In this document: positions 1 to 64,000 of the stretch, in pieces
How the letters are laid out: each line of letters begins with the position of its first letter
How positions within the stretch are numbered: position 1 is the stretch's first letter
Assembly: GCA_949299515.1 (NCBI GenBank)
Contig: CASGAP010000012.1
Span: 62,001-126,000 of the forward strand
Source of the DNA: an uncultured Desulfovibrionaceae bacterium
GTDB lineage: Bacteria; Desulfobacterota; Desulfovibrionia; Desulfovibrionales; Desulfovibrionaceae
DNA length: 64,000 nt
Direction of reading: 5' to 3'
The notes under the pieces: generated by a model
The model's input: the letters and a program-made list of their open reading frames with translations, nothing else
What the model was told of the DNA's origin: nothing
Database searches by the model: none
Program-made: the position numbers and the translations under genes

Positions 1-971
1 AGTTTTTCTTGAATGTTTTGCAGATAAACTTTGCAGGTGCTTTGTTTTTCACGGAAACGGGTACGTGCATAAAGCTGGTCTGACCATAAATACGGCGGCA
101 CCAGAAAATTTAATGTGTTTGCAGCGGCATATTTTGTCGAAATACAGTCCTTATTGCCCACCACAAGCGTATTGTCCCGTATGCTGCGCTTGATAACATA
201 GAGCGGTTCTGTCCATGCAATGCCGAGGCCTTTTCGCTGTCCTTCCGTATAGGCCCATAAGCCTTTGTGTTCGGCAATTTTTTTGTATTCCTTTGTTTTA
301 TTGTCAAAATACAGCACGTCTCCGTGATTGTTCGGGGAAAAGTCATACTTTTGAGCGCCGGCCAGCAGAAAACTGCGGTAATCGTCATTGGGAACAAAGC
401 ATACTTCCTGACTTTCCTTGGGACAGGGGATTGTTATGTTCCGTTCTGCCATTTCGTTTTTTATGGCTTCTTTGGTTTTTCCGGCAAGAGGAAACAGGGC
501 GGAACGGAGATTTTCCAAAGGCGTCAGGGCAAGGAAATAGCTTTGGTCTTTGGTGATGTCCTCTGCGCATTGTATGCAGTTCCCGAATGTTTTGGTAAGC
601 TCATTTTCAAAAGGAACGGATTTTACGTAATGACCGGTGGCAAGTTTTTCCGCCCCCAGCTCTTTGGCTTTTTCAAGCAGTTTTCCGAACTTCATGCTCT
701 TGTTGCATAAGGCACAGGGATTGGGGGTTTGCGCGCTTTTGTACAGATCAAAAAAAGGGCGGACGACATTTTCGGAAAAATCGGCTCTTAAATCCGCAAT
801 ATGCAAAGAAATGCCGAGACTGCCGCAGACTGCCTGCAATGCCGGAACCGGATCGTTTTCCGTGTCGGTAAAGCGTGCGTGCAGAGCAAAGACATCGTGT
901 CCTTGTTCTTTTAAAGTTATTAAAGCATAGAGGCTGTCTATGCCGCCGCTTACCGCTACTGCAATTTTCAT
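1..971 (-). CDS. mnmA: tRNA-specific 2-thiouridylase MnmA (3' end outside window)
   Basis: This gene reads leftward and runs off the window edge, so only the first 323 codons are visible. MnmA thiolates U34 of tRNA-Lys, -Glu and -Gln using ATP and relayed sulfur. The N-terminus has the PP-loop motif SGGIDS right after the start. The segment TPNPCALCNK matches the family region that carries the first catalytic cysteine, and SQEVCF the region with the second. A GHY motif (LATGHYVK) lies between them. The ATG at 971-969 is the only start consistent with the P-loop being at the extreme N-terminus. E. coli MnmA is a little longer than 323 residues, so only a short C-terminal part should be missing. 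The family call is based on motifs read by eye. Confidence 0.9.
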   Translation of the reverse strand, partial: MKIAVAVSGGIDSLYALITLKEQGHDVFALHARFTDTENDPVPALQAVCGSLGISLHIADLRADFSENVVRPFFDLYKSAQTPNPCALCNKSMKFGKLLEKAKELGAEKLATGHYVKSVPFENELTKTFGNCIQCAEDITKDQSYFLALTPLENLRSALFPLAGKTKEAIKNEMAERNITIPCPKESQEVCFVPNDDYRSFLLAGAQKYDFSPNNHGDVLYFDNKTKEYKKIAEHKGLWAYTEGQRKGLGIAWTEPLYVIKRSIRDNTLVVGNKDCISTKYAAANTLNFLVPPYLWSDQLYARTRFREKQSTCKVYLQNIQEK

Positions 972-1046
972 AAAGCATTTATAAAAAATTTTTGCAGCCG
1001 CTGCAAGAAATTTTAACTATATCTAAAAATATTGATATAATTTAAC

Positions 1047-1075
1047 TTGACTGTATAAGGATATTTACATATAAA
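1047..1075 (+). promoter_or_regulatory. Sigma-70 promoter of sahR-ahcY
   Basis: TTGACT (1047-1052), a 17-base spacer and TATAAA (1070-1075) form a near-consensus promoter. Transcription would start near 1082, about 25 bases before the regulator's ATG at 1106. Confidence 0.75.
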
Positions 1076-1084
1076 CAAATAGCA

Positions 1085-1094
1085 ATATGCATAT
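1085..1094. promoter_or_regulatory. Palindrome ATATGCATAT, candidate SahR operator
   Basis: A perfect 10-base palindrome lies just downstream of the predicted start site and before the SD sequence of the ArsR-type regulator. ArsR-family repressors bind inverted repeats at their own promoters, so this is a reasonable autoregulatory site. I do not remember the experimentally defined SahR motif well enough to claim a match. A short AT-rich palindrome can also occur by chance. Confidence 0.35.
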
Positions 1095-1105
1095 GAAGGA
1101 AAACA

Positions 1106-2035
1106 ATGAACAGTCACGATATACTTAAAAATATCAAAGCATTAGCCGACGATACGAGGCTGCGGCTCGCTTATATCCTGTGGCATTATGAGCTTTCCGT
1201 AAATGAACTTGTGACCTTGCTGAATATGGGGCAGTCACGTGTTTCCAGGCATTTGAAAATCTTGACTGACGCAGGGCTTCTGCAGGCACGCCGTGACGGG
1301 CTGTGGGTTTTTTATAAAGCGGTGGAAGAAGGGGAAAACAAAAATTTTCTTTCTTCGGTTTTTTCCTTTCTTTCAAAAGATATTCAAAATGACTTGGATT
1401 TAGCGTCCCGCATAATCGAGGAACGTGCCGTCAAAACACGGCAGTTTTTCAACAGCATAGCCGACGACTGGGACGAACTCAACAAAGAAGTTTTAGGCGC
1501 TTTTTCCCTGCCTGACGAAGTGAAAGCCTCTGTGCCGGAAAACTGCCGCATAGCTGTTGATTTGGGCTGCGGCACCGGTGAAGTTTTGGACAAACTGCTG
1601 GACGTGAGCGAAACCGTCATCGGTGTTGACGGTTCGCCCAAAATGCTGGATTTGGCACGCCGCAGATTTAACGACAACATTAAAAAGCTTTCGCAGTTAT
1701 CCCTGCGCATCGGAGAACTTGACCATTTGCCGCTCAGGGATAAGGAAGCGCATTTTGCCTGCATCAATTTGGTCCTGCACCATCTTTCCGAACCTAAAAT
1801 TGCGCTTGGCGAAATCGAACGCGTACTGGCGCCGCAGGGTATTTTGTTTATCAGCGATTTTGTTCAGCATAAAGAAGAAAAAATGCGCAGCAACTATGGC
1901 GACAGGTGGCTTGGATTTACCAAAGAAACGCTGGAAGCCTATTTGCTGGAACTTGGCTTTAATATAATTCGGTATAAAACGCAAAAAGTGAAAATGGGCT
2001 TGCAGCTGCACTTGCTCATTGCACAAAAATCATAG
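1106..2035 (+). CDS. sahR: SahR-type ArsR regulator with C-terminal methyltransferase-like domain
   Basis: The 309-residue protein has an ArsR/SmtB winged helix at about residues 1-90 (including MGQSRVSRHLKIL, the recognition helix region). A class I SAM-methyltransferase fold follows at about 110-300, with motif I VDLGCGTGEV. This fusion next to ahcY is the arrangement of SahR, described in Desulfovibrio as a repressor of the S-adenosylmethionine cycle that senses S-adenosylhomocysteine through its methyltransferase-like domain. It is followed after 9 bases by ahcY, with the SD AGGAG between them, so the pair is almost certainly one transcript from the promoter at 1047. The ATG at 1106 has an AGGA just upstream. 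An authentic methyltransferase activity cannot be excluded. Confidence 0.85.
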   Translation: MNSHDILKNIKALADDTRLRLAYILWHYELSVNELVTLLNMGQSRVSRHLKILTDAGLLQARRDGLWVFYKAVEEGENKNFLSSVFSFLSKDIQNDLDLASRIIEERAVKTRQFFNSIADDWDELNKEVLGAFSLPDEVKASVPENCRIAVDLGCGTGEVLDKLLDVSETVIGVDGSPKMLDLARRRFNDNIKKLSQLSLRIGELDHLPLRDKEAHFACINLVLHHLSEPKIALGEIERVLAPQGILFISDFVQHKEEKMRSNYGDRWLGFTKETLEAYLLELGFNIIRYKTQKVKMGLQLHLLIAQKS

Positions 2036-2044
2036 GAGAAAACA

Positions 2045-3469
2045 ATGGCTGCACAAGAATTGGATCTTAGCTTGAATTACAAAGTTGCCGATATGGCGCT
2101 TGCGGATTTCGGCAAAAAAGAAATGCAACTGTCCGAACGCGAAATGCCCGGCCTTATGGAACTTATTGCCCGTTACGGCAAAGAAAAACCCCTGAAAGGA
2201 CTGAAAGTCACCGGCTCTTTGCATATGACCATTCAAACGGCTATGCTTATTAAAACCCTGTACGAACTCGGAGCCGATATCCGCTGGGCTTCCTGCAATA
2301 TTTTTTCAACGCAGGACCATGCTGCGGCAGCCATTGCCGAGCAGGGTTATGCAAAAGTTTTTGCCTGGAAAGGCGAAACCCTCGAAGATTACTGGTGGTG
2401 CACGGAAATGGCTCTGACTTGGCCCGACGGTTCCGGCCCTGATCTTATCGTTGACGACGGCGGCGACGCAACTCTGCTTATCCATTACGGCATTCAGGCC
2501 GAAAACGATCCGAGCTTTTTGGATAAACAGTGCGGCAGCAAAGAAGAAGAATGCATTATGGAAAGGCTGAAACTTTCCTATAAAAACGATCCCAAACGCT
2601 GGCACAAAATTGTTCCGTCAATCCGCGGCGTATCCGAAGAAACCACCACAGGCGTACACCGTTTGTATCAAATGGAAAAAGAAGGAAAACTTTTGTTCCC
2701 GGCCATCAACGTAAACGATGCCGTAACAAAATCCAAATTCGACAACCTTTACGGCTGCCGCGAATCTTTGGCTGACGGCATTAAACGCGCTACCGACATT
2801 ATGATTGCCGGCAAAGTTGTCTGCGTTTGCGGCTACGGGGACGTAGGCAAAGGCTGCGCCCAGTCCATGCGCGGTCTCGGCGCACGCGTGCTTATTACGG
2901 AAATTGACCCCATCTGCGCTCTGCAGGCTGCCATGGAAGGCTATGAAGTCGTTACCGTTGAGGACGCTCTGCCGATTGCCGATATTTATGTAACGGCTAC
3001 AGGCAACTACCATGTTCTGACCGGCGAACACCTCAATAAAATGAAAGACGAAGCCATTGTCTGCAATATCGGACACTTTGACAACGAAATTGATATGGCT
3101 TGGCTTGAAAGCAATAAAGAATGCAAAAAAATGCAGATTAAGCCCCAGGTTGACAAATGGACTTTGCCCAGCGGCAACAGCATTATCGTTCTTGCCGAAG
3201 GCAGACTTGTTAACCTTGGCTGCGCAACAGGCCACCCAAGCTTTGTTATGTCCAACTCCTTTACCAACCAGGTTGTTGCACAGCTTGAACTTGCAAGCAA
3301 GAAACTGGAAACCAAAGTTTACACCCTGCCTAAAAAGCTTGACGAAGAAGTTGCGCGCCTGCATCTTTCCCGTCTTGGCGCAAAGCTGACCAAGCTTACG
3401 CAGCAGCAGGCCGACTATATCGGCGTAATCGTGGACGGCCCCTATAAGCCGGATCATTACAGATATTAA
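2045..3469 (+). CDS. ahcY: Adenosylhomocysteinase
   Basis: This enzyme reversibly hydrolyses S-adenosylhomocysteine to adenosine and homocysteine in the cytoplasm, with bound NAD, and so relieves product inhibition of methyltransferases. The 474-residue length is typical for the family. The NAD-binding glycine-rich loop [10 protein letters not shown] lies near residue 265, and the C-terminus KPDHYRY is characteristic. An SD AGGAGAAAAC precedes the ATG. It is co-transcribed with the SahR-type regulator upstream and closed by the terminator at 3494, so the unit is a self-contained SAH detoxification and sensing operon. No anomalies seen. Confidence 0.97.
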
Positions 3470-3493
3470 TATTTAGTAATATCAATAAATTAT

Positions 3494-3523
3494 AAAAAGG
3501 CTTCGTTTGAGGCCTTTTTTATT
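3494..3523 (+). terminator. Rho-independent terminator after ahcY
   Basis: AAAAAGGC pairs with GCCTTTTT around a 10-base loop, and T-rich sequence follows. It lies 25 bases past the ahcY stop. Confidence 0.85.
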
Positions 3524-3566
3524 TTTACGGCGCGCATAAAATTTAATAAAAATTAATAAAAAAAAC

Positions 3567-3595
3567 TTGACGGCAGTAGGCTTAGCAATTATATA
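3567..3595 (+). promoter_or_regulatory. Promoter of the tRNA-Val / thrS region
   Basis: TTGACG (3567-3572), a 17-base spacer and TATATA (3590-3595) lie 30 bases before the mature tRNA 5' end. It is the only strong promoter seen between the ahcY terminator and thrS, so it may serve tRNA-Val and, by readthrough, thrS-infC. Confidence 0.7.
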
Positions 3596-3624
3596 TAGCT
3601 TTCAAGAAAACAATATACATAAAT

Positions 3625-3699
3625 AGGCGTGTGGCTCAGGGGTAGAGCACTTCCTTGACACGGAAGGGGTCAGCAGTTCAAGTCTGCTCATGCCTACCA
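3625..3699 (+). tRNA. tRNA-Val (GAC)
   Basis: The sequence folds into a complete cloverleaf. The acceptor AGGCGTG pairs with CATGCCT (one G-T pair). The D stem is GCTC/GAGC, the anticodon stem CTTCC/GGAAG with loop TTGACAC, and the T stem AGCAG/CTGCT with loop TTCAAGT. The discriminator is A and CCA is encoded. Anticodon GAC reads GUC and GUU valine codons. Confidence 0.95.
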
Positions 3700-3702
3700 T
3701 AA

Positions 3703-3736
3703 ATATAAGAGGGGGCAAGTCCTCCTTTTCTTATAT
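3703..3736 (+). other. Hairpin between tRNA-Val and thrS
   Basis: ATATAAGA (3703-3710) pairs perfectly with TCTTATAT (3729-3736). Inside it GGGGG pairs with CCTCC around CAAGT, leaving a small T bulge. No T-run follows, so it is not a standard terminator. It could be a tRNA 3'-processing or mRNA-stability element, or it could weaken readthrough into thrS, whose ATG is 25 bases further on. Confidence 0.5.
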
Positions 3737-3760
3737 ATTCAATGTAGCGGAGTTTGGCAT

Positions 3761-5698
3761 ATGAAAATTGCAATTGAAGACAAAGAGATTGAAGCGGCGG
3801 AACATTCCGTTATCGCCGATTTGCTGAAGGAACATCTTTCCGGAAAAAAATTTAAAACCTGTATTGCCGCTAAAATTAACGGAGACACGCTGCTTGATTT
3901 GTCCGCAGCCGTTCCCGCCGACACCACTGCCATAACTCCCGTTACCGCCGACAGCGAAGAAGGTCTGCAGATTCTGCGCCATTCAGCATCTCACATCATG
4001 GCTCAGGCCGTGCAGAAACTTTTTCCGGGCACAAAAGTTACCATCGGCCCTTCCATTGAAAACGGCTTTTATTATGATTTTGATGCCGAACGTCCTTTCA
4101 CGCTCCAGGATTTGGAAGCAATCGAAAAGGAAATGCAGAAAATCATAGACAATCATCTTGATTTTGAACGTTCCGTTATGACAAAACAAGATGCCATTGC
4201 TTTTTTTAATAATATGGGAGAAACATATAAGGCCGAAATTATTTCTGAAATTGATGCCGATACGGTTTCTTTGTATAAACAGGGCGATTTTGTGGATCTG
4301 TGCCGCGGCCCGCATATTCCGAACACGTCTTTTGTCAAAGCGTTTAAGCTTATGTCCGTTGCGGGCGCTTACTGGCGCGGTGATGAGAAAAACCGTATGC
4401 TTTCCCGTATTTACGGAACCGCTTTTGCTGACGAAAAAGCATTGAAAGCATATCTTAACAGACTGGAAGAAGCAAAAAGACGCGATCACAGAAAACTCGG
4501 CAAAGAACTTGAGCTTTTTACTTTCCATGAAGATGTTGCTCCGGGTATGGCTTTTTGGCTTCCGAAAGGCATGATGCTCAGAACTGTTTTGGAAGATTTT
4601 CTGCGCCGCGAACATTTGAAACGCGGTTATGAATTGGTGCAGGGTCCGCAGATTATGCGCAAGGAACTCTGGGAAAAATCCGGACATTACGACCATTACC
4701 GTCAAAATATGTATTTTACCGAAATTGAAAATGCGGTACACGGCGTAAAACCCATGAACTGCGTCGGACATCTTTTGATGTACAATAATTCTCTGCACAG
4801 CTACCGCGAACTGCCGGTGCGTATGTTTGAACTTGGTCTGGTACACCGTCACGAAATGAGCGGTGCGCTCCACGGACTTCTGCGCGTGCGTCAGTTTACG
4901 CAGGATGATGCCCATATTATTTGTACTCCTGAACAGCTTGAAGATGAAATTATTAAAATCATGAACTTCTCAGCCGACCTTATGGCTTTGTTCGGCTTTA
5001 CCTATAAACTTTTTATTTCCACCAGACCTGCGGACAGCATAGGCACGGACGAGGCCTGGGAACTTTCCACCAATGCGCTTATTCAGGCAGTGAAAAAAGA
5101 AGGCAAAGAATACCAAATCAACGAAGGTGACGGTGCTTTCTACGGACCGAAAATAGATATTAAAGTAACCGACGCTATCGGCCGCGAATGGCAGCTTTCC
5201 ACTATTCAGGTGGACTTTAACCTTCCGGAACGCTTTGAGCTCGAATACGTAGGCCAAGACGGCGAACGGCACAGACCTGTTATGGTGCACCGTGCTATTT
5301 TGGGTTCTTTGGAACGCTTTATCGGCGTGCTTACCGAACATTATGCGGGAGCTTTCCCGACTTGGCTTGCTCCGGTTCAGGCAAGGATTTTAAACGTAAC
5401 CGATGCGCAGCTTGATTTTACCAATGAAGCCGTGAAAAAACTGCAGGCTGCCGGAATTCGTGTTGAAGCCGATACCAGAAACGAAAAGCTTGGCTTTAAA
5501 GTTCGTGAAGCACAGCTTGCAAAAATACCCTTTATTCTTGTTGTAGGGGATAAGGAAGTTGAAGAGGGCGGCCTCAATATACGCCTTCGCACGGGTGAAA
5601 ACTTAGGGTTGCAGTCCATTGACGAAACCATAAAAACTATCCGTGAAGACAGTGATAAACCATTTAAAACCGGAGGGATGAGCTATAGCTTCGCCTAA
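3761..5698 (+). CDS. thrS: Threonyl-tRNA synthetase
   Basis: This class II synthetase charges tRNA-Thr. At 645 residues it has the full architecture: a TGS domain (about 1-60), an editing domain with HSASH near residue 73, a catalytic core with NCVGHLLMY and a motif 2-type RHEMSGALHGLLR, motif 3-like GSLERFIGVL, and a C-terminal anticodon-binding domain. The ATG at 3761 is preceded by GGAG. The 3' end overlaps the proposed infC start by 14 bases, so the two genes are translationally linked. Regulation may involve the hairpin just upstream; no T-box-like leader is visible. Confidence 0.97.
   Translation: MKIAIEDKEIEAAEHSVIADLLKEHLSGKKFKTCIAAKINGDTLLDLSAAVPADTTAITPVTADSEEGLQILRHSASHIMAQAVQKLFPGTKVTIGPSIENGFYYDFDAERPFTLQDLEAIEKEMQKIIDNHLDFERSVMTKQDAIAFFNNMGETYKAEIISEIDADTVSLYKQGDFVDLCRGPHIPNTSFVKAFKLMSVAGAYWRGDEKNRMLSRIYGTAFADEKALKAYLNRLEEAKRRDHRKLGKELELFTFHEDVAPGMAFWLPKGMMLRTVLEDFLRREHLKRGYELVQGPQIMRKELWEKSGHYDHYRQNMYFTEIENAVHGVKPMNCVGHLLMYNNSLHSYRELPVRMFELGLVHRHEMSGALHGLLRVRQFTQDDAHIICTPEQLEDEIIKIMNFSADLMALFGFTYKLFISTRPADSIGTDEAWELSTNALIQAVKKEGKEYQINEGDGAFYGPKIDIKVTDAIGREWQLSTIQVDFNLPERFELEYVGQDGERHRPVMVHRAILGSLERFIGVLTEHYAGAFPTWLAPVQARILNVTDAQLDFTNEAVKKLQAAGIRVEADTRNEKLGFKVREAQLAKIPFILVVGDKEVEEGGLNIRLRTGENLGLQSIDETIKTIREDSDKPFKTGGMSYSFA
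5672..5687 (+). promoter_or_regulatory. SD and ATA start codon of infC
   Basis: GGAGGG (5672-5677) is followed 7 bases later by ATA (5685-5687) in the infC frame. No ATG exists in that frame near the gene start, and the next in-frame candidate, GTG at 5718, has no SD. IF3 genes in many bacteria use AUU, AUC or AUA because IF3 itself rejects such codons, giving autoregulation, so ATA is the preferred start. Confidence 0.7.
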
Positions 5699-6239
5699 TG
5701 TTAAACCACGTCGTGACGTGCCGCAGCAGGACGGTACCAGACGCAATGAACAAATCCGAGCACGCGAAGTTCGTGTTATCGGTGCGGAAGGGGAACAAAT
5801 TGGTATTCTTTCTAAGCAGGAAGCTATCGACCTTGCTAAAGAGCACGGACTTGACCTTGTAGAAGTAGCTGCAACGGCAGATCCGCCTGTCTGCCGTATT
5901 ATGGATTTCGGTAAATTCAAATACGAGCAGCAGCAAAAGAAAAAAGAACAAAAGAAAAACCAAACTGTTGTCCAAATTAAGGAAATTAAAATCCGCCCCA
6001 AAACGGATGATCATGACTATGAAACCAAACTGCGTCATATCCGCCGCTTCTTGGAAGACGGTGACCGCTGTAAAGTAACCGTATTCTTCAGAGGAAGGGA
6101 AATTGTTCATAAAAGCCGCGGGCAGGCAATTTTAGACCGTATCGCCGAAGATACGAAAGATTTAGGCAAAGTGGAGTCCGAACAAAATGCTGAAGGCCGT
6201 ACTTTGCAGATATTGCTTATTCCTCTCGGAAAAAAATAA
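5685..6239 (+). CDS. infC: Translation initiation factor IF-3
   Basis: IF3 binds the 30S subunit, prevents premature 50S joining and monitors start-codon fidelity. With the ATA start the protein has 184 residues, with an N-terminal domain (RRNEQIRAREVRVIG), a lysine-rich linker (about YEQQQKKKEQKKNQ) and a C-terminal domain (KEIKIRPKTDDHDYETK) in the normal order. The start overlaps the end of thrS and uses an SD inside the thrS coding region. Uncommonly, it is not followed by rpmI and rplT: a strong terminator comes 3 bases after the stop and the next gene is convergent. If the start were GTG at 5718 the protein would be 173 residues. Confidence 0.93.
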   Translation: MASPNVKPRRDVPQQDGTRRNEQIRAREVRVIGAEGEQIGILSKQEAIDLAKEHGLDLVEVAATADPPVCRIMDFGKFKYEQQQKKKEQKKNQTVVQIKEIKIRPKTDDHDYETKLRHIRRFLEDGDRCKVTVFFRGREIVHKSRGQAILDRIAEDTKDLGKVESEQNAEGRTLQILLIPLGKK

Positions 6240-6242
6240 TCG

Positions 6243-6270
6243 AAAACGCCGGAATTTCCGGCGTTTTTTT
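6243..6270 (+). terminator. Rho-independent terminator after infC
   Basis: AAAACGCCGG pairs with CCGGCGTTTT around AATTT and a T-run follows. The A-tract before the stem makes it usable from the opposite strand too, for the convergent gene ending at 6292. Confidence 0.92.
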
Positions 6271-6291
6271 ATGGCTGTTTTGTCTGTTTGC

Positions 6292-7920
6292 TTATTCAGA
6301 GATATATCGGACAGGGGAGTGCGGGTCAAAAATTTTTTCACGGCACATTTTCTGCAAAAGAAACATGGTTAGGGCGGTTTTTGCTTTTCTGTCGGTATAC
6401 CAGCCTTTGCTGTTCAGTTCGTTCAGTATGCCTGCATATACTTGGTCTGAAAAAAAAGACCGTATGTATTTGTTTGCATTATTCCTAAATATCAGTTTGA
6501 TAAAATCATTTTCTGTATGTATTTCCCGCTCTGTGCCGCTTGGCTGCGGCAGCGGCGTATATTTGATACAAAAATTTTTGAAGGTATCTGTTTTTCGCGG
6601 ATATTTTTTTTGTATGAGCATGGCTGTTTTTAATGTGGACTCTTCTATTTTTTTTCCGCTGTCAAAGCGCACCGATAAAAGTTCGGGAAAATATCTTTGA
6701 AAAATTACTGCAGTCAAAAGCATGGGGTCTTTTTTGTTTGTTATGCTGATTTCGTACAGCATGGGGTCCAGCAAAGGGGCTATCCAAAAAATATTTACAG
6801 GCAGATATTCTATGGTCATTTTGCCGAAATGGCTGCGCATACGCGTATTTTTATACAGTGTGGATAATGTATTGCTGTGCTGTGTTTTTTGAATTTCCGC
6901 GAAAGATTGCTGTAAAATTTCTCTGAAGCACTGCCGGAAATCGTATTGCTGTCCGTATTCCTGCGGAATGTATTTTTGCAGAAAATTTTCTTGGGTGCCG
7001 TTCCACACGCCGCGAAGGCATTCACCGCCCGCACCTGAAAAGTTAAATATAGGCTGTACGTAAAATTTTGTGTAAAAACGGCAGTTGCTGTGCAGGCCAA
7101 ACTTGCTGTAAAAAGAAGTCAGCAGGGAATTTTCGTATGACAGCCACTGTGTTTTTTCGTCTGAATGTTTATTGATTCTGAAATTGAATTTGTTTCCCAG
7201 CTGCGCTGCCAATAATAAATCTTCTATGTGATTTTCGTCGTCGTAACTGTTAAATCGGATATTTCTTAATAATTGGACGTGTTCGCGGCTTATAGTCAGA
7301 GTCAGTCGTGAATCAAAACCTCCTGAAAGGTCAAAAGATACATTCTGCGTGTTAATTGCCTGTTTCAAAAAACATGAGAATTTATTGTGCCAACTATCCA
7401 AAATTTCAAAAGTTTCCGGCGAGTCAACGGAATATATGCCTTCATGCTGATCAATGGGAAAACATTCCAGTATTTTTTCTTTGATTTTAATGCTTACCAG
7501 TACGTTTTTCGGCAGCTGGACTATGCCTCGCACGGGAGTTCGGGAACTGGAAAAGGAAGCAAGCGGTTCCAAAATAAAATAACGGGTATACGTCTCGTCG
7601 GGTTCCAAATTAAATTTTTTGTATAAATGGCAGACAAGTGCAAAAAAAGAATTGGAAAGAGCAAAATATTCTTTTTCCCTGAACAGGAACAGTCCGAAAA
7701 AGCCCCAATAATCCTGCTGAATGATAATTTTATTTTTATTGACAAGTATGTTGACGTAAGTTCCGCATTCTTTGTTGTCGATAAATTTGCCGTAATGGCT
7801 TATATTGGCGGCAAATCCTGTTTTATCAATCACAAAACCGTACAGTTTGCTTTCCGTCTGTTCCAGGCTGTCGCTGTCCAATATAAAAAAATGTTCTGTT
7901 ATATTTGCGAATGAGTTCAT
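6292..7920 (-). CDS. Asparagine synthase-like protein without a glutaminase domain
   Basis: The 542-residue protein has an AsnB-type PP-loop, DLSGGFDSR, at about residues 197-205, followed by an asparagine-synthase-like core (LLLAAQLGNKF). The first 190 residues resemble the GATase part only in its last strands (QQDYWGFFGLFLF, YFALSN). There is no Cys at position 2, so ammonia from glutamine is not expected. Such proteins occur in modification of surface glycans, peptides or antibiotics, but nothing nearby names the substrate. The frame is open far upstream into hom, but ATG 7920 has AGAGGT before it and begins the conserved part, so I place the start there. It is monocistronic, convergent with infC and divergent from hom. 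AT-rich codons and an isolated position suggest an accessory gene. Confidence 0.6.
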   Translation of the reverse strand: MNSFANITEHFFILDSDSLEQTESKLYGFVIDKTGFAANISHYGKFIDNKECGTYVNILVNKNKIIIQQDYWGFFGLFLFREKEYFALSNSFFALVCHLYKKFNLEPDETYTRYFILEPLASFSSSRTPVRGIVQLPKNVLVSIKIKEKILECFPIDQHEGIYSVDSPETFEILDSWHNKFSCFLKQAINTQNVSFDLSGGFDSRLTLTISREHVQLLRNIRFNSYDDENHIEDLLLAAQLGNKFNFRINKHSDEKTQWLSYENSLLTSFYSKFGLHSNCRFYTKFYVQPIFNFSGAGGECLRGVWNGTQENFLQKYIPQEYGQQYDFRQCFREILQQSFAEIQKTQHSNTLSTLYKNTRMRSHFGKMTIEYLPVNIFWIAPLLDPMLYEISITNKKDPMLLTAVIFQRYFPELLSVRFDSGKKIEESTLKTAMLIQKKYPRKTDTFKNFCIKYTPLPQPSGTEREIHTENDFIKLIFRNNANKYIRSFFSDQVYAGILNELNSKGWYTDRKAKTALTMFLLQKMCREKIFDPHSPVRYISE

Positions 7921-8002
7921 GGATACCTCTTTTAAAACTATAGATAATGTAACGGCAAAAATCAATTGCCGTTCCGCAAAAATTAATTGTTTGCATAAAA
8001 TG

Positions 8003-8031
8003 TAGACTTTTGCTTTGTTATTGGCTATATT
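8003..8031 (+). promoter_or_regulatory. Promoter of hom
   Basis: TAGACT (8003-8008), a 17-base spacer and TATATT (8026-8031) lie 32 bases before the hom ATG. The -10 matches well and the -35 moderately. Confidence 0.5.
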
Positions 8032-8062
8032 AATTTGTAAATTCAATTTCAGACAGGTGTTT

Positions 8063-9352
8063 ATGACTTCTTCAAAAAACGTAGTAATCGGGTTGGCAGG
8101 TCTTGGAACTGTTGGTTCCGGATTAGTGCAGTTATTGAAAGACAATGCAGAAGAAATCGAGCAAAGAACGGGCAAAAAAATTGTCGTAAAATATGTGGCT
8201 GTCCGCAATACAAACACCAAAAGAGACATTCCTGAAGGTGCAAAGCTAATTGATAATCCCCTGCTTATGGTTGAAGACCCTGAAGTTCAAGTAGTAGTTG
8301 AACTTATGGGCGGTTTGGGCATGGCAGATATGCTTATCCGCCAGGCGCTGGAAAACGGTAAATCCGTTGTGACCGCCAATAAAGCCCTTTTGGCGGAACG
8401 GGGTGAAGAGCTGTTTGCGCTTGCCGAAGAAAAAAATCTTTCTCTTGCCTATGAAGCCAGCGTCGCGGGGGCAATTCCCGTTGTGCAGACGCTCAAAGAC
8501 AGTCTGGCAGGCAATAAAATCAATACTATTTTCGGTATTTTAAACGGTACCAGCAATTATATACTTTCCGAAATGTCGGCGCACGGAACGGAATTTTCCG
8601 CAGCACTGAAAAATGCTCAGGATTTGGGCTATGCCGAAGCCGATCCCACGCTTGATATTGACGGTTTTGACGCCGCCCATAAGCTGAAGCTGCTTATACG
8701 CCTTGCCTGGGGTGTGCATTATCCGTACGAAAAACTGCCTGTACAGGGTATTCGGGATATGAGCGCCATGGATATTGCTTTTGCCAGAAGCCTTGGGTAT
8801 TCCATAAAACTCCTTGGTCAGGCTTCCAGAATTCATGAGGAAATAGAGGCAGGCGTCAGTCCTGTGCTTATTCCAGAAAAAGCCATGCTTGCCCGTGTTG
8901 ACGGTGCGTTTAATGCAATTCATATTAACGGCAATGCCGTGGGTTCTTTATTTTTGCACGGCCTTGGCGCAGGAAGCCTGCCCACGGCAAGCGCAGTGCT
9001 TGGGGACATTATGTCTTTGATGAAAGACATTTACGACAGCACAGGTTATGTAATGGAAAAACTGCCGCTTGCGCCCATGGCCAATCCGGACAAAACCGAA
9101 GCGCCGTGGTATTTGCGGCTTATGGTGCATGATACGGTAGGCGTGCTTCGCGATATAGCGGGAATTTTTGCGAAACATTCCATCAGCATTGCACAGGTTA
9201 TTCAAAAGAAAAAACAGGAAAACGGGGTGCCGCTTGTGTTTATGACTCATGAAACAAGCGTAAAAGCCATGAAAGAAGCTCTGCATGAAATTGAAGCTAC
9301 CAATATTTTAAACTGCAGGCCTGTGGCTTTCCGTGTTCTTGATTTAGTATAG
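8063..9352 (+). CDS. hom: Homoserine dehydrogenase
   Basis: This enzyme reduces aspartate semialdehyde to homoserine with NAD(P)H, at the branch to threonine and methionine. The 429 residues include an N-terminal Rossmann fold (GLAGLGTVGSGL), NKALLAERGEELF, the catalytic segment with EASVAGAIPVV and GILNGTSNYIL, and a C-terminal ACT domain (RDIAGIFAKHSISIAQVIQ) expected to bind threonine for feedback inhibition. The ATG at 8063 is preferred over an upstream TTG in the same frame because an AGACAGG precedes it and the conserved N-terminus begins there. A nitroreductase follows after 9 bases, suggesting an operon. Confidence 0.95.
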   Translation: MTSSKNVVIGLAGLGTVGSGLVQLLKDNAEEIEQRTGKKIVVKYVAVRNTNTKRDIPEGAKLIDNPLLMVEDPEVQVVVELMGGLGMADMLIRQALENGKSVVTANKALLAERGEELFALAEEKNLSLAYEASVAGAIPVVQTLKDSLAGNKINTIFGILNGTSNYILSEMSAHGTEFSAALKNAQDLGYAEADPTLDIDGFDAAHKLKLLIRLAWGVHYPYEKLPVQGIRDMSAMDIAFARSLGYSIKLLGQASRIHEEIEAGVSPVLIPEKAMLARVDGAFNAIHINGNAVGSLFLHGLGAGSLPTASAVLGDIMSLMKDIYDSTGYVMEKLPLAPMANPDKTEAPWYLRLMVHDTVGVLRDIAGIFAKHSISIAQVIQKKKQENGVPLVFMTHETSVKAMKEALHEIEATNILNCRPVAFRVLDLV

Positions 9353-9361
9353 AGGGAAACG

Positions 9362-10156
9362 ATGTCTGTTATTATTGATGAAAAAGCCTGCTGTGGGGAC
9401 AAGCTCTGTCTTAATATATGTCCGGCCGGCTGTATTGAAATGAACGGCGATAATAAAGCCGTGCTTACCAGAAAGGGTATTTTAACCTGCATTTCCTGCG
9501 GGCAGTGCATAAGTGTCTGTCCTAAGGATGCAATATCATTAGAAATCGACGGAACGCCCGAACACGGCGAAATTATTGCTCAGGCATACCCGGATTTTAA
9601 TGACATTGCCGCAATGATAAAAAGCCGCAGATCCGTGCGGAAATTTAAAAAAGCCGATGTGCCCGACAGTGAATTGTTAAAGGCTCTTGATATTGTCCGT
9701 TTTGCGCCTACTGCAAAAAATAAGCAATATGTTGAATGGGTTGTCATAAACGGCAGGGAAAAAGTCCGTCAGCTTGCAGGTCTTGTGATTGATTTTATGC
9801 GAACCGTACCTTCAGCCAAGCGTCTTGTAGCAAGTTTTGACAATGGGGAAGACCCCATTTTTCGTGATGCGCCGTGCGTTATTTTCGCTTACTGTGATAA
9901 AACATCGGGTGAGCGCTACGGCACGGTTGACTGCACCATTGCCGCAACGTATCTTGAACTGCTTTTGCCAAGTATGGGCATTGGGGCGTGTTGGGCAGGG
10001 TTTGCTGTTTCCACGGCACAGCTTTATCCGCCGATTAATGAATTTTTGGGACTTAAAGACAGCGATGAAATCAAAGCCGGTTTTATGCTTGGTTATCAGC
10101 AGACCAAATACAAAAAAGTTCCGCCGCGCCAAAAGGCACACGTAAAATTTGTATAA
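9362..10156 (+). CDS. Nitroreductase with N-terminal two-[4Fe-4S] ferredoxin domain
   Basis: The 264-residue protein joins a ferredoxin module of about 60 residues to a nitroreductase fold. The clusters' cysteines are visible in CCGDKLCLNICPAGC and CISCGQCISVCP. The nitroreductase part (SRRSVRKFKKADV, FAPTAKNKQYVEWVV) should bind FMN. The fusion suggests that electrons pass from a low-potential donor through two clusters to flavin, as in many anaerobes; the substrate is unknown. The ATG has a GAGG about 9 bases upstream. It sits right behind hom, probably by co-transcription rather than pathway linkage, and is closed by the terminator at 10199. Confidence 0.9.
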   Translation: MSVIIDEKACCGDKLCLNICPAGCIEMNGDNKAVLTRKGILTCISCGQCISVCPKDAISLEIDGTPEHGEIIAQAYPDFNDIAAMIKSRRSVRKFKKADVPDSELLKALDIVRFAPTAKNKQYVEWVVINGREKVRQLAGLVIDFMRTVPSAKRLVASFDNGEDPIFRDAPCVIFAYCDKTSGERYGTVDCTIAATYLELLLPSMGIGACWAGFAVSTAQLYPPINEFLGLKDSDEIKAGFMLGYQQTKYKKVPPRQKAHVKFV

Positions 10157-10198
10157 ACGCAAATGAGCAGCGGCTGAATTTTCTGTATTTACAAACAT

Positions 10199-10229
10199 AA
10201 AAAGGATTGGAAAACCAATCCTTTTTTTT
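10199..10229 (+). terminator. Rho-independent terminator after the nitroreductase gene
   Basis: GGATTGG and CCAATCC enclose AAAA and are followed by eight T residues. It is flanked by A-rich sequence and closes the hom-nitroreductase unit. Confidence 0.93.
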
Positions 10230-10336
10230 GCATGGGGTATGTTTTCAAAATAACGGAACTGATTATAACAGTTATAACACCATTTAAAAAATTATTAAAA
10301 AAAGAAAATATTGAAAAAGATTTTTTTGTATCTTTA

Positions 10337-10495
10337 TTCGCGGCATTTACGTAACTGAAGCCGAAAAATTCGGCAGCGTTTCGTAAATGCCGGGCAATGA
10401 GGGCCGGGGGAGCCACCCAAAGGGCGACAAGTTATTTGCGTTAGTGAGCTTGCGAACCTTATGCAAATGGACAGCAACGCAATCATTTCCCCCGG
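10337..10495 (-). repeat. Dispersed structured repeat, copy A (long form, inverted)
   Basis: This non-coding element fills most of the 381-base gap 10157-10537. Read on the minus strand it starts CCGGGGGAAATGATT, continues with a module of about 60 bases containing small hairpins, then GGTGGCTCCCCCGG, CCCTCA, and a nested stem-loop with outer arms GGCATTTACG/CGTAAATGCC and inner arms GCCGAA/TTCGGC. It is clearly related, in inverse orientation, to copy C at 58284 and, lacking the module, to copies B and D. It lies between two convergent genes. No open reading frame of note is present. Confidence 0.85.
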
Positions 10496-10537
10496 AAAAT
10501 AATTTAAAAATATACTCTGAAAACCATAAACCGGCGG

Positions 10538-11392
10538 CTATGCCAAATCCATAAGGGCATAGGTCAGCTGGGCGGCAATGAAATCGGAAACTATGCTGTC
10601 TTTTCTCGGAGCGAGTTCCACCACGTCAAATCCTATAAGTTTTCTGTTTTCAATGGTTTTTCTGGCTAAGTTCAGGGCTTGGTACCACATAAGCCCGCCT
10701 GCGACGGGCGTGCCCGTGTCCGGAATAATTGACGGGTCAAGGCCGTCCACGTCAAAAGTTATAAAAACATTATCGGGAAAATCCTGCGGAATCAGGTTTT
10801 CGGGTATGGGGTTTTGGCAAAGATACTCCGCATCCCAGCTTGTGACCCGGTGTTTTTTTCTGGCTTCGTGTTCTTCAATGCAAAACGCGCGGTTGCCGAG
10901 CTGTACCAGCGGCAGTCCCAAATCATCGACGGCTCGGCGCATAACGCTGGCATGGCTCCATTTGGTACCGGAATATTCGTTGCGCAAATCCGCGTGTGCG
11001 TCAAACTGCACCACGCCGAAAATGCCGTATTTTTCTTTCAGGGCTTTTAAAGCACCGTATGTGATGCTGTGTTCGCCGCCGAGCAGAACGGGAAATTTGT
11101 CCAAAGCCAATACATTTTTTGTGGCTTCGTAAATATTTTCCATTACCTTTTCGGCATTTTGGCTGCAGTCTACCGGTTCATGGGTGAAAATGCCTTTTTC
11201 GCCGGGACAGCTGTGTCCGTTAAACAGTTCCAGCTGATCCGAGGCGTCCAAAATCGCGTCAGGGCCCAGCGCTGTGCCGCCGCCATAGCTTACGCTTGCT
11301 TCATAGGGAACGGGAATAACATGAAAAAAACAGTCTTTTGCAGGTCTTGCTTCTACCTCGGAACCAAGAAATCGTTTGGCGTATTCTTGCAT
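10538..11392 (-). CDS. speB: Agmatinase-family ureohydrolase
   Basis: The 284-residue protein belongs to the arginase/agmatinase family, which hydrolyses a guanidino compound to urea and an amine at a two-Mn centre. The metal ligands are visible in GGEHSITYGA, FDAHADLR and FDVDGLDPS. Length and motifs favour agmatinase (agmatine to putrescine plus urea), but no arginine decarboxylase is adjacent, so substrate specificity is inferred. AAGGATTATT precedes the ATG at 11392. It is the second gene of a two-gene minus-strand unit, 8 bases behind the upstream gene. Confidence 0.87.
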   Translation of the reverse strand: MQEYAKRFLGSEVEARPAKDCFFHVIPVPYEASVSYGGGTALGPDAILDASDQLELFNGHSCPGEKGIFTHEPVDCSQNAEKVMENIYEATKNVLALDKFPVLLGGEHSITYGALKALKEKYGIFGVVQFDAHADLRNEYSGTKWSHASVMRRAVDDLGLPLVQLGNRAFCIEEHEARKKHRVTSWDAEYLCQNPIPENLIPQDFPDNVFITFDVDGLDPSIIPDTGTPVAGGLMWYQALNLARKTIENRKLIGFDVVELAPRKDSIVSDFIAAQLTYALMDLA

Positions 11393-11400
11393 AATAATCC

Positions 11401-11967
11401 TTACAGCGTGCGGAGCTGTTCCGTAATTTGTTGTTTCATTTGTCTGCAGGCAGGGTCATCGTCGTTTTGAGCTGCAAAAATCTGCAGCACTTTTTCTTTG
11501 TACTGCGGTTTTGCCGCCGCAAAAATTCCCACGGCCTCATAACAGGTCAGGCGCAGAGGGGCATGATCGCAGTAATTGCTGTCGCCTTCCTTGTCATTGA
11601 TATAGGAAATCAATACATTGTCATAAATTTTTGTAAGTCCTTCGCTGTGAATGAGCGTCTGCGCAAAGGCCATGGGAATGCCCCAGCCGATATTGCCGGA
11701 TTCTTCGTTCATGTGCCACATGAAACGGCGCACGCAAACCTGTGCCTGTTCCTTGTTTTTTTCAAAAAGTTTGGCTATGCTTATGCCGAGGGCAAGGGCT
11801 GCTTTGTCGGAAATTTCCTTGTCCTGCGGAAGACAGGCAAAAAGCGCGTTGATAACTTCCATTTCTTCGGCGGTCATAAGCGCAGGCGGCAAATATGCTT
11901 CGGGTGTCGGCATATTGTGCTGAAACCATTCCCGAATTAATTTTTTATTGGTTCTGAATGTAGACAT
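11401..11967 (-). CDS. Hypothetical protein, probably helical-repeat (HEAT-like)
   Basis: I do not recognise the family with certainty. The 188-residue sequence is predicted mostly helical and hydrophilic, without signal peptide or membrane segment. Features such as RRFMWHMNEESGNIGWGIP and LTCYEAVGIFAAAKP recall HEAT-repeat scaffolds related to PBS-lyase repeats. A good SD (AAGGAA) lies 7 bases before ATG 11967. It is the first gene of the unit with speB, which follows after 8 bases. The linkage may indicate joint expression only. Confidence 0.7.
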   Translation of the reverse strand: MSTFRTNKKLIREWFQHNMPTPEAYLPPALMTAEEMEVINALFACLPQDKEISDKAALALGISIAKLFEKNKEQAQVCVRRFMWHMNEESGNIGWGIPMAFAQTLIHSEGLTKIYDNVLISYINDKEGDSNYCDHAPLRLTCYEAVGIFAAAKPQYKEKVLQIFAAQNDDDPACRQMKQQITEQLRTL

Positions 11968-12168
11968 ATGCTGTTCCTTAAAGATATATAGGCATAGGGT
12001 AGTAATTATTCCTGATTAGTCAAGCTGTTATTTTTGCGGAAAATTTTTAAATTTATTAAAAAATTACTTGACATTATTTGAAAATCAAGTGAAAAGACTG
12101 TGTTGTATTAAGGCAATCACAACAAATTTAATAATATAGAAATATGTATCTAGACTATGGAGGTCATA

Positions 12169-12444
12169 ATGAGTACACCTAGTAAAAACTTAGAAGGTGC
12201 TGTAAAAACCGAAAACGGTGTAGAACTTAACGGTGTTCTTTTACAACCTATTACTGAACAATGCAATGGCTGTGACCGTGTTCGTACCTTTGAAGGTCAG
12301 GAATTCTGCAGCAGTTACCCGACCCCTTCTAAGAAGTGGACTCTCGGAAGATGCAACTTTGCAACGCACATCAAAATTGAAGTTGCCGCAAAAGCGAAAG
12401 TTAACCCGCTTAAAGCTTCTAAACGTGCTGCAAAAGGTCGTTAA
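12169..12444 (+). CDS. PxxKW family cysteine-rich protein
   Basis: This small protein of 91 residues has the motif PSKKW (PxxKW) within FCSSYPTPSKKWTLG, and cysteines in CNGCDRV, FCSS and GRCNFATH that could bind a metal or Fe-S cluster. The family is found in Desulfovibrio relatives and has no known function as far as I know. An in-frame ATG at 12157 lies within the SD (GGAGGT, 12159-12164), so the ATG at 12169, 4 bases after it, is the start. The lysine- and arginine-rich tail could bind nucleic acid. It is monocistronic, with its own terminator at 12464 and a 200-base leader region containing a TTGACA at 12068 but no clearly placed -10. Confidence 0.85.
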   Translation: MSTPSKNLEGAVKTENGVELNGVLLQPITEQCNGCDRVRTFEGQEFCSSYPTPSKKWTLGRCNFATHIKIEVAAKAKVNPLKASKRAAKGR

Positions 12445-12463
12445 TAGACAGGCAATTTTTGCG

Positions 12464-12491
12464 AAAGCCCTCACTGTGAGGGCTTTTTTTT
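12464..12491 (+). terminator. Rho-independent terminator after the PxxKW gene
   Basis: AAAGCCCTCA pairs with TGAGGGCTTT around a three-base loop and is followed by a T-run. Confidence 0.93.
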
Positions 12492-12555
12492 GCTTTTCCG
12501 ATAGGGTTTGCCAATCGGTTTCTTTTAAGATATATTCTTGCATGAGGTGTTTCCA

Positions 12556-13785
12556 ATGAAAGAATTTCTGCTGCAAGAATTATCCAATACACGTGACGAA
12601 GTAATTTTTTTACAAAAAAATATGACGGCTTTTCCCGCTTTCGGCCCCAACGAAGGCGGAATCGGAGAATCCGAAAAAGCCGCATGGATTGAAAATCTTG
12701 TCCGGTCCTGGGGTGTTAGCGACATAACGCACTATGATGCAAAAGACGAAAGGGTTCCGAGCAAAACACGCCCCAATCTTGTTATCCGCCATAAGGGAAA
12801 AACCGATAAAACATTGTGGATTATCGGGCATATGGATGTTGTGCCGCCCGGAAACGAAAGTTTATGGAAAACCCCTCCTTTTGAAGCCGTGCTTGACGGC
12901 GAAGATGCGGACATTATTCGCGGACGCGGGGTGGAAGACAATCAGCAGGCCATTGTTTCCGGACTTTTGATTTTGCACGCTCTGGTAAAAAATGCCGTTG
13001 TTCCTGACTGCAGTTTTGCTCTTTTTTTGGTGTCTGACGAAGAAACACGCAACACATACGGCATAAATTATGTTATGGACACGTATCCTGATTTAATTGC
13101 CAAAGACGATTTGGTGCTTGTACCGGATTTCAGCACTCCGGAAGGGGATTTAATCGAAATTGCCGAAAAGGGCGTGCTTTGGCTGAAAATCGAAATAGAA
13201 GGAAAGCAGTGTCACGGCTCCACGCCTGACGAAGGTAATAATGCCTTTGTCGCCATGAGCGATATGGTTATGCAGATACAGAACGTGGAAGCGTATTTTT
13301 CCAAACGCAGCAGTCTGTTTTCGCCGCCGCGCACAACCATTGTGCCGACGCGCCATGAAGAAAACGTTCCCAATATCAATACCATTTCCGGCAAGGAAGT
13401 TTTTTATTTGGACTGCCGCATTCTTCCCGAATACTCAACGGCGGAAGTTATCGGAAAAGTAACGGAACTTGCGCAGAAGATTATGAAAAAATACGGGGTT
13501 TCCGTTCGGATATCCGTGGATAACGTCGAGGAAAGTTCTCCTGCCACCGATGAACGGGCAGAAGTTGTACAAAAGCTGAAGCAGGCGATTTTTGAAGAAT
13601 ACGGCATAATCTGCAAAGTCGGCGGCGTGGGCGGCGCAACGGTCGGCTGCAAAATCCGCAGCCTCGGCATTCCCGTTGCTGTTTGGTCGCGCGGCATTCC
13701 CAATTATCATCAGCCCAACGAAGGTTCAAAAATTTCCCATGCCATTGGAGATGCCAAAACGTTTTGCCGTCTGCTCTTTGCGTAA
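12556..13785 (+). CDS. M20 family metallohydrolase
   Basis: The 409-residue protein resembles the M20 peptidase/deacylase family (DapE, ArgE, carboxypeptidase G2), a two-zinc enzyme. Ligand motifs are GHMDVVPPG, RGVEDNQQ and SDEETRNTYG, and a dimerisation (lid) domain is expected in the middle. The exact substrate cannot be read; an N-acyl-amino acid or dipeptide is likely. GAGG at 12544-12547 gives good spacing to ATG 12556, so the TTG further upstream is not chosen. It is followed after 81 bases by the glycosyltransferase, with no obvious terminator between. Confidence 0.85.
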   Translation: MKEFLLQELSNTRDEVIFLQKNMTAFPAFGPNEGGIGESEKAAWIENLVRSWGVSDITHYDAKDERVPSKTRPNLVIRHKGKTDKTLWIIGHMDVVPPGNESLWKTPPFEAVLDGEDADIIRGRGVEDNQQAIVSGLLILHALVKNAVVPDCSFALFLVSDEETRNTYGINYVMDTYPDLIAKDDLVLVPDFSTPEGDLIEIAEKGVLWLKIEIEGKQCHGSTPDEGNNAFVAMSDMVMQIQNVEAYFSKRSSLFSPPRTTIVPTRHEENVPNINTISGKEVFYLDCRILPEYSTAEVIGKVTELAQKIMKKYGVSVRISVDNVEESSPATDERAEVVQKLKQAIFEEYGIICKVGGVGGATVGCKIRSLGIPVAVWSRGIPNYHQPNEGSKISHAIGDAKTFCRLLFA

Positions 13786-13866
13786 AAATTTTATCACTGT
13801 AAAATATCGTTGCATATTTTTGAATTTTATCGTATTTTTCTTTTTATTAATGTTAAGTGATGAAAA

Positions 13867-15021
13867 ATGCGAACTATACAGGTAATCAATACACAATGGT
13901 ACAATGCCACGGCATGGTATGCTCTTTATTTAACACATATTTTGAACGCGCATGGGCATGAAAGCCTGCTTATAACCTGCCCGAAATCTGCCCTTATTCC
14001 GAAAATAAAAGAATTTGGGCTGAAATATCGGATACTGCCTTTAAATTCTTTTAATCCCAAAGAAATTTTTTATTCTTGGAACGAACTGAACGGTCTTTGC
14101 GAAAGCTTCAGGCCGGACATTATCAACTGTCACCGCGGCGAATCCTTTTATATGTTCGGTATGCTGAAAAGACGCTTCGGCATAAAGCTGATCCGCACCC
14201 GCGGGGACCAGCGGCTGCCTAAAGTAACGCTGCTGAACAAATTTCTGCATAATAAAACAGCCGATAATCTTATTGTGACCAATTCGTCAATGGCGGATTT
14301 TTTTATTAATATCATGAAAACGCCTGCTTCGCGCGTACATACGATTTTGGGAGGTGTCGATACCGGCGTTTTTTATCCGCATAAGCATGATGTGCCTGCT
14401 ATCCGCAAAAAATACGGCTTTTCCGAAGATGATGTGCTTTTGGGCATAGTGGGCAGACTGGATCTGGTTAAAGGATTTCATGAAAGCATTGCAGCTCTGA
14501 AAAAATGCCTGGATCAAAGCGAAGATGCCCGCAATAGGCTGCACCTGCTTATTGCCGGCCGGGACTGTTGTTTTACTGTCGCCGATTTGAAGGCTTATGC
14601 CAAAACCTTAGGCGTACCGCAAACTAATATCCATTTTTACGAATTCGTTCATGAACTGAATGATTTTATGAATATGCTCGATGTGGGGCTTATCGCTTCT
14701 GTCGGTTCAGAAACCATTGCCAGGGTAGCCTTTGAAATGCTGGCGTGCCATACTCCGGTTATCGGTTCGCGTGTTGGCGTCATGCCTGACATTCTGCAGG
14801 ACGGATTTTTGTTTCGGCCAGGAAATATTGATGAAATGGCGGCTATGTTCCTTAACTGCCTTGATGAAAAATTCCGTACAGATCTGCAGAAACTGTGTAT
14901 GCGGAATTTTTACGGAACCGGTTCTCCGTCTGTTTCAAATTCTGTATACGGCTGGTCAATGGAAGATTTTTATACAAAAACCATAAACGTTTATTCTAAA
15001 ACTCTTGAGGGAAGATTATGA
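13867..15021 (+). CDS. Glycosyltransferase family 4 protein
   Basis: The 384-residue protein has two Rossmann-like domains of the GT-B fold. The C-terminal half has the GT4 signature regions: GIVGRLDLVKGF (nucleotide-sugar domain entry), a long linker, and ETIARVAFEMLACHTPVIGSR with the conserved glutamates that bind the donor sugar. It probably works at the cytoplasmic side of the membrane in lipopolysaccharide or other glycan assembly; donor and acceptor are unknown. The last 4 bases overlap the next gene, implying translational coupling with the threonine aldolase. No SD of note precedes ATG 13867. Confidence 0.85.
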   Translation: MRTIQVINTQWYNATAWYALYLTHILNAHGHESLLITCPKSALIPKIKEFGLKYRILPLNSFNPKEIFYSWNELNGLCESFRPDIINCHRGESFYMFGMLKRRFGIKLIRTRGDQRLPKVTLLNKFLHNKTADNLIVTNSSMADFFINIMKTPASRVHTILGGVDTGVFYPHKHDVPAIRKKYGFSEDDVLLGIVGRLDLVKGFHESIAALKKCLDQSEDARNRLHLLIAGRDCCFTVADLKAYAKTLGVPQTNIHFYEFVHELNDFMNMLDVGLIASVGSETIARVAFEMLACHTPVIGSRVGVMPDILQDGFLFRPGNIDEMAAMFLNCLDEKFRTDLQKLCMRNFYGTGSPSVSNSVYGWSMEDFYTKTINVYSKTLEGRL

Positions 15022-16037
15022 TTACAGGGTTTGCAAGCGACAACACCGCAGGTGCGTCACCGGAAATTATTCAGGCTGTCATCGAAGCCAACAAGGGCTA
15101 TGCCGTGCCGTATGCCCTTGACGATTACAGCAATCAGTCCGACATTATTTTCAGCAAAATTTTCGGGGAAGTTACGGTCTGTTATACATTAAGCGGTACG
15201 GGTGCCAATGTCGTGGCACTTAAAGCCATGCTCAGGCCGTGGCAGGGTGTTATCTGTGCCGATATATCCCATATCAATACGGAAGAAGCCGGCGCACCGG
15301 AAGTGATTACAGGTTCCAAGCTGCTGCCCCTGCCTTCCTGCGACGGAAAAATCAAAGCCAAAGACATTGATTTTTATCTGGACAGTATAGATACGTTTCA
15401 TAGGGTTACGCCCAAAGTGGTTTCCATTACCCAGTCTACCGAAAAAGGTACGCTGTATTCTCCTGAAGAAATAAAAGAAATTTGCGAATATGCGCATAAA
15501 AACGATATGCTTGTGCATATGGACGGGTCACGCATTGCCAATGCCGTGGCGGCGCTGAACGTGGATATTAAAGATTTGACGGTCAATGCCGGCGTTGACG
15601 TTCTGTCTTTCGGCGGTTCCAAAAACGGTTTGATTTTCGGCGAAGCGGTGGTTTTCTTTAATAAAGAACTTTCAAAAGACTATCGAACCATGCGCAAGCA
15701 GTCTTTGCAGCTTATTTCCAAAATGCGTTATGTCAGTGCGCAGTTCAATGAATTTTTCAAAAATAATCTGTGGCTGGAAAATGCGCGGCACGCCAATGCC
15801 ATGGCGCAGTATCTTGCCGAAAAACTGCAGGACATCAAATGCCTTTCCGTGCAGAAACCGCAGGTAAACGCTGTTTTTGTCTGCATGGATAAAACTCTCA
15901 TGGAAAAACTTTCCAAAGAATTTTATTTTTATGAAACCAATCCGCAAATTCAGGAAGTGCGTTTCATGTGTTCTTTCCAGACTACCAAGGAAGAAATTGA
16001 TTATCTTGCGGAACGCATAAAAACGCTGGCCGAATAA
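15018..16037 (+). CDS. Low-specificity L-threonine aldolase family (PLP enzyme)
   Basis: The 339-residue protein belongs to the beta-eliminating lyase / threonine aldolase family of PLP enzymes (threonine or allo-threonine to glycine and acetaldehyde). The N-terminal SDNTAGASPEI, the HMDGSRIANA segment with the PLP-pyridine aspartate, and SFGGSKNG with the Schiff-base lysine are all visible. The start at 15018 overlaps the glycosyltransferase stop by 4 bases, with GAGGGAAG as SD. It is upstream of the dCMP deaminase and riboflavin genes, possibly in a long transcript, but metabolic linkage is not clear. Confidence 0.9.
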   Translation: MITGFASDNTAGASPEIIQAVIEANKGYAVPYALDDYSNQSDIIFSKIFGEVTVCYTLSGTGANVVALKAMLRPWQGVICADISHINTEEAGAPEVITGSKLLPLPSCDGKIKAKDIDFYLDSIDTFHRVTPKVVSITQSTEKGTLYSPEEIKEICEYAHKNDMLVHMDGSRIANAVAALNVDIKDLTVNAGVDVLSFGGSKNGLIFGEAVVFFNKELSKDYRTMRKQSLQLISKMRYVSAQFNEFFKNNLWLENARHANAMAQYLAEKLQDIKCLSVQKPQVNAVFVCMDKTLMEKLSKEFYFYETNPQIQEVRFMCSFQTTKEEIDYLAERIKTLAE

Positions 16038-16062
16038 AGTCCGCGGCTGAATGGGGTGCATT

Positions 16063-16521
16063 ATGGCAGATGAACGGGTTTCTTGGACGGAATATTTTAT
16101 AAATATAGCCTACATGGTGGCGGAACGTTCTACCTGTACCAGACGAAAAGTCGGGGCTGTGGCGGTAAAAGACAAGCACATTTTAGCCACCGGCTACAAC
16201 GGCGTGCCGAGCGGCGTGGAGCATTGCCTGAATACGGGCTGTCTGCGTGCCAAGCTGAATATTCCTTCCGGGGAACGGCATGAAATCTGCCGCGGGCTTC
16301 ATGCTGAACAAAATGTTATTATACAGTGCGCCGTGCACGGCATCAGTCTGCAGGGTGCGGACATTTACTGCACGACACAGCCATGCTTTATTTGTACAAA
16401 AATGCTTATTAATTGCGGGGTCAAGCGTATTTTCTGTGTGGAATCCTATCCGGACGAACTGGCGCTGGAAATGCTTAGAGAAGCAAATGTTCAATTAATA
16501 CGAATAGAAAGAAGCAAATAA
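16063..16521 (+). CDS. dCMP deaminase family protein
   Basis: The 152-residue zinc enzyme is of the cytidine/deoxycytidylate deaminase family. HAEQNVI provides the zinc histidine and catalytic glutamate, and PCFICTKML the two zinc cysteines. Additional Cys/His residues (EHCLNTGC) are typical of dCMP deaminases, which make dUMP for thymidylate synthesis. An in-frame ATG at 16051 also exists, but GGGGTG lies between the two and serves ATG 16063 better. It is immediately followed, with 1 base between, by ribD, itself a paralogous deaminase fusion, which fits the recurrent Desulfovibrio-type arrangement. Confidence 0.9.
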
Positions 16522-16522
16522 T

Positions 16523-17755
16523 ATGCAGCATTCTTTTTTTATGAATTATGCCGTAGAAATTGCGGAAAAAGGCCGTTTCAAAACAGTTCCGAACCCGTGT
16601 GTCGGGGCTGTTTTGGTGTACAAAAACAAAATAATCGCTGAAGGCTTCCATACCGCATACGGCAAGCCTCACGCGGAAATAGAATGTCTTTGCAGTGCCG
16701 TTGAACAGGGCTTTTTTTATGAGCAAATACAAAAAGGCCTGCATTTTTCCAATCCTGTTTTGCAGCAGGCGGCGGAGCAGCATAAAGATGTCCGCAGTGC
16801 GGAAAAAGTGCATATGGAACACTGTGCGCTTTATGTTACGCTGGAACCGTGCAATCATTTCGGCAAAACCCCGCCCTGTTCCCATGCCATAGCCGAGGCA
16901 GGCATAAAAACCGTATATGTCGGCTGTCTTGACCCTAATCCCAAAGCGGCAGGCGGCTGTGCTTACCTGAAACAGCACGGCGTAACCGTGCATACCGGTC
17001 TCTGCGAAAACGAATGCCGTGAGCTTTTGGCTGATTTTTTGGTATGGCAGGAAGAAAAACGGCCGTATTGCATTGTGAAAATGGCGTGTACGCTGGACGG
17101 CAAAATCGGCCCCGCGAAAGGGCACAGCCATAAAATTTCCGGCAGGGAATCGCAGAAAGTCACTATGCTGATGCGCAGGCATATGGCCGAAACAAACGGT
17201 GCCGTTATGATTGGCTCCCATACGTTTTTTGAAGACAATCCCATGCTGACTGTTCGCGGCATTGAAACCGAAACCCAGCCCAAAGCTTTTATCGTTACAA
17301 GAAAACTGCCTGAAATCCAAAACGGCAGAACTGGCTATTATTGTCTTGACGAACGGAAAAATACCGTGCTGTTTACTTCCGTGCATGGGGAAAAAGATAC
17401 GGATGCCTTTAAAAATTTGGGAATTTCCCTTGAAAGTGTTGACAAAAATATTGACGGCACATTAAATTTAAAACAAGTTTTTGAAATAGCTTTTCAAAAA
17501 TATAATTGCCCGTATATTTACTGCGAAGGCGGGGCAAAGCTTGCGCAGGCGCTTTTGAAAGAAGGGCTGGCAGACAGGCTTGTTCTGTATATGGCGCCCT
17601 GCATATTGGGCGATGACAGCGCAAAAAACGCATTCAGCGGCAATACGGTTTTGACCATGCAGGAAGCATACCGCCTGAAAGTCCTGAAAACCGAACAAGT
17701 CGGCGAAGATCTGCATATATATCTCAAAACGGAGAAACCATGTTTACAGGATTGA
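16523..17755 (+). CDS. ribD: Bifunctional riboflavin deaminase/reductase RibD
   Basis: RibD deaminates diaminohydroxyphosphoribosylaminopyrimidine and then reduces the ribose side chain, steps 2 and 3 of riboflavin synthesis. The deaminase domain (about 1-180) shows NPCVGAV, HAE (residues 50-52) and TLEPCNHFGKTPPCSH; the reductase domain (about 180-410) shows KMACTLDGKI and YCEGGAKLAQALL. About 35 extra residues lie between HAE and the PC motif compared with E. coli RibD, rich in Gln, Glu and Lys. The gene begins 1 base after the dCMP deaminase stop and overlaps ribE by 16 bases. Confidence 0.95.
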   Translation: MQHSFFMNYAVEIAEKGRFKTVPNPCVGAVLVYKNKIIAEGFHTAYGKPHAEIECLCSAVEQGFFYEQIQKGLHFSNPVLQQAAEQHKDVRSAEKVHMEHCALYVTLEPCNHFGKTPPCSHAIAEAGIKTVYVGCLDPNPKAAGGCAYLKQHGVTVHTGLCENECRELLADFLVWQEEKRPYCIVKMACTLDGKIGPAKGHSHKISGRESQKVTMLMRRHMAETNGAVMIGSHTFFEDNPMLTVRGIETETQPKAFIVTRKLPEIQNGRTGYYCLDERKNTVLFTSVHGEKDTDAFKNLGISLESVDKNIDGTLNLKQVFEIAFQKYNCPYIYCEGGAKLAQALLKEGLADRLVLYMAPCILGDDSAKNAFSGNTVLTMQEAYRLKVLKTEQVGEDLHIYLKTEKPCLQD

Positions 17756-18393
17756 TAGAAGGGCTTGGGGAAGTTGCGGCAATACGCCATTTAGGTGCTG
17801 ACATGAGGTTCGGCATTAAGCCGCTTTTTCCCTTTGAAAAGCCGGTAATAGGCGAATCCGTTGCGGTTAACGGCACGTGTCTTACCGTGGAAACGGCAGA
17901 AAATGCTTTGCTGACTTTTTATGCATCGGGCGAAACTCTGTCCTGTTCCAATATTTCGCTGCTTGCTCCAAAATCCAAAGTAAATCTGGAACGGGCGCTG
18001 GCTCTCGGAAGCCGTCTCGGCGGACATTTGGTGAGCGGCCACGTGGACACAATGGGCAGTGTGCAGTCTGTACGGGAAATAGGTCAGTCACGCGAAATTA
18101 CAATAAATTTTGACAGGGAATGGGCAAAATACATTATTCCGAAAGGGTCTGTTGCTCTTGACGGGATAAGTCTTACGGTAAATACTTGCGGATTTGATTT
18201 TTTAACGGTAAATGTAATTCCGGAAACATGGAAAGTTACCACCATTGCGGATTGGCATATCGGCAAAAAAATCAATATTGAAACGGATATGATAGGCAAA
18301 TATATACTCCGTTCCAGATACATTGAAGAAAATAAACCGCAGAAAAGTGGCATTACGGAAGATTTTCTCCGTGAAAATGGCTTTTTTGCATAA
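17740..18393 (+). CDS. ribE: Riboflavin synthase alpha chain
   Basis: This enzyme dismutates two 6,7-dimethyl-8-ribityllumazine molecules to riboflavin. The 217 residues form two homologous barrel domains, each starting with a similar motif ([12 protein letters not shown] at the N-terminus; [15 protein letters not shown] in the second). [13 protein letters not shown] and [12 protein letters not shown] are the repeated lumazine-binding segments. The start lies inside the 3' end of ribD (16-base overlap), with GGAG just upstream of ATG 17740. It is followed 11 bases later by ribBA. Confidence 0.95.
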
Positions 18394-18404
18394 GAGAATG
18401 ATAT

Positions 18405-19643
18405 ATGGCTATTTGCAGTATTGAAGAAGCAATCGAAGATTTCAGACAGGGAAAAATGATTATCCTTGCCGACGACGAAGACAGGGAAAACGAAGGCGAT
18501 CTTACCATTGCCGCTGAATTTGTAAGCCCAGAAGCCATTAATTTTATGGCAAAATACGGCCGCGGACTGATTTGTCTGCCCATGGAAAACGAAATGGCCG
18601 ACAAACTGGAACTGCCGCTGATGACAAAACGCAACGGTTCCAAGTTCGGCACCAATTTTACGGTTTCCATTGAAGCGCGCGAAGGCGTTACTACGGGCAT
18701 TTCCGCCCATGACAGGGCGCATACCATTCTTACCGCCGTAAATCCCGCAAGCACGGCAAGGGATATCGTTACCCCCGGACATATTTTCCCGCTCAGGGCA
18801 CATCCCGGCGGCGTGCTTATGCGTGCAGGACAAACCGAAGGCAGCGTTGACCTGGCAAAACTGGCCGGGCTTACCCCTGCGGCGGTTATCTGCGAAATTA
18901 TGAATGACGACGGCACCATGAGCAGAATGCCGGATTTGGAAAAATTTGCGGCCGAACATAACATTAAAATTGCCACGGTGAAAGATATTATTCAGTACAG
19001 GCTGAAAAAAGGGCAGGTTGCGGTCAAGCGCGTGGCAGAAGCCAATATGCCCACGGCATTCGGGGATTTCAGAATTATTGCCTATGAAAATTCCCTTGAC
19101 AATCATACCCACATTGCCCTTGTCAAAGGTGACGTGACAACGCCCGAACCCGTACTTATCCGCGTGCACAGCGAATGTTTAACGGGCGATGTGTTTGCGT
19201 CCATGCGCTGCGACTGCGGCGGACAGCTTCATTCTGCCATGGCGCAGATCGAAAAAGAAGGCCGCGGCGCCATTTTGTATATGCGCCAGGAAGGCCGCGG
19301 CATCGGTCTTGCCAATAAAATAAAAGCCTATGCTCTGCAGGATGAAGGCTATGATACCGTGGAAGCCAATAATAAACTCGGCTTTAAGGCGGATTTGCGC
19401 GATTACGGTATGGGGGCGCAGATACTTGTGGATCTTGGCATACGAAAACTTCGCATTCTGACAAATAACCCGAAAAAAATTATCGGGCTTGAAGGATACG
19501 GCCTTGAAGTTACGGAGCGTGTGCCCCTGGAACAGACTCCCTGCCAGTTCAATGAAAAATATCTGAAAACAAAAAAAGAAAAACTCGGCCATTTGTTTGG
19601 CAACAGTTGCCGTCACATTCACGGTAATTACGGTGATTTTTAA
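18405..19643 (+). CDS. ribBA: Bifunctional DHBP synthase / GTP cyclohydrolase II
   Basis: The N-terminal half (about 1-200) makes 3,4-dihydroxy-2-butanone 4-phosphate from ribulose 5-phosphate, with acidic motif [12 protein letters not shown]. The C-terminal half (about 205-412) is GTP cyclohydrolase II, with the zinc-binding segment [14 protein letters not shown] and [11 protein letters not shown]. Thus one gene supplies both precursor branches for lumazine. Length is standard for the fusion. It ends directly in front of ribH, and the four rib genes together cover the pathway except the dephosphorylation step. No FMN riboswitch-like leader was seen upstream of the group. Confidence 0.96.
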
Positions 19644-19654
19644 AGGAGCATATG

Positions 19655-20125
19655 ATGTATCATATTAAAACTGTTGAAGGCATGATGGATGCAAAAGGTT
19701 ATAAAATTGCCATTTTGGCTTCCCGTTTCAATGATTTTATGGTGAATTCCCTTATCGGCGGTGCTGTTGATTATTTGATACGCCACGGTGCGGACAGAGA
19801 AGACCTTGCCATTGTGCGCGTTCCCGGTGCGTTTGAAATGCCCATTGTTGCCAAAAAACTGGCAGCAAGCGGTAAATATGACGGTATAGTTGCCCTTGGC
19901 GCCGTTATCCGCGGAGCGACCCCGCACTTTGATTTTGTTGCTTCCGAAACAACAAAAGGGCTTGCCCATGTTTCTCTGGAATATGATATTCCCGTAGGCT
20001 TCGGTCTGCTGACCACTGACAATATGGAACAGGCTATTGAACGTTCCGGCAGCAAAGCCGGCAACAAAGGCGTCGAGGCTGCCGCTGCTTTGCTTGAAAC
20101 CCTGCAAGTTCTCAAACAATTATAG
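19655..20125 (+). CDS. ribH: 6,7-dimethyl-8-ribityllumazine synthase
   Basis: RibH condenses the butanone phosphate with the ribityl-pyrimidine to lumazine, and usually forms icosahedral or pentameric assemblies. The sequence has [22 protein letters not shown] and the C-terminal NKGVEAA motif. Two adjacent in-frame ATGs occur (19652, 19655). AGGAG at 19644-19648 gives a 6-base spacing to the second, so I use that one, for 156 residues. The order rib-nusB (ribH followed 8 bases later by nusB) is a widespread bacterial arrangement. Confidence 0.95.
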
Positions 20126-20133
20126 GAATAGCC

Positions 20134-20574
20134 ATGCAAAACAATAAAAATGTTCCCCGCCGCCTCTCACGCATGAAAGCGTTCCAGTTTCTTTATGGTC
20201 TGGAATTTGGCGAAATAAAAACAGTTCAGGCTTTGGAAAACAGCTATAAAAATTTTCCGGTGCAGGACGGCGGAGAAGAAAACGTATGCGAAGGCTTCAC
20301 TTGGGAGCTTATTCTCGGTGTTTGGCAGCATTCTGAAAAACTTGATGAAATTATTCAGCAATATTCTAAAAAATGGCGCTTGGACAGAGTGGGAAAAGTG
20401 GAGCTTTGCCTGCTGCGCCTAGCCGTGTTTGAAATTGCCTACAGGCATGACGTGCCGGCAAAAGTGGCCATTAATGAAGCTTTGGAGCTGAACAAAGTTT
20501 TTGGGGAAGAACGTTCCCAGGCTTTCATTAACGGAATTTTGGACAGTTATTCAAAATCCTTGGAAGAAAAATAA
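20134..20574 (+). CDS. nusB: Transcription antitermination protein NusB
   Basis: NusB pairs with S10 (NusE) on boxA RNA to promote antitermination in rRNA operons. The 146-residue helical protein shows [16 protein letters not shown] at the N-terminus, [12 protein letters not shown] in the middle and [19 protein letters not shown] then FINGILD at the C-terminus, all characteristic. It follows ribH closely and precedes leuS by 53 bases, a gap with no terminator seen. Confidence 0.95.
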
Positions 20575-20627
20575 GTCCGCGCAGCAATGCGTCAGAAGAA
20601 AATACTTTATCATTTGAGGTGTGGTTT

Positions 20628-23135
20628 ATGGCATTGCCAAATCGTTATGATGCAGAGTCCATTGAGTTGAAATGGCAGCAATATTGGGTGGATCACAACA
20701 GCTTTAACTGTGAAATCGATACATCCCGTCCTAAATATTATGTTCTTGAAATGTTTCCGTATCCTTCAGGAAATATTCATATGGGACACGTGCGCAACTA
20801 TTCGATTGGCGATGTCGTTGCCCGTTTTCGCCGTATGCAGGGCTATAACGTGCTGCACCCCATGGGCTGGGACGCTTTCGGTCTTCCTGCTGAAAACGCA
20901 GCCATAAAACACAATATCCATCCGGGTACCTGGACATATTCCAATATCGACAATATGCGCAGCCAGCTGAAAAGACTTGGATATTCTTATGACTGGCGCA
21001 GGGAAGTCGCAACCTGCCACCCCAAATATTATAAGTGGGAACAGGAATTTTTCCTCAAATGGCTTGAAAAAGGTTTGGTTTACCGCAAAAAAGCCCCGCA
21101 GAACTGGTGCCCGAACTGCCATACCGTTCTTGCCAACGAACAGGTGGAAGAGGGCAAATGCTGGCGCTGTGACAGCGTGGTCGAACAAAAAGAACTGACC
21201 CAATGGTTTTTGAAAATCACCGATTATGCCGACGAACTGCTTGCAGACCTTAAAAAACTGGAAGGCGGCTGGCCTGACAGGGTTTTGTCCATGCAGCACA
21301 ACTGGATAGGCAAATCCATAGGTGCGGAGGCCGCATTTAAACTGGAAGACGGCAAAGGCGAAATCAAAATTTTTACGACCCGGCCGGATACCATTTTCGG
21401 CGTTACCTTTATGACGCTTGCCCCGGAACATCCCCTTGTGGACAGTCTCATCGCAGGCCGTGACAACGAAGAAGAAATCCGTGCCTTTATTACCAAAACC
21501 CGCAATATGGACAGAATTGCCCGTCAGTCCGATTCTTTGGAAAAAGAAGGGGTGTTCACCGGCGCATACTGCATAAATCCCTTCACGGGCGATAAAGTGC
21601 CCGTATGGCTCGGCAACTTTGTTCTTGCCGAATACGGCACCGGTGCCGTAATGGCAGTGCCTGCCCATGATCAGCGTGATTTTGAATTCGCCAAAAAATA
21701 CAATATCCCCATGAAAGCGGTTATTTCCGCAAACGGCGGCGAGCTTGACGTGCAGAGCCTTGAATGTGCGTATACGGAGCCCGGCATTATGATTAATTCC
21801 GGCGAATTTTCCGGCACGCCCAACGAAGAAGGCAAAGCAAAAATCATCGAAGCCATGGAAAAGAACGGTTTCGGCAAAAAAACCGTAAACTTCCGCCTGC
21901 GTGACTGGAATATTTCCCGTCAGCGGTACTGGGGTGCGCCTATTCCCGTTGTATACTGCGAAGACTGCGGTATGGTTCCCGTCAATAAAGAGGATTTGCC
22001 CGTTTTGCTTCCGCTTGACGTAAAAACCCATGAAGACGGCCGTTCTCCTCTTCCCACATTTGAGGCTTTTGTCAATACAACCTGCCCAAAATGCGGAAAA
22101 CCGGCTAAGCGCGAAACAGACACCATGGATACTTTTGTGGAATCTTCCTGGTATTTTGCCCGATATACGGACGCAAGAAACGACGAAGCTCCGTTTTCCC
22201 AAGATGCGCTTTCTTACTTTATGCCCGTAGACCAGTACATCGGCGGTGTCGAACACGCAATTCTGCATTTGCTGTATGCGCGCTTTTTTACAAAAGTTCT
22301 GCGCGATTTCGGCTATCTTCCGGGTAATATTAACGAACCGTTCGCAAATCTGCTCACGCAGGGTATGGTACTGAAAGACGGTTCAAAAATGTCAAAATCC
22401 AAAGGCAATGTTGTTGATCCTACCGAAATGATTGCTAAATACGGTGCAGATACTGTACGTTTGTTCTGCCTTTTTGCCGCCCCGCCGGAAAGGGATTTTG
22501 ACTGGAGTGAATCCGGCATTGAAGGCTCTTCCCGTTTTCTGCAGCGTGTATGGCGTTTGTATCAGGAAGTGCGCGGCAATATTTTTGCCATGAAACCGTG
22601 TTCTTCCAGCAAAGAACAGGCTGACAGCGAAGAAGCGAAAGCTCTGCGCCTGCGCGAACACGCAACGGTCAAAAAAGTAAGCGAAGACATCGGCAACCGT
22701 TATCAGTTCAATACGGCCATTGCTGCCATTATGGAACTGGTTAACGAAACCTTTGCTCTTAAAGATGTTTTGGTACAGTCAGAAAACGGCAAAGCAGTGC
22801 TTTCTTCTGCCATAAGCACGATTATTGTTCTGCTTTCACCTTTTACACCGCATATCTGCGAAGAATTTTGGCAGGATTTGGGACTGGAAGGAACCGTAAG
22901 CGAGCAGCCTTGGCCGCAGTATAAAGAAGAAGCGCTGGAAAAAGACGTACTGACCATTGTTATTCAAATCAACGGCAAACTACGCGGAAAAATAGATGTG
23001 CCCGCATCAGCTTCCAAGGAAGAAATCGAAAAATGTGCAGCGGCCGAACCCAGTATACAAAAACATTTGGAAGGGCTGACAATCAGGAAAATAATCGTTA
23101 TTCCGCAAAAACTTGTCAATATTGTAGCTAACTAA
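20628..23135 (+). CDS. leuS: Leucyl-tRNA synthetase
   Basis: This class I synthetase charges tRNA-Leu. The HIGH-type motif is [15 protein letters not shown] and the KMSKS motif is [15 protein letters not shown]. Between them sit a zinc-type cysteine cluster (CPNCHTV, CWRCDS) and a CP1 editing domain (TTRPDTIFG). With the ATG at 20628 the protein is 835 residues; GAGGTG at 20616-20621 fits this start better than an upstream GTG-type start in the same frame. It heads the group leuS-lptE-holA-radC-lon. Confidence 0.97.
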
Positions 23136-23143
23136 TATTAACT

Positions 23144-23650
23144 ATGAAGAATATTTATACATTCTTTCTGCTTGGCTTTCTCTGCATTTTGTGCTCCTGC
23201 GGGTACAAAGTGCAGGGGCTGTCAGGCCATTCTTCCCAATCTGTTTTTGGCGGTTCCGATAAAACCGTTGCTATTGCCAAGATCGAAGACCCGTCTTTAT
23301 ATCCTTGGATTAACTATTATTTAACTAACAAATTCCATTCAGAAATGAATGCCCGCAAATTGGCGCGTTTTGTTGCTGACCAAGATAAAGCTGATTTTCT
23401 TATGGAAATTATTATCCATAAATTCTATACTGCGGACAGCCTGACAGACGAACAGGACAGAATGCTTTTAAATTCCATTGTAATTGATATGGAAGTTCGT
23501 CTTAACAATAGGCATACAGGCGAAACATGGTCCAGCGGAATTTTGTCATCTTCCGAAACGTTTCAGCAGGTTACGGAAGAATATGCCGCGCAGGAAACAC
23601 TGCAGGAACTAGTTTACAAAGCATTTAATTCCATGGAAAATAATTTTTAA
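23144..23650 (+). CDS. lptE: LPS-assembly lipoprotein LptE-like
   Basis: The 168-residue protein has a signal peptide ending in a lipobox (LCSC, cysteine 19) followed by GYKVQG, which is typical of LptE, the outer-membrane lipoprotein that plugs LptD and helps insert lipopolysaccharide. The sequence after that is poorly conserved in this family, so the call rests on the N-terminus, size and the leuS-lptE-holA order, which is common in Proteobacteria. It follows leuS after 8 bases and precedes holA by 2 bases. Confidence 0.8.
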   Translation: MKNIYTFFLLGFLCILCSCGYKVQGLSGHSSQSVFGGSDKTVAIAKIEDPSLYPWINYYLTNKFHSEMNARKLARFVADQDKADFLMEIIIHKFYTADSLTDEQDRMLLNSIVIDMEVRLNNRHTGETWSSGILSSSETFQQVTEEYAAQETLQELVYKAFNSMENNF

Positions 23651-23652
23651 GT

Positions 23653-24678
23653 ATGGAACAGATTGCGGGATTTTATTTTTGTCACTGTCCAGATTTGCAA
23701 ATGGCAAAAGAATATATGGAAGACGACTACATTGCTTCCTTCGGTGAAACGTGGATTAATGCCGAGCGCCGGACATTTTGGACAGAAGACATTCAAAACA
23801 ACGCTTTTTTTTCCGCGTTGGATATGAACAGTTTTGAAAAAAAAAATAAAATCTTTTACGTGCGTGACTGTCACGAGCTGACTGCAGAGCAATGGAAAAA
23901 AATTTCACAGGCTCTCGGAAAGCCCAGACCTGATATTTTTTCCGTCTTTATTATCCATAACAGTCTTGATAAAGGAAAATTGAAGCTTCCTGCTGCGGTG
24001 CAAAAGCAAAAATGTTATGAATTTGCCCAAAAAAAAGGCTGGATCTATGAATCTGCAGGAATTACGGAACATAATTTCGCGCAGATAATAAAAAAACAGG
24101 CCATGGCAAAATACGGACTAAATCTTGCCAACGAAGTCGTCAATATTTTGAAAGAAACGCTTGCACCTGATTACAGCAGTTTAAACAACGTATTGGCGCA
24201 AATGTCGCTTTTTGCCGAACAGGGGGAAGTTTCGCCGTCTGTTGTTGCCCAGCTTACCAATTATACTCCGGAACTTGCTTTGTTTGACATTATAAAAAAA
24301 ATTGAAAGTGGCAGCAGCCGGGAAGTATGGAAGCTTCTGCTTAAAAACGGCAGGCAGACAGAGGACAGTTTTTTATTTGCCTTTATTGCGGTAATGATGC
24401 GTGAAATGCGCACGTTATGGAAAATTAAGGCAAAAGAGCAGGTATTTTTGCCAAACAGTCAAATTGCCAATAAAACCGCTTTAGCAGCCAGATTTGGCTT
24501 TACCAATATTTCAAAAATCATTTCTTTGCTTTGCTTTGCCGAATATTCTGTCAAAAGCGGAAAAAAAGCACCCCTTGAAACCTTTGAAGAACTTATTAAA
24601 GATATTTTGAAGATTTATAAAAAAGATGCTTCACAGCTTGAAACGCTGTATTCTGTCAGTGACAGTCAGCAGGGATAA
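23653..24678 (+). CDS. holA: DNA polymerase III delta subunit
   Basis: HolA opens the beta clamp as part of the clamp loader. At 341 residues the length is right. The family is weakly conserved, but the AAA-like N-terminal region, the segment AKYGLNLANEVVNIL in the middle, and the helical C-terminal domain with LFAFIAVMMREMR fit. Position between lptE and radC supports the call. The start at 23653 lies 2 bases after the lptE stop, so translation is probably coupled. Confidence 0.85.
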   Translation: MEQIAGFYFCHCPDLQMAKEYMEDDYIASFGETWINAERRTFWTEDIQNNAFFSALDMNSFEKKNKIFYVRDCHELTAEQWKKISQALGKPRPDIFSVFIIHNSLDKGKLKLPAAVQKQKCYEFAQKKGWIYESAGITEHNFAQIIKKQAMAKYGLNLANEVVNILKETLAPDYSSLNNVLAQMSLFAEQGEVSPSVVAQLTNYTPELALFDIIKKIESGSSREVWKLLLKNGRQTEDSFLFAFIAVMMREMRTLWKIKAKEQVFLPNSQIANKTALAARFGFTNISKIISLLCFAEYSVKSGKKAPLETFEELIKDILKIYKKDASQLETLYSVSDSQQG

Positions 24679-24680
24679 AT

Positions 24681-25403
24681 ATGGCAGAACATGATCCGCA
24701 TTATTACGGCCACAGACAAAGACTGCGGGAACGGGTACTGAAAAATCCGCAGGAAACAGAGTCATATGAACTTTTGGAGCTTTTGCTCGGATACGTTCAT
24801 AAACGGGGAGACACTAAACCGCTGGCAAAGGCGTTAATAAACCGTTTCGGTTCGGTTTGGGGCGTTTTGAATGCCCATCCCACGGAATTAGAAACTATAA
24901 GCGGTTTCGGCGAATCGTCGAAAATATTTTTTATTTTGCTGCGCGAACTCGTGGCCCGTTATTTTATGGAGCCAATAAAAGAAAAGAAATCCGTAACGTT
25001 AGACGATATTGCCATGCTGGCCCGCTGCGTTATGGACGGACTCTGCCACGAAGAAATTTGGGTTGCCTTACTTGACAATAACAACAGACTGCTTAGTTTT
25101 GATAAAGTACATACAGGCAATATGGATTCTGCTTTCTGTTCGCCTAAAATGATTGCGGAACTGGCTATTACCAAAAAAGCTACAGCCCTTGTGCTTATCC
25201 ATAATCATCCCGGCGGCATTATCAAAGCATCCTGGGCAGACAGAGAAACCACAATGCATATCCAGAAGGTTATGAATTTGATGGGGATACGCTTGCTTGA
25301 CCATTTGATTATTGCGGACGGAAAAGTTATAAGCCTGGCTAATAATCATTTGCTGGAAGAGAATACCATATTGTTTGACGACAATGAAAAAAGCATATTA
25401 TAG
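24681..25403 (+). CDS. radC: RadC family JAB/MPN domain protein
   Basis: The 240-residue protein has an N-terminal helix-hairpin-helix region (ELLLGYVHKRGDTKPLAKALINRFG, TISGFGESS) and a C-terminal JAMM metalloprotease-like domain with HNHPGG, then SWADRE, giving the H-x-H-x7-S-x2-D signature. RadC was once linked to DNA repair, but its function is not established. The start follows the holA stop by 2 bases. lon follows after 15 bases, with GGAATATATA before its ATG. Confidence 0.92.
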   Translation: MAEHDPHYYGHRQRLRERVLKNPQETESYELLELLLGYVHKRGDTKPLAKALINRFGSVWGVLNAHPTELETISGFGESSKIFFILLRELVARYFMEPIKEKKSVTLDDIAMLARCVMDGLCHEEIWVALLDNNNRLLSFDKVHTGNMDSAFCSPKMIAELAITKKATALVLIHNHPGGIIKASWADRETTMHIQKVMNLMGIRLLDHLIIADGKVISLANNHLLEENTILFDDNEKSIL

Positions 25404-25418
25404 CAACAGGAATATATA

Positions 25419-27887
25419 ATGGCTAAGAAAAAAGATAACGGCGAACTTGCAGAACCAGCAGAAAAGCCCAAAAGAGGCAGACCCAGAAAACGTACCGTGC
25501 AGGCCGCACAGCCGCAGACACGGCAGCCGATGCGCGAAGACGAAGAAGTGCTTATCGGTGACGAAGCGCTTCTCAGTGAAATTCCGCATGAAATCGGTTT
25601 GTTGTCTTTGCGCGAAAATGTACTGTTTAATTCTATGATTATGCCGATTTACGAAACCCGTGACATCGGTATTGAAGTTATAGAAAAAGCATATAATTCC
25701 TCAAAATTTTTGTTTGTCACCGCACAGAAAAACAGCGAAACGGACGACCCGTCAGTTGCCGAACTTTACGAAACAGGCACCGTGGGACTTATTCTGCGCA
25801 TGATAAAAATGCCCAACGGCCACGTAAAAGCGCTTATTCAGGGGGTAAGCCGGGCAAAATGCCTTGGTGAGCTTGCCAATGCCCAATATCCGAAAGTTTT
25901 AATTGAATTAATTAAAGAAATTGAAAAGCCCGTCACTTCGGAAGTTATCGCGCTTATGCGCATTGCCAGGGAAAACAGCGAAAAAATTCTGCAGCTGCGC
26001 GGAGTTCCTGTTGCGGAAATCATGACAATTTTAACCCAAGTTGACGAACCGGGAAAACTTGCGGATTTAATTGCTTCCAATATGCGGTTAAAAGCAGACG
26101 AAGCGCAGAATATGCTTGAATGTCTTGACCCTGTCGAACGGCTGAAAATGATTAATAAGCATTTGCTGAAAGAAGTCGAAATAGCCGACCTGCAGGCAAA
26201 AATCCAGAATATTGCGCGCGAAGGCATGGATAAGGCACAAAAAACGTATTATTTGCGTGAACAGATTAAAGCTATTCGGACCGAACTTGGCGAAAATGCC
26301 AATATGGACGAAGAACTGGATATCCTGCGTGAAAATCTTGAAAAAGCAGGACTCAGCAAAGACGCCAAAAAAGAGGCTCAAAAACAGCTGCACAGGCTTT
26401 CCAATATGGGAATGGATTCTGCCGAAGCCAATGTTGTCCGCACGTATTTGGATTGGCTGGCGGAATTGCCCTGGAAAAAAACTACCCGCGATGTTTTGGA
26501 TATTATCAAAGCCAAAAAAGTGCTGGATTCCGATCATTACGGTCTAACTAAAGTTAAAGACAGAATTTTGGAATTTCTGAGCGTGCGTAAACTGAACCCG
26601 GAAGCCAAAGCGACAATATTGTGTTTTGTGGGGCCTCCGGGGGTCGGCAAAACTTCGCTCGGACGTTCCATTGCTAAGGCCATGAACAGAAAGTTCCAGC
26701 GCATTTCCCTCGGCGGTATGCGTGACGAAGCGGAAATCCGCGGGCACAGAAGAACGTATGTGGGTGCCATGCCCGGCCGTATCATTCAGGCAATGAAAAA
26801 TGCCGGAACCAAAAATCCTGTTATTTTGCTGGACGAAATTGACAAGCTCGGCAATGATTTCAGGGGAGACCCGAGTTCTGCTTTGCTTGAAGCCCTTGAC
26901 CCTGAACAAAACAGCCATTTCAGCGATCATTACCTGAATGTGGAATTTGATCTGTCAAAGGTGCTTTTTCTCTGCACGGCCAATAATTTGGATTCCATAC
27001 CGCACGCGCTGCGCGACAGAATGGAAATAATCCGCATTTCCGGATATACGGAATTGGAAAAGCTTGCCATAGTGAAATCCCATATCCTGAAAAGGCAAAT
27101 CAAAGATAACGGACTGCATGAAAAACAATTAAAAATTTCCGACAATTCCATAAAAAAAGTAATCCGCGAGTATACGCGCGAAGCAGGTCTGCGCGGTCTT
27201 GAGCGGGAAATCGGCGCAATTTGCCGTAAAATTGCCAGAAAAGTTGCCGAACACGAACTGGAATCATGCTCCGTAACGCCGAAAACCGTGGAAGAACTGC
27301 TCGGCGCACCGCGCTTTTTGGAAGAAGAGCGGGAAAAAACACTGCTGCCGGGTGTTACGACAGGACTTGCATGGACGCAGGCAGGCGGTGATGTGCTGTT
27401 TGTGGAAGTCAGCAAAATGAAAGGCAAAGGAGCCGTGCAGATTACCGGTCAGCTCGGCGACGTTATGAAAGAAAGCTGCCAAGCAGCCGTATCCTATATC
27501 AGAAGCCATGCCGAAGAACTGAAGGCAGATGAGGATTTTCATGAAAAGTACGATCTGCATATTCATGTTCCAGAAGGGGCAACGCCCAAAGACGGCCCTT
27601 CCGCTGGCGTAACGTTGTTTACGGCAATTTTGTCTTCGCTTACGGACAGTCCTGTCAATGCAGAATACTGCATGACAGGCGAAATTACTTTGCGCGGCAG
27701 GGTTCTGCCCGTGGGCGGCATAAAAGAAAAAATTCTTGCCGCCGTAACCCGCGGTCTGAAACATGTGATAATTCCCAAGCAAAATATGAAGGATCTGGAA
27801 GACATTCCTGATGAATTACTGGACAAAATAACCGTGCATCCGGTAACGCACGTAGACGAAGTGCGCAAATTGGTACTGCAAAAATAA
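25419..27887 (+). CDS. lon: Lon protease (ATP-dependent), with basic AT-hook-like N-terminus
   Basis: The 822-residue protein is a LonA protease. After an unusual N-terminal stretch of about 45 residues comes the LAN substrate-binding domain ([15 protein letters not shown]), a coiled region, the AAA+ module with Walker [11 protein letters not shown] and Walker [11 protein letters not shown], and the protease domain with the catalytic serine in KDGPSAG and lysine in GGIKEKIL. Residues 18-25 read KRGRPRKR, an AT-hook-like DNA-binding core not present in E. coli Lon. The gene ends the leuS-lon group and has its own terminator at 27893. Confidence 0.96.
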
Positions 27888-27892
27888 CGCAT

Positions 27893-27920
27893 AAAAATCC
27901 TCTGCAAAGAGGATTTTTTT
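27893..27920 (+). terminator. Rho-independent terminator after lon
   Basis: AAAAATCCTCT pairs with AGAGGATTTTT around GCAA, followed by T residues. Confidence 0.93.
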
Positions 27921-27945
27921 ATATTATTTTAAATTATTTTTTTTT

Positions 27946-28037
27946 CTTGGGGGAAATGATTTCCCCCAAGCCCCCTCATTACACGGAATTTGCGGAACCT
28001 TGCCGAAGTTTTCGGCTTCGGTTCCGTAAATTCCGTG
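27946..28037 (+). repeat. Dispersed structured repeat, copy B1 (short form)
   Basis: Arm 1 is a near-perfect palindrome (27946-27970) with 12-base arms around a single G, core GGGGGAAATGATTTCCCCC. After CCCCTCA comes arm 2: CACGGAATTTGCGG (27982-27995) pairs with CCGTAAATTCCGTG (28024-28037), one G-T pair, enclosing GCCGAA/TTCGGC. The sequence is related to copies A, C and D. It lies in the convergent gap between lon and the asparaginase gene (27888-28262). Confidence 0.85.
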
Positions 28038-28098
28038 AATAAAAGCGACTTAAAAAATCTTTTTCCCAAGCCAAAACAAAGTTTATAACGATTTGTTT

Positions 28099-28209
28099 AT
28101 GTTGATATTTTTTATAATTGCTGTAATCTATGGTATTAATTCGGAAACATACCCTAAAGATAATCCTAAAGCCTCTGAAAAAGGCTGTATCAAATTAAAA
28201 ATTATATAG
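28099..28209 (+). CDS. Possible 36-residue membrane peptide (doubtful)
   Basis: This is a short open frame between the two repeat halves. It begins MLIFFIIAVIYGI, a hydrophobic stretch that could span a membrane, and continues with a hydrophilic charged tail (NSETYPKDNPKASEKGC). The stop is a TAG at 28207-28209, just before the inverted repeat B2. No clear SD precedes the ATG. The composition looks more protein-like than the surrounding AT-rich DNA, but frames of this length occur by chance. Confidence 0.2.
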   Translation: MLIFFIIAVIYGINSETYPKDNPKASEKGCIKLKII

Positions 28210-28212
28210 TAT

Positions 28213-28243
28213 GAGGGGGACTGGGGGAAATCATTTCCCCCGG
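28213..28243 (-). repeat. Dispersed structured repeat, partial inverted copy B2
   Basis: Read on the minus strand this contains CCGGGGGAAATGATTTCCCCC then AGTCCCCCTC, the same arm 1 and linker as copies B1 and D. Arm 2 is missing. With B1 it frames a 175-base segment in inverted orientation, similar to the ends of a small inverted-repeat element. Confidence 0.7.
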
Positions 28244-28262
28244 ATAAAAAATAAAAAAATTA

Positions 28263-29237
28263 TTATTTCAAAAATGCAGCAGTTATTTTTTCTTTGTCGC
28301 CGATGCCGGCCGCAAGCAGAACAGCCAGTTTAATTCTGGCTTTTTTTGCGGAATAATCAAAAGCCGGTATGGCGCCGTATTCAATCAATTTTCCCAATCC
28401 GCCTTCAAAATCGTAGCAGGGCAGTACGCTCCCGTTGGCGCAGTCGGAACAAATTACTGCCAAACAGCCCGAAGCGGTCAGTTTCCGTATATTTTCCGCC
28501 AGCCGTGCGGTCACGTTTCCGCGGCCGAACGCTTCGATTACAACGGCACGGTATCCGTTTTGGACGTAAAACTGCAGGGCGTCGCCCATACAGCCGAGGC
28601 TGGCTTTGTAAATATCAATTTCGGGAACAGGCTGTATCGGTTCGTACAGTTCAAAAAAATTCGGTTTCTGCGGAATATGCACGTGCTTTCCGTCCACGGT
28701 GCCGAGCATTCCGTAATAAGGGGCGGTAAAAGCGTGCAGAAAATGCGTATGGTTTTTATGTACATATTTCGGCATATACAAAGCCTGATTGAACAGTACG
28801 GCAACTCCGATATCCTGTCCGCATAAGGCACTTACTGCCCGCAGCGCATCTTGCAGGTTGGCAAAGGCGTCCGTGCCTGTTTCCTCGCTGCCGCGCTGCG
28901 ATCCGGTAACAATAACAGGCTTATTATTCGGACAGCACAGACTTAAAAAATACGCGCTTTCCTCAAGCGTGTCTGTTCCGTGGGTTATTACCGCGCCCAG
29001 CGTATCCGGGCAAGTAAGAACTTTTTTCAGGTATGCAGCAATATCCAGGAGAATGTCAAAGGACATCAGCGAGCTGTCAATCGCCGCGGCATGATAATAA
29101 AACAGCGAACAGTTTTCCGGAATTTCGATTGCGGCTGTCAGTTTTTCCGCAGAAATTTTTCCCGGTTCGGAAAGGTTATGCTGATTTTTTTGTGCGGATA
29201 TGGTTCCGCCAGTGGTGATTATATGAATTTTATTCAT
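28263..29237 (-). CDS. ansA: L-asparaginase
   Basis: The 324-residue protein is a type I/II-like asparaginase hydrolysing asparagine to aspartate and ammonia. TTGGTISAQ holds the nucleophilic threonine and THGTDTLEE the second catalytic threonine, aspartate and lysine-region triad. No signal peptide is visible, which suggests a cytoplasmic enzyme. The frame stays open upstream of ATG 29237, but the conserved MNKIHIITTGGT begins there. The start overlaps the 3' end of the metallophosphoesterase gene by 8 bases, so both are in one minus-strand unit. Confidence 0.9.
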   Translation of the reverse strand: MNKIHIITTGGTISAQKNQHNLSEPGKISAEKLTAAIEIPENCSLFYYHAAAIDSSLMSFDILLDIAAYLKKVLTCPDTLGAVITHGTDTLEESAYFLSLCCPNNKPVIVTGSQRGSEETGTDAFANLQDALRAVSALCGQDIGVAVLFNQALYMPKYVHKNHTHFLHAFTAPYYGMLGTVDGKHVHIPQKPNFFELYEPIQPVPEIDIYKASLGCMGDALQFYVQNGYRAVVIEAFGRGNVTARLAENIRKLTASGCLAVICSDCANGSVLPCYDFEGGLGKLIEYGAIPAFDYSAKKARIKLAVLLAAGIGDKEKITAAFLK

Positions 29238-30096
29238 GGCTGTCCGCTTTTTGAGCGTCAGCGGCACTCTGAGTTTGGCCGGTTTCGATCAATTCATAGC
29301 TGGAAATTTTGGTACGCGGCGCATTTTCCCTGAAAAGACTGACTGACAGGGCTTTTCCGCTTTCATCGTCCAGTTCCATAAGCAGGCCGTTAAGCGCTCC
29401 CTGTCCCACGGCACGTTTGAAACTTGCCGGCCGCTTGCTTACAAAACGCTGTAAAACCGATTCAAAACTCATGCCCAGACAGGACAGTTCAACTCCGCAC
29501 ATACCTAAATCCGTCATATAGGCCGTGCCGTTCGGAAGAATTTGCGCATCTGCCGTCTGTACATGGGTATGCGTGCCGAAAACAGCGCTGACTTTGCCGT
29601 CAAGAGCAAATCCCATAGCTTTTTTTTCGCTTGTGGCTTCTGCATGAAAATCCACAAAACGAAAGACAACGTCATCGTCAAGAGAATTGACAAATTCATA
29701 AGCCGCCTGAAAAGGACAGGGCAGTGCGTCCATAAATGTCGTGCCCTGAATATTCAGCACGGCTATTTTTCTGCCGTCCGGCAAAAGAAAGACATTCGAG
29801 CCCCTCCCGGGTGCGGGAGCCGGGAAGTTCTGCGGCCTGAGCACTCTTTGTTCTTTATCGAAAGTGTCGTAGACTTCGCGGTTTTTCCAGCTGTGGTTTC
29901 CGCCCGTTATGCAGTCAACCTTGGCGTTTAATATGTCGTGTACGGTTGAAGCGGTCATGCCTACGCCGCCTGCACTGTTTTCACCGTTGGCAATAATAAA
30001 ATCAATGCCAAGCTCGCGTTTTAACGTAGGAATTCTTTCTTTTACGGCATTTCTTCCGATGCTGCCGCAAATATCACCAAGGGCTAACACTCTCAT
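29230..30096 (-). CDS. YmdB-type metallophosphoesterase (TIGR00282 family)
   Basis: The 288-residue protein has metal motifs GDICGSIGRN, NGENSAGG, GGNHSWKN and GTHTHVQTAD, which place it in the family of Bacillus YmdB, a phosphodiesterase acting on 2',3'-cyclic nucleotides. About 260 residues suffice for the fold. The C-terminal 25 residues are a Gln/Ala/Asp-rich tail (TQSAADAQKADSHE) likely to be flexible. The function in this organism is unknown. It is the first gene of the unit with the asparaginase. Confidence 0.9.
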   Translation of the reverse strand: MRVLALGDICGSIGRNAVKERIPTLKRELGIDFIIANGENSAGGVGMTASTVHDILNAKVDCITGGNHSWKNREVYDTFDKEQRVLRPQNFPAPAPGRGSNVFLLPDGRKIAVLNIQGTTFMDALPCPFQAAYEFVNSLDDDVVFRFVDFHAEATSEKKAMGFALDGKVSAVFGTHTHVQTADAQILPNGTAYMTDLGMCGVELSCLGMSFESVLQRFVSKRPASFKRAVGQGALNGLLMELDDESGKALSVSLFRENAPRTKISSYELIETGQTQSAADAQKADSHE

Positions 30097-30227
30097 ATTG
30101 TATCCTGATATTTTTCGCTTTGCTTAGAATGCATAAATATAAAATTTTCGTCAAGAAGTGTTTTTATTCATGTTGCATTTTGTCAAAAAAAGCGTACAGT
30201 ACGGCTATTCTGAAAAAAGGTTCGTTC

Positions 30228-31130
30228 ATGCTTGATCAGACACAAAAAAATTTTTTACTGGGCAATGTGCTGGCTTTGCTGTCCACAATTATTTGGGCCG
30301 GCAATTTTATAGCCGCAAAAATACTTGCCGGTGAATATACTGGGCTTGAAATGAGTTATTGGCGCTGGCTTTTTGCGGTGATTTTTACGTTTCCTTTTGC
30401 CGCAAAATATCTCAATAAAGATTTTTGCGCTGTAAAAAAAGAATGGAAGCTTATGCTGCTGTATGGGGTTTTAGGGTGTTTCATCAGCAATTATTTGTTT
30501 TATAACGCTCCTCATACGGCACCTGCGGTAGATATGACCATTTTAATGGCCACATCACCGCTTATCATGATGTTCCTTGCCTGGGCATTTTTTAAAGACA
30601 AAATCAATATTGTCTGGATATTGGGTTCCGCTTTGGCGCTTGCAGGTGTATTTATGCTTGTTGCAAAAGGAAATTTGGATATATTGCACAATTTTGATTT
30701 TACTGCAGGGCACTTTTGGACATTGGGCTGTTCACTTTGTTTTGCCTTATATTCCGTCAGTATGCGTTTTTTTAAAGCAAAAATCCATATTTCTGTTTTT
30801 TTGGAAACAACCTTCGTCATTGCATTTATTACAAGTTTGTTTGTCTGCCTGCTTTTTAAGCATGAACTGCCGGTTATGCATAATTTTGACCATTTAGGGG
30901 CATTTTTCTATATCGGCGTATGCGCTTCCTTTTTGGCGTTCATCTGCTGGAACCGGGCCATTGAACTGATAGGCGCGGTACGGGCAGGCATTATTTATTA
31001 TCTTGTGCCGGTATTCGGGTCCTTTTTTGCCGTTGTGCTTATCGGCGAACAAATTAATGCCGTACAGATTGCGGGAGGAGCCATGGTTTTGGGCGGCGTT
31101 GTTATCTGTACGTTTTTCAAAAACCGTTAG
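30228..31130 (+). CDS. EamA/DMT family transporter
   Basis: The 300-residue protein is almost entirely hydrophobic with ten predicted membrane helices and two EamA repeats, for example TIIWAGNFIAAKIL at the start of the first. Members export amino acids or other small metabolites; the substrate cannot be told. The frame stays open upstream, but ATG 30228 has AAAAAAGG before it and starts just ahead of the first membrane helix. The last 4 bases overlap the stop of the convergent HD gene. Confidence 0.88.
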   Translation: MLDQTQKNFLLGNVLALLSTIIWAGNFIAAKILAGEYTGLEMSYWRWLFAVIFTFPFAAKYLNKDFCAVKKEWKLMLLYGVLGCFISNYLFYNAPHTAPAVDMTILMATSPLIMMFLAWAFFKDKINIVWILGSALALAGVFMLVAKGNLDILHNFDFTAGHFWTLGCSLCFALYSVSMRFFKAKIHISVFLETTFVIAFITSLFVCLLFKHELPVMHNFDHLGAFFYIGVCASFLAFICWNRAIELIGAVRAGIIYYLVPVFGSFFAVVLIGEQINAVQIAGGAMVLGGVVICTFFKNR

Positions 31131-31891
31131 CAGTCAAGTTCCCGTTCAATGAGTTTTACAAAAGTTTGGGTTTGGCTGTCTTTGGGCAGTGAATGCAAAA
31201 TTTGCAAAAAATACCGCTGTTCCTTTAAAATTTCTCTGCTTTTTCTAAAATATAAGGAGTACAGCCAGCCGCAGAGCAAAATTTTAAAATCGTTTTCGTA
31301 AACAAGATCCGTATATTTAATAATCTGTTTATTGATAGCCTGCTGCAGTATGGACGCGGTATATGCCCGGGGATCATTTTTTACATGAAGCATGACGCTG
31401 TCTTTTTCCGGAAGACTTTGCGTAAAGTTCTGCGCCATTATGTATAAAATATCCAGTTTGTCCGCATCACGGATTATCTGACAGAGCTGTGTATATTCAT
31501 GCGGCAGTTTTTGAGGCAGTTCCAAACTGTTATGTAGAATAACTGCGGCAAGCACTTTTTTCCGGATATGTTTGGGTTCCGCAAGAAACGGTTCATGCCG
31601 TTTTAAAATCCTGACAGCCAAATGAGCATGGTTTTCGCTTTTCTTATCCACAAAAGTTTTGTATTTTTCGTATTGGATAAAACGGCCGATATCATGATAT
31701 AAAGCAATAAGCTGGGCACAGTAGGCATCTTCTTCGTTTAGGCCGCAGGCAGACAATAATTTAATGGTATTGGCAACAACCCGGAATGTATGCTCTTTTT
31801 TTAACTGCAGACAGGGTTCTGCCGATTTTTGGATAAAAGAATCTGCATAGCGCAGAAAACTTTGTTCGTGCAGCGGATACAAATTATTCAT
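31127..31891 (-). CDS. HD domain phosphohydrolase
   Basis: The 254-residue protein has the HD signature (HTFRVV..., LYHDIGR, then HAHLAVR and ILHNSLE), in the order H...HD...H...D expected for a metal-dependent phosphohydrolase of the YfbR/RelA-like HD superfamily. The substrate is unknown; a nucleotide is likely. There is no SD before ATG 31891, and the upstream small gene stops 5 bases away, so translation probably depends on that upstream frame. It is convergent with the EamA gene. Confidence 0.82.
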   Translation of the reverse strand: MNNLYPLHEQSFLRYADSFIQKSAEPCLQLKKEHTFRVVANTIKLLSACGLNEEDAYCAQLIALYHDIGRFIQYEKYKTFVDKKSENHAHLAVRILKRHEPFLAEPKHIRKKVLAAVILHNSLELPQKLPHEYTQLCQIIRDADKLDILYIMAQNFTQSLPEKDSVMLHVKNDPRAYTASILQQAINKQIIKYTDLVYENDFKILLCGWLYSLYFRKSREILKEQRYFLQILHSLPKDSQTQTFVKLIERELDC

Positions 31892-31896
31892 AAAAA

Positions 31897-32076
31897 TCAG
31901 ATATTATTTTTTGTGTCGGAACCGTTTTCGTCATCAATGTTTTTCCACAGGTTTTTTCTGAAAATTCCTTTGGGGCCGTATAAAAACCGCAGAAAAAAAA
32001 TAAATGCGAAACAAATGGCAAACATAAGAAGCATGGTTGCTGCTTTTGTTCCGACAATTCCATTAAAAATATCCAT
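31897..32076 (-). CDS. Small single-span membrane protein (59 residues)
   Basis: The frame begins at ATG 32076, 5 bases after GGAG, and ends in TGA at 31899-31897. It encodes a short N-terminus, a hydrophobic segment at about residues 13-33 (MLLMFAICFAFIFFLRFL), then a basic region (GPKGIFRKNLWKN) and an acidic tail (IDDENGSD). The ideal SD, the transmembrane/positive-inside pattern and the coupling with the HD gene support a real gene. I do not recognise the family. Function unknown; it may anchor or regulate the HD protein. Confidence 0.7.
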   Translation of the reverse strand: MDIFNGIVGTKAATMLLMFAICFAFIFFLRFLYGPKGIFRKNLWKNIDDENGSDTKNNI

Positions 32077-32189
32077 AATACTCCGACCTGTTGATATGTA
32101 ACGATTTTTTCAAAAAGCTTTCTGAATGTCAAGCATTATTGCACTTGAAAAAAATATTGTTTTGCCGTAAATACTGACGAGGAGTTCAT

Positions 32190-35100
32190 ATGTCTTTTGT
32201 CCATTTACATTGCCATACAGAATACAGTTTGCTTGACGGCGCTATCCGCATTAACGATCTTACCCAAAAAGCAAGCAGTCTCGGAATGCCTGCCGCGGCC
32301 ATTACCGATCACGGAAATATGCACGGCGCGGCGTATTTTTATATGTCCTGCAAAGACCACGGCATTATTCCCATTCTTGGCTGCGAAGTGTATGTTACCC
32401 ATGACCATAGGGACTGCACAAGCGAGCTTGCCAAAAAGCGGCACCACCTTATTTTGCTGGCACAGAACAAACAGGGATATCAAAACTTGATTGAACTTGT
32501 GAGCCGCAGTTTCTTGGACGGTTATTACTACAAACCCCGTGTGGACAAAGGCCTGCTGAAAAAATACAGTGACGGCATAATCGCGCTTTCAGCCTGTATT
32601 GCCGGAGAAATTCCGCGTACGCTGCTCGGCAACAATGCCTTTATTCAAGGCGGCGGAACTTTTAAAGACGCCGTTGCCATAGCCAATGAATACGCAGCCA
32701 TGTATCCGGGCAGATTTTATTTGGAAGTGCAGTCCAACACTCTGCCCGAACAAAATATGGTGAACAACCGCATATACGAACTTGCGCACGAAACCAAGCT
32801 TCCTCTTGTGGCGACCAACGATTGCCATTACTTAAACAGCGAGGACGTGGAAGCCCACGACATACTTCTGTGCGTACAGCAGCAGCGCACGGAATTTGAC
32901 GAAAACCGCTGGAAATTCGACGCAAAAGATTTGTATTACAAAACACCGGAAGAAATGACGGCTTCTTTCAAAGATTATCCCGAAGCCATTGAAAACACCC
33001 TGAAAATTGCCGATGAATGCAAAGGATTGGAAATACAGTTAAAAACTCCGCCTTACCATTTTCCCATTTATGAACTTCCTGAAGGCATGACTCTTGAAAC
33101 GGAATTCAGAAAACTTGCGCGCGAGGGGCTGGAAAAACGCATAGAAAAGCACCCGAAACGCGATACCCTCGATATTCAGCTGTATAAAGACCGTTTGGAA
33201 ATGGAGCTTGACGTTATCTGCGGCATGGGATTTCCGGGCTATTTCCTTATTGTGCAGGATTTTATCAACTGGGCAAAAAACAAAGGCATACCCGTAGGCC
33301 CCGGCCGCGGTTCTGCCGCGGGCTCTTTGGTTGCGTGGTCACTGCGCATAACCAACCTTGACCCTATTCCGTACAACCTCTTTTTTGAACGTTTTCTGAA
33401 CGTGGAACGTGTGTCCATGCCCGATATCGACGTTGACTTCTGCGAAGACAGACGTCTCGAAGTTGTGGATTACGTATCCAACAAATACGGCAAGGATAAA
33501 GTTGCGCAGATCGCCACGTTCGGAAAAATGAAAGCAAAAGCCGTTATCCGCGACGTAGGCCGCGCAATCGGCCTTTCCTTTCAGGATACAAGCCGCATAT
33601 GCAAAATCCTCGGTGACGATTTGGGCATAACCTTGGAAAAAGCACTGGCAAACAACAGGGAGTTTAAAGAAGAATACGAAAAAAACGCTTCTTCAAAACG
33701 TCTTATCGACATTTGCCTGCGTTTGGAAGGGCTTTCCCGCCATGCTTCCACCCATGCCGCGGGCGTGGTTGTTTCCGACAAGCCCATGTATGAATATCTT
33801 CCTATTTTTAAAGGAAAAAAAGACGAACTTGTTACGCAGTTCGATATGAAAATCGTTGAAAAAGTCGGACTGGTAAAATTTGACTTTTTGGGACTGCGCA
33901 CTATTACCCTGATCAATAAAGCCATCAAAAATATTGTGCGCCAGGGGAAAACCGCCCCTGATCTGGACACGCTGCCTTTTGACGATCCGCAGATTTACGA
34001 TCTGTACGCAAAAGGGGATACGGACGGCGTTTTTCAGGTGGAAAGCACGGGTATGCGCAAATATCTGCGTATGCTGCGGCCTACCTGCTTTGAAGACCTT
34101 ATCGCTATGCTTGCCCTGTACCGTCCCGGTCCGCTCAACTCCGGCATGGTGGACGAATTCTGCAAACGCAAGCATGGGGAAGTTGAAGTAACCTATCCGC
34201 TGCCTGAACTGGAAAAATGCCTCAAAGACACCTACGGTGTTATCGTGTACCAGGAACAGGTTATGCAAATTGCCCAGATTGTTGCCCAGTACACGCTTGG
34301 CGGCGCCGACCTTCTGCGCCGTGCCATGGGCAAGAAAAAACCGGAAGAAATGGCGCAGCAGCGCGGCATTTTCCTTGACGGTTCCGGAAAACGCGGCGTT
34401 CCCGAAGACAAAGCCAATGAAATTTTCGACCTTATGGAAAAATTTGCGGAATACGGCTTCAATAAGGCACACAGTGCCGCATATGCCGTAATTTCCTATC
34501 ATACTGCGTATCTGAAAAAATATTTCCCCGTGGAATTTATGAGTGCTCTGCTCAGTTCGGAAATAGGCAACCAGGACAAAATTCTGAAATATGTTGCCGT
34601 ATGCAATGAAATGAATATAAAAGTAAAGGCTCCGGACATTCAAAAAAGCCGCCGTGAGTTTACTCCCGACAACGACGCCATTATTTACGGGCTTGGCGGC
34701 GTAAAAACCGTCGGGGACGAAGCGATAAACGAAATAGTACGCAACAGGGAAGAAAACGGCCCGTACAAATCTTTTTATGATTTTTGCTGTCGCATTAACC
34801 TGCGCAAAGTGACCAAGCGAGTTTTGGAAAATCTGATCAAAGCAGGGGCGCTGGACTGTTTCGGCGTATCGCGCAACGGGCTTTTGGCAATTATGGACAC
34901 CGTTATTGCCAAAGTCGCCAAAAAGCAAAAAGAAAAGGAATCCAAACAAGTTTCCCTGCTGATGTTTGCGCCTGTTGACGACGACGGTTCTCTTGGCGGC
35001 GTGGGGTTTGAATGTCCGGAAAACAGGCTTCCGGAATGGACGGAAGAAGAAAAAATCAATTATGAAAAAGAAGCGCTGGGTTTTTACCTTACCTCACACC

Positions 35101-35717
35101 CCCTGCAGGCGTATATGGCGGATTTTGAGCGGCTCGGCGTCATTCCGCTTGAAGACGTGCGCAACATGGAAAGCAAAAGCCTTGTCAATGTTGCCGTGCT
35201 GGTAACGGGCATAAAGGAAATTATTACCAAAACCGGAAAAAAAATGGCTTTTATGCAGATCGAAGATTTGACAGGCCATGCGGAACTTATTATTTTCCCC
35301 AAAAAATACGAAGAGCTGAAGCAATATTTTTCCGACAATTCCAAAAATCTTTTCTTCCTTTCCGCCACCGTGGACAAAAATCAAGTTGAAGAAAACAACT
35401 ATGACGAAAACAAAGAAGAGGAAGAAGAAGCCAAAGTGGAAATAAAGCTTCTTGCTGAAAATATGATTCCGCTTCTGGAAGCCTGCGAAAACTGCAGCAA
35501 GGAAATAACCATAGATTTCGGTTCCAAGCCCATTACCAACAATATTTCGCTGTTTAAACAGATATTGCAGAAACATAAAGGCAATGCTCCTTTTTCGATA
35601 TATATGAAAGTGGATGAAGAGTATGTCTGCAAACTGCAGTTTAGCGAAGAATGGAAAGTTAAGGTAACTCCCGAATTTTACCGCGATATGCGGACATTAT
35701 GCGAAATAGAACAATAA
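32190..35717 (+). CDS. dnaE: DNA polymerase III alpha subunit
   Basis: This is the replicative polymerase at 1175 residues. Visible are the N-terminal PHP domain (HLHCHTEYSLLDGA, ITDHGNMHGA), the polymerase palm with GPGRGSAAGSL and MPDIDVDF (catalytic aspartates), the HhH region, the beta-binding region and an OB fold near residue 1000 (VTGIKEIITKTGKKM). GGAG lies just before ATG 32190. A possible promoter is TTGAAA at 32145 with TAAATA at 32168 (17-base spacing). queD follows after 9 bases. A run of acidic residues (KEEEEEAKVE) near residue 1075 forms a flexible loop. Confidence 0.97.
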   Translation: MSFVHLHCHTEYSLLDGAIRINDLTQKASSLGMPAAAITDHGNMHGAAYFYMSCKDHGIIPILGCEVYVTHDHRDCTSELAKKRHHLILLAQNKQGYQNLIELVSRSFLDGYYYKPRVDKGLLKKYSDGIIALSACIAGEIPRTLLGNNAFIQGGGTFKDAVAIANEYAAMYPGRFYLEVQSNTLPEQNMVNNRIYELAHETKLPLVATNDCHYLNSEDVEAHDILLCVQQQRTEFDENRWKFDAKDLYYKTPEEMTASFKDYPEAIENTLKIADECKGLEIQLKTPPYHFPIYELPEGMTLETEFRKLAREGLEKRIEKHPKRDTLDIQLYKDRLEMELDVICGMGFPGYFLIVQDFINWAKNKGIPVGPGRGSAAGSLVAWSLRITNLDPIPYNLFFERFLNVERVSMPDIDVDFCEDRRLEVVDYVSNKYGKDKVAQIATFGKMKAKAVIRDVGRAIGLSFQDTSRICKILGDDLGITLEKALANNREFKEEYEKNASSKRLIDICLRLEGLSRHASTHAAGVVVSDKPMYEYLPIFKGKKDELVTQFDMKIVEKVGLVKFDFLGLRTITLINKAIKNIVRQGKTAPDLDTLPFDDPQIYDLYAKGDTDGVFQVESTGMRKYLRMLRPTCFEDLIAMLALYRPGPLNSGMVDEFCKRKHGEVEVTYPLPELEKCLKDTYGVIVYQEQVMQIAQIVAQYTLGGADLLRRAMGKKKPEEMAQQRGIFLDGSGKRGVPEDKANEIFDLMEKFAEYGFNKAHSAAYAVISYHTAYLKKYFPVEFMSALLSSEIGNQDKILKYVAVCNEMNIKVKAPDIQKSRREFTPDNDAIIYGLGGVKTVGDEAINEIVRNREENGPYKSFYDFCCRINLRKVTKRVLENLIKAGALDCFGVSRNGLLAIMDTVIAKVAKKQKEKESKQVSLLMFAPVDDDGSLGGVGFECPENRLPEWTEEEKINYEKEALGFYLTSHPLQAYMADFERLGVIPLEDVRNMESKSLVNVAVLVTGIKEIITKTGKKMAFMQIEDLTGHAELIIFPKKYEELKQYFSDNSKNLFFLSATVDKNQVEENNYDENKEEEEEAKVEIKLLAENMIPLLEACENCSKEITIDFGSKPITNNISLFKQILQKHKGNAPFSIYMKVDEEYVCKLQFSEEWKVKVTPEFYRDMRTLCEIEQ

Positions 35718-35726
35718 GGAGAATAT

Positions 35727-36119
35727 ATGGCCCGTTCATTTTGGCAATTAACCGTAAGGGAAAGTTTTTCATCTGCCCATGCCCTGCGCAACTATCAAGG
35801 AAAATGCGAAAATATGCACGGACACAATTACCTTGCCGAGCTTGTGGTTGAAGGGGATAAACTTACCGAAGATACGGAGCTTGTGGCGGATTTTACCGTG
35901 CTGAAAAAAGTTCTGCGCGAAGAACTGCAAAAGCTTGACCACTGCGTTTTAAACGACACGCCGCCCTTTGACAAAATCAATCCTTCTTCGGAAAATATTG
36001 CCCGTTATTTGTGGAAATGCATAGAACCGCGGCTTAAAGAATATCCTGTAAAGCTTTACAGCGTCAGCATAAGCGAAAAAGCCGCCCAAACAGCCACATA
36101 CCGTGAAATTTGCGAATAA
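35727..36119 (+). CDS. queD: 6-carboxy-5,6,7,8-tetrahydropterin synthase QueD-like
   Basis: The 130-residue zinc enzyme converts dihydroneopterin triphosphate to carboxytetrahydropterin for queuosine biosynthesis. Zinc histidines are in FSSAHAL and HGHNY, the catalytic cysteine in GKCENMHGH, and the acid-base residues in LDHCVLND and SEKAAQ. An SD AGGAG precedes the ATG. It is likely expressed from the dnaE promoter. No other queuosine genes are nearby. Confidence 0.92.
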   Translation: MARSFWQLTVRESFSSAHALRNYQGKCENMHGHNYLAELVVEGDKLTEDTELVADFTVLKKVLREELQKLDHCVLNDTPPFDKINPSSENIARYLWKCIEPRLKEYPVKLYSVSISEKAAQTATYREICE

Positions 36120-36122
36120 GCC

Positions 36123-36746
36123 ATGCGTAACGTCATCTTACAGCCGTTTTACAGGGAACTGTATTTTAAAGTCGCTCAGTTTATTTTTTCCGACAACAGA
36201 ATACATTCCATTGCAGCCATTGAAAATATTCTGAAAGAAGAAGAAAATGCCGATGCCTGCGATTTTGCCAAAGCCTGTAAAAATTTTTCCCTGCCCGCAA
36301 CCATTGTGGACAAAGAATTTCAAATTCTGAGCCAAGGCGAAACGGTTTCGTGTTTTTCTTTAAATACCAATGATTACGATGTGGTTGTGTCGCTTTTTAA
36401 TTTGCATACGCTGACCAAAGAAGAACAAAAACGCTTTATCAGACAAATGCGCGAAACAGCTCCCAAAGCCATTTTTCTGGAATATGAAAATCCGGAAAGA
36501 AATATGGCGTATTTGGGCTTTCTGCCCGTTGCGGCAGGGCAGTATCTTACATTGGCTTATGACAGGCTGTTTAATGGCAAAAAAGAACAGCCGTTTGCCG
36601 CAGTAAAAGAATATTTTGCAAACGGTGCGCTGGAGGGTGTTTTGTTCGATTTGCCGCAAATTCTGCCAAATGCCAATGCGGCGGTTCTAAAACGCAAAAA
36701 TCTGGGAATAGGCGGTATCGGCCTGGCATACGTGGAATGGAATTAA
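36123..36746 (+). CDS. Class I methyltransferase-like protein
   Basis: The 207-residue protein resembles the C-terminal half of a Rossmann-type SAM methyltransferase: YDVVVSLFNLHTLTKEEQKRFIRQM fits strand 4-helix D and APKAIFLEYENPE strand 5. The glycine-rich motif I is not evident in the N-terminal region, where an acidic loop (ENADACDFAKAC) is found instead, so SAM binding is uncertain. It starts 3 bases after queD and shares the transcript. The stop overlaps that of the convergent exported protein by 4 bases. Confidence 0.55.
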   Translation: MRNVILQPFYRELYFKVAQFIFSDNRIHSIAAIENILKEEENADACDFAKACKNFSLPATIVDKEFQILSQGETVSCFSLNTNDYDVVVSLFNLHTLTKEEQKRFIRQMRETAPKAIFLEYENPERNMAYLGFLPVAAGQYLTLAYDRLFNGKKEQPFAAVKEYFANGALEGVLFDLPQILPNANAAVLKRKNLGIGGIGLAYVEWN

Positions 36747-37960
36747 TTCCACGGTACGCCCATGCCGCTGTGCTCTATCGGTCCCAGCAAATCTTCTCCC
36801 GGCGGATTATCTTCAAAAATGCCTATTTCAAGGGCGGAATCCGGTACTTCGCTTTTTCCGGGAATGGTTTCCGTTTCGGGATTGTGTGCGGCATAACTGT
36901 ACCAAAACGCATAAATACCGGTATATTCTTTCATATATGAACCCAAATAATTGCCTTTGCGGCATATGCCGTCAAAATCCCAGGTGCTTTGGGTCTGCAG
37001 GTCTTTAAAATTTTTACTGCCGTCTTTTGTCAGCACCAGCGGGTCTTTGCCGTACCAGACCGTTCTGTCAAAAATTCTTACCACACCCAAGCGGGTATCA
37101 TAGACGGCAGCAAGCGCATAGGTATCAAAGAAAAAGTTAACTATCCCTTTTTTCCTTACATATTCAATATTTATAGCCATAAATTTTTTATTCAGTTCAA
37201 GGCCGATAACCATATCTTTTAAACCCATGCGCGTATCTATACGCAAAACGGGGTAGACAAGCTTGTCATTATAATAAAAACTTTCAGGATCACTATAGGA
37301 ACCGTAAGGATCTGTGCCGTAACGCTTGTTGGTGCGCGGGGTCAGGAGTACTTTTGCATTAGGTTTGTTGATGTAAAAACTTTGGGCTTTTTCCCAAGTC
37401 GTCCAATACGCCGGCATCATTTCCAACCCCAGTCCGGCCAATGTTCCGAGAAAGCACAATCCGTACATCTGCGACCAGCGGCTGTTGGTATTGATATCCA
37501 TTAATACACTGTTGGCATTGTATTGCCTGCCGTCAGCCTGCAGCTGCAGATACATACCGTCGCGTTTAGTATTGTAAACCGCAAGGCTTCCGGAAATGGG
37601 ACTGTATGTTACGGCAAAAGCTTTGTCCGGCTCGATAACGTTCAGCACTTCATGCCAGACCATAAGGCGCTGCGGCAAAATAATCACTTCGCGCTGCTGC
37701 AGAGGCTTCAGTGAGCCCGTACAGACGACAAAAACAGGCTCATTGTCGTCAAGGGACATAGAGGCCAGGCTGACAGTGGTAAATTCAGGGTTTACCAAAG
37801 GCTGCAGCTGCGAAGAATCCAGTCCGGTAATAACAAGTTTTTCGGCTATACCCAAAAGTTCCTGCTGATTTTTGGGAAAAGCAGAACATTCATTCTGAAA
37901 AAATAAATTTGCGCTCAAACCGAATATGCCGGCTAATGCACAGAACAAAGCTTTTTTCAT
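36743..37960 (-). CDS. Exported protein of unknown function
   Basis: The 405-residue protein has a clear signal peptide (MKKALFCALAGIFGLSANLFFQ) with a cleavage region near NECSA. The rest is aromatic-rich and hydrophilic (for example YGTDPYGSYSDPESFYYND). It contains no membrane segments, so it should be periplasmic or in the outer membrane. It is vaguely reminiscent in size and position of DUF1329-type outer-membrane-associated proteins, but I could not confirm a family. ATG 37960 has GGAG 7 bases upstream. It is monocistronic and faces the 725-base gap to rdgC. Confidence 0.6.
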   Translation of the reverse strand: MKKALFCALAGIFGLSANLFFQNECSAFPKNQQELLGIAEKLVITGLDSSQLQPLVNPEFTTVSLASMSLDDNEPVFVVCTGSLKPLQQREVIILPQRLMVWHEVLNVIEPDKAFAVTYSPISGSLAVYNTKRDGMYLQLQADGRQYNANSVLMDINTNSRWSQMYGLCFLGTLAGLGLEMMPAYWTTWEKAQSFYINKPNAKVLLTPRTNKRYGTDPYGSYSDPESFYYNDKLVYPVLRIDTRMGLKDMVIGLELNKKFMAINIEYVRKKGIVNFFFDTYALAAVYDTRLGVVRIFDRTVWYGKDPLVLTKDGSKNFKDLQTQSTWDFDGICRKGNYLGSYMKEYTGIYAFWYSYAAHNPETETIPGKSEVPDSALEIGIFEDNPPGEDLLGPIEHSGMGVPWN

Positions 37961-38175
37961 AGTTTTCTCCTGAACTAAGTATATCAATGTTTTAAAATTA
38001 GTCAAAGCAGGGGAGTGCGGGAAAAACGGAAAATTATTTTGTTGCCTAACGGCTTTTGGATTCTGCACAAACAAAACGGATAAAATAAATCTGACAGTAT
38101 GAAAATCATAAAAAACCGATAAAATTAATTAGAATTGCGTCTGACTTTCAAAATCATTTTAACATATTAAAAAGA

Positions 38176-38188
38176 AATGATTTTCATT
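38176..38188. promoter_or_regulatory. Fur-box-like palindrome
   Basis: AATGATTTTCATT (AATGA/TCATT arms) matches 11 of 13 positions of the central Fur box half-sites AATGATAATCATT. It lies in the 725-base gap, in AT-rich DNA that shows other partial similarities nearby. Which gene it would control is unclear, since no start lies within 200 bases. Confidence 0.3.
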
Positions 38189-38295
38189 ACGAATTATATA
38201 CGTTTTGTGCTGTTTTTTTATTGGGCATATATTGCTGCTGTTAAATTTTATTAATGAAAGTTTACATAATTTACATTATGGGACAAAACTCTATT

Positions 38296-38342
38296 ATAAA
38301 AAAAATAAAAAGAGAAGCAAGTTTTGAATTGCCTGCTTCTCT
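38296..38342 (-). terminator. Minus-strand terminator in the 37961-38685 gap
   Basis: The 9-bp stem AGAGAAGCA/TGCTTCTCT has a 14-base loop and is followed on the minus strand by T-rich sequence. The T-tract on the other strand is only TTTG, so the signal points leftward. Confidence 0.6.
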
Positions 38343-38571
38343 TTGCCAGGAGTTTTATGAAGATAAATTTTGCGTTGTTATATTCTGCTGTTTTGCCGTA
38401 CCGTTTTGTATGACAGACTTTAGCAGTGCGAAATTGTTTGCCGTGTTTACACTCTTTTTTCCGCTTGAAAAATTTTGTAACGCCGTTAAAAAATTTGGAA
38501 ACGTCCTCTAATTGATTTGCATTCAGCCGTCCGCATACCGCATTATACATTTCCGCTTTTCCTTTTCATTA
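38296..38571 (-). ncRNA. Candidate minus-strand transcript with strong terminator (ncRNA or small ORF)
   Basis: On the minus strand TTGCTT (38606-38601), a 17-base spacer and TACGAT (38083 reading region 38583-38578) form a possible promoter. A hairpin (AGAGAAGCA at 38311-38319 with TGCTTCTCT at 38334-38342) followed by a T-rich run makes a good terminator about 230-270 bases downstream. A frame from ATG 38550 is open but runs through the terminator. I see no homologous RNA family. The rest of the gap 37961-38685 holds AT-rich sequence and the Fur-like site but no gene I can support. Confidence 0.35.
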
Positions 38572-38685
38572 AGATATATCGTATAAGTATCTAAAAACTT
38601 AAGCAAAAAATTCCTTTTTTTTTAATCTTGCGCGAAATATCCGATTAAAGTAAAATTATCAAGAAAAAATTTTAAAGGGGTTCTT

Positions 38686-39306
38686 ATGAGCTTTCTCAAA
38701 GCAAGCACCAGTTTTACGCGCTTTATGGTTATGGACGACGTAAAACTGGAAATATATGATAATCTTGAAGACATTTTGCGAAAATTTGCCATTGTGGACA
38801 TTGACGAAATTGCCGACGAACGAGCTTACGGCTGGACTAGTTTTGACGATATGCTTGATACGGCTTTTGCCGAATCCAGTCCCAGAAAAGGCGAATTTGT
38901 GGTTTTTGCGTTTCGGCTTGATACGCGCCGCATAGCCCCTGCGATTATTAAAAAACACGTAGCCATTGCGCTGCGTCAGGAAGAAGAAAAACTTGCGGAA
39001 CTAGGAAAAAAATATATCAGCAAAGACAGAAAAAAAGAAATTATCGAACAGGTTAAGCTAAAACTCCGTGCCAGAACTCTGCCCGTTCCCGCTGTTTTTG
39101 AAGTTGTGTGGGATTATGCGGGCAAAACTGTGTATTTTGCTTCCACACAGCGCAAGGTTTTGGACTTGTTCAGCGAATATTTTGTCAGAAGTTTTGACGT
39201 TGCAATCGAACAGGTACTGCCCTATACCCTGGCCCAAAATATTTTGGGCGCAGGCTGCGAAGACACGCTCGACGCTTTGGAACCGACAACGTTCAATATT
39301 GATTAA
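38686..39306 (+). CDS. rdgC: RdgC-like protein, N-terminal part
   Basis: The 206-residue protein aligns by pattern with the first two thirds of E. coli RdgC (303 residues), a DNA-binding ring protein that modulates RecA: GEFVVFAFRLDTRRIAPAI matches the QIVICARKEEKILPSPVIK region, and LRARTLPVPAVFEVVWD matches LLPRAFSRFSQTMMWID. ASTQRKVLDLF follows at the expected spacing. It ends where the RdgC C-terminal domain should begin, and the next gene 26 bases downstream supplies that part. A good SD (AAAGGGG) precedes ATG 38686. Function as RdgC is inferred. Confidence 0.72.
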   Translation: MSFLKASTSFTRFMVMDDVKLEIYDNLEDILRKFAIVDIDEIADERAYGWTSFDDMLDTAFAESSPRKGEFVVFAFRLDTRRIAPAIIKKHVAIALRQEEEKLAELGKKYISKDRKKEIIEQVKLKLRARTLPVPAVFEVVWDYAGKTVYFASTQRKVLDLFSEYFVRSFDVAIEQVLPYTLAQNILGAGCEDTLDALEPTTFNID

Positions 39307-39332
39307 TCAGCTTTACCATAAAGGATATTTAT

Positions 39333-39884
39333 ATGGCAGACGCACCATATCTCGGCGATAACATTGATATTTTATTGGGACAGGAATTTCTGACCTGGCT
39401 TTGGTACCGAAGCGAATACGCTGACGGCCTGTTCAGGGCGAAAAACGGCGATTATGCCTTTCACGTGCGCATAGAACAGCGTCTTGTTGTCCGCGGCGGC
39501 GAAGGCGAACATCAGGAAACCGCATCTGTATCCGGCTCTTTTTCTCCGCTCAGAGAGGCAAGACTCGGCCTTTCCACTGGCAAAAAGGTAGTGCGTGCTC
39601 TGGTTAGCTTTTACAAAGATGAAATGAGCTGGCAGGTTTCTCTAAAAGCCGAAGATTTTTGTCTTAATTCCTTTAAAACACCGGTTGTTTCCAAAGAAAC
39701 GGAAAGCGAAGAAGACGAAGACGCAACATTTTATATAAAAATGCAGTTCATTGCGGAAGGTTTGGCACTTATTGACGAAGTGTACAGACAATTTCTTGCC
39801 ATACGTCTTTCCCAAAATGCATGGGACGAAGAAGTGCGCGCGATTAACGGCTGGATAAACCACGATATTTCCAAAGGAGCGTAA
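39333..39884 (+). CDS. RdgC-like protein, C-terminal part (second gene)
   Basis: The 183-residue protein begins near LGQEFLTWLWYRSE, and GKKVVRALVSFYKDEMSWQV and IKMQFIAEGLALIDEVYRQF correspond by pattern to the C-terminal segments of RdgC (GKVVTKLALDW, DFILMTGELAALIQNL). The stop codon of the upstream gene lies 26 bases before its ATG. I see no in-frame path joining the two, so they are read as separate genes. The acidic loop (ETESEEDEDAT) is an insertion relative to E. coli RdgC. Probably forms a complex with the upstream product. Confidence 0.6.
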   Translation: MADAPYLGDNIDILLGQEFLTWLWYRSEYADGLFRAKNGDYAFHVRIEQRLVVRGGEGEHQETASVSGSFSPLREARLGLSTGKKVVRALVSFYKDEMSWQVSLKAEDFCLNSFKTPVVSKETESEEDEDATFYIKMQFIAEGLALIDEVYRQFLAIRLSQNAWDEEVRAINGWINHDISKGA

Positions 39885-39887
39885 CAC

Positions 39888-40889
39888 TTGCACTCCCTGT
39901 ATATGTCCGTCTGCCATGCGGCAAAAAAACTGCTGTGGATTATGCTTGTTTTTATCGGCATAACCCTGATCAGTTTTTTTGTTATGCACTTGGCGCCGGG
40001 CTCGCCGACCGATATGCAGACCAGCCTTAATCCTTTGGTCAATGAAGCATACAGAGCCAAGCTGAATGCCCTGTACGGACTGGACAAACCTATCTACGAA
40101 CAGTATTGGGATTGGTTTACGCGCCTTGTCCGATTTGATTTCGGCAATTCCCTTGCCGGGGACGGCAGACCGGTTCTTGACAAAATTTTGGAGCGTCTGC
40201 CGCTGACCGTGGGGCTTAATGTCACTTCCCTTTTGCTTGCTCTTGTGCTTGCTTTGCCTGTCGGTATTGTTTCTGCCGTAAATCAGGGCAAATTTATCGA
40301 TAAATTTTTTACCGTACTTGTTTTTCTCGGTTTTGCCCTGCCAGGTTTTTGGCTTGCGCTTCTGCTTATGATGTATCTTGGCATAGAACACGGAATTTTG
40401 CCTATTTCCGGCATAACCAGCCTTAACTTTCACGAGCTTTCCCTGTGGGGAAAATGTCTTGACGTTTTACATCACCTTATCTTGCCGGTGCTTGTTTCCA
40501 CTGTGGGCGCCATTGCGGGCACATCGCGCTTTCTGCGCTCTTCTATGCTGGAAGTTTTGCGGCAGGATTACATTTTAACCGCAAAAGCCAAAGGACTGAG
40601 CAAACGGCGCGTAATTTACAGACACGCCCTGCGTAATGCCCTGCTTCCCGTAATTACCCTGCTTGGGCTTTCCGTTCCTGGGCTTATCGGCGGCAGCGTA
40701 ATCATTGAAAGCATTTTTGCCCTGCCGGGTCTTGGCCAGCTTTTTTACGGTGCCGTTATGGCAAGGGATTATCCGCTTATTATGGGTAATCTTGTTTTCG
40801 GCGCGGTTTTGACGCTTGCGGGCAACCTGCTTGCAGATTTCTGCTATAAACTGGCGGACCCGCGTATATCCCTGACCAAGGACAGCTGA
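39888..40889 (+). CDS. Oligopeptide/dipeptide-type ABC transporter permease (DppB-like)
   Basis: The 333-residue inner-membrane protein has the DppB pattern: a first helix ([16 protein letters not shown]), HLAPGSPTD, a periplasmic loop, then five further helices with the cytoplasmic EAA-like loop ([20 protein letters not shown]). The TTG at 39888 is preferred because AGGAG (39875-39879) stands 8 bases before it, and the in-frame ATG at 39903 has no SD. The SD lies inside the end of the preceding gene, so translation may be linked to it. No binding protein or ATPase subunits are encoded in the window. Confidence 0.88.
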
Positions 40890-40900
40890 AGGAACGGCAC

Positions 40901-41725
40901 ATGACGGCATATATCAAAAAACATTTTTTATTTTTTCTCGGCTTGTCCATTGTGCTGACCATGGCTGTTTTGGCTGTTTTTGCGCCGCTCCTTACGCCGT
41001 ACACCCCTACGGAACAAAACATAGACAAAATGCTGCTTGCCCCCTGCGGCGAACATATTATGGGAACGGACGCCATCGGCAGAGACGTCTTTACCAGACT
41101 TTTATACGGTGCAAGAGTGTCTTTGTGGGTCGGTTTTATTGCTGTTGGCATTTCGTCCTGCATCGGTATTACGTTAGGGCTTATTTCCGGATATTTCGGC
41201 GGAATTGTCGATGAAATTATCATGCGTATTGTTGATGTCATGCTTTGCTTTCCTTCTTTTTTTCTGATTTTGGCTGTTATTGCTTTTCTAGAGCCGAGCA
41301 TGAGCAATATTATGATTGTAATCGGTCTTACTTCCTGGACCGGGCTTACCCGTCTTGTGCGGGCAGAAACCCTTTCCCTGAAAGAAAGGGATTTTGTTTC
41401 TGCGGCACGGCTTTCGGGGGCAGGAAAAATCCGCATTTTATGCGTGCATATTTTGCCCAATACCCTGGCGCCCGTGCTGGTTTCCGCAACTCTCGGCATT
41501 GCCGGGGCCATTTTGGTAGAATCCTCTTTAAGTTTTTTGGGACTTGGCGTTCAGCCGCCTGACCCCAGCTGGGGCAATATTCTGCTGGACGGCAAAGATG
41601 TGCTTACCAATGCGCCGTGGCTTTCCCTGTTTCCGGGACTTGCCATTTTTATTACGGTGCTGGGATATAACCTGCTTGGCGAAAGCCTGCGCGATATGCT
41701 TGACCCGCGGCTGAAACAGCGTTAA
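40901..41725 (+). CDS. Oligopeptide/dipeptide-type ABC transporter permease (DppC-like)
   Basis: The 274-residue permease has the DppC N-terminal segment, then IMGTDAIGRDVFTRLLYGARVSL (typical GTDxxGRD), five or six helices, and the cytoplasmic loop (SAARLSGAGKIRILCVHILPN). It pairs with the DppB-like protein 11 bases upstream. Substrate is unknown, and the partners DppA, DppD and DppF are not in the window, so they must be elsewhere or the pair serves another ATPase. Confidence 0.9.
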   Translation: MTAYIKKHFLFFLGLSIVLTMAVLAVFAPLLTPYTPTEQNIDKMLLAPCGEHIMGTDAIGRDVFTRLLYGARVSLWVGFIAVGISSCIGITLGLISGYFGGIVDEIIMRIVDVMLCFPSFFLILAVIAFLEPSMSNIMIVIGLTSWTGLTRLVRAETLSLKERDFVSAARLSGAGKIRILCVHILPNTLAPVLVSATLGIAGAILVESSLSFLGLGVQPPDPSWGNILLDGKDVLTNAPWLSLFPGLAIFITVLGYNLLGESLRDMLDPRLKQR

Positions 41726-41737
41726 TAAGGGGTTATT

Positions 41738-43327
41738 ATGTTAGAATATTTAAGAATTCGTGATTTAGCCTTAATTGATGATACCGAAATGGATTTCACT
41801 GCGGGCATGAATGTGCTGACAGGGGAAACCGGTGCAGGCAAGACGTTTATTTTAAAAGCAATTCAGTTTCTTCTCGGTGAAAAGCTTACGGCGGACATGG
41901 TGCGCAAAGGCAAAGAAAAAGCACAGGTAGAAGCGATTTTTTATCTCGGTGACACGGAATATATGCTCCGCCGCGAACTTTTGGCAGAAACAGGCAGAAG
42001 CCGCTTTTTTCTGAACGGAAACGTCAGTTCGCAGGACAGTGTAAAAGAACTGCGGCCCATGCTTATTCTCCATGTCGGCCAGCACGGGCAGCAGCGGCTG
42101 CTGCAGCCCTCTTTTCAGGCCGCTCTGATTGACGGCTTTATTGCCGATAAAAATCTTATCACCCAAAAAGAGGAAGCCGTTAAAGCCCTGAAAAACTGCA
42201 TACAGGAAAAAATCAATTTGACCGCAAAAATAGCTGCCCTTACGGACAAACGCGAACTTTTGGAAATGCAGCAGGCGGAAATCGAAAAAATCAATCCTGA
42301 ACCTGACGAAGAAGAAACACTGGAAGCTTTGCGCCGGCAGTATAAAAGCATTGACCATATCCGCCAGGCTTACGACGAAGGACTGGAAATATTGTTCGGC
42401 GGCGACGGTGAGGGGCTGATCAGCCAATTAAACCGTTTGGAACGTGTCCTTGCCGCTCTGACCAAAAATGACGATTTTGACCATGATATGGACAGCGTTT
42501 ACGACGCCCTGCTCAATTTTCAGGAAGAAATAAAAGAGTTAAGCGCAAAATTCCGCAATGTGCCCAGTCCTGAAATTGACAGCGATATGAGCCTGAACGA
42601 TATTGAATCCCGTCTGTACCAATTGGCGCAGCTCAAGCGCAAACTCAACCGCAGCATAGCTCAGATCATAACCCTTAAAGCAGAAGTTGAAGAAAATCTT
42701 TCTTTTCTTGACGCTTGTACATTGGATATGCATTCCTTAGAAAAGAAAGAAAAAGAACTGACCCGTAATTTGCAGAATATTTTGGCAGAAGTAAACACTG
42801 CCCGCGAGCAAGCCGGCAATTTGTTCTGCGCAGCTTTGGAAAAAGAGCTGAGCGGTCTTGGTTTTTCGGAAAAAGTCCGTGTTTTGCCCGAATTTACGGA
42901 ACACAATATCAACAAAGACGGGCTGGAACCGTGTATGGAAAAAACAGTACGGCTTTTGTGGGCGCCGAACCCGGGACAAAATCCGCAGCCTCTTGACAAA
43001 ATCGCTTCCGGCGGCGAGTTGTCCCGTTTTCTGCTTGCCGTAATCGGTTTGCAGCAGTCACAGTATGAAGACGCAACGTTGATTTTTGACGAAGTGGACG
43101 CAGGCGTCGGCGGCATTACGTTAAACCGTGTGGCAGCCCGTCTGTCCGCTTTGGCGGAAAAACGGCAGATGCTGCTGATAACGCACTGGCCGCAGCTTGC
43201 CGCCCGCGGAAAAAATCATTTTAAAATAAGCAAAGAAATTATCGACGACGAAACGTACAGCCGCTGCATACGGCTGAACGAAGAACAGCGCAGACAGGAA
43301 CTGGAACGCATGGCAGGCATAGAATAA
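41738..43327 (+). CDS. recN: DNA repair protein RecN
   Basis: This SMC-like ATPase of 529 residues acts in double-strand break repair. Walker A is GETGAGKTFIL near residue 30, and the C-terminal Walker B/signature is SGGELSRFLLAVIGL followed by LIFDEVDAGVGG. Long coiled coils (about 150-380) lie between. Slightly shorter than E. coli RecN (553). The ATG at 41738 follows AAGGGG. It is 12 bases after the permease gene, so co-transcription is likely even though functions differ. Confidence 0.95.
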   Translation: MLEYLRIRDLALIDDTEMDFTAGMNVLTGETGAGKTFILKAIQFLLGEKLTADMVRKGKEKAQVEAIFYLGDTEYMLRRELLAETGRSRFFLNGNVSSQDSVKELRPMLILHVGQHGQQRLLQPSFQAALIDGFIADKNLITQKEEAVKALKNCIQEKINLTAKIAALTDKRELLEMQQAEIEKINPEPDEEETLEALRRQYKSIDHIRQAYDEGLEILFGGDGEGLISQLNRLERVLAALTKNDDFDHDMDSVYDALLNFQEEIKELSAKFRNVPSPEIDSDMSLNDIESRLYQLAQLKRKLNRSIAQIITLKAEVEENLSFLDACTLDMHSLEKKEKELTRNLQNILAEVNTAREQAGNLFCAALEKELSGLGFSEKVRVLPEFTEHNINKDGLEPCMEKTVRLLWAPNPGQNPQPLDKIASGGELSRFLLAVIGLQQSQYEDATLIFDEVDAGVGGITLNRVAARLSALAEKRQMLLITHWPQLAARGKNHFKISKEIIDDETYSRCIRLNEEQRRQELERMAGIE

Positions 43328-43333
43328 CCGTTC

Positions 43334-43780
43334 CTATTGTTCCCCCAGGCGCTGCATAACCAGGGCATCGTCGTCCTGATAATAATTTTTTCGGATATGG
43401 ATTTGCCGAAAACCGAATTTTGCATATAAACTCTGTGCCGCGGTATTTTTTGCTCGTACTTCAAGAATAATCTGCAGCTTTCGAATATCCGGCATATTCA
43501 GCCAAAACGCCAGCAAGGCATTTGCCAGGCCTTTTCTGCGGTAATCGGGGTGCGTCGCAATATTCAGAATTTCGGCATAATCACCCACAACGCTGCAAAG
43601 AAGGTATGCGGCAACCCTGCCGTCAATACAGATACCGTAAAGCCGGGTAAACGCATCTTCCATAGCATGGCGGAACTGTTCAGTGCTCCACGGTGCGGGA
43701 AAACAAAGTTTTTCCAGTTCTGCGGCGCTTGGCAGATGTTCTTCGCGCAAAACAATAACCGGATAGGAAATAATTTCCAT
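43334..43780 (-). CDS. rimI: RimI-like N-acetyltransferase
   Basis: The 148-residue GNAT protein fits ribosomal protein S18 alanine N-acetyltransferase: ATHPDYRRKGLANALL contains the acetyl-CoA (R-x-x-G-x-A/G) loop and CFPAPWSTEQF is typical for RimI. The start ATG lies in CCATGG (43778-43783), which is shared with the start codon of the divergent gene on the other strand, so both genes are transcribed over the same few bases. No good SD; GGGGTTTTGCC precedes the ATG. Confidence 0.85.
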   Translation of the reverse strand: MEIISYPVIVLREEHLPSAAELEKLCFPAPWSTEQFRHAMEDAFTRLYGICIDGRVAAYLLCSVVGDYAEILNIATHPDYRRKGLANALLAFWLNMPDIRKLQIILEVRAKNTAAQSLYAKFGFRQIHIRKNYYQDDDALVMQRLGEQ

Positions 43781-44330
43781 GGCAAAACCCCGAAAAATAA
43801 ATGACTGTCCCTACGAACTTGATCTGCAGACCCGTATGCAGCTCGTAGAAATAACCGACAATGCCGGCAGTCCTTTTTTACTCATGCCCGAACGGCTTGT
43901 AAAGAAGAAAAAAATGCGGCACCGCATAATTTTTGTTGTGCTCAAAGACAAAAAAAATAGAATATTGCTGGTCAAAAAAAACAGTGCGGACAAAGAAACG
44001 CTGTGGGAATTCCCCTGCTACGGAACGGTATATGCGGGGGAAAGCGCGGAAGGAACAGCCTATACCGAACTGAAAAAGCATTTTTATATTGATGACAGTA
44101 TCAAAATGAAAGAAATTGCCACACTTCCCTATCTTCATGACGAAATGCACGTTATGGCAACGGTTTTTTTGGCAGGCCCGTTTTACGGAACGTTCAGGCA
44201 CAATACGGAAACGATTCAGGACGCCATGTTTGTTGACAAAGAAGAATTTGAAGGACTGCTGACATTCAGTCAGGAAATGTTTGATCCCATCATTACCTGG
44301 GCAAACCGCGCAAACTGGCTGTACAAATAA
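43779..44330 (+). CDS. Nudix-fold protein with degenerate catalytic box
   Basis: The 183-residue protein has the Nudix spacing at residues 82-104: GTVYAGE, then 7 residues, then TELKKHFYI, where the consensus is REUxEExGU. The two metal-binding glutamates correspond to Lys100 and His101, so the usual hydrolase activity is doubtful. IIFVVLKDKKNRILLVKK and WEFPCYG show the fold. It may be a pseudoenzyme or may use a different substrate set. ATG 43779 overlaps the start of rimI on the opposite strand. Confidence 0.7.
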   Translation: MAKPRKINDCPYELDLQTRMQLVEITDNAGSPFLLMPERLVKKKKMRHRIIFVVLKDKKNRILLVKKNSADKETLWEFPCYGTVYAGESAEGTAYTELKKHFYIDDSIKMKEIATLPYLHDEMHVMATVFLAGPFYGTFRHNTETIQDAMFVDKEEFEGLLTFSQEMFDPIITWANRANWLYK

Positions 44331-44356
44331 AAAAGCGGCTTTTTGGCCGCCTTTTT
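44331..44356. terminator. Terminator between the Nudix and Sel1 genes
   Basis: AAAAGCGGC and GCCGC/CTTTTT form a hairpin with a bulged C, flanked by A and T runs on both sides, so it can serve both converging genes. Its right end overlaps the Sel1 gene stop. Confidence 0.65.
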
Positions 44357-45068
44357 AAACTCCTTCTGCTCTGTATGCGTACATGGCTGCTTTTTCGACA
44401 TCACGGTTGACAATATAACCGTCCTGATAATATTCCGCAAGCAGCGAATAAACATGGGGATCTTCTTTGGCATGACGCTCCGCGTCCAAAATAAGGGATA
44501 CCGCCTTTCTTGCGTCCCGCTCAACGCCGTAGCCTTCATAATACAGCCCCGCAAGCAGAATATTGGTTCTTGGGTGACTGACATAAGTCATGGCTTTGCC
44601 TGCATATTCAAGAATTGTTTTTGCGTCCCGCGGAATAAGCTGGCCCTGCATACAAAACGCAGCAACAAGGTAACAGGCTTCGGGATGTCCTGCGTCTGCC
44701 AGTTTTTTGATGACAGCAATAGCCTGCGCACCTTCATTTTTGTCCAGCAAATCATAAGCGCGCTTAAGTTCTTTGTTCATGGCTTCAATTTTCTGCGCAA
44801 TATAACGCCATGTCAGGGCACTCAAAACTTTCTGCTCTTCTTCGGTAAGCGAAGACGGAAGAAATTTGGTAAACGTATCTTGGTAAAATTCATCAAAACT
44901 GATAAAATTCTTTTTTTTCACCAGTTCTTTGTCTTTTCTGAAAATTTCCAGCAGTTCGTCATCGTTGGGAACGGTATGTTTGAACGTTTCCTGTGAAATT
45001 CCGTTGAAAGGTGATTCCTTCACCCATTTTTTAAATTGTTTTTCTTCATTTTGTGATGAAAAATCCAT
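44355..45068 (-). CDS. Sel1-like repeat protein
   Basis: The 237-residue protein has helical N-terminal sequence and at least three tandem Sel1-type repeats in the C-terminal half (for example ACYLVAAFCMQGQLIPRDAK, NILLAGLYYEGYGVERDARK, VYSLLAEYYQDGYIVNRDVEK). Sel1 repeats mediate protein-protein contacts; partners are unknown. There is no signal peptide, so it is likely cytoplasmic. It lies 8 bases after the glutaredoxin gene on the same strand and may be co-transcribed. Confidence 0.8.
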   Translation of the reverse strand: MDFSSQNEEKQFKKWVKESPFNGISQETFKHTVPNDDELLEIFRKDKELVKKKNFISFDEFYQDTFTKFLPSSLTEEEQKVLSALTWRYIAQKIEAMNKELKRAYDLLDKNEGAQAIAVIKKLADAGHPEACYLVAAFCMQGQLIPRDAKTILEYAGKAMTYVSHPRTNILLAGLYYEGYGVERDARKAVSLILDAERHAKEDPHVYSLLAEYYQDGYIVNRDVEKAAMYAYRAEGV

Positions 45069-45076
45069 GAATATTC

Positions 45077-45505
45077 CTAGCTAGTTTGAGATTTTTTATA
45101 GTTTTCCACAGCTTCGGACAAAATAGTTTCCCTGTAGCCGACAATAATCGATCCGTCGGGAAAAACAACCGTAGGAAAAGAAGCTTTCGGATTATATGTT
45201 TTCAATTTTGCGAGAATTTCTTCCCTTGCTTTGCCGATATATCTGTCAACCAGCACATCATTAAATTCAACATTGTGTTTAGACAAATAATCCTGCACGC
45301 GCACACAGTGCCTGCAGGTGGTAAGGTCATACATCAAGGGTTTGCCGTCTTTGCAAGGCTCCAAAGCTAAAGCAAAATTTTCTTCTTTTCCGAAAGGAAT
45401 ACCGTGCTCGTCATGATTTTTATTGTCATTTTTCTTCGTCAAAATTCCTGCAAGAATAGCCGCTATAAACAATACCCCGATAATAACTAGCATACCGTTT
45501 GTCAT
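45077..45505 (-). CDS. Membrane-anchored glutaredoxin-like protein
   Basis: The 142-residue protein has one N-terminal membrane helix (MLVIIGVLFIAAILAGIL) and a thioredoxin-fold glutaredoxin part with redox motif TCRHC (CxxC, YDLTTCRHCVRV), and FPTVVFPDG as the cis-proline region. The soluble domain probably lies on the cytoplasmic or periplasmic face near the membrane; the positive residues after the helix (TKKNDNKNH) suggest the cytoplasmic side. It may reduce a membrane partner; no dedicated partner is visible. Confidence 0.8.
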   Translation of the reverse strand: MTNGMLVIIGVLFIAAILAGILTKKNDNKNHDEHGIPFGKEENFALALEPCKDGKPLMYDLTTCRHCVRVQDYLSKHNVEFNDVLVDRYIGKAREEILAKLKTYNPKASFPTVVFPDGSIIVGYRETILSEAVENYKKSQTS

Positions 45506-45585
45506 ATACCCCGTACTCCTTGACTAATGCTGTTTTGTCATAATTATCACAAAGAAAAATAAAAGTATAGTAAAAAATAGCAAGC

Positions 45586-45861
45586 CTATTGCAGCGGGAT
45601 ATTTTTTTCCCACAATAAATCGGGGCTGTCTTTTTTAGCTTGGGAATAGACCGGAATTTCAAAATAACTATGTGTATTTTCAGGCTGTTTTTCTTCCGGA
45701 AGCAGGTTCCATAACGCAAGAATAAGCGCTCTTTTTTTTATGATATACACAGCGTCCTGACCGTAACACGGATATTCGGACAGTTCAGCCGAAAAGTCTG
45801 CCGGCATTGCGAATTTGTCGGAATCGGCCAAAACAGGCAAAGTGTAAGCAGAAATATTCAT
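45586..45861 (-). CDS. Hypothetical small protein
   Basis: The 91-residue protein has no recognised family. It contains several aromatic residues and a cysteine (ELSEYPCYGQDAVYI) and ends in LLWEKNIPLQ. A strong SD (GGAGGG) stands 5 bases before ATG 45861, which supports it as a real gene even though it is short. It is upstream of the glutaredoxin gene on the same strand. It may be soluble; there is no signal peptide or membrane segment. Confidence 0.6.
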   Translation of the reverse strand: MNISAYTLPVLADSDKFAMPADFSAELSEYPCYGQDAVYIIKKRALILALWNLLPEEKQPENTHSYFEIPVYSQAKKDSPDLLWEKNIPLQ

Positions 45862-46062
45862 AAGACCCTCCGGCTGTTTTAATGCAGTATTCGTACAAAT
45901 TTTATAAAAATTTATTTTTCCAAACAGTTATAAAAAATATTTTTCTAAAAATTTTATGGATTGCGGTAAAAATTTCCGTATTTTCATTTTTTTGACTGTG
46001 ATTAACTTGAAAAAATCTTGTGAATTTTGTACTCTGACACAATAAAACACTGTAAAAACATT

Positions 46063-46848
46063 ATGGACATTTTTGATTTTGACCCGGCATATTTTTTAGG
46101 ATTTTTGCTTACGTTTCTGCGGATGAGCATTGTTCTTTTCATGCTGCCGATTTATGCGGTGGAAGGCTTGCCCGCACAATGGAAAGCGGCATTCTGCCTT
46201 GTTATAACCCTGGCAATTTATCCTGCGGTAAGCCTGGCTCCGGAATCCATGCCCGCACACCCATTTGCCATTGCCCTGCTTGTACTCGGTGAAGTGATAC
46301 TCGGTTTGATTTTGGCATTGTCGGTTCAGATTTTTTTTGCAGGCATTCAGGCAGGCGGCGAACTTATTGCTATGCAGATGGGGTTCAGTATGCTGCAGTT
46401 TGCCGATCCGACTTCCAATACCCAGACAGGTGTTATAGCCCATATGCTTTTTATTGTGTCTTCCCTGATTTTTCTTGTATTTGACGGGCACATTTATCTG
46501 CTCAAAGCTTTTATCGAAACCTATAAATATATTCCTGCCGGAGGGCTCTTTATCAGCCAGACTATTTTTGACCAGATTTTTCTGCTTGCAAATATGCTTT
46601 TTACGCTGGCATTAAAAATCATCGCTCCGGTTCTTGCCGCAATCTTTCTGACCGAACTCGCCTTGGCGTTTATGGGCAGAATGACGCCGCAGATGCATAT
46701 TATGGAACTTGGCTTTCCGCTGAAAATTTTAGTGGGCTTTTTCTTTTTGGGGTCTATTTTTCATCTGCTGACCCTTGATATTCAAAATTATATTATTTCG
46801 TTGGACGATTTATATTTAAATCTCATCAACGCACTGAAACCGAGATAA
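46063..46848 (+). CDS. fliR: Flagellar export protein FliR
   Basis: This inner-membrane component of the flagellar type III secretion gate has 261 residues and about six helices, with the FliR N-terminus MDIFDFDPAYFLGFLLTFLRMS and the conserved FAGIQAGGELIAMQMGF and TELALAFMGRMTPQM. An in-frame TTG further upstream (46027) is rejected because the conserved N-terminus starts at ATG 46063. No strong SD is visible. fliP and fliQ are not in the window; the gene directly downstream is flhB. Confidence 0.93.
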   Translation: MDIFDFDPAYFLGFLLTFLRMSIVLFMLPIYAVEGLPAQWKAAFCLVITLAIYPAVSLAPESMPAHPFAIALLVLGEVILGLILALSVQIFFAGIQAGGELIAMQMGFSMLQFADPTSNTQTGVIAHMLFIVSSLIFLVFDGHIYLLKAFIETYKYIPAGGLFISQTIFDQIFLLANMLFTLALKIIAPVLAAIFLTELALAFMGRMTPQMHIMELGFPLKILVGFFFLGSIFHLLTLDIQNYIISLDDLYLNLINALKPR

Positions 46849-46864
46849 TCAAGAGCTGCTGCAT

Positions 46865-47929
46865 ATGGCAAAAGATCCCAGCAAAACCGAACGGGCAACA
46901 CCCAAACGCAAAAAAAAGCTGCGTGAAGAAGGCAACGTTGCAAAATCCATGGAATTTACCAAAACCTGCACGCTTATCGTAGGCTTTGCCACCATGTATT
47001 TTTATTTGCCGTATGCCTGCGAAAAAATAGGCAATTACTGGGCCGAATGTTTTAATACTTTGGACGAAAACACTATTACCCCTACGGCGGCTTATGCTAT
47101 TTTGTGGGAATTTACAACACAAATGGCGATAATCTGCGGGCCTGTCGTTGCTGCCGTTGCCATATCCGCATATGTATCGCTGCGCAGGCAGGTGGGCGGA
47201 CTGTGGACCAATAAAGTTTTTAAATTCAACTGGTCACGCTTTAATATTGTCAACGGACTGAAAAGACTGTTTTTTTCTGTCGAAACCTATATACGTCTGC
47301 TGAAAGCCGTTGCCATAGCCGCCATAATCGGCTATGTGCCCTGTATGTATATTTTGGGACAAGCTACGGTTTTTTCGGGCCTGTATTACACCAATGCCGA
47401 AGGCTTGGCGCGGTATTTGCTGGAATCAAGCTTTCAAATGGTAAAATATACTATGATCCCCGTGGTAGGCTATGCGATTTTTGACCTTTGGCACAGCTTT
47501 TATCAATATGAAGAAAACAATAAAATGTCCAAGGAAGAAGTTAAAGACGAAATGAAGCAGGCTTACGGCGATCCCGTAATCAAAAGCAAGCAAAAACAAA
47601 AAATGATGCAGTTCATGCAGCAGCGCATGATGCAGAATGTGCCGAAAGCAGATGTCGTCGTTACCAACCCTACCCACTATGCCGTCGCCCTGCAGTATGA
47701 CCCTACCCTATGCCCCGCGCCCATAGTGCTGGCCAAAGGCGTGGACAAAGTGGCGCTGCGCATAAAAGACGTGGCGCGCGAACACGGGGTTCCGATCAAG
47801 GAAAACAAACTGCTGGCACGCAGCCTTTACGCATCTGTAGAAATCGGCGATCCTATTCCTGAGGACCTTTATAAAGCCGTAGCCGCCATTATTGCAGAAA
47901 TTTGGCGTCTTAAAGGCAAAATCAAATAA
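46865..47929 (+). CDS. flhB: Flagellar export switch protein FlhB
   Basis: The 354-residue protein has four membrane helices and a cytoplasmic domain with the autocleavage motif NPTH (VVTNPTHYAVAL), which changes export specificity from rod-hook to filament substrates. The N-terminus DPSKTERATPKRKKKLREEG is typical. It follows fliR by 16 bases. The expected flhA is not the next gene; instead a large protein of unknown function starts 10 bases after the stop. Confidence 0.95.
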   Translation: MAKDPSKTERATPKRKKKLREEGNVAKSMEFTKTCTLIVGFATMYFYLPYACEKIGNYWAECFNTLDENTITPTAAYAILWEFTTQMAIICGPVVAAVAISAYVSLRRQVGGLWTNKVFKFNWSRFNIVNGLKRLFFSVETYIRLLKAVAIAAIIGYVPCMYILGQATVFSGLYYTNAEGLARYLLESSFQMVKYTMIPVVGYAIFDLWHSFYQYEENNKMSKEEVKDEMKQAYGDPVIKSKQKQKMMQFMQQRMMQNVPKADVVVTNPTHYAVALQYDPTLCPAPIVLAKGVDKVALRIKDVAREHGVPIKENKLLARSLYASVEIGDPIPEDLYKAVAAIIAEIWRLKGKIK

Positions 47930-47939
47930 GCGGGTTCCT

Positions 47940-50900
47940 ATGCATACCAATACATTGTTTTTTGACAGACAAGATAAATTCTTTCTGGACAGCGTTAACA
48001 AAAGCATTGATTATAATCAAAAAATCAAAAGCCATTATCAGCTGCGCATTCACCCAAACGGCATTATCGACATGAGCATTTCCCAGGAAATACGCATGGC
48101 AGCAGCTGTTATCAGCCTGCTGGACAGACTGCAGACCAACAATATAAACGAACGCCTGCTTGCTTTGGAAAACCTGCATAATGAAGTGTTGTTTACTGCC
48201 GGTACAAAATTCCGCAGAAATACCGCCCGGGTGCTTATCGAAATAATGAAAGAAATTGTCAGAGCATACGGCGACGAGCAAAAACAGCTGCAGCTTGCGC
48301 ATGATTTCCGCATGGCGGCAACCGGCAAACCCACCATAGTACGCAAACTGCTGCGGCGCTATCACTTGCTGGAAATGCCCGAAGCATGGAATCAGCTTAT
48401 TTTTGACCACCATGTGCACGACGCAAACACAAAAGGCAGAAAATCCCCCACACACCTTATCATGGACGCTTGGGTCAAAGGCATACGGTCGCTGACGGTA
48501 ATTTATTATAATTACGTAAAAGCGGAAACAGCCTTTGAACTTTTAAGCGCCGCGAAAATTATGGGAATAAAAATCCGCATCGGTCTGCTGTATAACATTG
48601 TTTACCGTCAGAAACTTATTGATTTCATATGGGTTCCGCAAGGTTTTTACGGAACTGACGATTTTATGGAATTTCTTGACGAGCCGAATATGAAACAGCT
48701 TATGCAGGACGGCAAACAGATAAGCAGTTGGCGCGAAAAATTTATTTTTAAAATTATTGAGGAATGGAACCAAAATCTCCGTCACAGGATTAATGCGGAA
48801 TTCGGTTTGGAACTGCCGCCGATTTCTGCGGAAGTCTACAAACAGTTTGTCAGCGTGGGACAAAGTTCCGTTCTGCATTTGGCAGAGCTTATCCAAAAAG
48901 ATGCCAACGCCGTGTTGAAACAAAAGGCACAGACTATTAAAGAAAAAATCCTGCACTGTTCCGAAGACCAGGAACTTCTTGTTCTGCACAACGAACTGAA
49001 CAATTACGATAAACTTACCACCGAATATTTTTTGGAAATACTGGAAGACTGCGAACAAAAAATCGACAGGGAAATCATTGCCGAAATTCTTACCGAAGAA
49101 AATTTGGACAATATTCCGCACATTCTCAAATACAGTCCGCACCAGCTTGTTTACAGGCTGAAAGAAATACGTTCCAACGGATGTATTGTGCTGAATCTGG
49201 CAAACTCCACTCCCGAAGAAGTTATTAATCTGCTTTGGGAAACAGACGGCGAAATTACCCATTTGGAAATTTTCAACGTTTATGACTGGCAAAAAGGCAA
49301 TGCCAAGTATACGGTAAAAATTAATGAATTAATGCAAGCCATTAACAATAAAAACACCCCGCTGCTCAAAAGTATTATCCTGCAGCTTATCGAGGACTGC
49401 AAAAACGATACGGAAGCGCATTTGCTCGATATCGAAGAACAGCCGACTTACTACTGCGCCGATACGGCAATTTCTCTTTCCGGCGCAGAACACAATCGCT
49501 TTGCAAAATATGCTGCCAATCCCAAACTGCAGCCTGTAAGCATAGAAGAAAGACTTAAAGCTTTACATCAAGTTTTGCAAAATATTGCAGAAATAATCGA
49601 CTATTACAGCGGAAAGAAACTTTTTACGCGTATGGGTACAGACTCTACAAGCCGTGTCGGCCGTCTGGCAGGCATGGGACTTGCCTATGTGCAGTCCCTG
49701 CCCCTGCGAGCAGTAAAAGAACTGAAAAAAAATTCCAACGAATCAAGGGTAATAATCCCGATTCGCAAAGAAGTGCGCATGGTGGAAACATACATCATGC
49801 CCCAGGCCAACGAACAAATTTCCCTGCTGCGCAAGATACTGCGCAAAATTCCGCTGATAAAAAAACTTACGTATAAAAAACTGCGCAGCTGGACGGATTT
49901 TGAGGCAAACACAACCGTATTCAATAACGGAAACTGTTCCAATGACCTAAAATCTTTTACTTCTTCTAAAGGAAACATTATTACGCTCGGCGGAAAAGGC
50001 CTGCGCACCACAAACGGTTTTGTTGAAAAAAATCCGAAAAATACGCTTTCCAAAATGCATTACCTGAACAGCAAACTCAGCAATGCCATAAAAGTTTTAA
50101 TCGGATTTATTCCTGCGTTTTATTCTTTTCAATATACGCAGGACATTGCGTTTTTGGCTTGGGGCGGAGCGTTTATCTGGTTTTTGATCACGGGGTTCCG
50201 CAATATTCTTCAGGCCATTATGGGGGTCGGCGGTCTGAAGCGTTCGCCGCTCATGCGCTGGAATAACTATGTAAGCTGGAGCAGGCTCTGCGATTCCCTT
50301 ATGTATACGGGCATTTCCGTTCTTTTGCTGGAACTTGTTGTCCGTCATGTCTGTCTTGAAGAAGGATTGGGCATTACCGCTTCAAGCAATCCGCTTTTGT
50401 CGTTTACGGTTATTTCTCTTGTCAACGGATTTTATATCATGGGACATAACTATATCCGCGGATTGCAGACCGAAGCCATTGTCGGAAACTTTTTCCGCAG
50501 TTTTATCGCCATTCCCATTTCTCTTTTTTATAATAATATATTTTTTGAAGCACTGACCGTCATCGGATTCCAGAACGCCGTTGAAATTGCCGTATCGTCA
50601 TCAGCTATTATTTCCAAAGTCGCATCTGATACAGGCGCGGCACTGATTGAAGGCTATGCGGACAAAGAAAGCAATATTTGGCTGCGCCGCTGGGATTACA
50701 AGCTTGCCCATGAAAAACTGTACAGGCATTACACTAAGCTCGAACTGCTTTTTCCCGAACAGGACAGTCTGGAACTGCTGAAAAATCCTCAGTACGTTCT
50801 CAATAAAATAAAAGAAACCAATCATAAGCTCTATACAGCCATGATTGTTAACGCTTTGGACCTTATGTATCTGCACTATTATCAGCCGCGCTCTTTTTCC

Positions 50901-51110
50901 ATGCTGAAAGAAATTGTCAAAAAGCTCTCCGACAACGAAAAACTTGCCTGGCTGCGTATGCAGTATGTGCTGCAGTGTCATAAAGATGTCAGCCAGCTTT
51001 TTATTGACGAAGTGCTGGGCGAAAATTTTTCCAAAGCGTTGTCTTTTTACCTTGACACCCACGAGCAGTATCTGCGACATTTGCAAAAACTTTTTCAAAT
51101 TGAGTATTAG
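47940..51110 (+). CDS. Large membrane protein of unknown function with PHP-like segment
   Basis: The 1056-residue protein has a soluble N-terminal part of about 700 residues and about five predicted membrane helices at about 715-870, then a soluble tail of about 180 residues. Residues 156-161 read DHHVHD, followed by KGRKSPTHLIMDAWVKGI and LLSAAKIMGIKIRIGLL, which resembles the layout of a PHP phosphoesterase domain. The usual second histidine motif is replaced by IYYNYV, so a complete metal site is doubtful. Basic clusters (KILRKIPLIKKLTYKKLR) precede the helices. It starts 10 bases after flhB and is followed 8 bases later by trmL. I do not recognise the family. Confidence 0.7.
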   Translation: MHTNTLFFDRQDKFFLDSVNKSIDYNQKIKSHYQLRIHPNGIIDMSISQEIRMAAAVISLLDRLQTNNINERLLALENLHNEVLFTAGTKFRRNTARVLIEIMKEIVRAYGDEQKQLQLAHDFRMAATGKPTIVRKLLRRYHLLEMPEAWNQLIFDHHVHDANTKGRKSPTHLIMDAWVKGIRSLTVIYYNYVKAETAFELLSAAKIMGIKIRIGLLYNIVYRQKLIDFIWVPQGFYGTDDFMEFLDEPNMKQLMQDGKQISSWREKFIFKIIEEWNQNLRHRINAEFGLELPPISAEVYKQFVSVGQSSVLHLAELIQKDANAVLKQKAQTIKEKILHCSEDQELLVLHNELNNYDKLTTEYFLEILEDCEQKIDREIIAEILTEENLDNIPHILKYSPHQLVYRLKEIRSNGCIVLNLANSTPEEVINLLWETDGEITHLEIFNVYDWQKGNAKYTVKINELMQAINNKNTPLLKSIILQLIEDCKNDTEAHLLDIEEQPTYYCADTAISLSGAEHNRFAKYAANPKLQPVSIEERLKALHQVLQNIAEIIDYYSGKKLFTRMGTDSTSRVGRLAGMGLAYVQSLPLRAVKELKKNSNESRVIIPIRKEVRMVETYIMPQANEQISLLRKILRKIPLIKKLTYKKLRSWTDFEANTTVFNNGNCSNDLKSFTSSKGNIITLGGKGLRTTNGFVEKNPKNTLSKMHYLNSKLSNAIKVLIGFIPAFYSFQYTQDIAFLAWGGAFIWFLITGFRNILQAIMGVGGLKRSPLMRWNNYVSWSRLCDSLMYTGISVLLLELVVRHVCLEEGLGITASSNPLLSFTVISLVNGFYIMGHNYIRGLQTEAIVGNFFRSFIAIPISLFYNNIFFEALTVIGFQNAVEIAVSSSAIISKVASDTGAALIEGYADKESNIWLRRWDYKLAHEKLYRHYTKLELLFPEQDSLELLKNPQYVLNKIKETNHKLYTAMIVNALDLMYLHYYQPRSFSMLKEIVKKLSDNEKLAWLRMQYVLQCHKDVSQLFIDEVLGENFSKALSFYLDTHEQYLRHLQKLFQIEY

Positions 51111-51118
51111 GACAGCAT

Positions 51119-51601
51119 ATGCATATTGTTTTATATAACCCGGAAATTCCCCCGAACACCGGAAATATCGCCAGGCTTTGCGCCGGTACGCAGATAGAGC
51201 TGCACCTTATTGAACCTTTGGGCTTTTCCCTTGACGATAAGAATTTAAAGCGTGCAGGACTTGATTACTGGCCATTTGTAAAACTTTCTGTTTGGAAAGA
51301 TTTTGAAAGTTATCTGAACAAAGCAGGAAAACAGCATCGGCTGGTCATGACAAGCGCGAGAGGCGGAAAAAGCCTGCATATGTTTCAATTCACCCAAAAT
51401 GACGCCTTGATTTTTGGGCCGGAAACCAAAGGGCTGCCGCCCGAAATCCTAAACCTGTCCGAATACAGGGTAAAAATTCCTATTTTCAACACAGTCAGAA
51501 GCCTTAACCTGTCTACAAGTGCCGGAATAATTTTGTATCAGGCGCTTGGCAGTTCCGGTATTCTTGACGAATGGGAACATACCGATATGAACATTATATA
51601 A
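51119..51601 (+). CDS. trmL: tRNA (cytidine/uridine-2'-O-)-methyltransferase TrmL
   Basis: This SPOUT-class enzyme methylates the 2'-O of wobble nucleotide 34 in tRNA-Leu isoacceptors. The 160 residues show MHIVLYNPEIPPNTGNIARLC, LDYWPF and NLSTSAGIILYQAL, which includes the knotted SAM-binding region. It is 8 bases after the large membrane protein gene and ends at the terminator 51601. Confidence 0.94.
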   Translation: MHIVLYNPEIPPNTGNIARLCAGTQIELHLIEPLGFSLDDKNLKRAGLDYWPFVKLSVWKDFESYLNKAGKQHRLVMTSARGGKSLHMFQFTQNDALIFGPETKGLPPEILNLSEYRVKIPIFNTVRSLNLSTSAGIILYQALGSSGILDEWEHTDMNII

Positions 51602-51627
51602 AAAAAAGGGCGAAACGCCCTTTTTTT
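51601..51627. terminator. Terminator between trmL and zraP
   Basis: AAAAAAAGGGCG pairs with CGCCCTTTTTTT around AAA. With A and T runs on both sides it can end transcription from both convergent genes; the trmL stop TAA ends inside the left arm and the zraP stop lies at 51626. Confidence 0.9.
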
Positions 51628-52261
51628 ATAAATCTGCTTCCGGTTCCGGTTTTACTTTTTTGGGTTTTTCCCTGCCGGGTTTTTCATCGTCAAAAAACGG
51701 CGGCATATCCCTGTAAAATTCATGCGGAGGGATACCCTTTCTTATATGGTGAGGCGGCAAGTCATGCGGCCCTCTTCTTTCAAAATTTCCAAAGGCAGGA
51801 CATCCGAAAGCAGGATCTCCGGCAGGAGTGCAGGGCTGGCCGAACTGATTATAATGCGGTTTAAAACATGGGGAAAAATCTTTGTGAAATTCAAAACCGA
51901 AAAGCTCTACCCCATACTTTTCACGGGTTTTTTCCATAAATTCCTGATTAAGTGTTTTTATCTGCCTGTCAAGCATAACAATATCGCGGGCAACTTTGGA
52001 AATCAGTTTCGGTTCGGCGTTGGGATTATGGGTAAACGCTTTATATTCCATATTCCGGATACGTTTTTCGTCTTTGAGTTCCTGAATTTTCTTGATATGG
52101 GCGATATGTTCTTTTTCCCATTTTTCAAACTGAGCTTTATCCTGAACAAAAACCTCAAAAGGTATCGGTTTTTCCGGTTTTGCCATAACATGGCCGTCAG
52201 AAACGGAAAAAACCAAACCTAAAGCCAAGGTGCTGGCAATCAAAATATTTTTTATTTTCAT
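51626..52261 (-). CDS. zraP: ZraP-like periplasmic metal-stress protein
   Basis: The 211-residue protein has a signal peptide (about 1-27) and a helical region (WEKEHIAHIKKIQELKDEKRIR) of the Spy/CpxP/ZraP type. The C-terminal part is rich in His, Pro, Phe and acidic residues (ERRGPHDLPPHHIRKGIPP, with HEFYRD), suggesting metal binding. Family assignment is by overall pattern and by position: it diverges from a ZraS/ZraR-like pair. An almost ideal sigma-54 promoter lies at 52292-52307 in front of it and GGAGAAGCGC precedes ATG 52261. It is probably a chaperone-like zinc or copper sponge. Confidence 0.75.
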   Translation of the reverse strand: MKIKNILIASTLALGLVFSVSDGHVMAKPEKPIPFEVFVQDKAQFEKWEKEHIAHIKKIQELKDEKRIRNMEYKAFTHNPNAEPKLISKVARDIVMLDRQIKTLNQEFMEKTREKYGVELFGFEFHKDFSPCFKPHYNQFGQPCTPAGDPAFGCPAFGNFERRGPHDLPPHHIRKGIPPHEFYRDMPPFFDDEKPGREKPKKVKPEPEADL

Positions 52262-52291
52262 GCGCTTCTCCTTATAATTTTTTATGGGTTA

Positions 52292-52307
52292 AGCAAAAAA
52301 TGTTCCA
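52292..52307 (-). promoter_or_regulatory. Sigma-54 (-24/-12) promoter of zraP
   Basis: On the minus strand TGGAAC, five bases and TTGCT give the GG-N10-GC layout of sigma-54 promoters with TTGCT at -12 exact and TGGAAC at -24 one base off consensus. The start would be about 20 bases before the ATG. Confidence 0.75.
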
Positions 52308-52322
52308 GAATATAAAACAGCC

Positions 52323-52345
52323 TTTTTGCTTGTCATAAGCAAAAA
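52323..52345. promoter_or_regulatory. Palindromic enhancer site, candidate ZraR binding site
   Basis: TTTTTGCTT and AAGCAAAAA are perfect 9-base inverted arms around GTCAT, located about 16 bases upstream of the zraP promoter's -24 element and about 105 bases upstream of the candidate zraS promoter. NtrC-like activators such as ZraR bind such palindromes between divergent sigma-54 promoters. Confidence 0.6.
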
Positions 52346-52348
52346 AGT

Positions 52349-52367
52349 TGTGTAAATTTTTCACACA
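52349..52367. promoter_or_regulatory. Second inverted repeat TGTGT/ACACA between zraP and zraS
   Basis: TGTGT (52349-52353) and ACACA (52363-52367) are inverted around a 9-base AT-rich spacer. It lies directly next to the larger palindrome, and could be an additional activator site. Short arms make it weaker evidence. Confidence 0.35.
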
Positions 52368-52448
52368 TACTGTGCCTGATATGTTACGTTTTTACATACC
52401 TGATGTACGTATAGATCTAATTAGCCGTATTATTTCTGTATAAATTAA

Positions 52449-52463
52449 AGGAATGTATTTTGC
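52449..52463 (+). promoter_or_regulatory. Candidate sigma-54 promoter of zraS
   Basis: AGGAATGTATTTTGC has GG and GC separated by exactly 10 bases, with T-rich sequence before GC as in sigma-54 promoters. The -24 part is only partly consensus. The start site would be near 52474, 20 bases before the ATG at 52495. Confidence 0.5.
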
Positions 52464-52494
52464 AAGCAAAATAAAAAAGGAAAGCAGAGTGCCT

Positions 52495-54258
52495 ATGCAG
52501 AAAAAATTTTTAAAAATAGCTCCTTACCTTGTTTTGCTTATTGTTTTTATGATTGCCTCTTCCCTGTTGGCATGGGATATAAACATTTCCAAAAGCAATA
52601 CGGTTATTTCCACATTCCTGATGAAAGAAAAGGGCCGTTCTGTCCTGCAGACTTTTGAATCCAATATTATCGCTTCCAAAATAACCACAAAAGAAGAGTT
52701 TGACGAACTGCTGCTCAGCTATGCACAGCAGGAAAATATCGAATTTATTGCCCTTACCAACGAAAAAGGCCGTATCCTGACGGCAAACATACAAAACCTG
52801 ATAGGAAAAAACCTGCCCATCAATACTCCTTTTGTCAATAAATTTACGGAACACACGTATATTAATCCGGATTTTCCGTTTACTTCCGCACAGCTGCAGC
52901 AGGCAAAATATTTTATTGTGCAGATGCGGCTTTTTCGGCCGCGAATGCAGCAGGAAGTCATGCAGCATGAAAGTATGCGGCACGGCGGTATGCACGGTAT
53001 GAACGGAAAAAGAATGAGAGTGCGCAGCCAGTTGGAACAGCTCGGCATTGTACAGAATTTCTGCAACGAAACCAATCCGTTGTTTTGGGTTGTCGGTTTC
53101 AATATTAACGAAATTCTTCAGGCACAGCTTTTAGATGACAAAAAATCCGTAATTAATTTCATCGGGTTCAGCTTTTTAATCCTTTTAAGCATACTTTCCT
53201 TTGTGCTGCTAAAAAAATATCAAAAATCCTACCAGGTTATCGAAGAATCCAAAGTCTATTTCGACGGACTGATGACAACTATCCCGCTGGGTATTTTAAC
53301 CGTTGACAAAAACAACACCATAATAACCTGCAATCCCATTGCGGAAAAAATGCTCTGTGCCGAAAATATGTCAGAAACGGACACGCTTGCAGGCAAAAAC
53401 ATCTGTGACTATATCCCCTCCATAGCTTTTATGGATTTTAATAAACCGGTAATCAATACTACCGTAAAAACGGTAAATAATTTGGAAAACAGCTTGGAAC
53501 TCAACAGTTTCAGCATTATTATCGACAATGACCGCAAAGGTATAGGCATTATCCTGCGCGATCTTAGGGAAATTCAAAAACTTCAGGAAGAACTGAACAG
53601 AAAGGACAGGCTTGCTTCATTGGGACAGCTTGCCGCAGGAATAGCCCATGAAATCCGTAATCCGCTCAGCTCCATCAAAGGCTTTGCCAGAATTTTCGAG
53701 GAAAACGCCCGGGAAGGCAGCGAAGAAAAAATGCTGGCCCAAATCATGAACCAGGAAATTTCCCGCGTAGACAAAGTTATTGCTGATCTGCTGGAAATAT
53801 CCAAACCCAATTCCCTCTCACTCCATTCAGTATCATTGAAAAAACTGGTGGAACAGGCACAAAACGCTCTCATTCTCCGTGCCAAGGAACACAATATCCG
53901 CTTTATTAATGATATACAAATCAATGAACTCTGCCTTGACCATGACCGTTTTCTGCAAATTCTGCACAATATTTTCATAAATGCCATTGAAGCCATGAAA
54001 AACGGCGGCACAATCACGGTAAGCGCGGTGCAGGAACAGGATAAAGCCGTTATTGCCATAAAAGATACCGGACAAGGCATTCCGCAGAACAAAATATCCC
54101 AGCTTTTTACGCCGTACTATACTACAAAGGCAAAAGGCACGGGGCTAGGCCTGGTTATTGTGCAGAAAATTATTGAAGCCCATAAAGGTTCGATAAAAGT
54201 TGAAAGTACGGAAAATATCGGAACGACGTTTTACATTACTCTTCCCGTAAACAAATAA
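52495..54258 (+). CDS. zraS: ZraS-like sensor histidine kinase with Met/His-rich sensor loop
   Basis: The 587-residue protein has a membrane helix (about 8-28), a periplasmic domain, a second helix (about residue 220) and a PAS-like domain. The dimerisation box is LAAGIAHEIRNPLSSIKG with the phosphorylated histidine, followed by an HATPase domain (GTITVSAVQ, DTGQGI, GLGLVIVQKIIEAH). Residues 151-174 of the periplasmic part carry six Met and three His (MQQEVMQHES, MRHGGMHGMN), a pattern expected for copper/silver or zinc sensing. An upstream in-frame ATG at 52453 overlaps the candidate promoter, so I use ATG 52495. zraR follows after 12 bases. Confidence 0.88.
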   Translation: MQKKFLKIAPYLVLLIVFMIASSLLAWDINISKSNTVISTFLMKEKGRSVLQTFESNIIASKITTKEEFDELLLSYAQQENIEFIALTNEKGRILTANIQNLIGKNLPINTPFVNKFTEHTYINPDFPFTSAQLQQAKYFIVQMRLFRPRMQQEVMQHESMRHGGMHGMNGKRMRVRSQLEQLGIVQNFCNETNPLFWVVGFNINEILQAQLLDDKKSVINFIGFSFLILLSILSFVLLKKYQKSYQVIEESKVYFDGLMTTIPLGILTVDKNNTIITCNPIAEKMLCAENMSETDTLAGKNICDYIPSIAFMDFNKPVINTTVKTVNNLENSLELNSFSIIIDNDRKGIGIILRDLREIQKLQEELNRKDRLASLGQLAAGIAHEIRNPLSSIKGFARIFEENAREGSEEKMLAQIMNQEISRVDKVIADLLEISKPNSLSLHSVSLKKLVEQAQNALILRAKEHNIRFINDIQINELCLDHDRFLQILHNIFINAIEAMKNGGTITVSAVQEQDKAVIAIKDTGQGIPQNKISQLFTPYYTTKAKGTGLGLVIVQKIIEAHKGSIKVESTENIGTTFYITLPVNK

Positions 54259-54270
54259 TAAGAGGAATAT

Positions 54271-55605
54271 ATGAGCAATACAGTATTAATTGTAGATGAT
54301 GACAAAGCACACGGAATAATGCTTGAAACTCTGTTAAAAAAATGGCAGTTCAAAATCACACGGGCAGAAAACGGTGTGGAGGCGGTGGAAAAAATTAAGG
54401 AAACACCGTACGACTGCGTGCTTATGGATATCCGTATGCCGGATATGGACGGCATTACTGCTTTAAAATTTATTCATGCCTATAATCCCGCAATACCTAT
54501 TATCATGATGACCGCTTTTTCCGACATTGACAATGCGGTCGAATGCGTCAAAAACGGCGCTTACGATTACCTTACCAAACCGCTGGATTTTGACCGTCTG
54601 AAAATAACCATAGACAAAAGCCTGGAACACGCAAAGCTGAAAAAACAGGTGCAGACAATGGAAATTGAGCACCAAACGCAGATTATCGGCAGCAGCAAGG
54701 CCATAATGCAGTTAAAATCCCTGATTAAAAGTTTTGCCCTTTCTGAAGCCACAATTTTAATCCGGGGAAAATCCGGAACGGGCAAAGAACTTGTGGCACG
54801 CACGATTTATGAATTAAGTGCCCGCAAAGACAAACCCTTTGTAACGGTAAACTGTGCCGCTCTTTCCGAAACACTGCTGGAGTCCGAACTGTTCGGCCAT
54901 GAAAAAGGTGCGTTTACAGGTGCCGACAAAAAACGCGAGGGCCGTTTTTTCCAAGCCAACGGCGGAACGATTTTTTTAGATGAAATCGGAGAAATTTCTC
55001 CGCAAATGCAGGTAAAGCTTCTGCGTGTTCTGCAGCAAAAAGAAATACAGCGCGTGGGCAGCGACGAAACCCTGCATATTGACGTGCGCATTATTGCCGC
55101 CACCAACCGCAACTTGGAAGAAGAAATACAAAACGGCAATTTCCGCGAAGATTTATACTACCGCCTTAACGTTGTAACGCTTGACGTGCCGAGTCTTGCC
55201 GAACGCGAAGGCGACATTCCCATTTTGGCGCAGCATTTCCTTACTGTTTTTGCCAAAAAGAACAATAAAGAAATCAAAGGGTTTACTCCTAAAGCTATGG
55301 ACTGCCTAATTAAGCACGAATGGCGCGGCAACGTGCGCGAACTGGAAAACGTTATCGAGCGCGCCTGCATACTGACCTACGGCGATTATATTGATGTGGA
55401 GCAGCTGCCCAACCTGCTGCAGAATCTGCACGCCCCAAAAAACGATTTTGACAATATCACAACTCTTGAGGAAATGGAAAAAGCCTTTATCTTAAAAACA
55501 CTCAAGGAATACGATGACAACAAGTCCGAAACGGCCAAACAGCTCGGCATATCCCGCAAAACACTGCATACAAAAATTAAACAATATAACCTGGAAAACG
55601 AATAA
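54271..55605 (+). CDS. zraR: ZraR-like sigma-54-dependent response regulator
   Basis: The 444-residue protein has a receiver domain (DDDKAHGI, phosphoacceptor in VLMDIRMPDMDG, lysine near KPLDFDR), an AAA+ activator domain with GKSGTGKEL and ELFGHEKGAFTGA (the sigma-54 contact loop), and a C-terminal Fis-type HTH (SETAKQLGISRKTLHTKIK). It should activate sigma-54 promoters such as the one at 52292. The start ATG 54271 has an AGAGGA upstream. It follows zraS by 12 bases and is 3 bases before cobO. Confidence 0.93.
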   Translation: MSNTVLIVDDDKAHGIMLETLLKKWQFKITRAENGVEAVEKIKETPYDCVLMDIRMPDMDGITALKFIHAYNPAIPIIMMTAFSDIDNAVECVKNGAYDYLTKPLDFDRLKITIDKSLEHAKLKKQVQTMEIEHQTQIIGSSKAIMQLKSLIKSFALSEATILIRGKSGTGKELVARTIYELSARKDKPFVTVNCAALSETLLESELFGHEKGAFTGADKKREGRFFQANGGTIFLDEIGEISPQMQVKLLRVLQQKEIQRVGSDETLHIDVRIIAATNRNLEEEIQNGNFREDLYYRLNVVTLDVPSLAEREGDIPILAQHFLTVFAKKNNKEIKGFTPKAMDCLIKHEWRGNVRELENVIERACILTYGDYIDVEQLPNLLQNLHAPKNDFDNITTLEEMEKAFILKTLKEYDDNKSETAKQLGISRKTLHTKIKQYNLENE

Positions 55606-55608
55606 GGC

Positions 55609-56112
55609 ATGATTATTATTTACACAGGCAACGGCAAAGGAAAAACCAGCGCAAGCATAGGACAGACTGTCCGAGCATACGGAAACGGCATGAATGTTTG
55701 CTTTGTCCAGTTTATGAAAAGCAACATAAAAGCAGGAGAGCAGCTTTTTCTGCGAAACATTCTGCAGAATAACTACCATATCGGCGGCAAAGGTTTTTTC
55801 CGCAAAGAAGAGGACAGGCCAATACACCGAAAAGCCGCGCTTGCCTGTCTGCAGTGGCTTGACGAACATAAAGAACGGGCTGATATGCTGGTCTGCGACG
55901 AAATTCTTTACGCCTTTCATGCCGGACTTGTGCAGCGGGAAGAAATAGAAAAGCTCCTTGGTTACTGCAAAGAACACAGCAAACATCTTGTGCTGTCCGG
56001 ACGCTATGCCCCGGAATGGCTTATCGAAAAAGCGGATATCGTATCCGAAATATGCGAAATAAAACACGCCTGCAAACAGGGAGTGCCTGCGCAAAAAGGC
56101 ATTGAATTTTAA
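55609..56112 (+). CDS. cobO: Corrinoid adenosyltransferase (CobO/BtuR family)
   Basis: The 167-residue ATP-dependent enzyme attaches adenosyl to cobalamin or cobinamide. The P-loop TGNGKGKTSA lies at the extreme N-terminus, and CDEILYAFHAGLV and LVLSGRYAP are typical. It starts 3 bases after the zraR stop, so expression may follow the metal-stress regulators, or it may be a convenience of position. It ends 153 bases before dnaK. Confidence 0.92.
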   Translation: MIIIYTGNGKGKTSASIGQTVRAYGNGMNVCFVQFMKSNIKAGEQLFLRNILQNNYHIGGKGFFRKEEDRPIHRKAALACLQWLDEHKERADMLVCDEILYAFHAGLVQREEIEKLLGYCKEHSKHLVLSGRYAPEWLIEKADIVSEICEIKHACKQGVPAQKGIEF

Positions 56113-56210
56113 AAAAACGCAGCAATTCAGGCAATTATAAAAAAAATTAAAAATTTTTGAAAAAATTGCGAAAAAGCACTGGACGAAAAAAAAAACATAC
56201 TTATTTATTT

Positions 56211-56238
56211 CTTGTAAGGATTAATAATCCCCCTATAT
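56211..56238 (+). promoter_or_regulatory. Heat-shock (sigma-32-type) promoter of dnaK
   Basis: CTTGTAA (56211-56217), 12 bases and CCCCTATAT (56230-56238) match the sigma-32 consensus CTTGAAA-N(11-13)-CCCCATNT with one mismatch in the -35 and T for A in the -10. Transcription would begin near 56246, 20 bases before ATG 56266. Confidence 0.7.
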
Positions 56239-56265
56239 TATAGTTAATCCGTTTGGAGGAAATAT

Positions 56266-58179
56266 ATGAGTAAGATTATTGGTATTGACTTAGGTACCAC
56301 TAATAGCTGTGTTTACGTAATGGAAGGCAAAGAGCCCAAATGCATTACAAACCCTAACGGCGGCCGCACCACTCCTTCTGTTGTTGCGATCACCGATAAA
56401 GAACGTTTGGTCGGCGACACCGCTAAACGCCAGGCTATCACCAACCCCGAAAGAACCATTTTTGCAGTAAAACGTCTTATGGGCCGCCGTGCCGATTCCG
56501 AAGAAGTCGCACGCTGGAAAGACCATTCACCATACCGCATCGTAGCCGCTCAAAACCAAGACGCAGCCGTTGAAGTTGACGGCCGCCACTACAGCCCGCC
56601 GGAAATTTCCGCAATGATTTTGAGCAAACTCAAAGCAGACGCAGAAGCATATCTCGGCGAACCGGTTACCGAAGCCGTTATTACCGTTCCTGCATATTTC
56701 AACGATGCACAGCGTCAGGCAACCAAAGACGCAGGCCGCATTGCAGGCTTGGATGTAAAACGTATCATCAACGAACCGACAGCAGCTTCCCTTGCTTACG
56801 GTTTTGATAAAAAAGCCAACGAAAAAATCGCCGTATATGACCTTGGCGGCGGTACGTTCGATATTTCAATTCTCGAAGTAGGCGACAATGTTGTAGAAGT
56901 ACGCGCTACCAACGGTGATACCTTCCTCGGCGGCGAAGACTTTGACCAGCGCATCATTCAATACCTGGTAAACGAATTCAAAGCCCAAAACGGCATTGAC
57001 CTTGCCCAGGACCGCATGGCTCTGCAGCGCCTGAAAGAAGCTGCCGAAAACGCAAAGAAAGAACTTTCCACTTCCATGGAAAGCGAAATCAACCTGCCGT
57101 TTATCACAGCTGACCAAACAGGCCCGAAACACCTTATGGTAAAACTCAGCCGCGCAAAACTCGAACAGCTGGTTATGGACCTTGTTGAACGCAGCATTGA
57201 ACCCTGCCGCAAAGCTCTTGCAGACGCAGGCCTTACCGCTAAAGATATTGACGAAGTCGTTCTTGTCGGCGGTATGACCCGTATGCCGCTTGTACAGCAA
57301 AAAGTAGGCGAATTCTTCGGCAAAGAACCGAACCGCTCCATGAACCCGGATGAAGTTGTGGCCATGGGCGCAGCCATTCAGGGCGGCATTTTGGCCGGTG
57401 ATGTAAAAGACGTTCTTCTTCTTGACGTAACCCCGCTTTCCCTCGGTATTGAAACCATGGGCGGCGTGTTTACCAAACTGATTGAACGCAACACCACCAT
57501 TCCGACCAGAAAAAGCCAAACCTTTACCACTGCTGCGGATAATCAGCCTTCAGTATCCATTCACGTACTGCAGGGTGAAAGACCCATGGCAAGCGACAAT
57601 ATGACTTTGGCCCGTTTCGATTTGACCGGTATTCCGCCGGCACCGCGCGGCATTCCGCAAATCGAAGTATCTTTCGACATTGACGCCAACGGTATCGTAA
57701 ACGTATCTGCCAAAGACCTTGGCACAGGCAAGGAACAGTCCATTCAGATTACCGCTTCTTCCGGCTTGTCTGAACAGGAAATCCAAAACCTTATCCACGA
57801 AGCGGAAGCTCATGCCGCAGACGATAAGAAAAAACAAGAACTTATTGAAGCCCGTAACCAAGCCGACAGCCTTATTTACGGCACCGAACGTTCAATTAAC
57901 GATTTGGGCGATAAATTGGACGCAGGCCTCAAAGCTGATATTGAAGCCAAAATTGCAGACCTCAAAACCAAAATGCAGGGTGATGATGTGGCTGCAATCA
58001 AAACCGCAAGCGACGAACTCGGCAAAGCTTCCCACAAACTTGCGGAACAGCTCTATGCCCAACAGGCACAGCAGGCTGATCCCAATGCTCAGGCAGGCGG
58101 CTGCCAAGGCGGCAACTGCGGTGCAGGCAAAAAAGACGGCGACGACGTAATGGATGCCGACTTTACCGAAGTAAAATAA
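56266..58179 (+). CDS. dnaK: Chaperone DnaK (Hsp70)
   Basis: The 637-residue Hsp70 shows [27 protein letters not shown], the linker [16 protein letters not shown] and a lid domain. The C-terminal linker is unusual in having cysteines, [17 protein letters not shown], before the conserved MDADFTEVK end. The ATG is preceded by GGAGGA. The gene is monocistronic: dnaJ and grpE are not next to it and a strong terminator follows. Confidence 0.97.
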
Positions 58180-58196
58180 GCTTTCTAAAACAATAC

Positions 58197-58225
58197 AGCC
58201 CCGCATAATGCGGGGCTTTTTTTTT
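58197..58225 (+). terminator. Rho-independent terminator after dnaK
   Basis: AGCCCCGCAT and ATGCGGGGCT pair closely and nine T residues follow. Confidence 0.94.
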
Positions 58226-58283
58226 GTCATATTTGCTTGGAAATATAAAAGTTTCAAACACGGCTTGGAGCAAAATTTTTTTT

Positions 58284-58436
58284 CCGGGGGAAATGATTGC
58301 GTTGCTGATCATTTGCGTAAGGTTCGCAAGCTTACTAGCGCAAACGGTTTGCCGTCCTTTGGGTGGCTCCCCCGACCCCCTCACTGCCGGTATTTACGGT
58401 ACCTTGCCGTATTCTTCGGCTTCAGTTCCGTTTATT
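58284..58436 (+). repeat. Dispersed structured repeat, copy C (long form)
   Basis: This is in the 402-base gap 58180-58581. It starts CCGGGGGAAATGATT, carries the additional module with a nested hairpin (TTTGCG, TAAG ... CTTA, CGCAAA), then GGTGGCTCCCCCG, CCCCCTCA, and a decayed version of arm 2 (CCGGTATTTACGG; TTCGGC; TTCCGTTTATTTG). It is closely similar to copy A in the inverse orientation and shares both end motifs with B and D. It is the only copy between two genes in tandem. Confidence 0.85.
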
Positions 58437-58531
58437 TGTTTTATTCGGCATTATCCTCATTAACGACGGCAAATAATTCTCACTAAGGGAATTTAATATT
58501 AATTATATCATAGTGTCAGTTTAGTTTTATA

Positions 58532-58557
58532 TTGACAATAATACGTATACATATTAT
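58532..58557 (+). promoter_or_regulatory. Promoter with overlapping MarR-type operator before the MBL gene
   Basis: TTGACA (58532-58537) is a perfect -35. An inverted repeat with arms ATAATA/TATTAT (58538-58543, 58552-58557) and an 8-base spacer begins right behind it and covers the spacer and likely -10 region. Arm type and spacer length match the repeat at the MFS start (61097-61116). Confidence 0.6.
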
Positions 58558-58581
58558 TTATTGTAAAAATACGGAGGATAT

Positions 58582-59454
58582 ATGAAAAAAATTATCTTAT
58601 TCTTAGTATGTCTGTTGTTAGGCGTTAATGCCGCATACTGCGAAGCACAGGAACAAAAAACAACACCTGCCATTCGTGCTGAGATTTTAGCGCTGCTGCA
58701 CGATAACACTCCCCTGCGGCCAACACAAATATTTGATAATGTATACTGCATCGGCAGTGTCAGCGTCGTAGCATATGCCATAAAAACCGAAGACGGCATT
58801 ATTCTTATTGACTCCATGTGGGACAATACCGATGCCGCACTTATTAAAAAAGGCATGAAGGAATTAGGGCTTAATCCTGACGATATCCGCTATGTATTCG
58901 TAACCCACGGCCACGGCGACCATTATGGCGGAGCCTCTTATTTCCGCGAAAAATATCAGGCAAAAGTCCTCATGAGCGAAACAGACACAAATCTTATGTA
59001 TACGCTCAATACAGGCGCCAATTCTCCTCGCTCCCCCAAAACTAAAGTGGATCAGTTTGTCAAAGACGGTGATACGCTTACGCTCGGAGGCACCACAATA
59101 AAAATTTATGAAACTCCAGGTCATACGGCAGGTTGTCTTTTCATAATATTCCCGGTAAATTATAAAGGAAAATCCTATACAGCCATGCTCTGGGGCGGCA
59201 CCGGTATCCCCAATGATAAAAACCTGCAGCAACAGTATTTAAATTCAGCGCTGCGTTTTCAAAAACTTGCCGCGGAACACAACACACAAATTCAGCTTTC
59301 CGCACACCTTTTTGACGAAAACGGATACGAAAACCTGAAAAAAACAGCAATGCTGAAAGAAGATGAACAAAATCCGTTTATTATCGGCACAGACGGTGTT
59401 CAGACATATCTTAAAAAACTGGAAAATAATGCCAGAAAAAAACTTGCAAAATAA
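58582..59454 (+). CDS. Exported metallo-beta-lactamase-fold hydrolase
   Basis: The 290-residue protein has a signal peptide (MKKIILFLVCLLLGVNAAYC) and an MBL fold with zinc motif HGHGDH, a histidine in PGHTAGCL and another in SAHLFDEN. The pattern resembles subclass B3 metallo-beta-lactamases and related exported MBL hydrolases; activity on beta-lactams is not shown by the sequence. ATG 58582 has GGAGGA just upstream. A MarR-type gene follows after 59 bases, and a convergent MFS gene after that, which suggests an inducible resistance cassette. Confidence 0.75.
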   Translation: MKKIILFLVCLLLGVNAAYCEAQEQKTTPAIRAEILALLHDNTPLRPTQIFDNVYCIGSVSVVAYAIKTEDGIILIDSMWDNTDAALIKKGMKELGLNPDDIRYVFVTHGHGDHYGGASYFREKYQAKVLMSETDTNLMYTLNTGANSPRSPKTKVDQFVKDGDTLTLGGTTIKIYETPGHTAGCLFIIFPVNYKGKSYTAMLWGGTGIPNDKNLQQQYLNSALRFQKLAAEHNTQIQLSAHLFDENGYENLKKTAMLKEDEQNPFIIGTDGVQTYLKKLENNARKKLAK

Positions 59455-59513
59455 TAATTTACAATTTCACAGCTTATTGATATGAAAAGCCTATCCCACT
59501 TAGGAGAACAGCC

Positions 59514-59927
59514 ATTAATACCATAGGTTATGAAATTTGCTATACGGCGCGAAAAATTTATCAGCTCATCAACAAACGGCTGGAAGAATATTCCATTACT
59601 CCCGAGCAGCTTGTTGTTTTAAACAAACTTGCCGAAGAAGAAGGCATTTCGCAAAAACAGCTGGCATTAAAACTTGATAAAGATCAAAACACCATAAAAG
59701 CAATTATTGATAAGCTGGAAAAAAACGGTTTTGCGGTGCGTATTCAAAATGCAAAAGACAAAAGAGCGTTTACGCTGTTTATGACTGAATATGCAAAAAA
59801 TCTTTTGCCTGTTTTTTACGAAATCGACAAGCAGTGCATACAAACACTCTGCACAGGTTTATCAGAAAGCGAAATAGCGCATCTTTCTGATTTATTAAAA
59901 ATAATCAGGGAAAATTCCAATAAATAA
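59514..59927 (+). CDS. MarR-family regulator with apparent ATT start
   Basis: The 137-residue frame encodes a MarR-type winged-helix protein: ARKIYQLINKRLEEY (helix 1), ITPEQLVVLNKLAEEEGISQKQLALKL (helices 2-3, HTH), IDKLEKNGFAVRIQNAKDKRA (recognition helix and wing) and a C-terminal dimerisation helix. There is no ATG, GTG or TTG in frame before residue 75. TAGGAG (59501-59506) stands 7 bases before ATT 59514, so ATT may be a true non-canonical start. Alternatively the start was mutated, or a frame change joins an ATG at 59482 (MKSLSHLGEQPL) to the rest. It probably controls the MBL and MFS genes. Confidence 0.7.
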   Translation: MNTIGYEICYTARKIYQLINKRLEEYSITPEQLVVLNKLAEEEGISQKQLALKLDKDQNTIKAIIDKLEKNGFAVRIQNAKDKRAFTLFMTEYAKNLLPVFYEIDKQCIQTLCTGLSESEIAHLSDLLKIIRENSNK

Positions 59928-59954
59928 AGGTACATGGTAAATGTACCTTTATTT
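59922..59954. terminator. Bidirectional hairpin between the MarR and MFS genes
   Basis: AAATAAAGGTACAT (59922-59935) and ATGTACCTTTATTT (59941-59954) are perfect 14-base inverted arms around GGTAA. The stops of both convergent genes are at its ends. T-rich flanks make it a plausible shared terminator. Confidence 0.75.
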
Positions 59955-61098
59955 ATAAATATTGTTTTTGAAAAAAGCGGTAAAAAATAAAAAAAAGCGA
60001 AAACCCCGCAGCAGTGAACGGAACACCCACCAATGCAGGGTATTCGTATCCGAACGTTACTGCCATGCCTCCGAAATAGGCTCCCAGAGCATTTCCGAAA
60101 TTAAAAGCAATTTGTACGCAGGAACCTGCAAGCATTTCTCCGTTGGGCGCAACTTTAATAATAAGCCATTGTTCCGGAGCGGAAACAGCAAAAAGTCCTG
60201 CAGTGCATACTGTCATCAAAATAAGCGCAGCTGCGCGGTCTGTTGCAAACAAATATAAACCCGTCAAGGCCAATGTAACAATAAACAGCACAACACAACA
60301 GACAATACCCGGAGTAAAACGGTCAGAAAGCCTGCCGCTCAGCAAATTCCCTGTCACCATGCCAAAACCTGCCAGCACCATGATCCATGTAATGCTCGAA
60401 ACCTCAAAACCGGAAATATTTGTCAGCATAGGACTGATATAGCTGTACCAGCAAAAAACACCGCCGTTTCCTAAAATTACCGTTCCCAGTATCAGCCACG
60501 GCGCAGGTGTTTTTAAAAATAAAAACTGCTCCCGAAATGAAATTTTTTGTTCCGATTCCAAATGGGGTATCCACTTCCATACGCTGCAGTAAACAACAAC
60601 ACCCCAAACAGCCACTAAAAAAAACGTTCCCCGCCATGAAAAAACATGGCTGAGTGAAGTTGCAAAAGGAACACCGAGTAAATTTGCAACCGTCATGCCG
60701 GCAATCATAACAGAAACAGCCTGGGAAGTTTTGCCTTTTTCAGCAAGTTTTGATGCGGCAATGGTCGCCACGCCAAAATATGCTCCGTGCGGCAATCCTG
60801 ATACAAAACGTGCCAAAAACAGCATATGGTATGTAGCGGAAAACGCCGCTCCCAAGTTTCCTGCAATAATCAGCACTGCCAAGCCAAGCAGAATTTTTTT
60901 TAAAGGCACGTTGCGCAAAACAATTAAAAAAGGCGCACCGCAGCAAACCCCAAGAGCATAAGCCGAAATAAAATGCCCAGCTTCGGCAATGGTTACGGAA
61001 AGTTCCTGCGCCACATACGGCAAAATGCCCATCATGGCAAATTCAGCAATTCCCAATGCCAATGTTCCGAATGCAAGAGCGACAAGACTTCTTTTCAT
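59953..61098 (-). CDS. MFS efflux transporter
   Basis: The 381-residue protein has twelve predicted membrane helices and the pattern of the DHA1 drug-efflux/AraJ-type MFS branch (MKRSLVALAFGTLALGIAEF, FVSGLPHGAYFGV, RLSDRFTPG). The ATG at 61098 is chosen because the conserved N-terminal helix starts there. An inverted repeat (61097-61116) covers its start codon, probably an operator. Substrate is unknown; purine ribonucleosides, arabinose or drugs are seen in this branch. It converges with the MarR gene. Confidence 0.88.
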   Translation of the reverse strand: MKRSLVALAFGTLALGIAEFAMMGILPYVAQELSVTIAEAGHFISAYALGVCCGAPFLIVLRNVPLKKILLGLAVLIIAGNLGAAFSATYHMLFLARFVSGLPHGAYFGVATIAASKLAEKGKTSQAVSVMIAGMTVANLLGVPFATSLSHVFSWRGTFFLVAVWGVVVYCSVWKWIPHLESEQKISFREQFLFLKTPAPWLILGTVILGNGGVFCWYSYISPMLTNISGFEVSSITWIMVLAGFGMVTGNLLSGRLSDRFTPGIVCCVVLFIVTLALTGLYLFATDRAAALILMTVCTAGLFAVSAPEQWLIIKVAPNGEMLAGSCVQIAFNFGNALGAYFGGMAVTFGYEYPALVGVPFTAAGFSLFFIFYRFFQKQYL

Positions 61099-61116
61099 AG
61101 TATCAATCCGTACTAT
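61097..61116. promoter_or_regulatory. MarR-type operator at the MFS start
   Basis: ATAGTA and TACTAT (6-base arms) enclose TCAATCCG (8 bases) across the start codon and just upstream. The same 6-8-6 layout with arms ATAATA/TATTAT occurs at 58538-58557 in front of the MBL gene, consistent with one regulator acting on both flanks of its own gene. Confidence 0.6.
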
Positions 61117-61186
61117 ATCTATTAATAACAAATCTGAAAAACTCTTGATATGAAAACTTTTCAGGCAAAATCGGATAAATACAAAT

Positions 61187-62107
61187 TTATTTTACAAAAT
61201 TTCCTGCATGATAGCTGCTGCGCACAAGCGGTGCGGAAAACATATGCTTTACTCCCAAGGACTTTCCGTAGGCGGCATATTCTTCAAACTGCTGCGGCGT
61301 AACATAACGGTCCAGTTTATGGTGCTCTTTGCTTGGCGGCAGATATTGTCCCACTGTAATAATGGAACACCCTGCTGTATGCAGATCGCGTATTACTTCG
61401 TATACCTGTTCGTCTGTTTCGCCCAAACCGACCATAAGCCCGCTTTTTGCAATATTGCCGGACGCATGAACCCTGCGCAGCAATTCCAGGCTCTGCCGAT
61501 AATCTGCCTGCGGCCGCACCGCACTGTACAGAGCATAATGGGTTTCAATATTATGATTAATAACATCAGGTTTTGCCGCAATAACTTTGTGCAGTGCTTC
61601 TTCGCTGCCCTGAAAATCAGGAATTAAAACTTCTATGGTGCTTTGGGGAAGAACCCCGCGAACAGCCCCGATAACCGCAGCAAAATGCCCTGCTCCGCCG
61701 TCGGGCAAATCGTCGCGGGTTACAGAAGTAATAACCACATGCTTAAGTCCCAAAGTCTGCGCCGCTTTGGCAACGCGCTGCGGTTCCTGAGGATCAAGAG
61801 GCAAGGTTTTTCCGGGGTGTATATTGCAAAAACGGCAGTTCCTTGTACAGGTTTCTCCTAAAATAAGAAAAGTCGCTGTTCCGGAAGAATAGCATTCCTG
61901 TCTGTTCGGACAGTTTGCTTCTTTGCACACCGTAAAAAGTTCCAAATCATCAATAAGCTGTGAAGTGGAAAAAAATTGTTTATTGGAAGTTAAAGGACGG
62001 CGAAGCCAAGCCGGCATACGCAGCGGCTTTTGCTCGTTGGCATCTTTGCCGCTGCAATTTCCCTGTCCGCAGGAATTAATATTTAATTCAGTATAGTGGT
62101 ATGTCAT
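61187..62107 (-). CDS. lipA: Lipoyl synthase
   Basis: LipA inserts two sulfur atoms into octanoyl groups on lipoyl-dependent enzymes using SAM. The 306-residue protein shows the auxiliary cluster cysteines (CKEANCPNRQEC), the radical-SAM motif CTRNCRFCNI, and a C-terminal RSSYHAG. ATG 62107 has AAGGA before it and starts the conserved protein; the longer frame upstream overlaps lipB and is not used. It directly follows lipB (stop 2 bases before the ATG), so the pair is coupled. Confidence 0.96.
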   Translation of the reverse strand: MTYHYTELNINSCGQGNCSGKDANEQKPLRMPAWLRRPLTSNKQFFSTSQLIDDLELFTVCKEANCPNRQECYSSGTATFLILGETCTRNCRFCNIHPGKTLPLDPQEPQRVAKAAQTLGLKHVVITSVTRDDLPDGGAGHFAAVIGAVRGVLPQSTIEVLIPDFQGSEEALHKVIAAKPDVINHNIETHYALYSAVRPQADYRQSLELLRRVHASGNIAKSGLMVGLGETDEQVYEVIRDLHTAGCSIITVGQYLPPSKEHHKLDRYVTPQQFEEYAAYGKSLGVKHMFSAPLVRSSYHAGNFVK

Positions 62108-62108
62108 G

Positions 62109-62804
62109 TTAATTATCCTTTTTGTCCAGCATATGCAAAAAATCCTGCTTTGATAAAAAAAAGCGTTCAGTGCTGCCTTCAGCATTATCGAAAAATTTTC
62201 TAAATTTATTCCAAAAAACAGCTTTTACCGCACCTAAATCCGGAATATTTTCCTGCAGCTGCAATGCAATTGATGTTGCTTCCACATTCAGACCGCACGG
62301 CGAAACAACATTAAATAAAGAAAGATTTCTGTCAACATTTAATGCTATGCCGTGCATGGTAATATGTCTATTTACGGCAAGCCCAAGCGAAGCAATTTTC
62401 TTCATGCCTACCCATACACCGGGAAAACCCGCGCGGCGCTGCGCACAAATTCCGAAATGACCGAGTACGGCAATGGCCGTTTCTTCCAAATCATGCACAT
62501 ATTGCCGTAAGCCGCCCTTTCTGTCCCGAAGATTTATAATAGGATACACAACAAGCTGTCCCGGAAAATGACAGGTAATGTTTCCGCCGCGCGTGCTGTG
62601 AACAATAGCAAGCTCTCCCTGCCATTCTTCCGATAAACGCGGCGGCACGTTTTCCTTGCCGAAGTGTTTGCCTATACTTACCGTAGGCGTGTGTTCAAGA
62701 AAAAAAACAATATCTTCATGCCCGGACTGCACCAAAATCTGCGCTTTGCATTGCAGTTCAAATGCCTCGTTATAAGAAATACAGCCTAAATCAAATGCCA
62801 ACAT
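62109..62804 (-). CDS. lipB: Octanoyltransferase
   Basis: LipB transfers octanoate from acyl carrier protein to lipoyl domains, the first step before LipA. The 231-residue protein contains RGGNITCHFPGQLV, HGIALNVDRNLSLF and the catalytic-cysteine segment VSPCGL. It reads leftward with GGATACTGGTA before ATG 62804 as a weak SD. It lies immediately before lipA in the same transcript. Confidence 0.95.
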   Translation of the reverse strand: MLAFDLGCISYNEAFELQCKAQILVQSGHEDIVFFLEHTPTVSIGKHFGKENVPPRLSEEWQGELAIVHSTRGGNITCHFPGQLVVYPIINLRDRKGGLRQYVHDLEETAIAVLGHFGICAQRRAGFPGVWVGMKKIASLGLAVNRHITMHGIALNVDRNLSLFNVVSPCGLNVEATSIALQLQENIPDLGAVKAVFWNKFRKFFDNAEGSTERFFLSKQDFLHMLDKKDN

Positions 62805-62978
62805 TACCAGTATCCGTTTACAAACAATAATTACTCACAGCTTCAATTAATAAGAAACCGGCAGTTCAGGAAAAAAGATATGTACCCGATACGCTGAAAT
62901 CTGACAAGAAAAAATTTATTGCAGTCCGTGCAGAACTGTCATGAAATATTCAAAATAGAATGTTTTTTTAATTATTTT

Positions 62979-63069
62979 CTGGGGGAAATGATTTCCCCCA
63001 GCCCCCCTCATTACGCGGTATTTGCGGAGCCTTGCCGAATTTTTCGGCTTCAGCCCCGTAAATACCGCG
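62979..63069 (+). repeat. Dispersed structured repeat, copy D (short form)
   Basis: This copy has the G5/C5 arm with core GGGGGAAATGATTTCCCCC, then CCCCCTCA and arm 2 CGCGGTATTTGCGG (63014-63027) paired with CCGTAAATACCGCG (63056-63069), with inner GCCGAA/TTCGGC. It is in the 514-base gap 62805-63318 between lipB and atpC. Other copies are listed as A, B1, B2 and C. Confidence 0.87.
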
Positions 63070-63285
63070 GATAAAAGTGACAAAAAAAATTTTTTATAAT
63101 TTGTTACAGCGGTTAAATAATAAAAATAACTTAAAAATACGCTCTTCTGGATCTGACAACTAATAAGAGTTATACATAGACTGAGGTAGAATAAGCGTTG
63201 TTGAAACAGCAAGAGATAATAAATTAGGAGGAAATTCCATCAACATATTTAAAAATTTTATTTTGCATTGTCAGGATAACAATAC
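63070..63285. other. Rest of the lipB-atpC gap: leader-like sequence without a gene
   Basis: Downstream of copy D the plus strand carries a CTGACA at 63157, AT-rich sequence and TAGGAGG at about 63224-63230 followed by ATC rather than a start codon. Nothing readable follows except into the opposite of atpC. It looks like a promoter and SD that have lost their gene, or chance. Confidence 0.25.
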
Positions 63286-63312
63286 AAAAAAAAAGCCACC
63301 GCAAGGTGGCTT
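63286..63312 (-). terminator. Rho-independent terminator after atpC
   Basis: On the minus strand GCCACC and GGTGGC pair around TTGC, followed by a T-run of nine. It closes the ATP synthase operon. Confidence 0.93.
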
Positions 63313-63318
63313 ATATAT

Positions 63319-63723
63319 TTATTTACCTGCAATCTGCAATCTGACCAATGCCCGTTTCATTGCATTTTCCGCTCTGACAACATCAATGCCATCTTGCTGT
63401 TTTGCTTGCTGTAAACGCTGTTCCGCTCGAGCTTTTGCTTTTTCTGCCCGTTCAGCATCAATATTTTCTGCCAATTCCGCAGATTGTGCCAAAATACTTA
63501 TTTTATTGTCGGCAACTTCAGCAAACCCGCCGGCAACAAAGGCTAAATTATCCTTATTTCCGATACGGTAAACCAAAGTGCCGATACTAAGAGCAGTAAG
63601 CAAAGGAATGTGTCCGGCAAGAACACCAAACTCCCCGTCTACACCAGGAGCCCCTACATAATCAACTTCTGTACTTAACACAACTTGATCAGGGGTTACA
63701 ATTTCAAGACGAAGTGCAGCCAT
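63319..63723 (-). CDS. atpC: ATP synthase F1 epsilon subunit
   Basis: The 134-residue protein has the N-terminal beta-sandwich ([40 protein letters not shown]) and a C-terminal helical hairpin ([20 protein letters not shown]). It couples rotation of F1 to the central stalk and can inhibit ATP hydrolysis. GGAG lies 7 bases before ATG 63723. It is the last gene of the atp operon here; atpD precedes it. Confidence 0.95.
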
Positions 63724-63743
63724 TGCTTTCTCCTATGCTTAAT

Positions 63744-63767
63744 TTCCTGCCCGATGACGGGCAGGAA
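63744..63767 (-). other. Hairpin between atpD and atpC
   Basis: TTCCTGCCCG and CGGGCAGGAA are perfect 10-base arms around ATGA. No T-run follows on the minus strand, so it is an internal operon hairpin, perhaps for mRNA stability or differential expression. Confidence 0.6.
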
Positions 63768-63772
63768 CCAAA

Positions 63773-64000
63773 TTATGCTTGAGCTTGACGCTTATTATAT
63801 TTTTCGATTGCCATTTCAATGCCGCCTACCATGTACACGTCATTTTCAGAAAGGTAATCGTATTCACCGCTTAAAAGACCTTTAAAAGCTTTAATGGTGT
63901 CTTCAAGTTTTACATAGACGCCCGGTGTGCCGGTAAATACTTCGGCAACGTGGAACGGCTGTGAAAGGAAACGCTGAATGCGTCTTGCACGGGCAACCGT
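63773..64000 (-). CDS. atpD: ATP synthase F1 beta subunit (5' part outside window)
   Basis: Only the last 75 residues are in the window. They read [21 protein letters not shown], a signature of the catalytic F1 beta subunit C-terminal domain, followed by [24 protein letters not shown] and a short tail RQAQA. The gene reads leftward, and its 5' end lies beyond position 64000. It precedes atpC by 49 bases. Confidence 0.95.

Follow-up and report, generated by a model that had tools for sequence, protein, structure and literature searches.

Dispersed hairpin repeats of a Desulfovibrionaceae genome are very probably IS5-type MITEs with stems derived in part from template switching

The hairpin repeat dispersed over intergenic sites of the window (the whole 64,000-nt stretch of DNA analysed) very probably belongs to a family of IS5-type MITEs in the genus that includes Mailhella, mobilized in trans by an IS5-family transposase and with stems that derive in part from template switching. 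The preliminary description had offered a mobile MITE-like element as one reading, which the analysis bore out: the element has TIRs with TA flanks, occurs in many dispersed intergenic copies including a nested insertion, and shares its TIRs with an IS of related genomes. In the mechanism we propose, an IS5-family transposase encoded by an IS with the same TIRs would move the non-coding elements in trans, the ~20-bp TIRs starting at a TA dinucleotide; template switching between the arms of the interior palindrome at replication would generate the paired stem differences, at least in part, and removal of insertions upstream of genes would leave copies mostly 3' of genes. MITEs that have an IS5 partner are already known. 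The occurrence of one hairpin cassette in differently ended repeats appears to be a variant that we did not find described in the open-access literature, and the repeat itself was not found described there either.

Limits and copies of the element

All four intergenic copies reported to share one architecture (A, B1, C and D) were located in the window with all their parts, and GGGGGAAAT occurs there 8 times against 0.73 expected. The span first given, 10337-10495, holds the structured core but falls short of the element's limits: when copies were aligned with their flanks, conservation extended far past it, up to TIRs (TAGGGTGTGTTTCCAAATTA at the 5' end, TAATTCRGAAACATACCCTA at the 3' end). 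From TIR to TIR, copy A is a complete long-form MITE of 287 bp (10233..10519, minus strand), with TA at both ends and TIRs (TAGGGTRTGTTTCYRAATTA) that are both decayed, by 3 and 4 substitutions from consensus. On the minus strand it comprises a decayed 5' TIR (CAGAGTATATTTTTAAATTA; 10500..10519), hairpin 1 (GGGGGAAAT ... CCCCC) with the ~80-nt inner segment of the long form (10404..10495), the CCCTCA linker with hairpin 2 (10334..10403; 86.5 bits with R1, a covariance model of hairpin 2) and a 3' TIR (TATTTTGAAAACATACCCCA on the element strand; 10233..10252). TATAAT-like motifs near the end of the element's 3' third (10233-10300 of the window, minus strand, and other copies too) are a possible outward promoter.

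In copies B1 and D the ~80-nt inner segment is absent, which makes them short forms. B1 (27914..28156, plus strand) has a decayed left end, placed approximately, and an intact right end with a perfect TIR (28137-28156); its linker and hairpin 2 lie at 27973..28042 (R1, 97.3 bits). A truncated fifth copy, B2 (28211..28245, minus strand), consists of hairpin 1 and the CCCCCTCAT linker only. On the plus strand, copy C has a long-form hairpin 1 (58284..58375) and a hairpin 2 (58378..58443) whose right arm is decayed (R1 37.8 bits; -16.1 kcal/mol), as its earlier characterization as partly decayed implied, and copy D has a short-form hairpin 1 (62979..63001) followed by linker and hairpin 2 (63005..63074; R1, 90.1 bits). 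The outer stems pair as had been stated, but the arms of B1 and D are not perfect: each contains one G.T wobble.

Searching the genome of the window (G000; 1.76 Mb, 16 contigs, 91% complete) with copy A retrieved 40 scored long-form copies, and copy B1 retrieved an additional set of short forms, again without the inner segment, that are ~92% identical to B1 and nearly identical among themselves. Model R1 gave 110 matches; because the hairpin-2 stem is palindromic, many sites are matched on both strands, and de-duplication left 66 distinct stem-2 loci. Further copies retain hairpin 1 only, which brings the total to some 70 copies or more. Intact young short-form copies measure 238-244 bp and complete long-form copies about 264-305 bp; the family is thus short (238-305 bp), non-coding and bounded by ~20-bp TIRs, with multiple dispersed copies, some near-identical. 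Five of the near-identical young short copies lie at the ends of contigs C14, C13, C5, C2 and C1, and the repeat therefore probably breaks the assembly; an IS5-type MITE family would account for a large class of repeats in this genome and probably for some of its assembly breaks.

The TIR pattern matched 25 times in G000, against 0-2 matches per strand for reversed-pattern controls; among TIR matches, the base outside the TA varies and the TA itself is almost constant. Intact copies, like the nested insertion, have TA at each end, a possible target-site duplication seen here at filled sites. The nested insertion is a short copy (C14:25389-25631) with TA on both sides; it interrupts an older long copy, the decayed 3' part of which resumes beyond it. 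A phage or plasmid origin was rejected, as neither collection gave a blastn match to the repeat; viral contigs did not contain the exact inner-segment pattern.

Partner IS and mobility

The same TIRs bound an IS of 832 bp in the complete genome of a relative, G002 (C1:1482195-1483026), and of 833 bp in G003 (C22:11831-12663), a 2.1-Mb genome of the same genus. The G002 IS holds IS5-family transposase fragments, apparently in two frames, that match DDE_Tnp_1 at 53 bits and NCBIfam NF033580 transpos_IS5_3 at 123 bits, above its cut-off; the G003 IS holds IS5-type transposase remnants. A third partner IS is present in G001; the related matches in G003 number 17 and include many fragments. TIRs common to the element and to this ~833-bp IS identify the element as an IS5-type MITE. 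The ends and TA flanks thus agree with those of the IS5-family IS (NF033580; Pfam DDE_Tnp_1), whereas the MITE has no transposase gene and its interior beyond the TIRs has no visible match to the IS. The IS copies of the relatives appear to carry frameshifts and may not be active. G000 itself yielded no transposase of the partner-IS kind, even at E 10. Mobilization in trans by an IS5-family transposase is therefore inferred from the relatives, and the source transposase would have been present earlier in the lineage and either lost from the genome or missing from the 91%-complete assembly.

In G003, the TIR core matched 159 times (controls, 0-2 per strand), and related MITEs with several different interiors are very strongly expanded there. 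The genus includes an uncultured Mailhella sp. assembly, CALUWZ01. Bacterial MITEs in general (reviewed in PMC10969869; MITEAba12, PMC6382973) are likewise short, non-coding, TIR-bounded, intergenic in many copies and paired with a partner IS; the present family differs from them in that its conserved hairpin cassette also occurs in unrelated-ended repeats of other genera.

Stem structure

A consensus-like hairpin 2 folds at -43.1 kcal/mol (z = -8.8 against shuffles), with an asymmetric internal loop adjoining a 6-bp inner stem in the consensus. Across 37 copies, 89% of cells pair and 70 cells are changed on both sides, compared with 30 in shuffles, none of which (0/500) equalled this count, and 10-13 in slid controls. 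The genome-wide search and covariance model that the preliminary description had called for thus returned 66 loci and two-sided changes far above slid controls (70 versus at most 13). Covariation beyond controls is expected of a selected RNA, and correction of one DNA arm by the other is an alternative source.

Marks of such correction are present. Scored by the longest uninterrupted Watson-Crick stem (loop of at most 12) in 60 copies, stems reach at most 6 bp in 54 copies and 8, 8, 14, 17, 22 and 27 bp in the remaining six. In these six palindromized copies, one arm has been rewritten as its partner's reverse complement, with either arm as the source, and the copy at C1:211557 has an inverted loop segment. 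Template switching yields arm homogenization and spacer inversion (PMC8604942), and hairpins can be created and maintained by it (PMC8794818); the palindromized stems and the inverted loop are template-switch signatures. We infer that template switching from one arm to the other produced at least part of the paired differences. The earlier reading that paired changes imply selection on structure does not hold as stated, because arm homogenization produces the same pattern. Our copies share arm homogenization, multi-base compensatory changes and spacer inversion with the cases in those two studies, which concerned RNA genes and yeast coding DNA, whereas here the changes are found in repeat copies of one bacterial genome. 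The copies form a natural data set for tracing arm-to-arm template switching in a bacterial genome, and their palindromized arms are a warning that paired changes in a stem need not mean an RNA function.

Stem loss was at most weakly related to the age of a copy (Spearman 0.26, p = 0.04 for energy; -0.16, p = 0.20 for pair number). In hairpin 1, one paired change separates related inner segments, TTTCCCT/AGGGAAA in G003 and TTTGCGT/ACGCAAA in G000. Loops of the form AAATCATTT were set aside as proof of hairpin-1 inversion, since a single central G to C gives the same letters. A stretch of G002 (L062:1400-1590) that lies among other short palindromes, outside any recognized MITE, is 92% identical over 48 nt to the long-form inner segment.

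Alternative explanations

Under one alternative, each locus would serve the host as a structured RNA or 3'-UTR element, its stems being kept by selection on transcripts. Two-sided changes well above controls fit this, as do the bias of copies towards 3' ends of genes, the conservation of the cassette in nine genera and a few copies without recognizable TIRs that keep very strong stems (-53 kcal/mol). Against it, G.U is not favoured over A.C on the element strand (G.T+T.G 33 versus A.C+C.A 49, p = 0.10), many copies have decayed to -10 to -20 kcal/mol, the sequence drift in the inner segment of hairpin 1 comes with next to no covariation term, and arm homogenization explains the palindromized copies. 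Rfam matched none of the copies: at gathering score it found only a tRNA in the window, and at relaxed thresholds the best sub-threshold matches to the repeat had E 2 or worse, so membership of a known Rfam family was rejected at both settings. The structured-RNA option raised at the outset gained no positive evidence, and we consider it improbable. We regard as unlikely, too, a transcription terminator or mRNA 3'-end protector spread by transposition. With genes called by a simple ORF caller, 24 copies in G000 lie between convergent genes, 21 between tandem and 6 between divergent genes; the excess of convergent over divergent sites (p = 0.0014, assuming both arrangements to be equally common genome-wide) speaks for such a role, as does the position of the cassette in other genera, often close behind a stop codon. 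Yet the U-tract of an intrinsic terminator is missing after both hairpins when the aligned copies inspected are read along the element strand, orientation relative to tandem genes is mixed (13 same, 8 opposite), and promoter avoidance alone yields the same bias. The mostly 3'-of-gene placement fits loss of insertions upstream of genes, with no function required. Another 10 copies fall inside called ORFs, most of them short and probably spurious; called ORFs of 92-111 aa spanning copies were taken as chance, and two copies lie within longer ORFs.

The preliminary description had also likened the repeat to REP elements. Moved by a RAYT (Y1) transposase, a REP/BIME element would be palindromic, dispersed and intergenic like the copies seen here, as are the repeats of REP/RAYT systems (PMC3733652), and Y1 transposases do occur in some relatives, for example G002 and G162. 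The search for a RAYT/IS200-like transposase that had been suggested returned no PF01797 match in G000, nor in G003, G186, G193, G172, G108, G067 or G134, which carry many copies, so that the domain is absent from most high-copy relatives; moreover, a REP would not be expected to have TA-flanked TIRs or an IS5 partner, and these set the element apart from REP/RAYT systems. We regard a REP/BIME element as highly improbable. The PF01797 matches of G002 and G162 (14 and 25, several with stop codons) are an independent IS200/RAYT-like expansion.

The hairpin cassette in other genera

One point against the IS5-type MITE explanation is that the hairpin cassette is conserved in other repeats of several genera, as would not be necessary if it were passive filler and nothing more. 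The cassette comprises G5-AAATGATTT-C5, a 3-nt spacer and C5TCA, followed by a long palindrome. Its exact pattern (GGGGAAATGATTTCCCC-N1..7-CCCCTCA) is present in 30 of 199 sampled Desulfovibrionaceae genomes, from 9 of 44 genera, with no match for the reversed control, and a loosened loop pattern still gave mostly AAATGATTT among the places listed. Among 297 sampled genomes of the phylum, only two cassette matches were found, both in Desulfovibrionaceae and none in other families. The TIR of the G000 genus does not explain this spread, because its few near matches outside the genus fall in genomes without the cassette pattern.

The surroundings of the cassette vary. In genus g20 (G108, G081), 7 of the 15 copies examined belong to elements of ~180-240 bp with ends of another kind, TTAGGGAAACGCTGATT ... 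AATCAGCGTTTCCTTAA, and in other genomes the cassette lies within GC-rich hairpin arrays starting with GCCTCCGGCGGCC. In many G003 copies hairpin 1 and the linker are unchanged to the letter, but stem 2 is GGCAAATTTATTGAAA...TTTCAATAAATTTGCC. Outside the genus, a long stem (score of at least 10) follows within 80 nt in 13 of 57 copies, compared with 1 of 55 control stretches 300 nt away; the strongest of these stems, in G034 and other g30 genomes, have arms unrelated to G000 or G003 sequence.

The simplest reading is that the cassette is a passenger moving between repeats by recombination or template switching. It could instead be a unit of its own, captured by unrelated Desulfovibrionaceae mini-transposons for an effect of its DNA or RNA structure, with hairpin 1 kept by sequence and hairpin 2 by shape only; we think this rather doubtful. 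Such a unit might, for example, recruit a replication or host factor or stabilize neighbouring mRNA, and whether the cassette is a passenger or a functional structure picked up by mini-transposons is a testable question. The cassette reaches 113 exact matches in G186, a g20 genome (1.5 Mb, 65% complete) in which it lies in a GCCTCCGGCGGCC-type hairpin array and no Y1 transposase was found.
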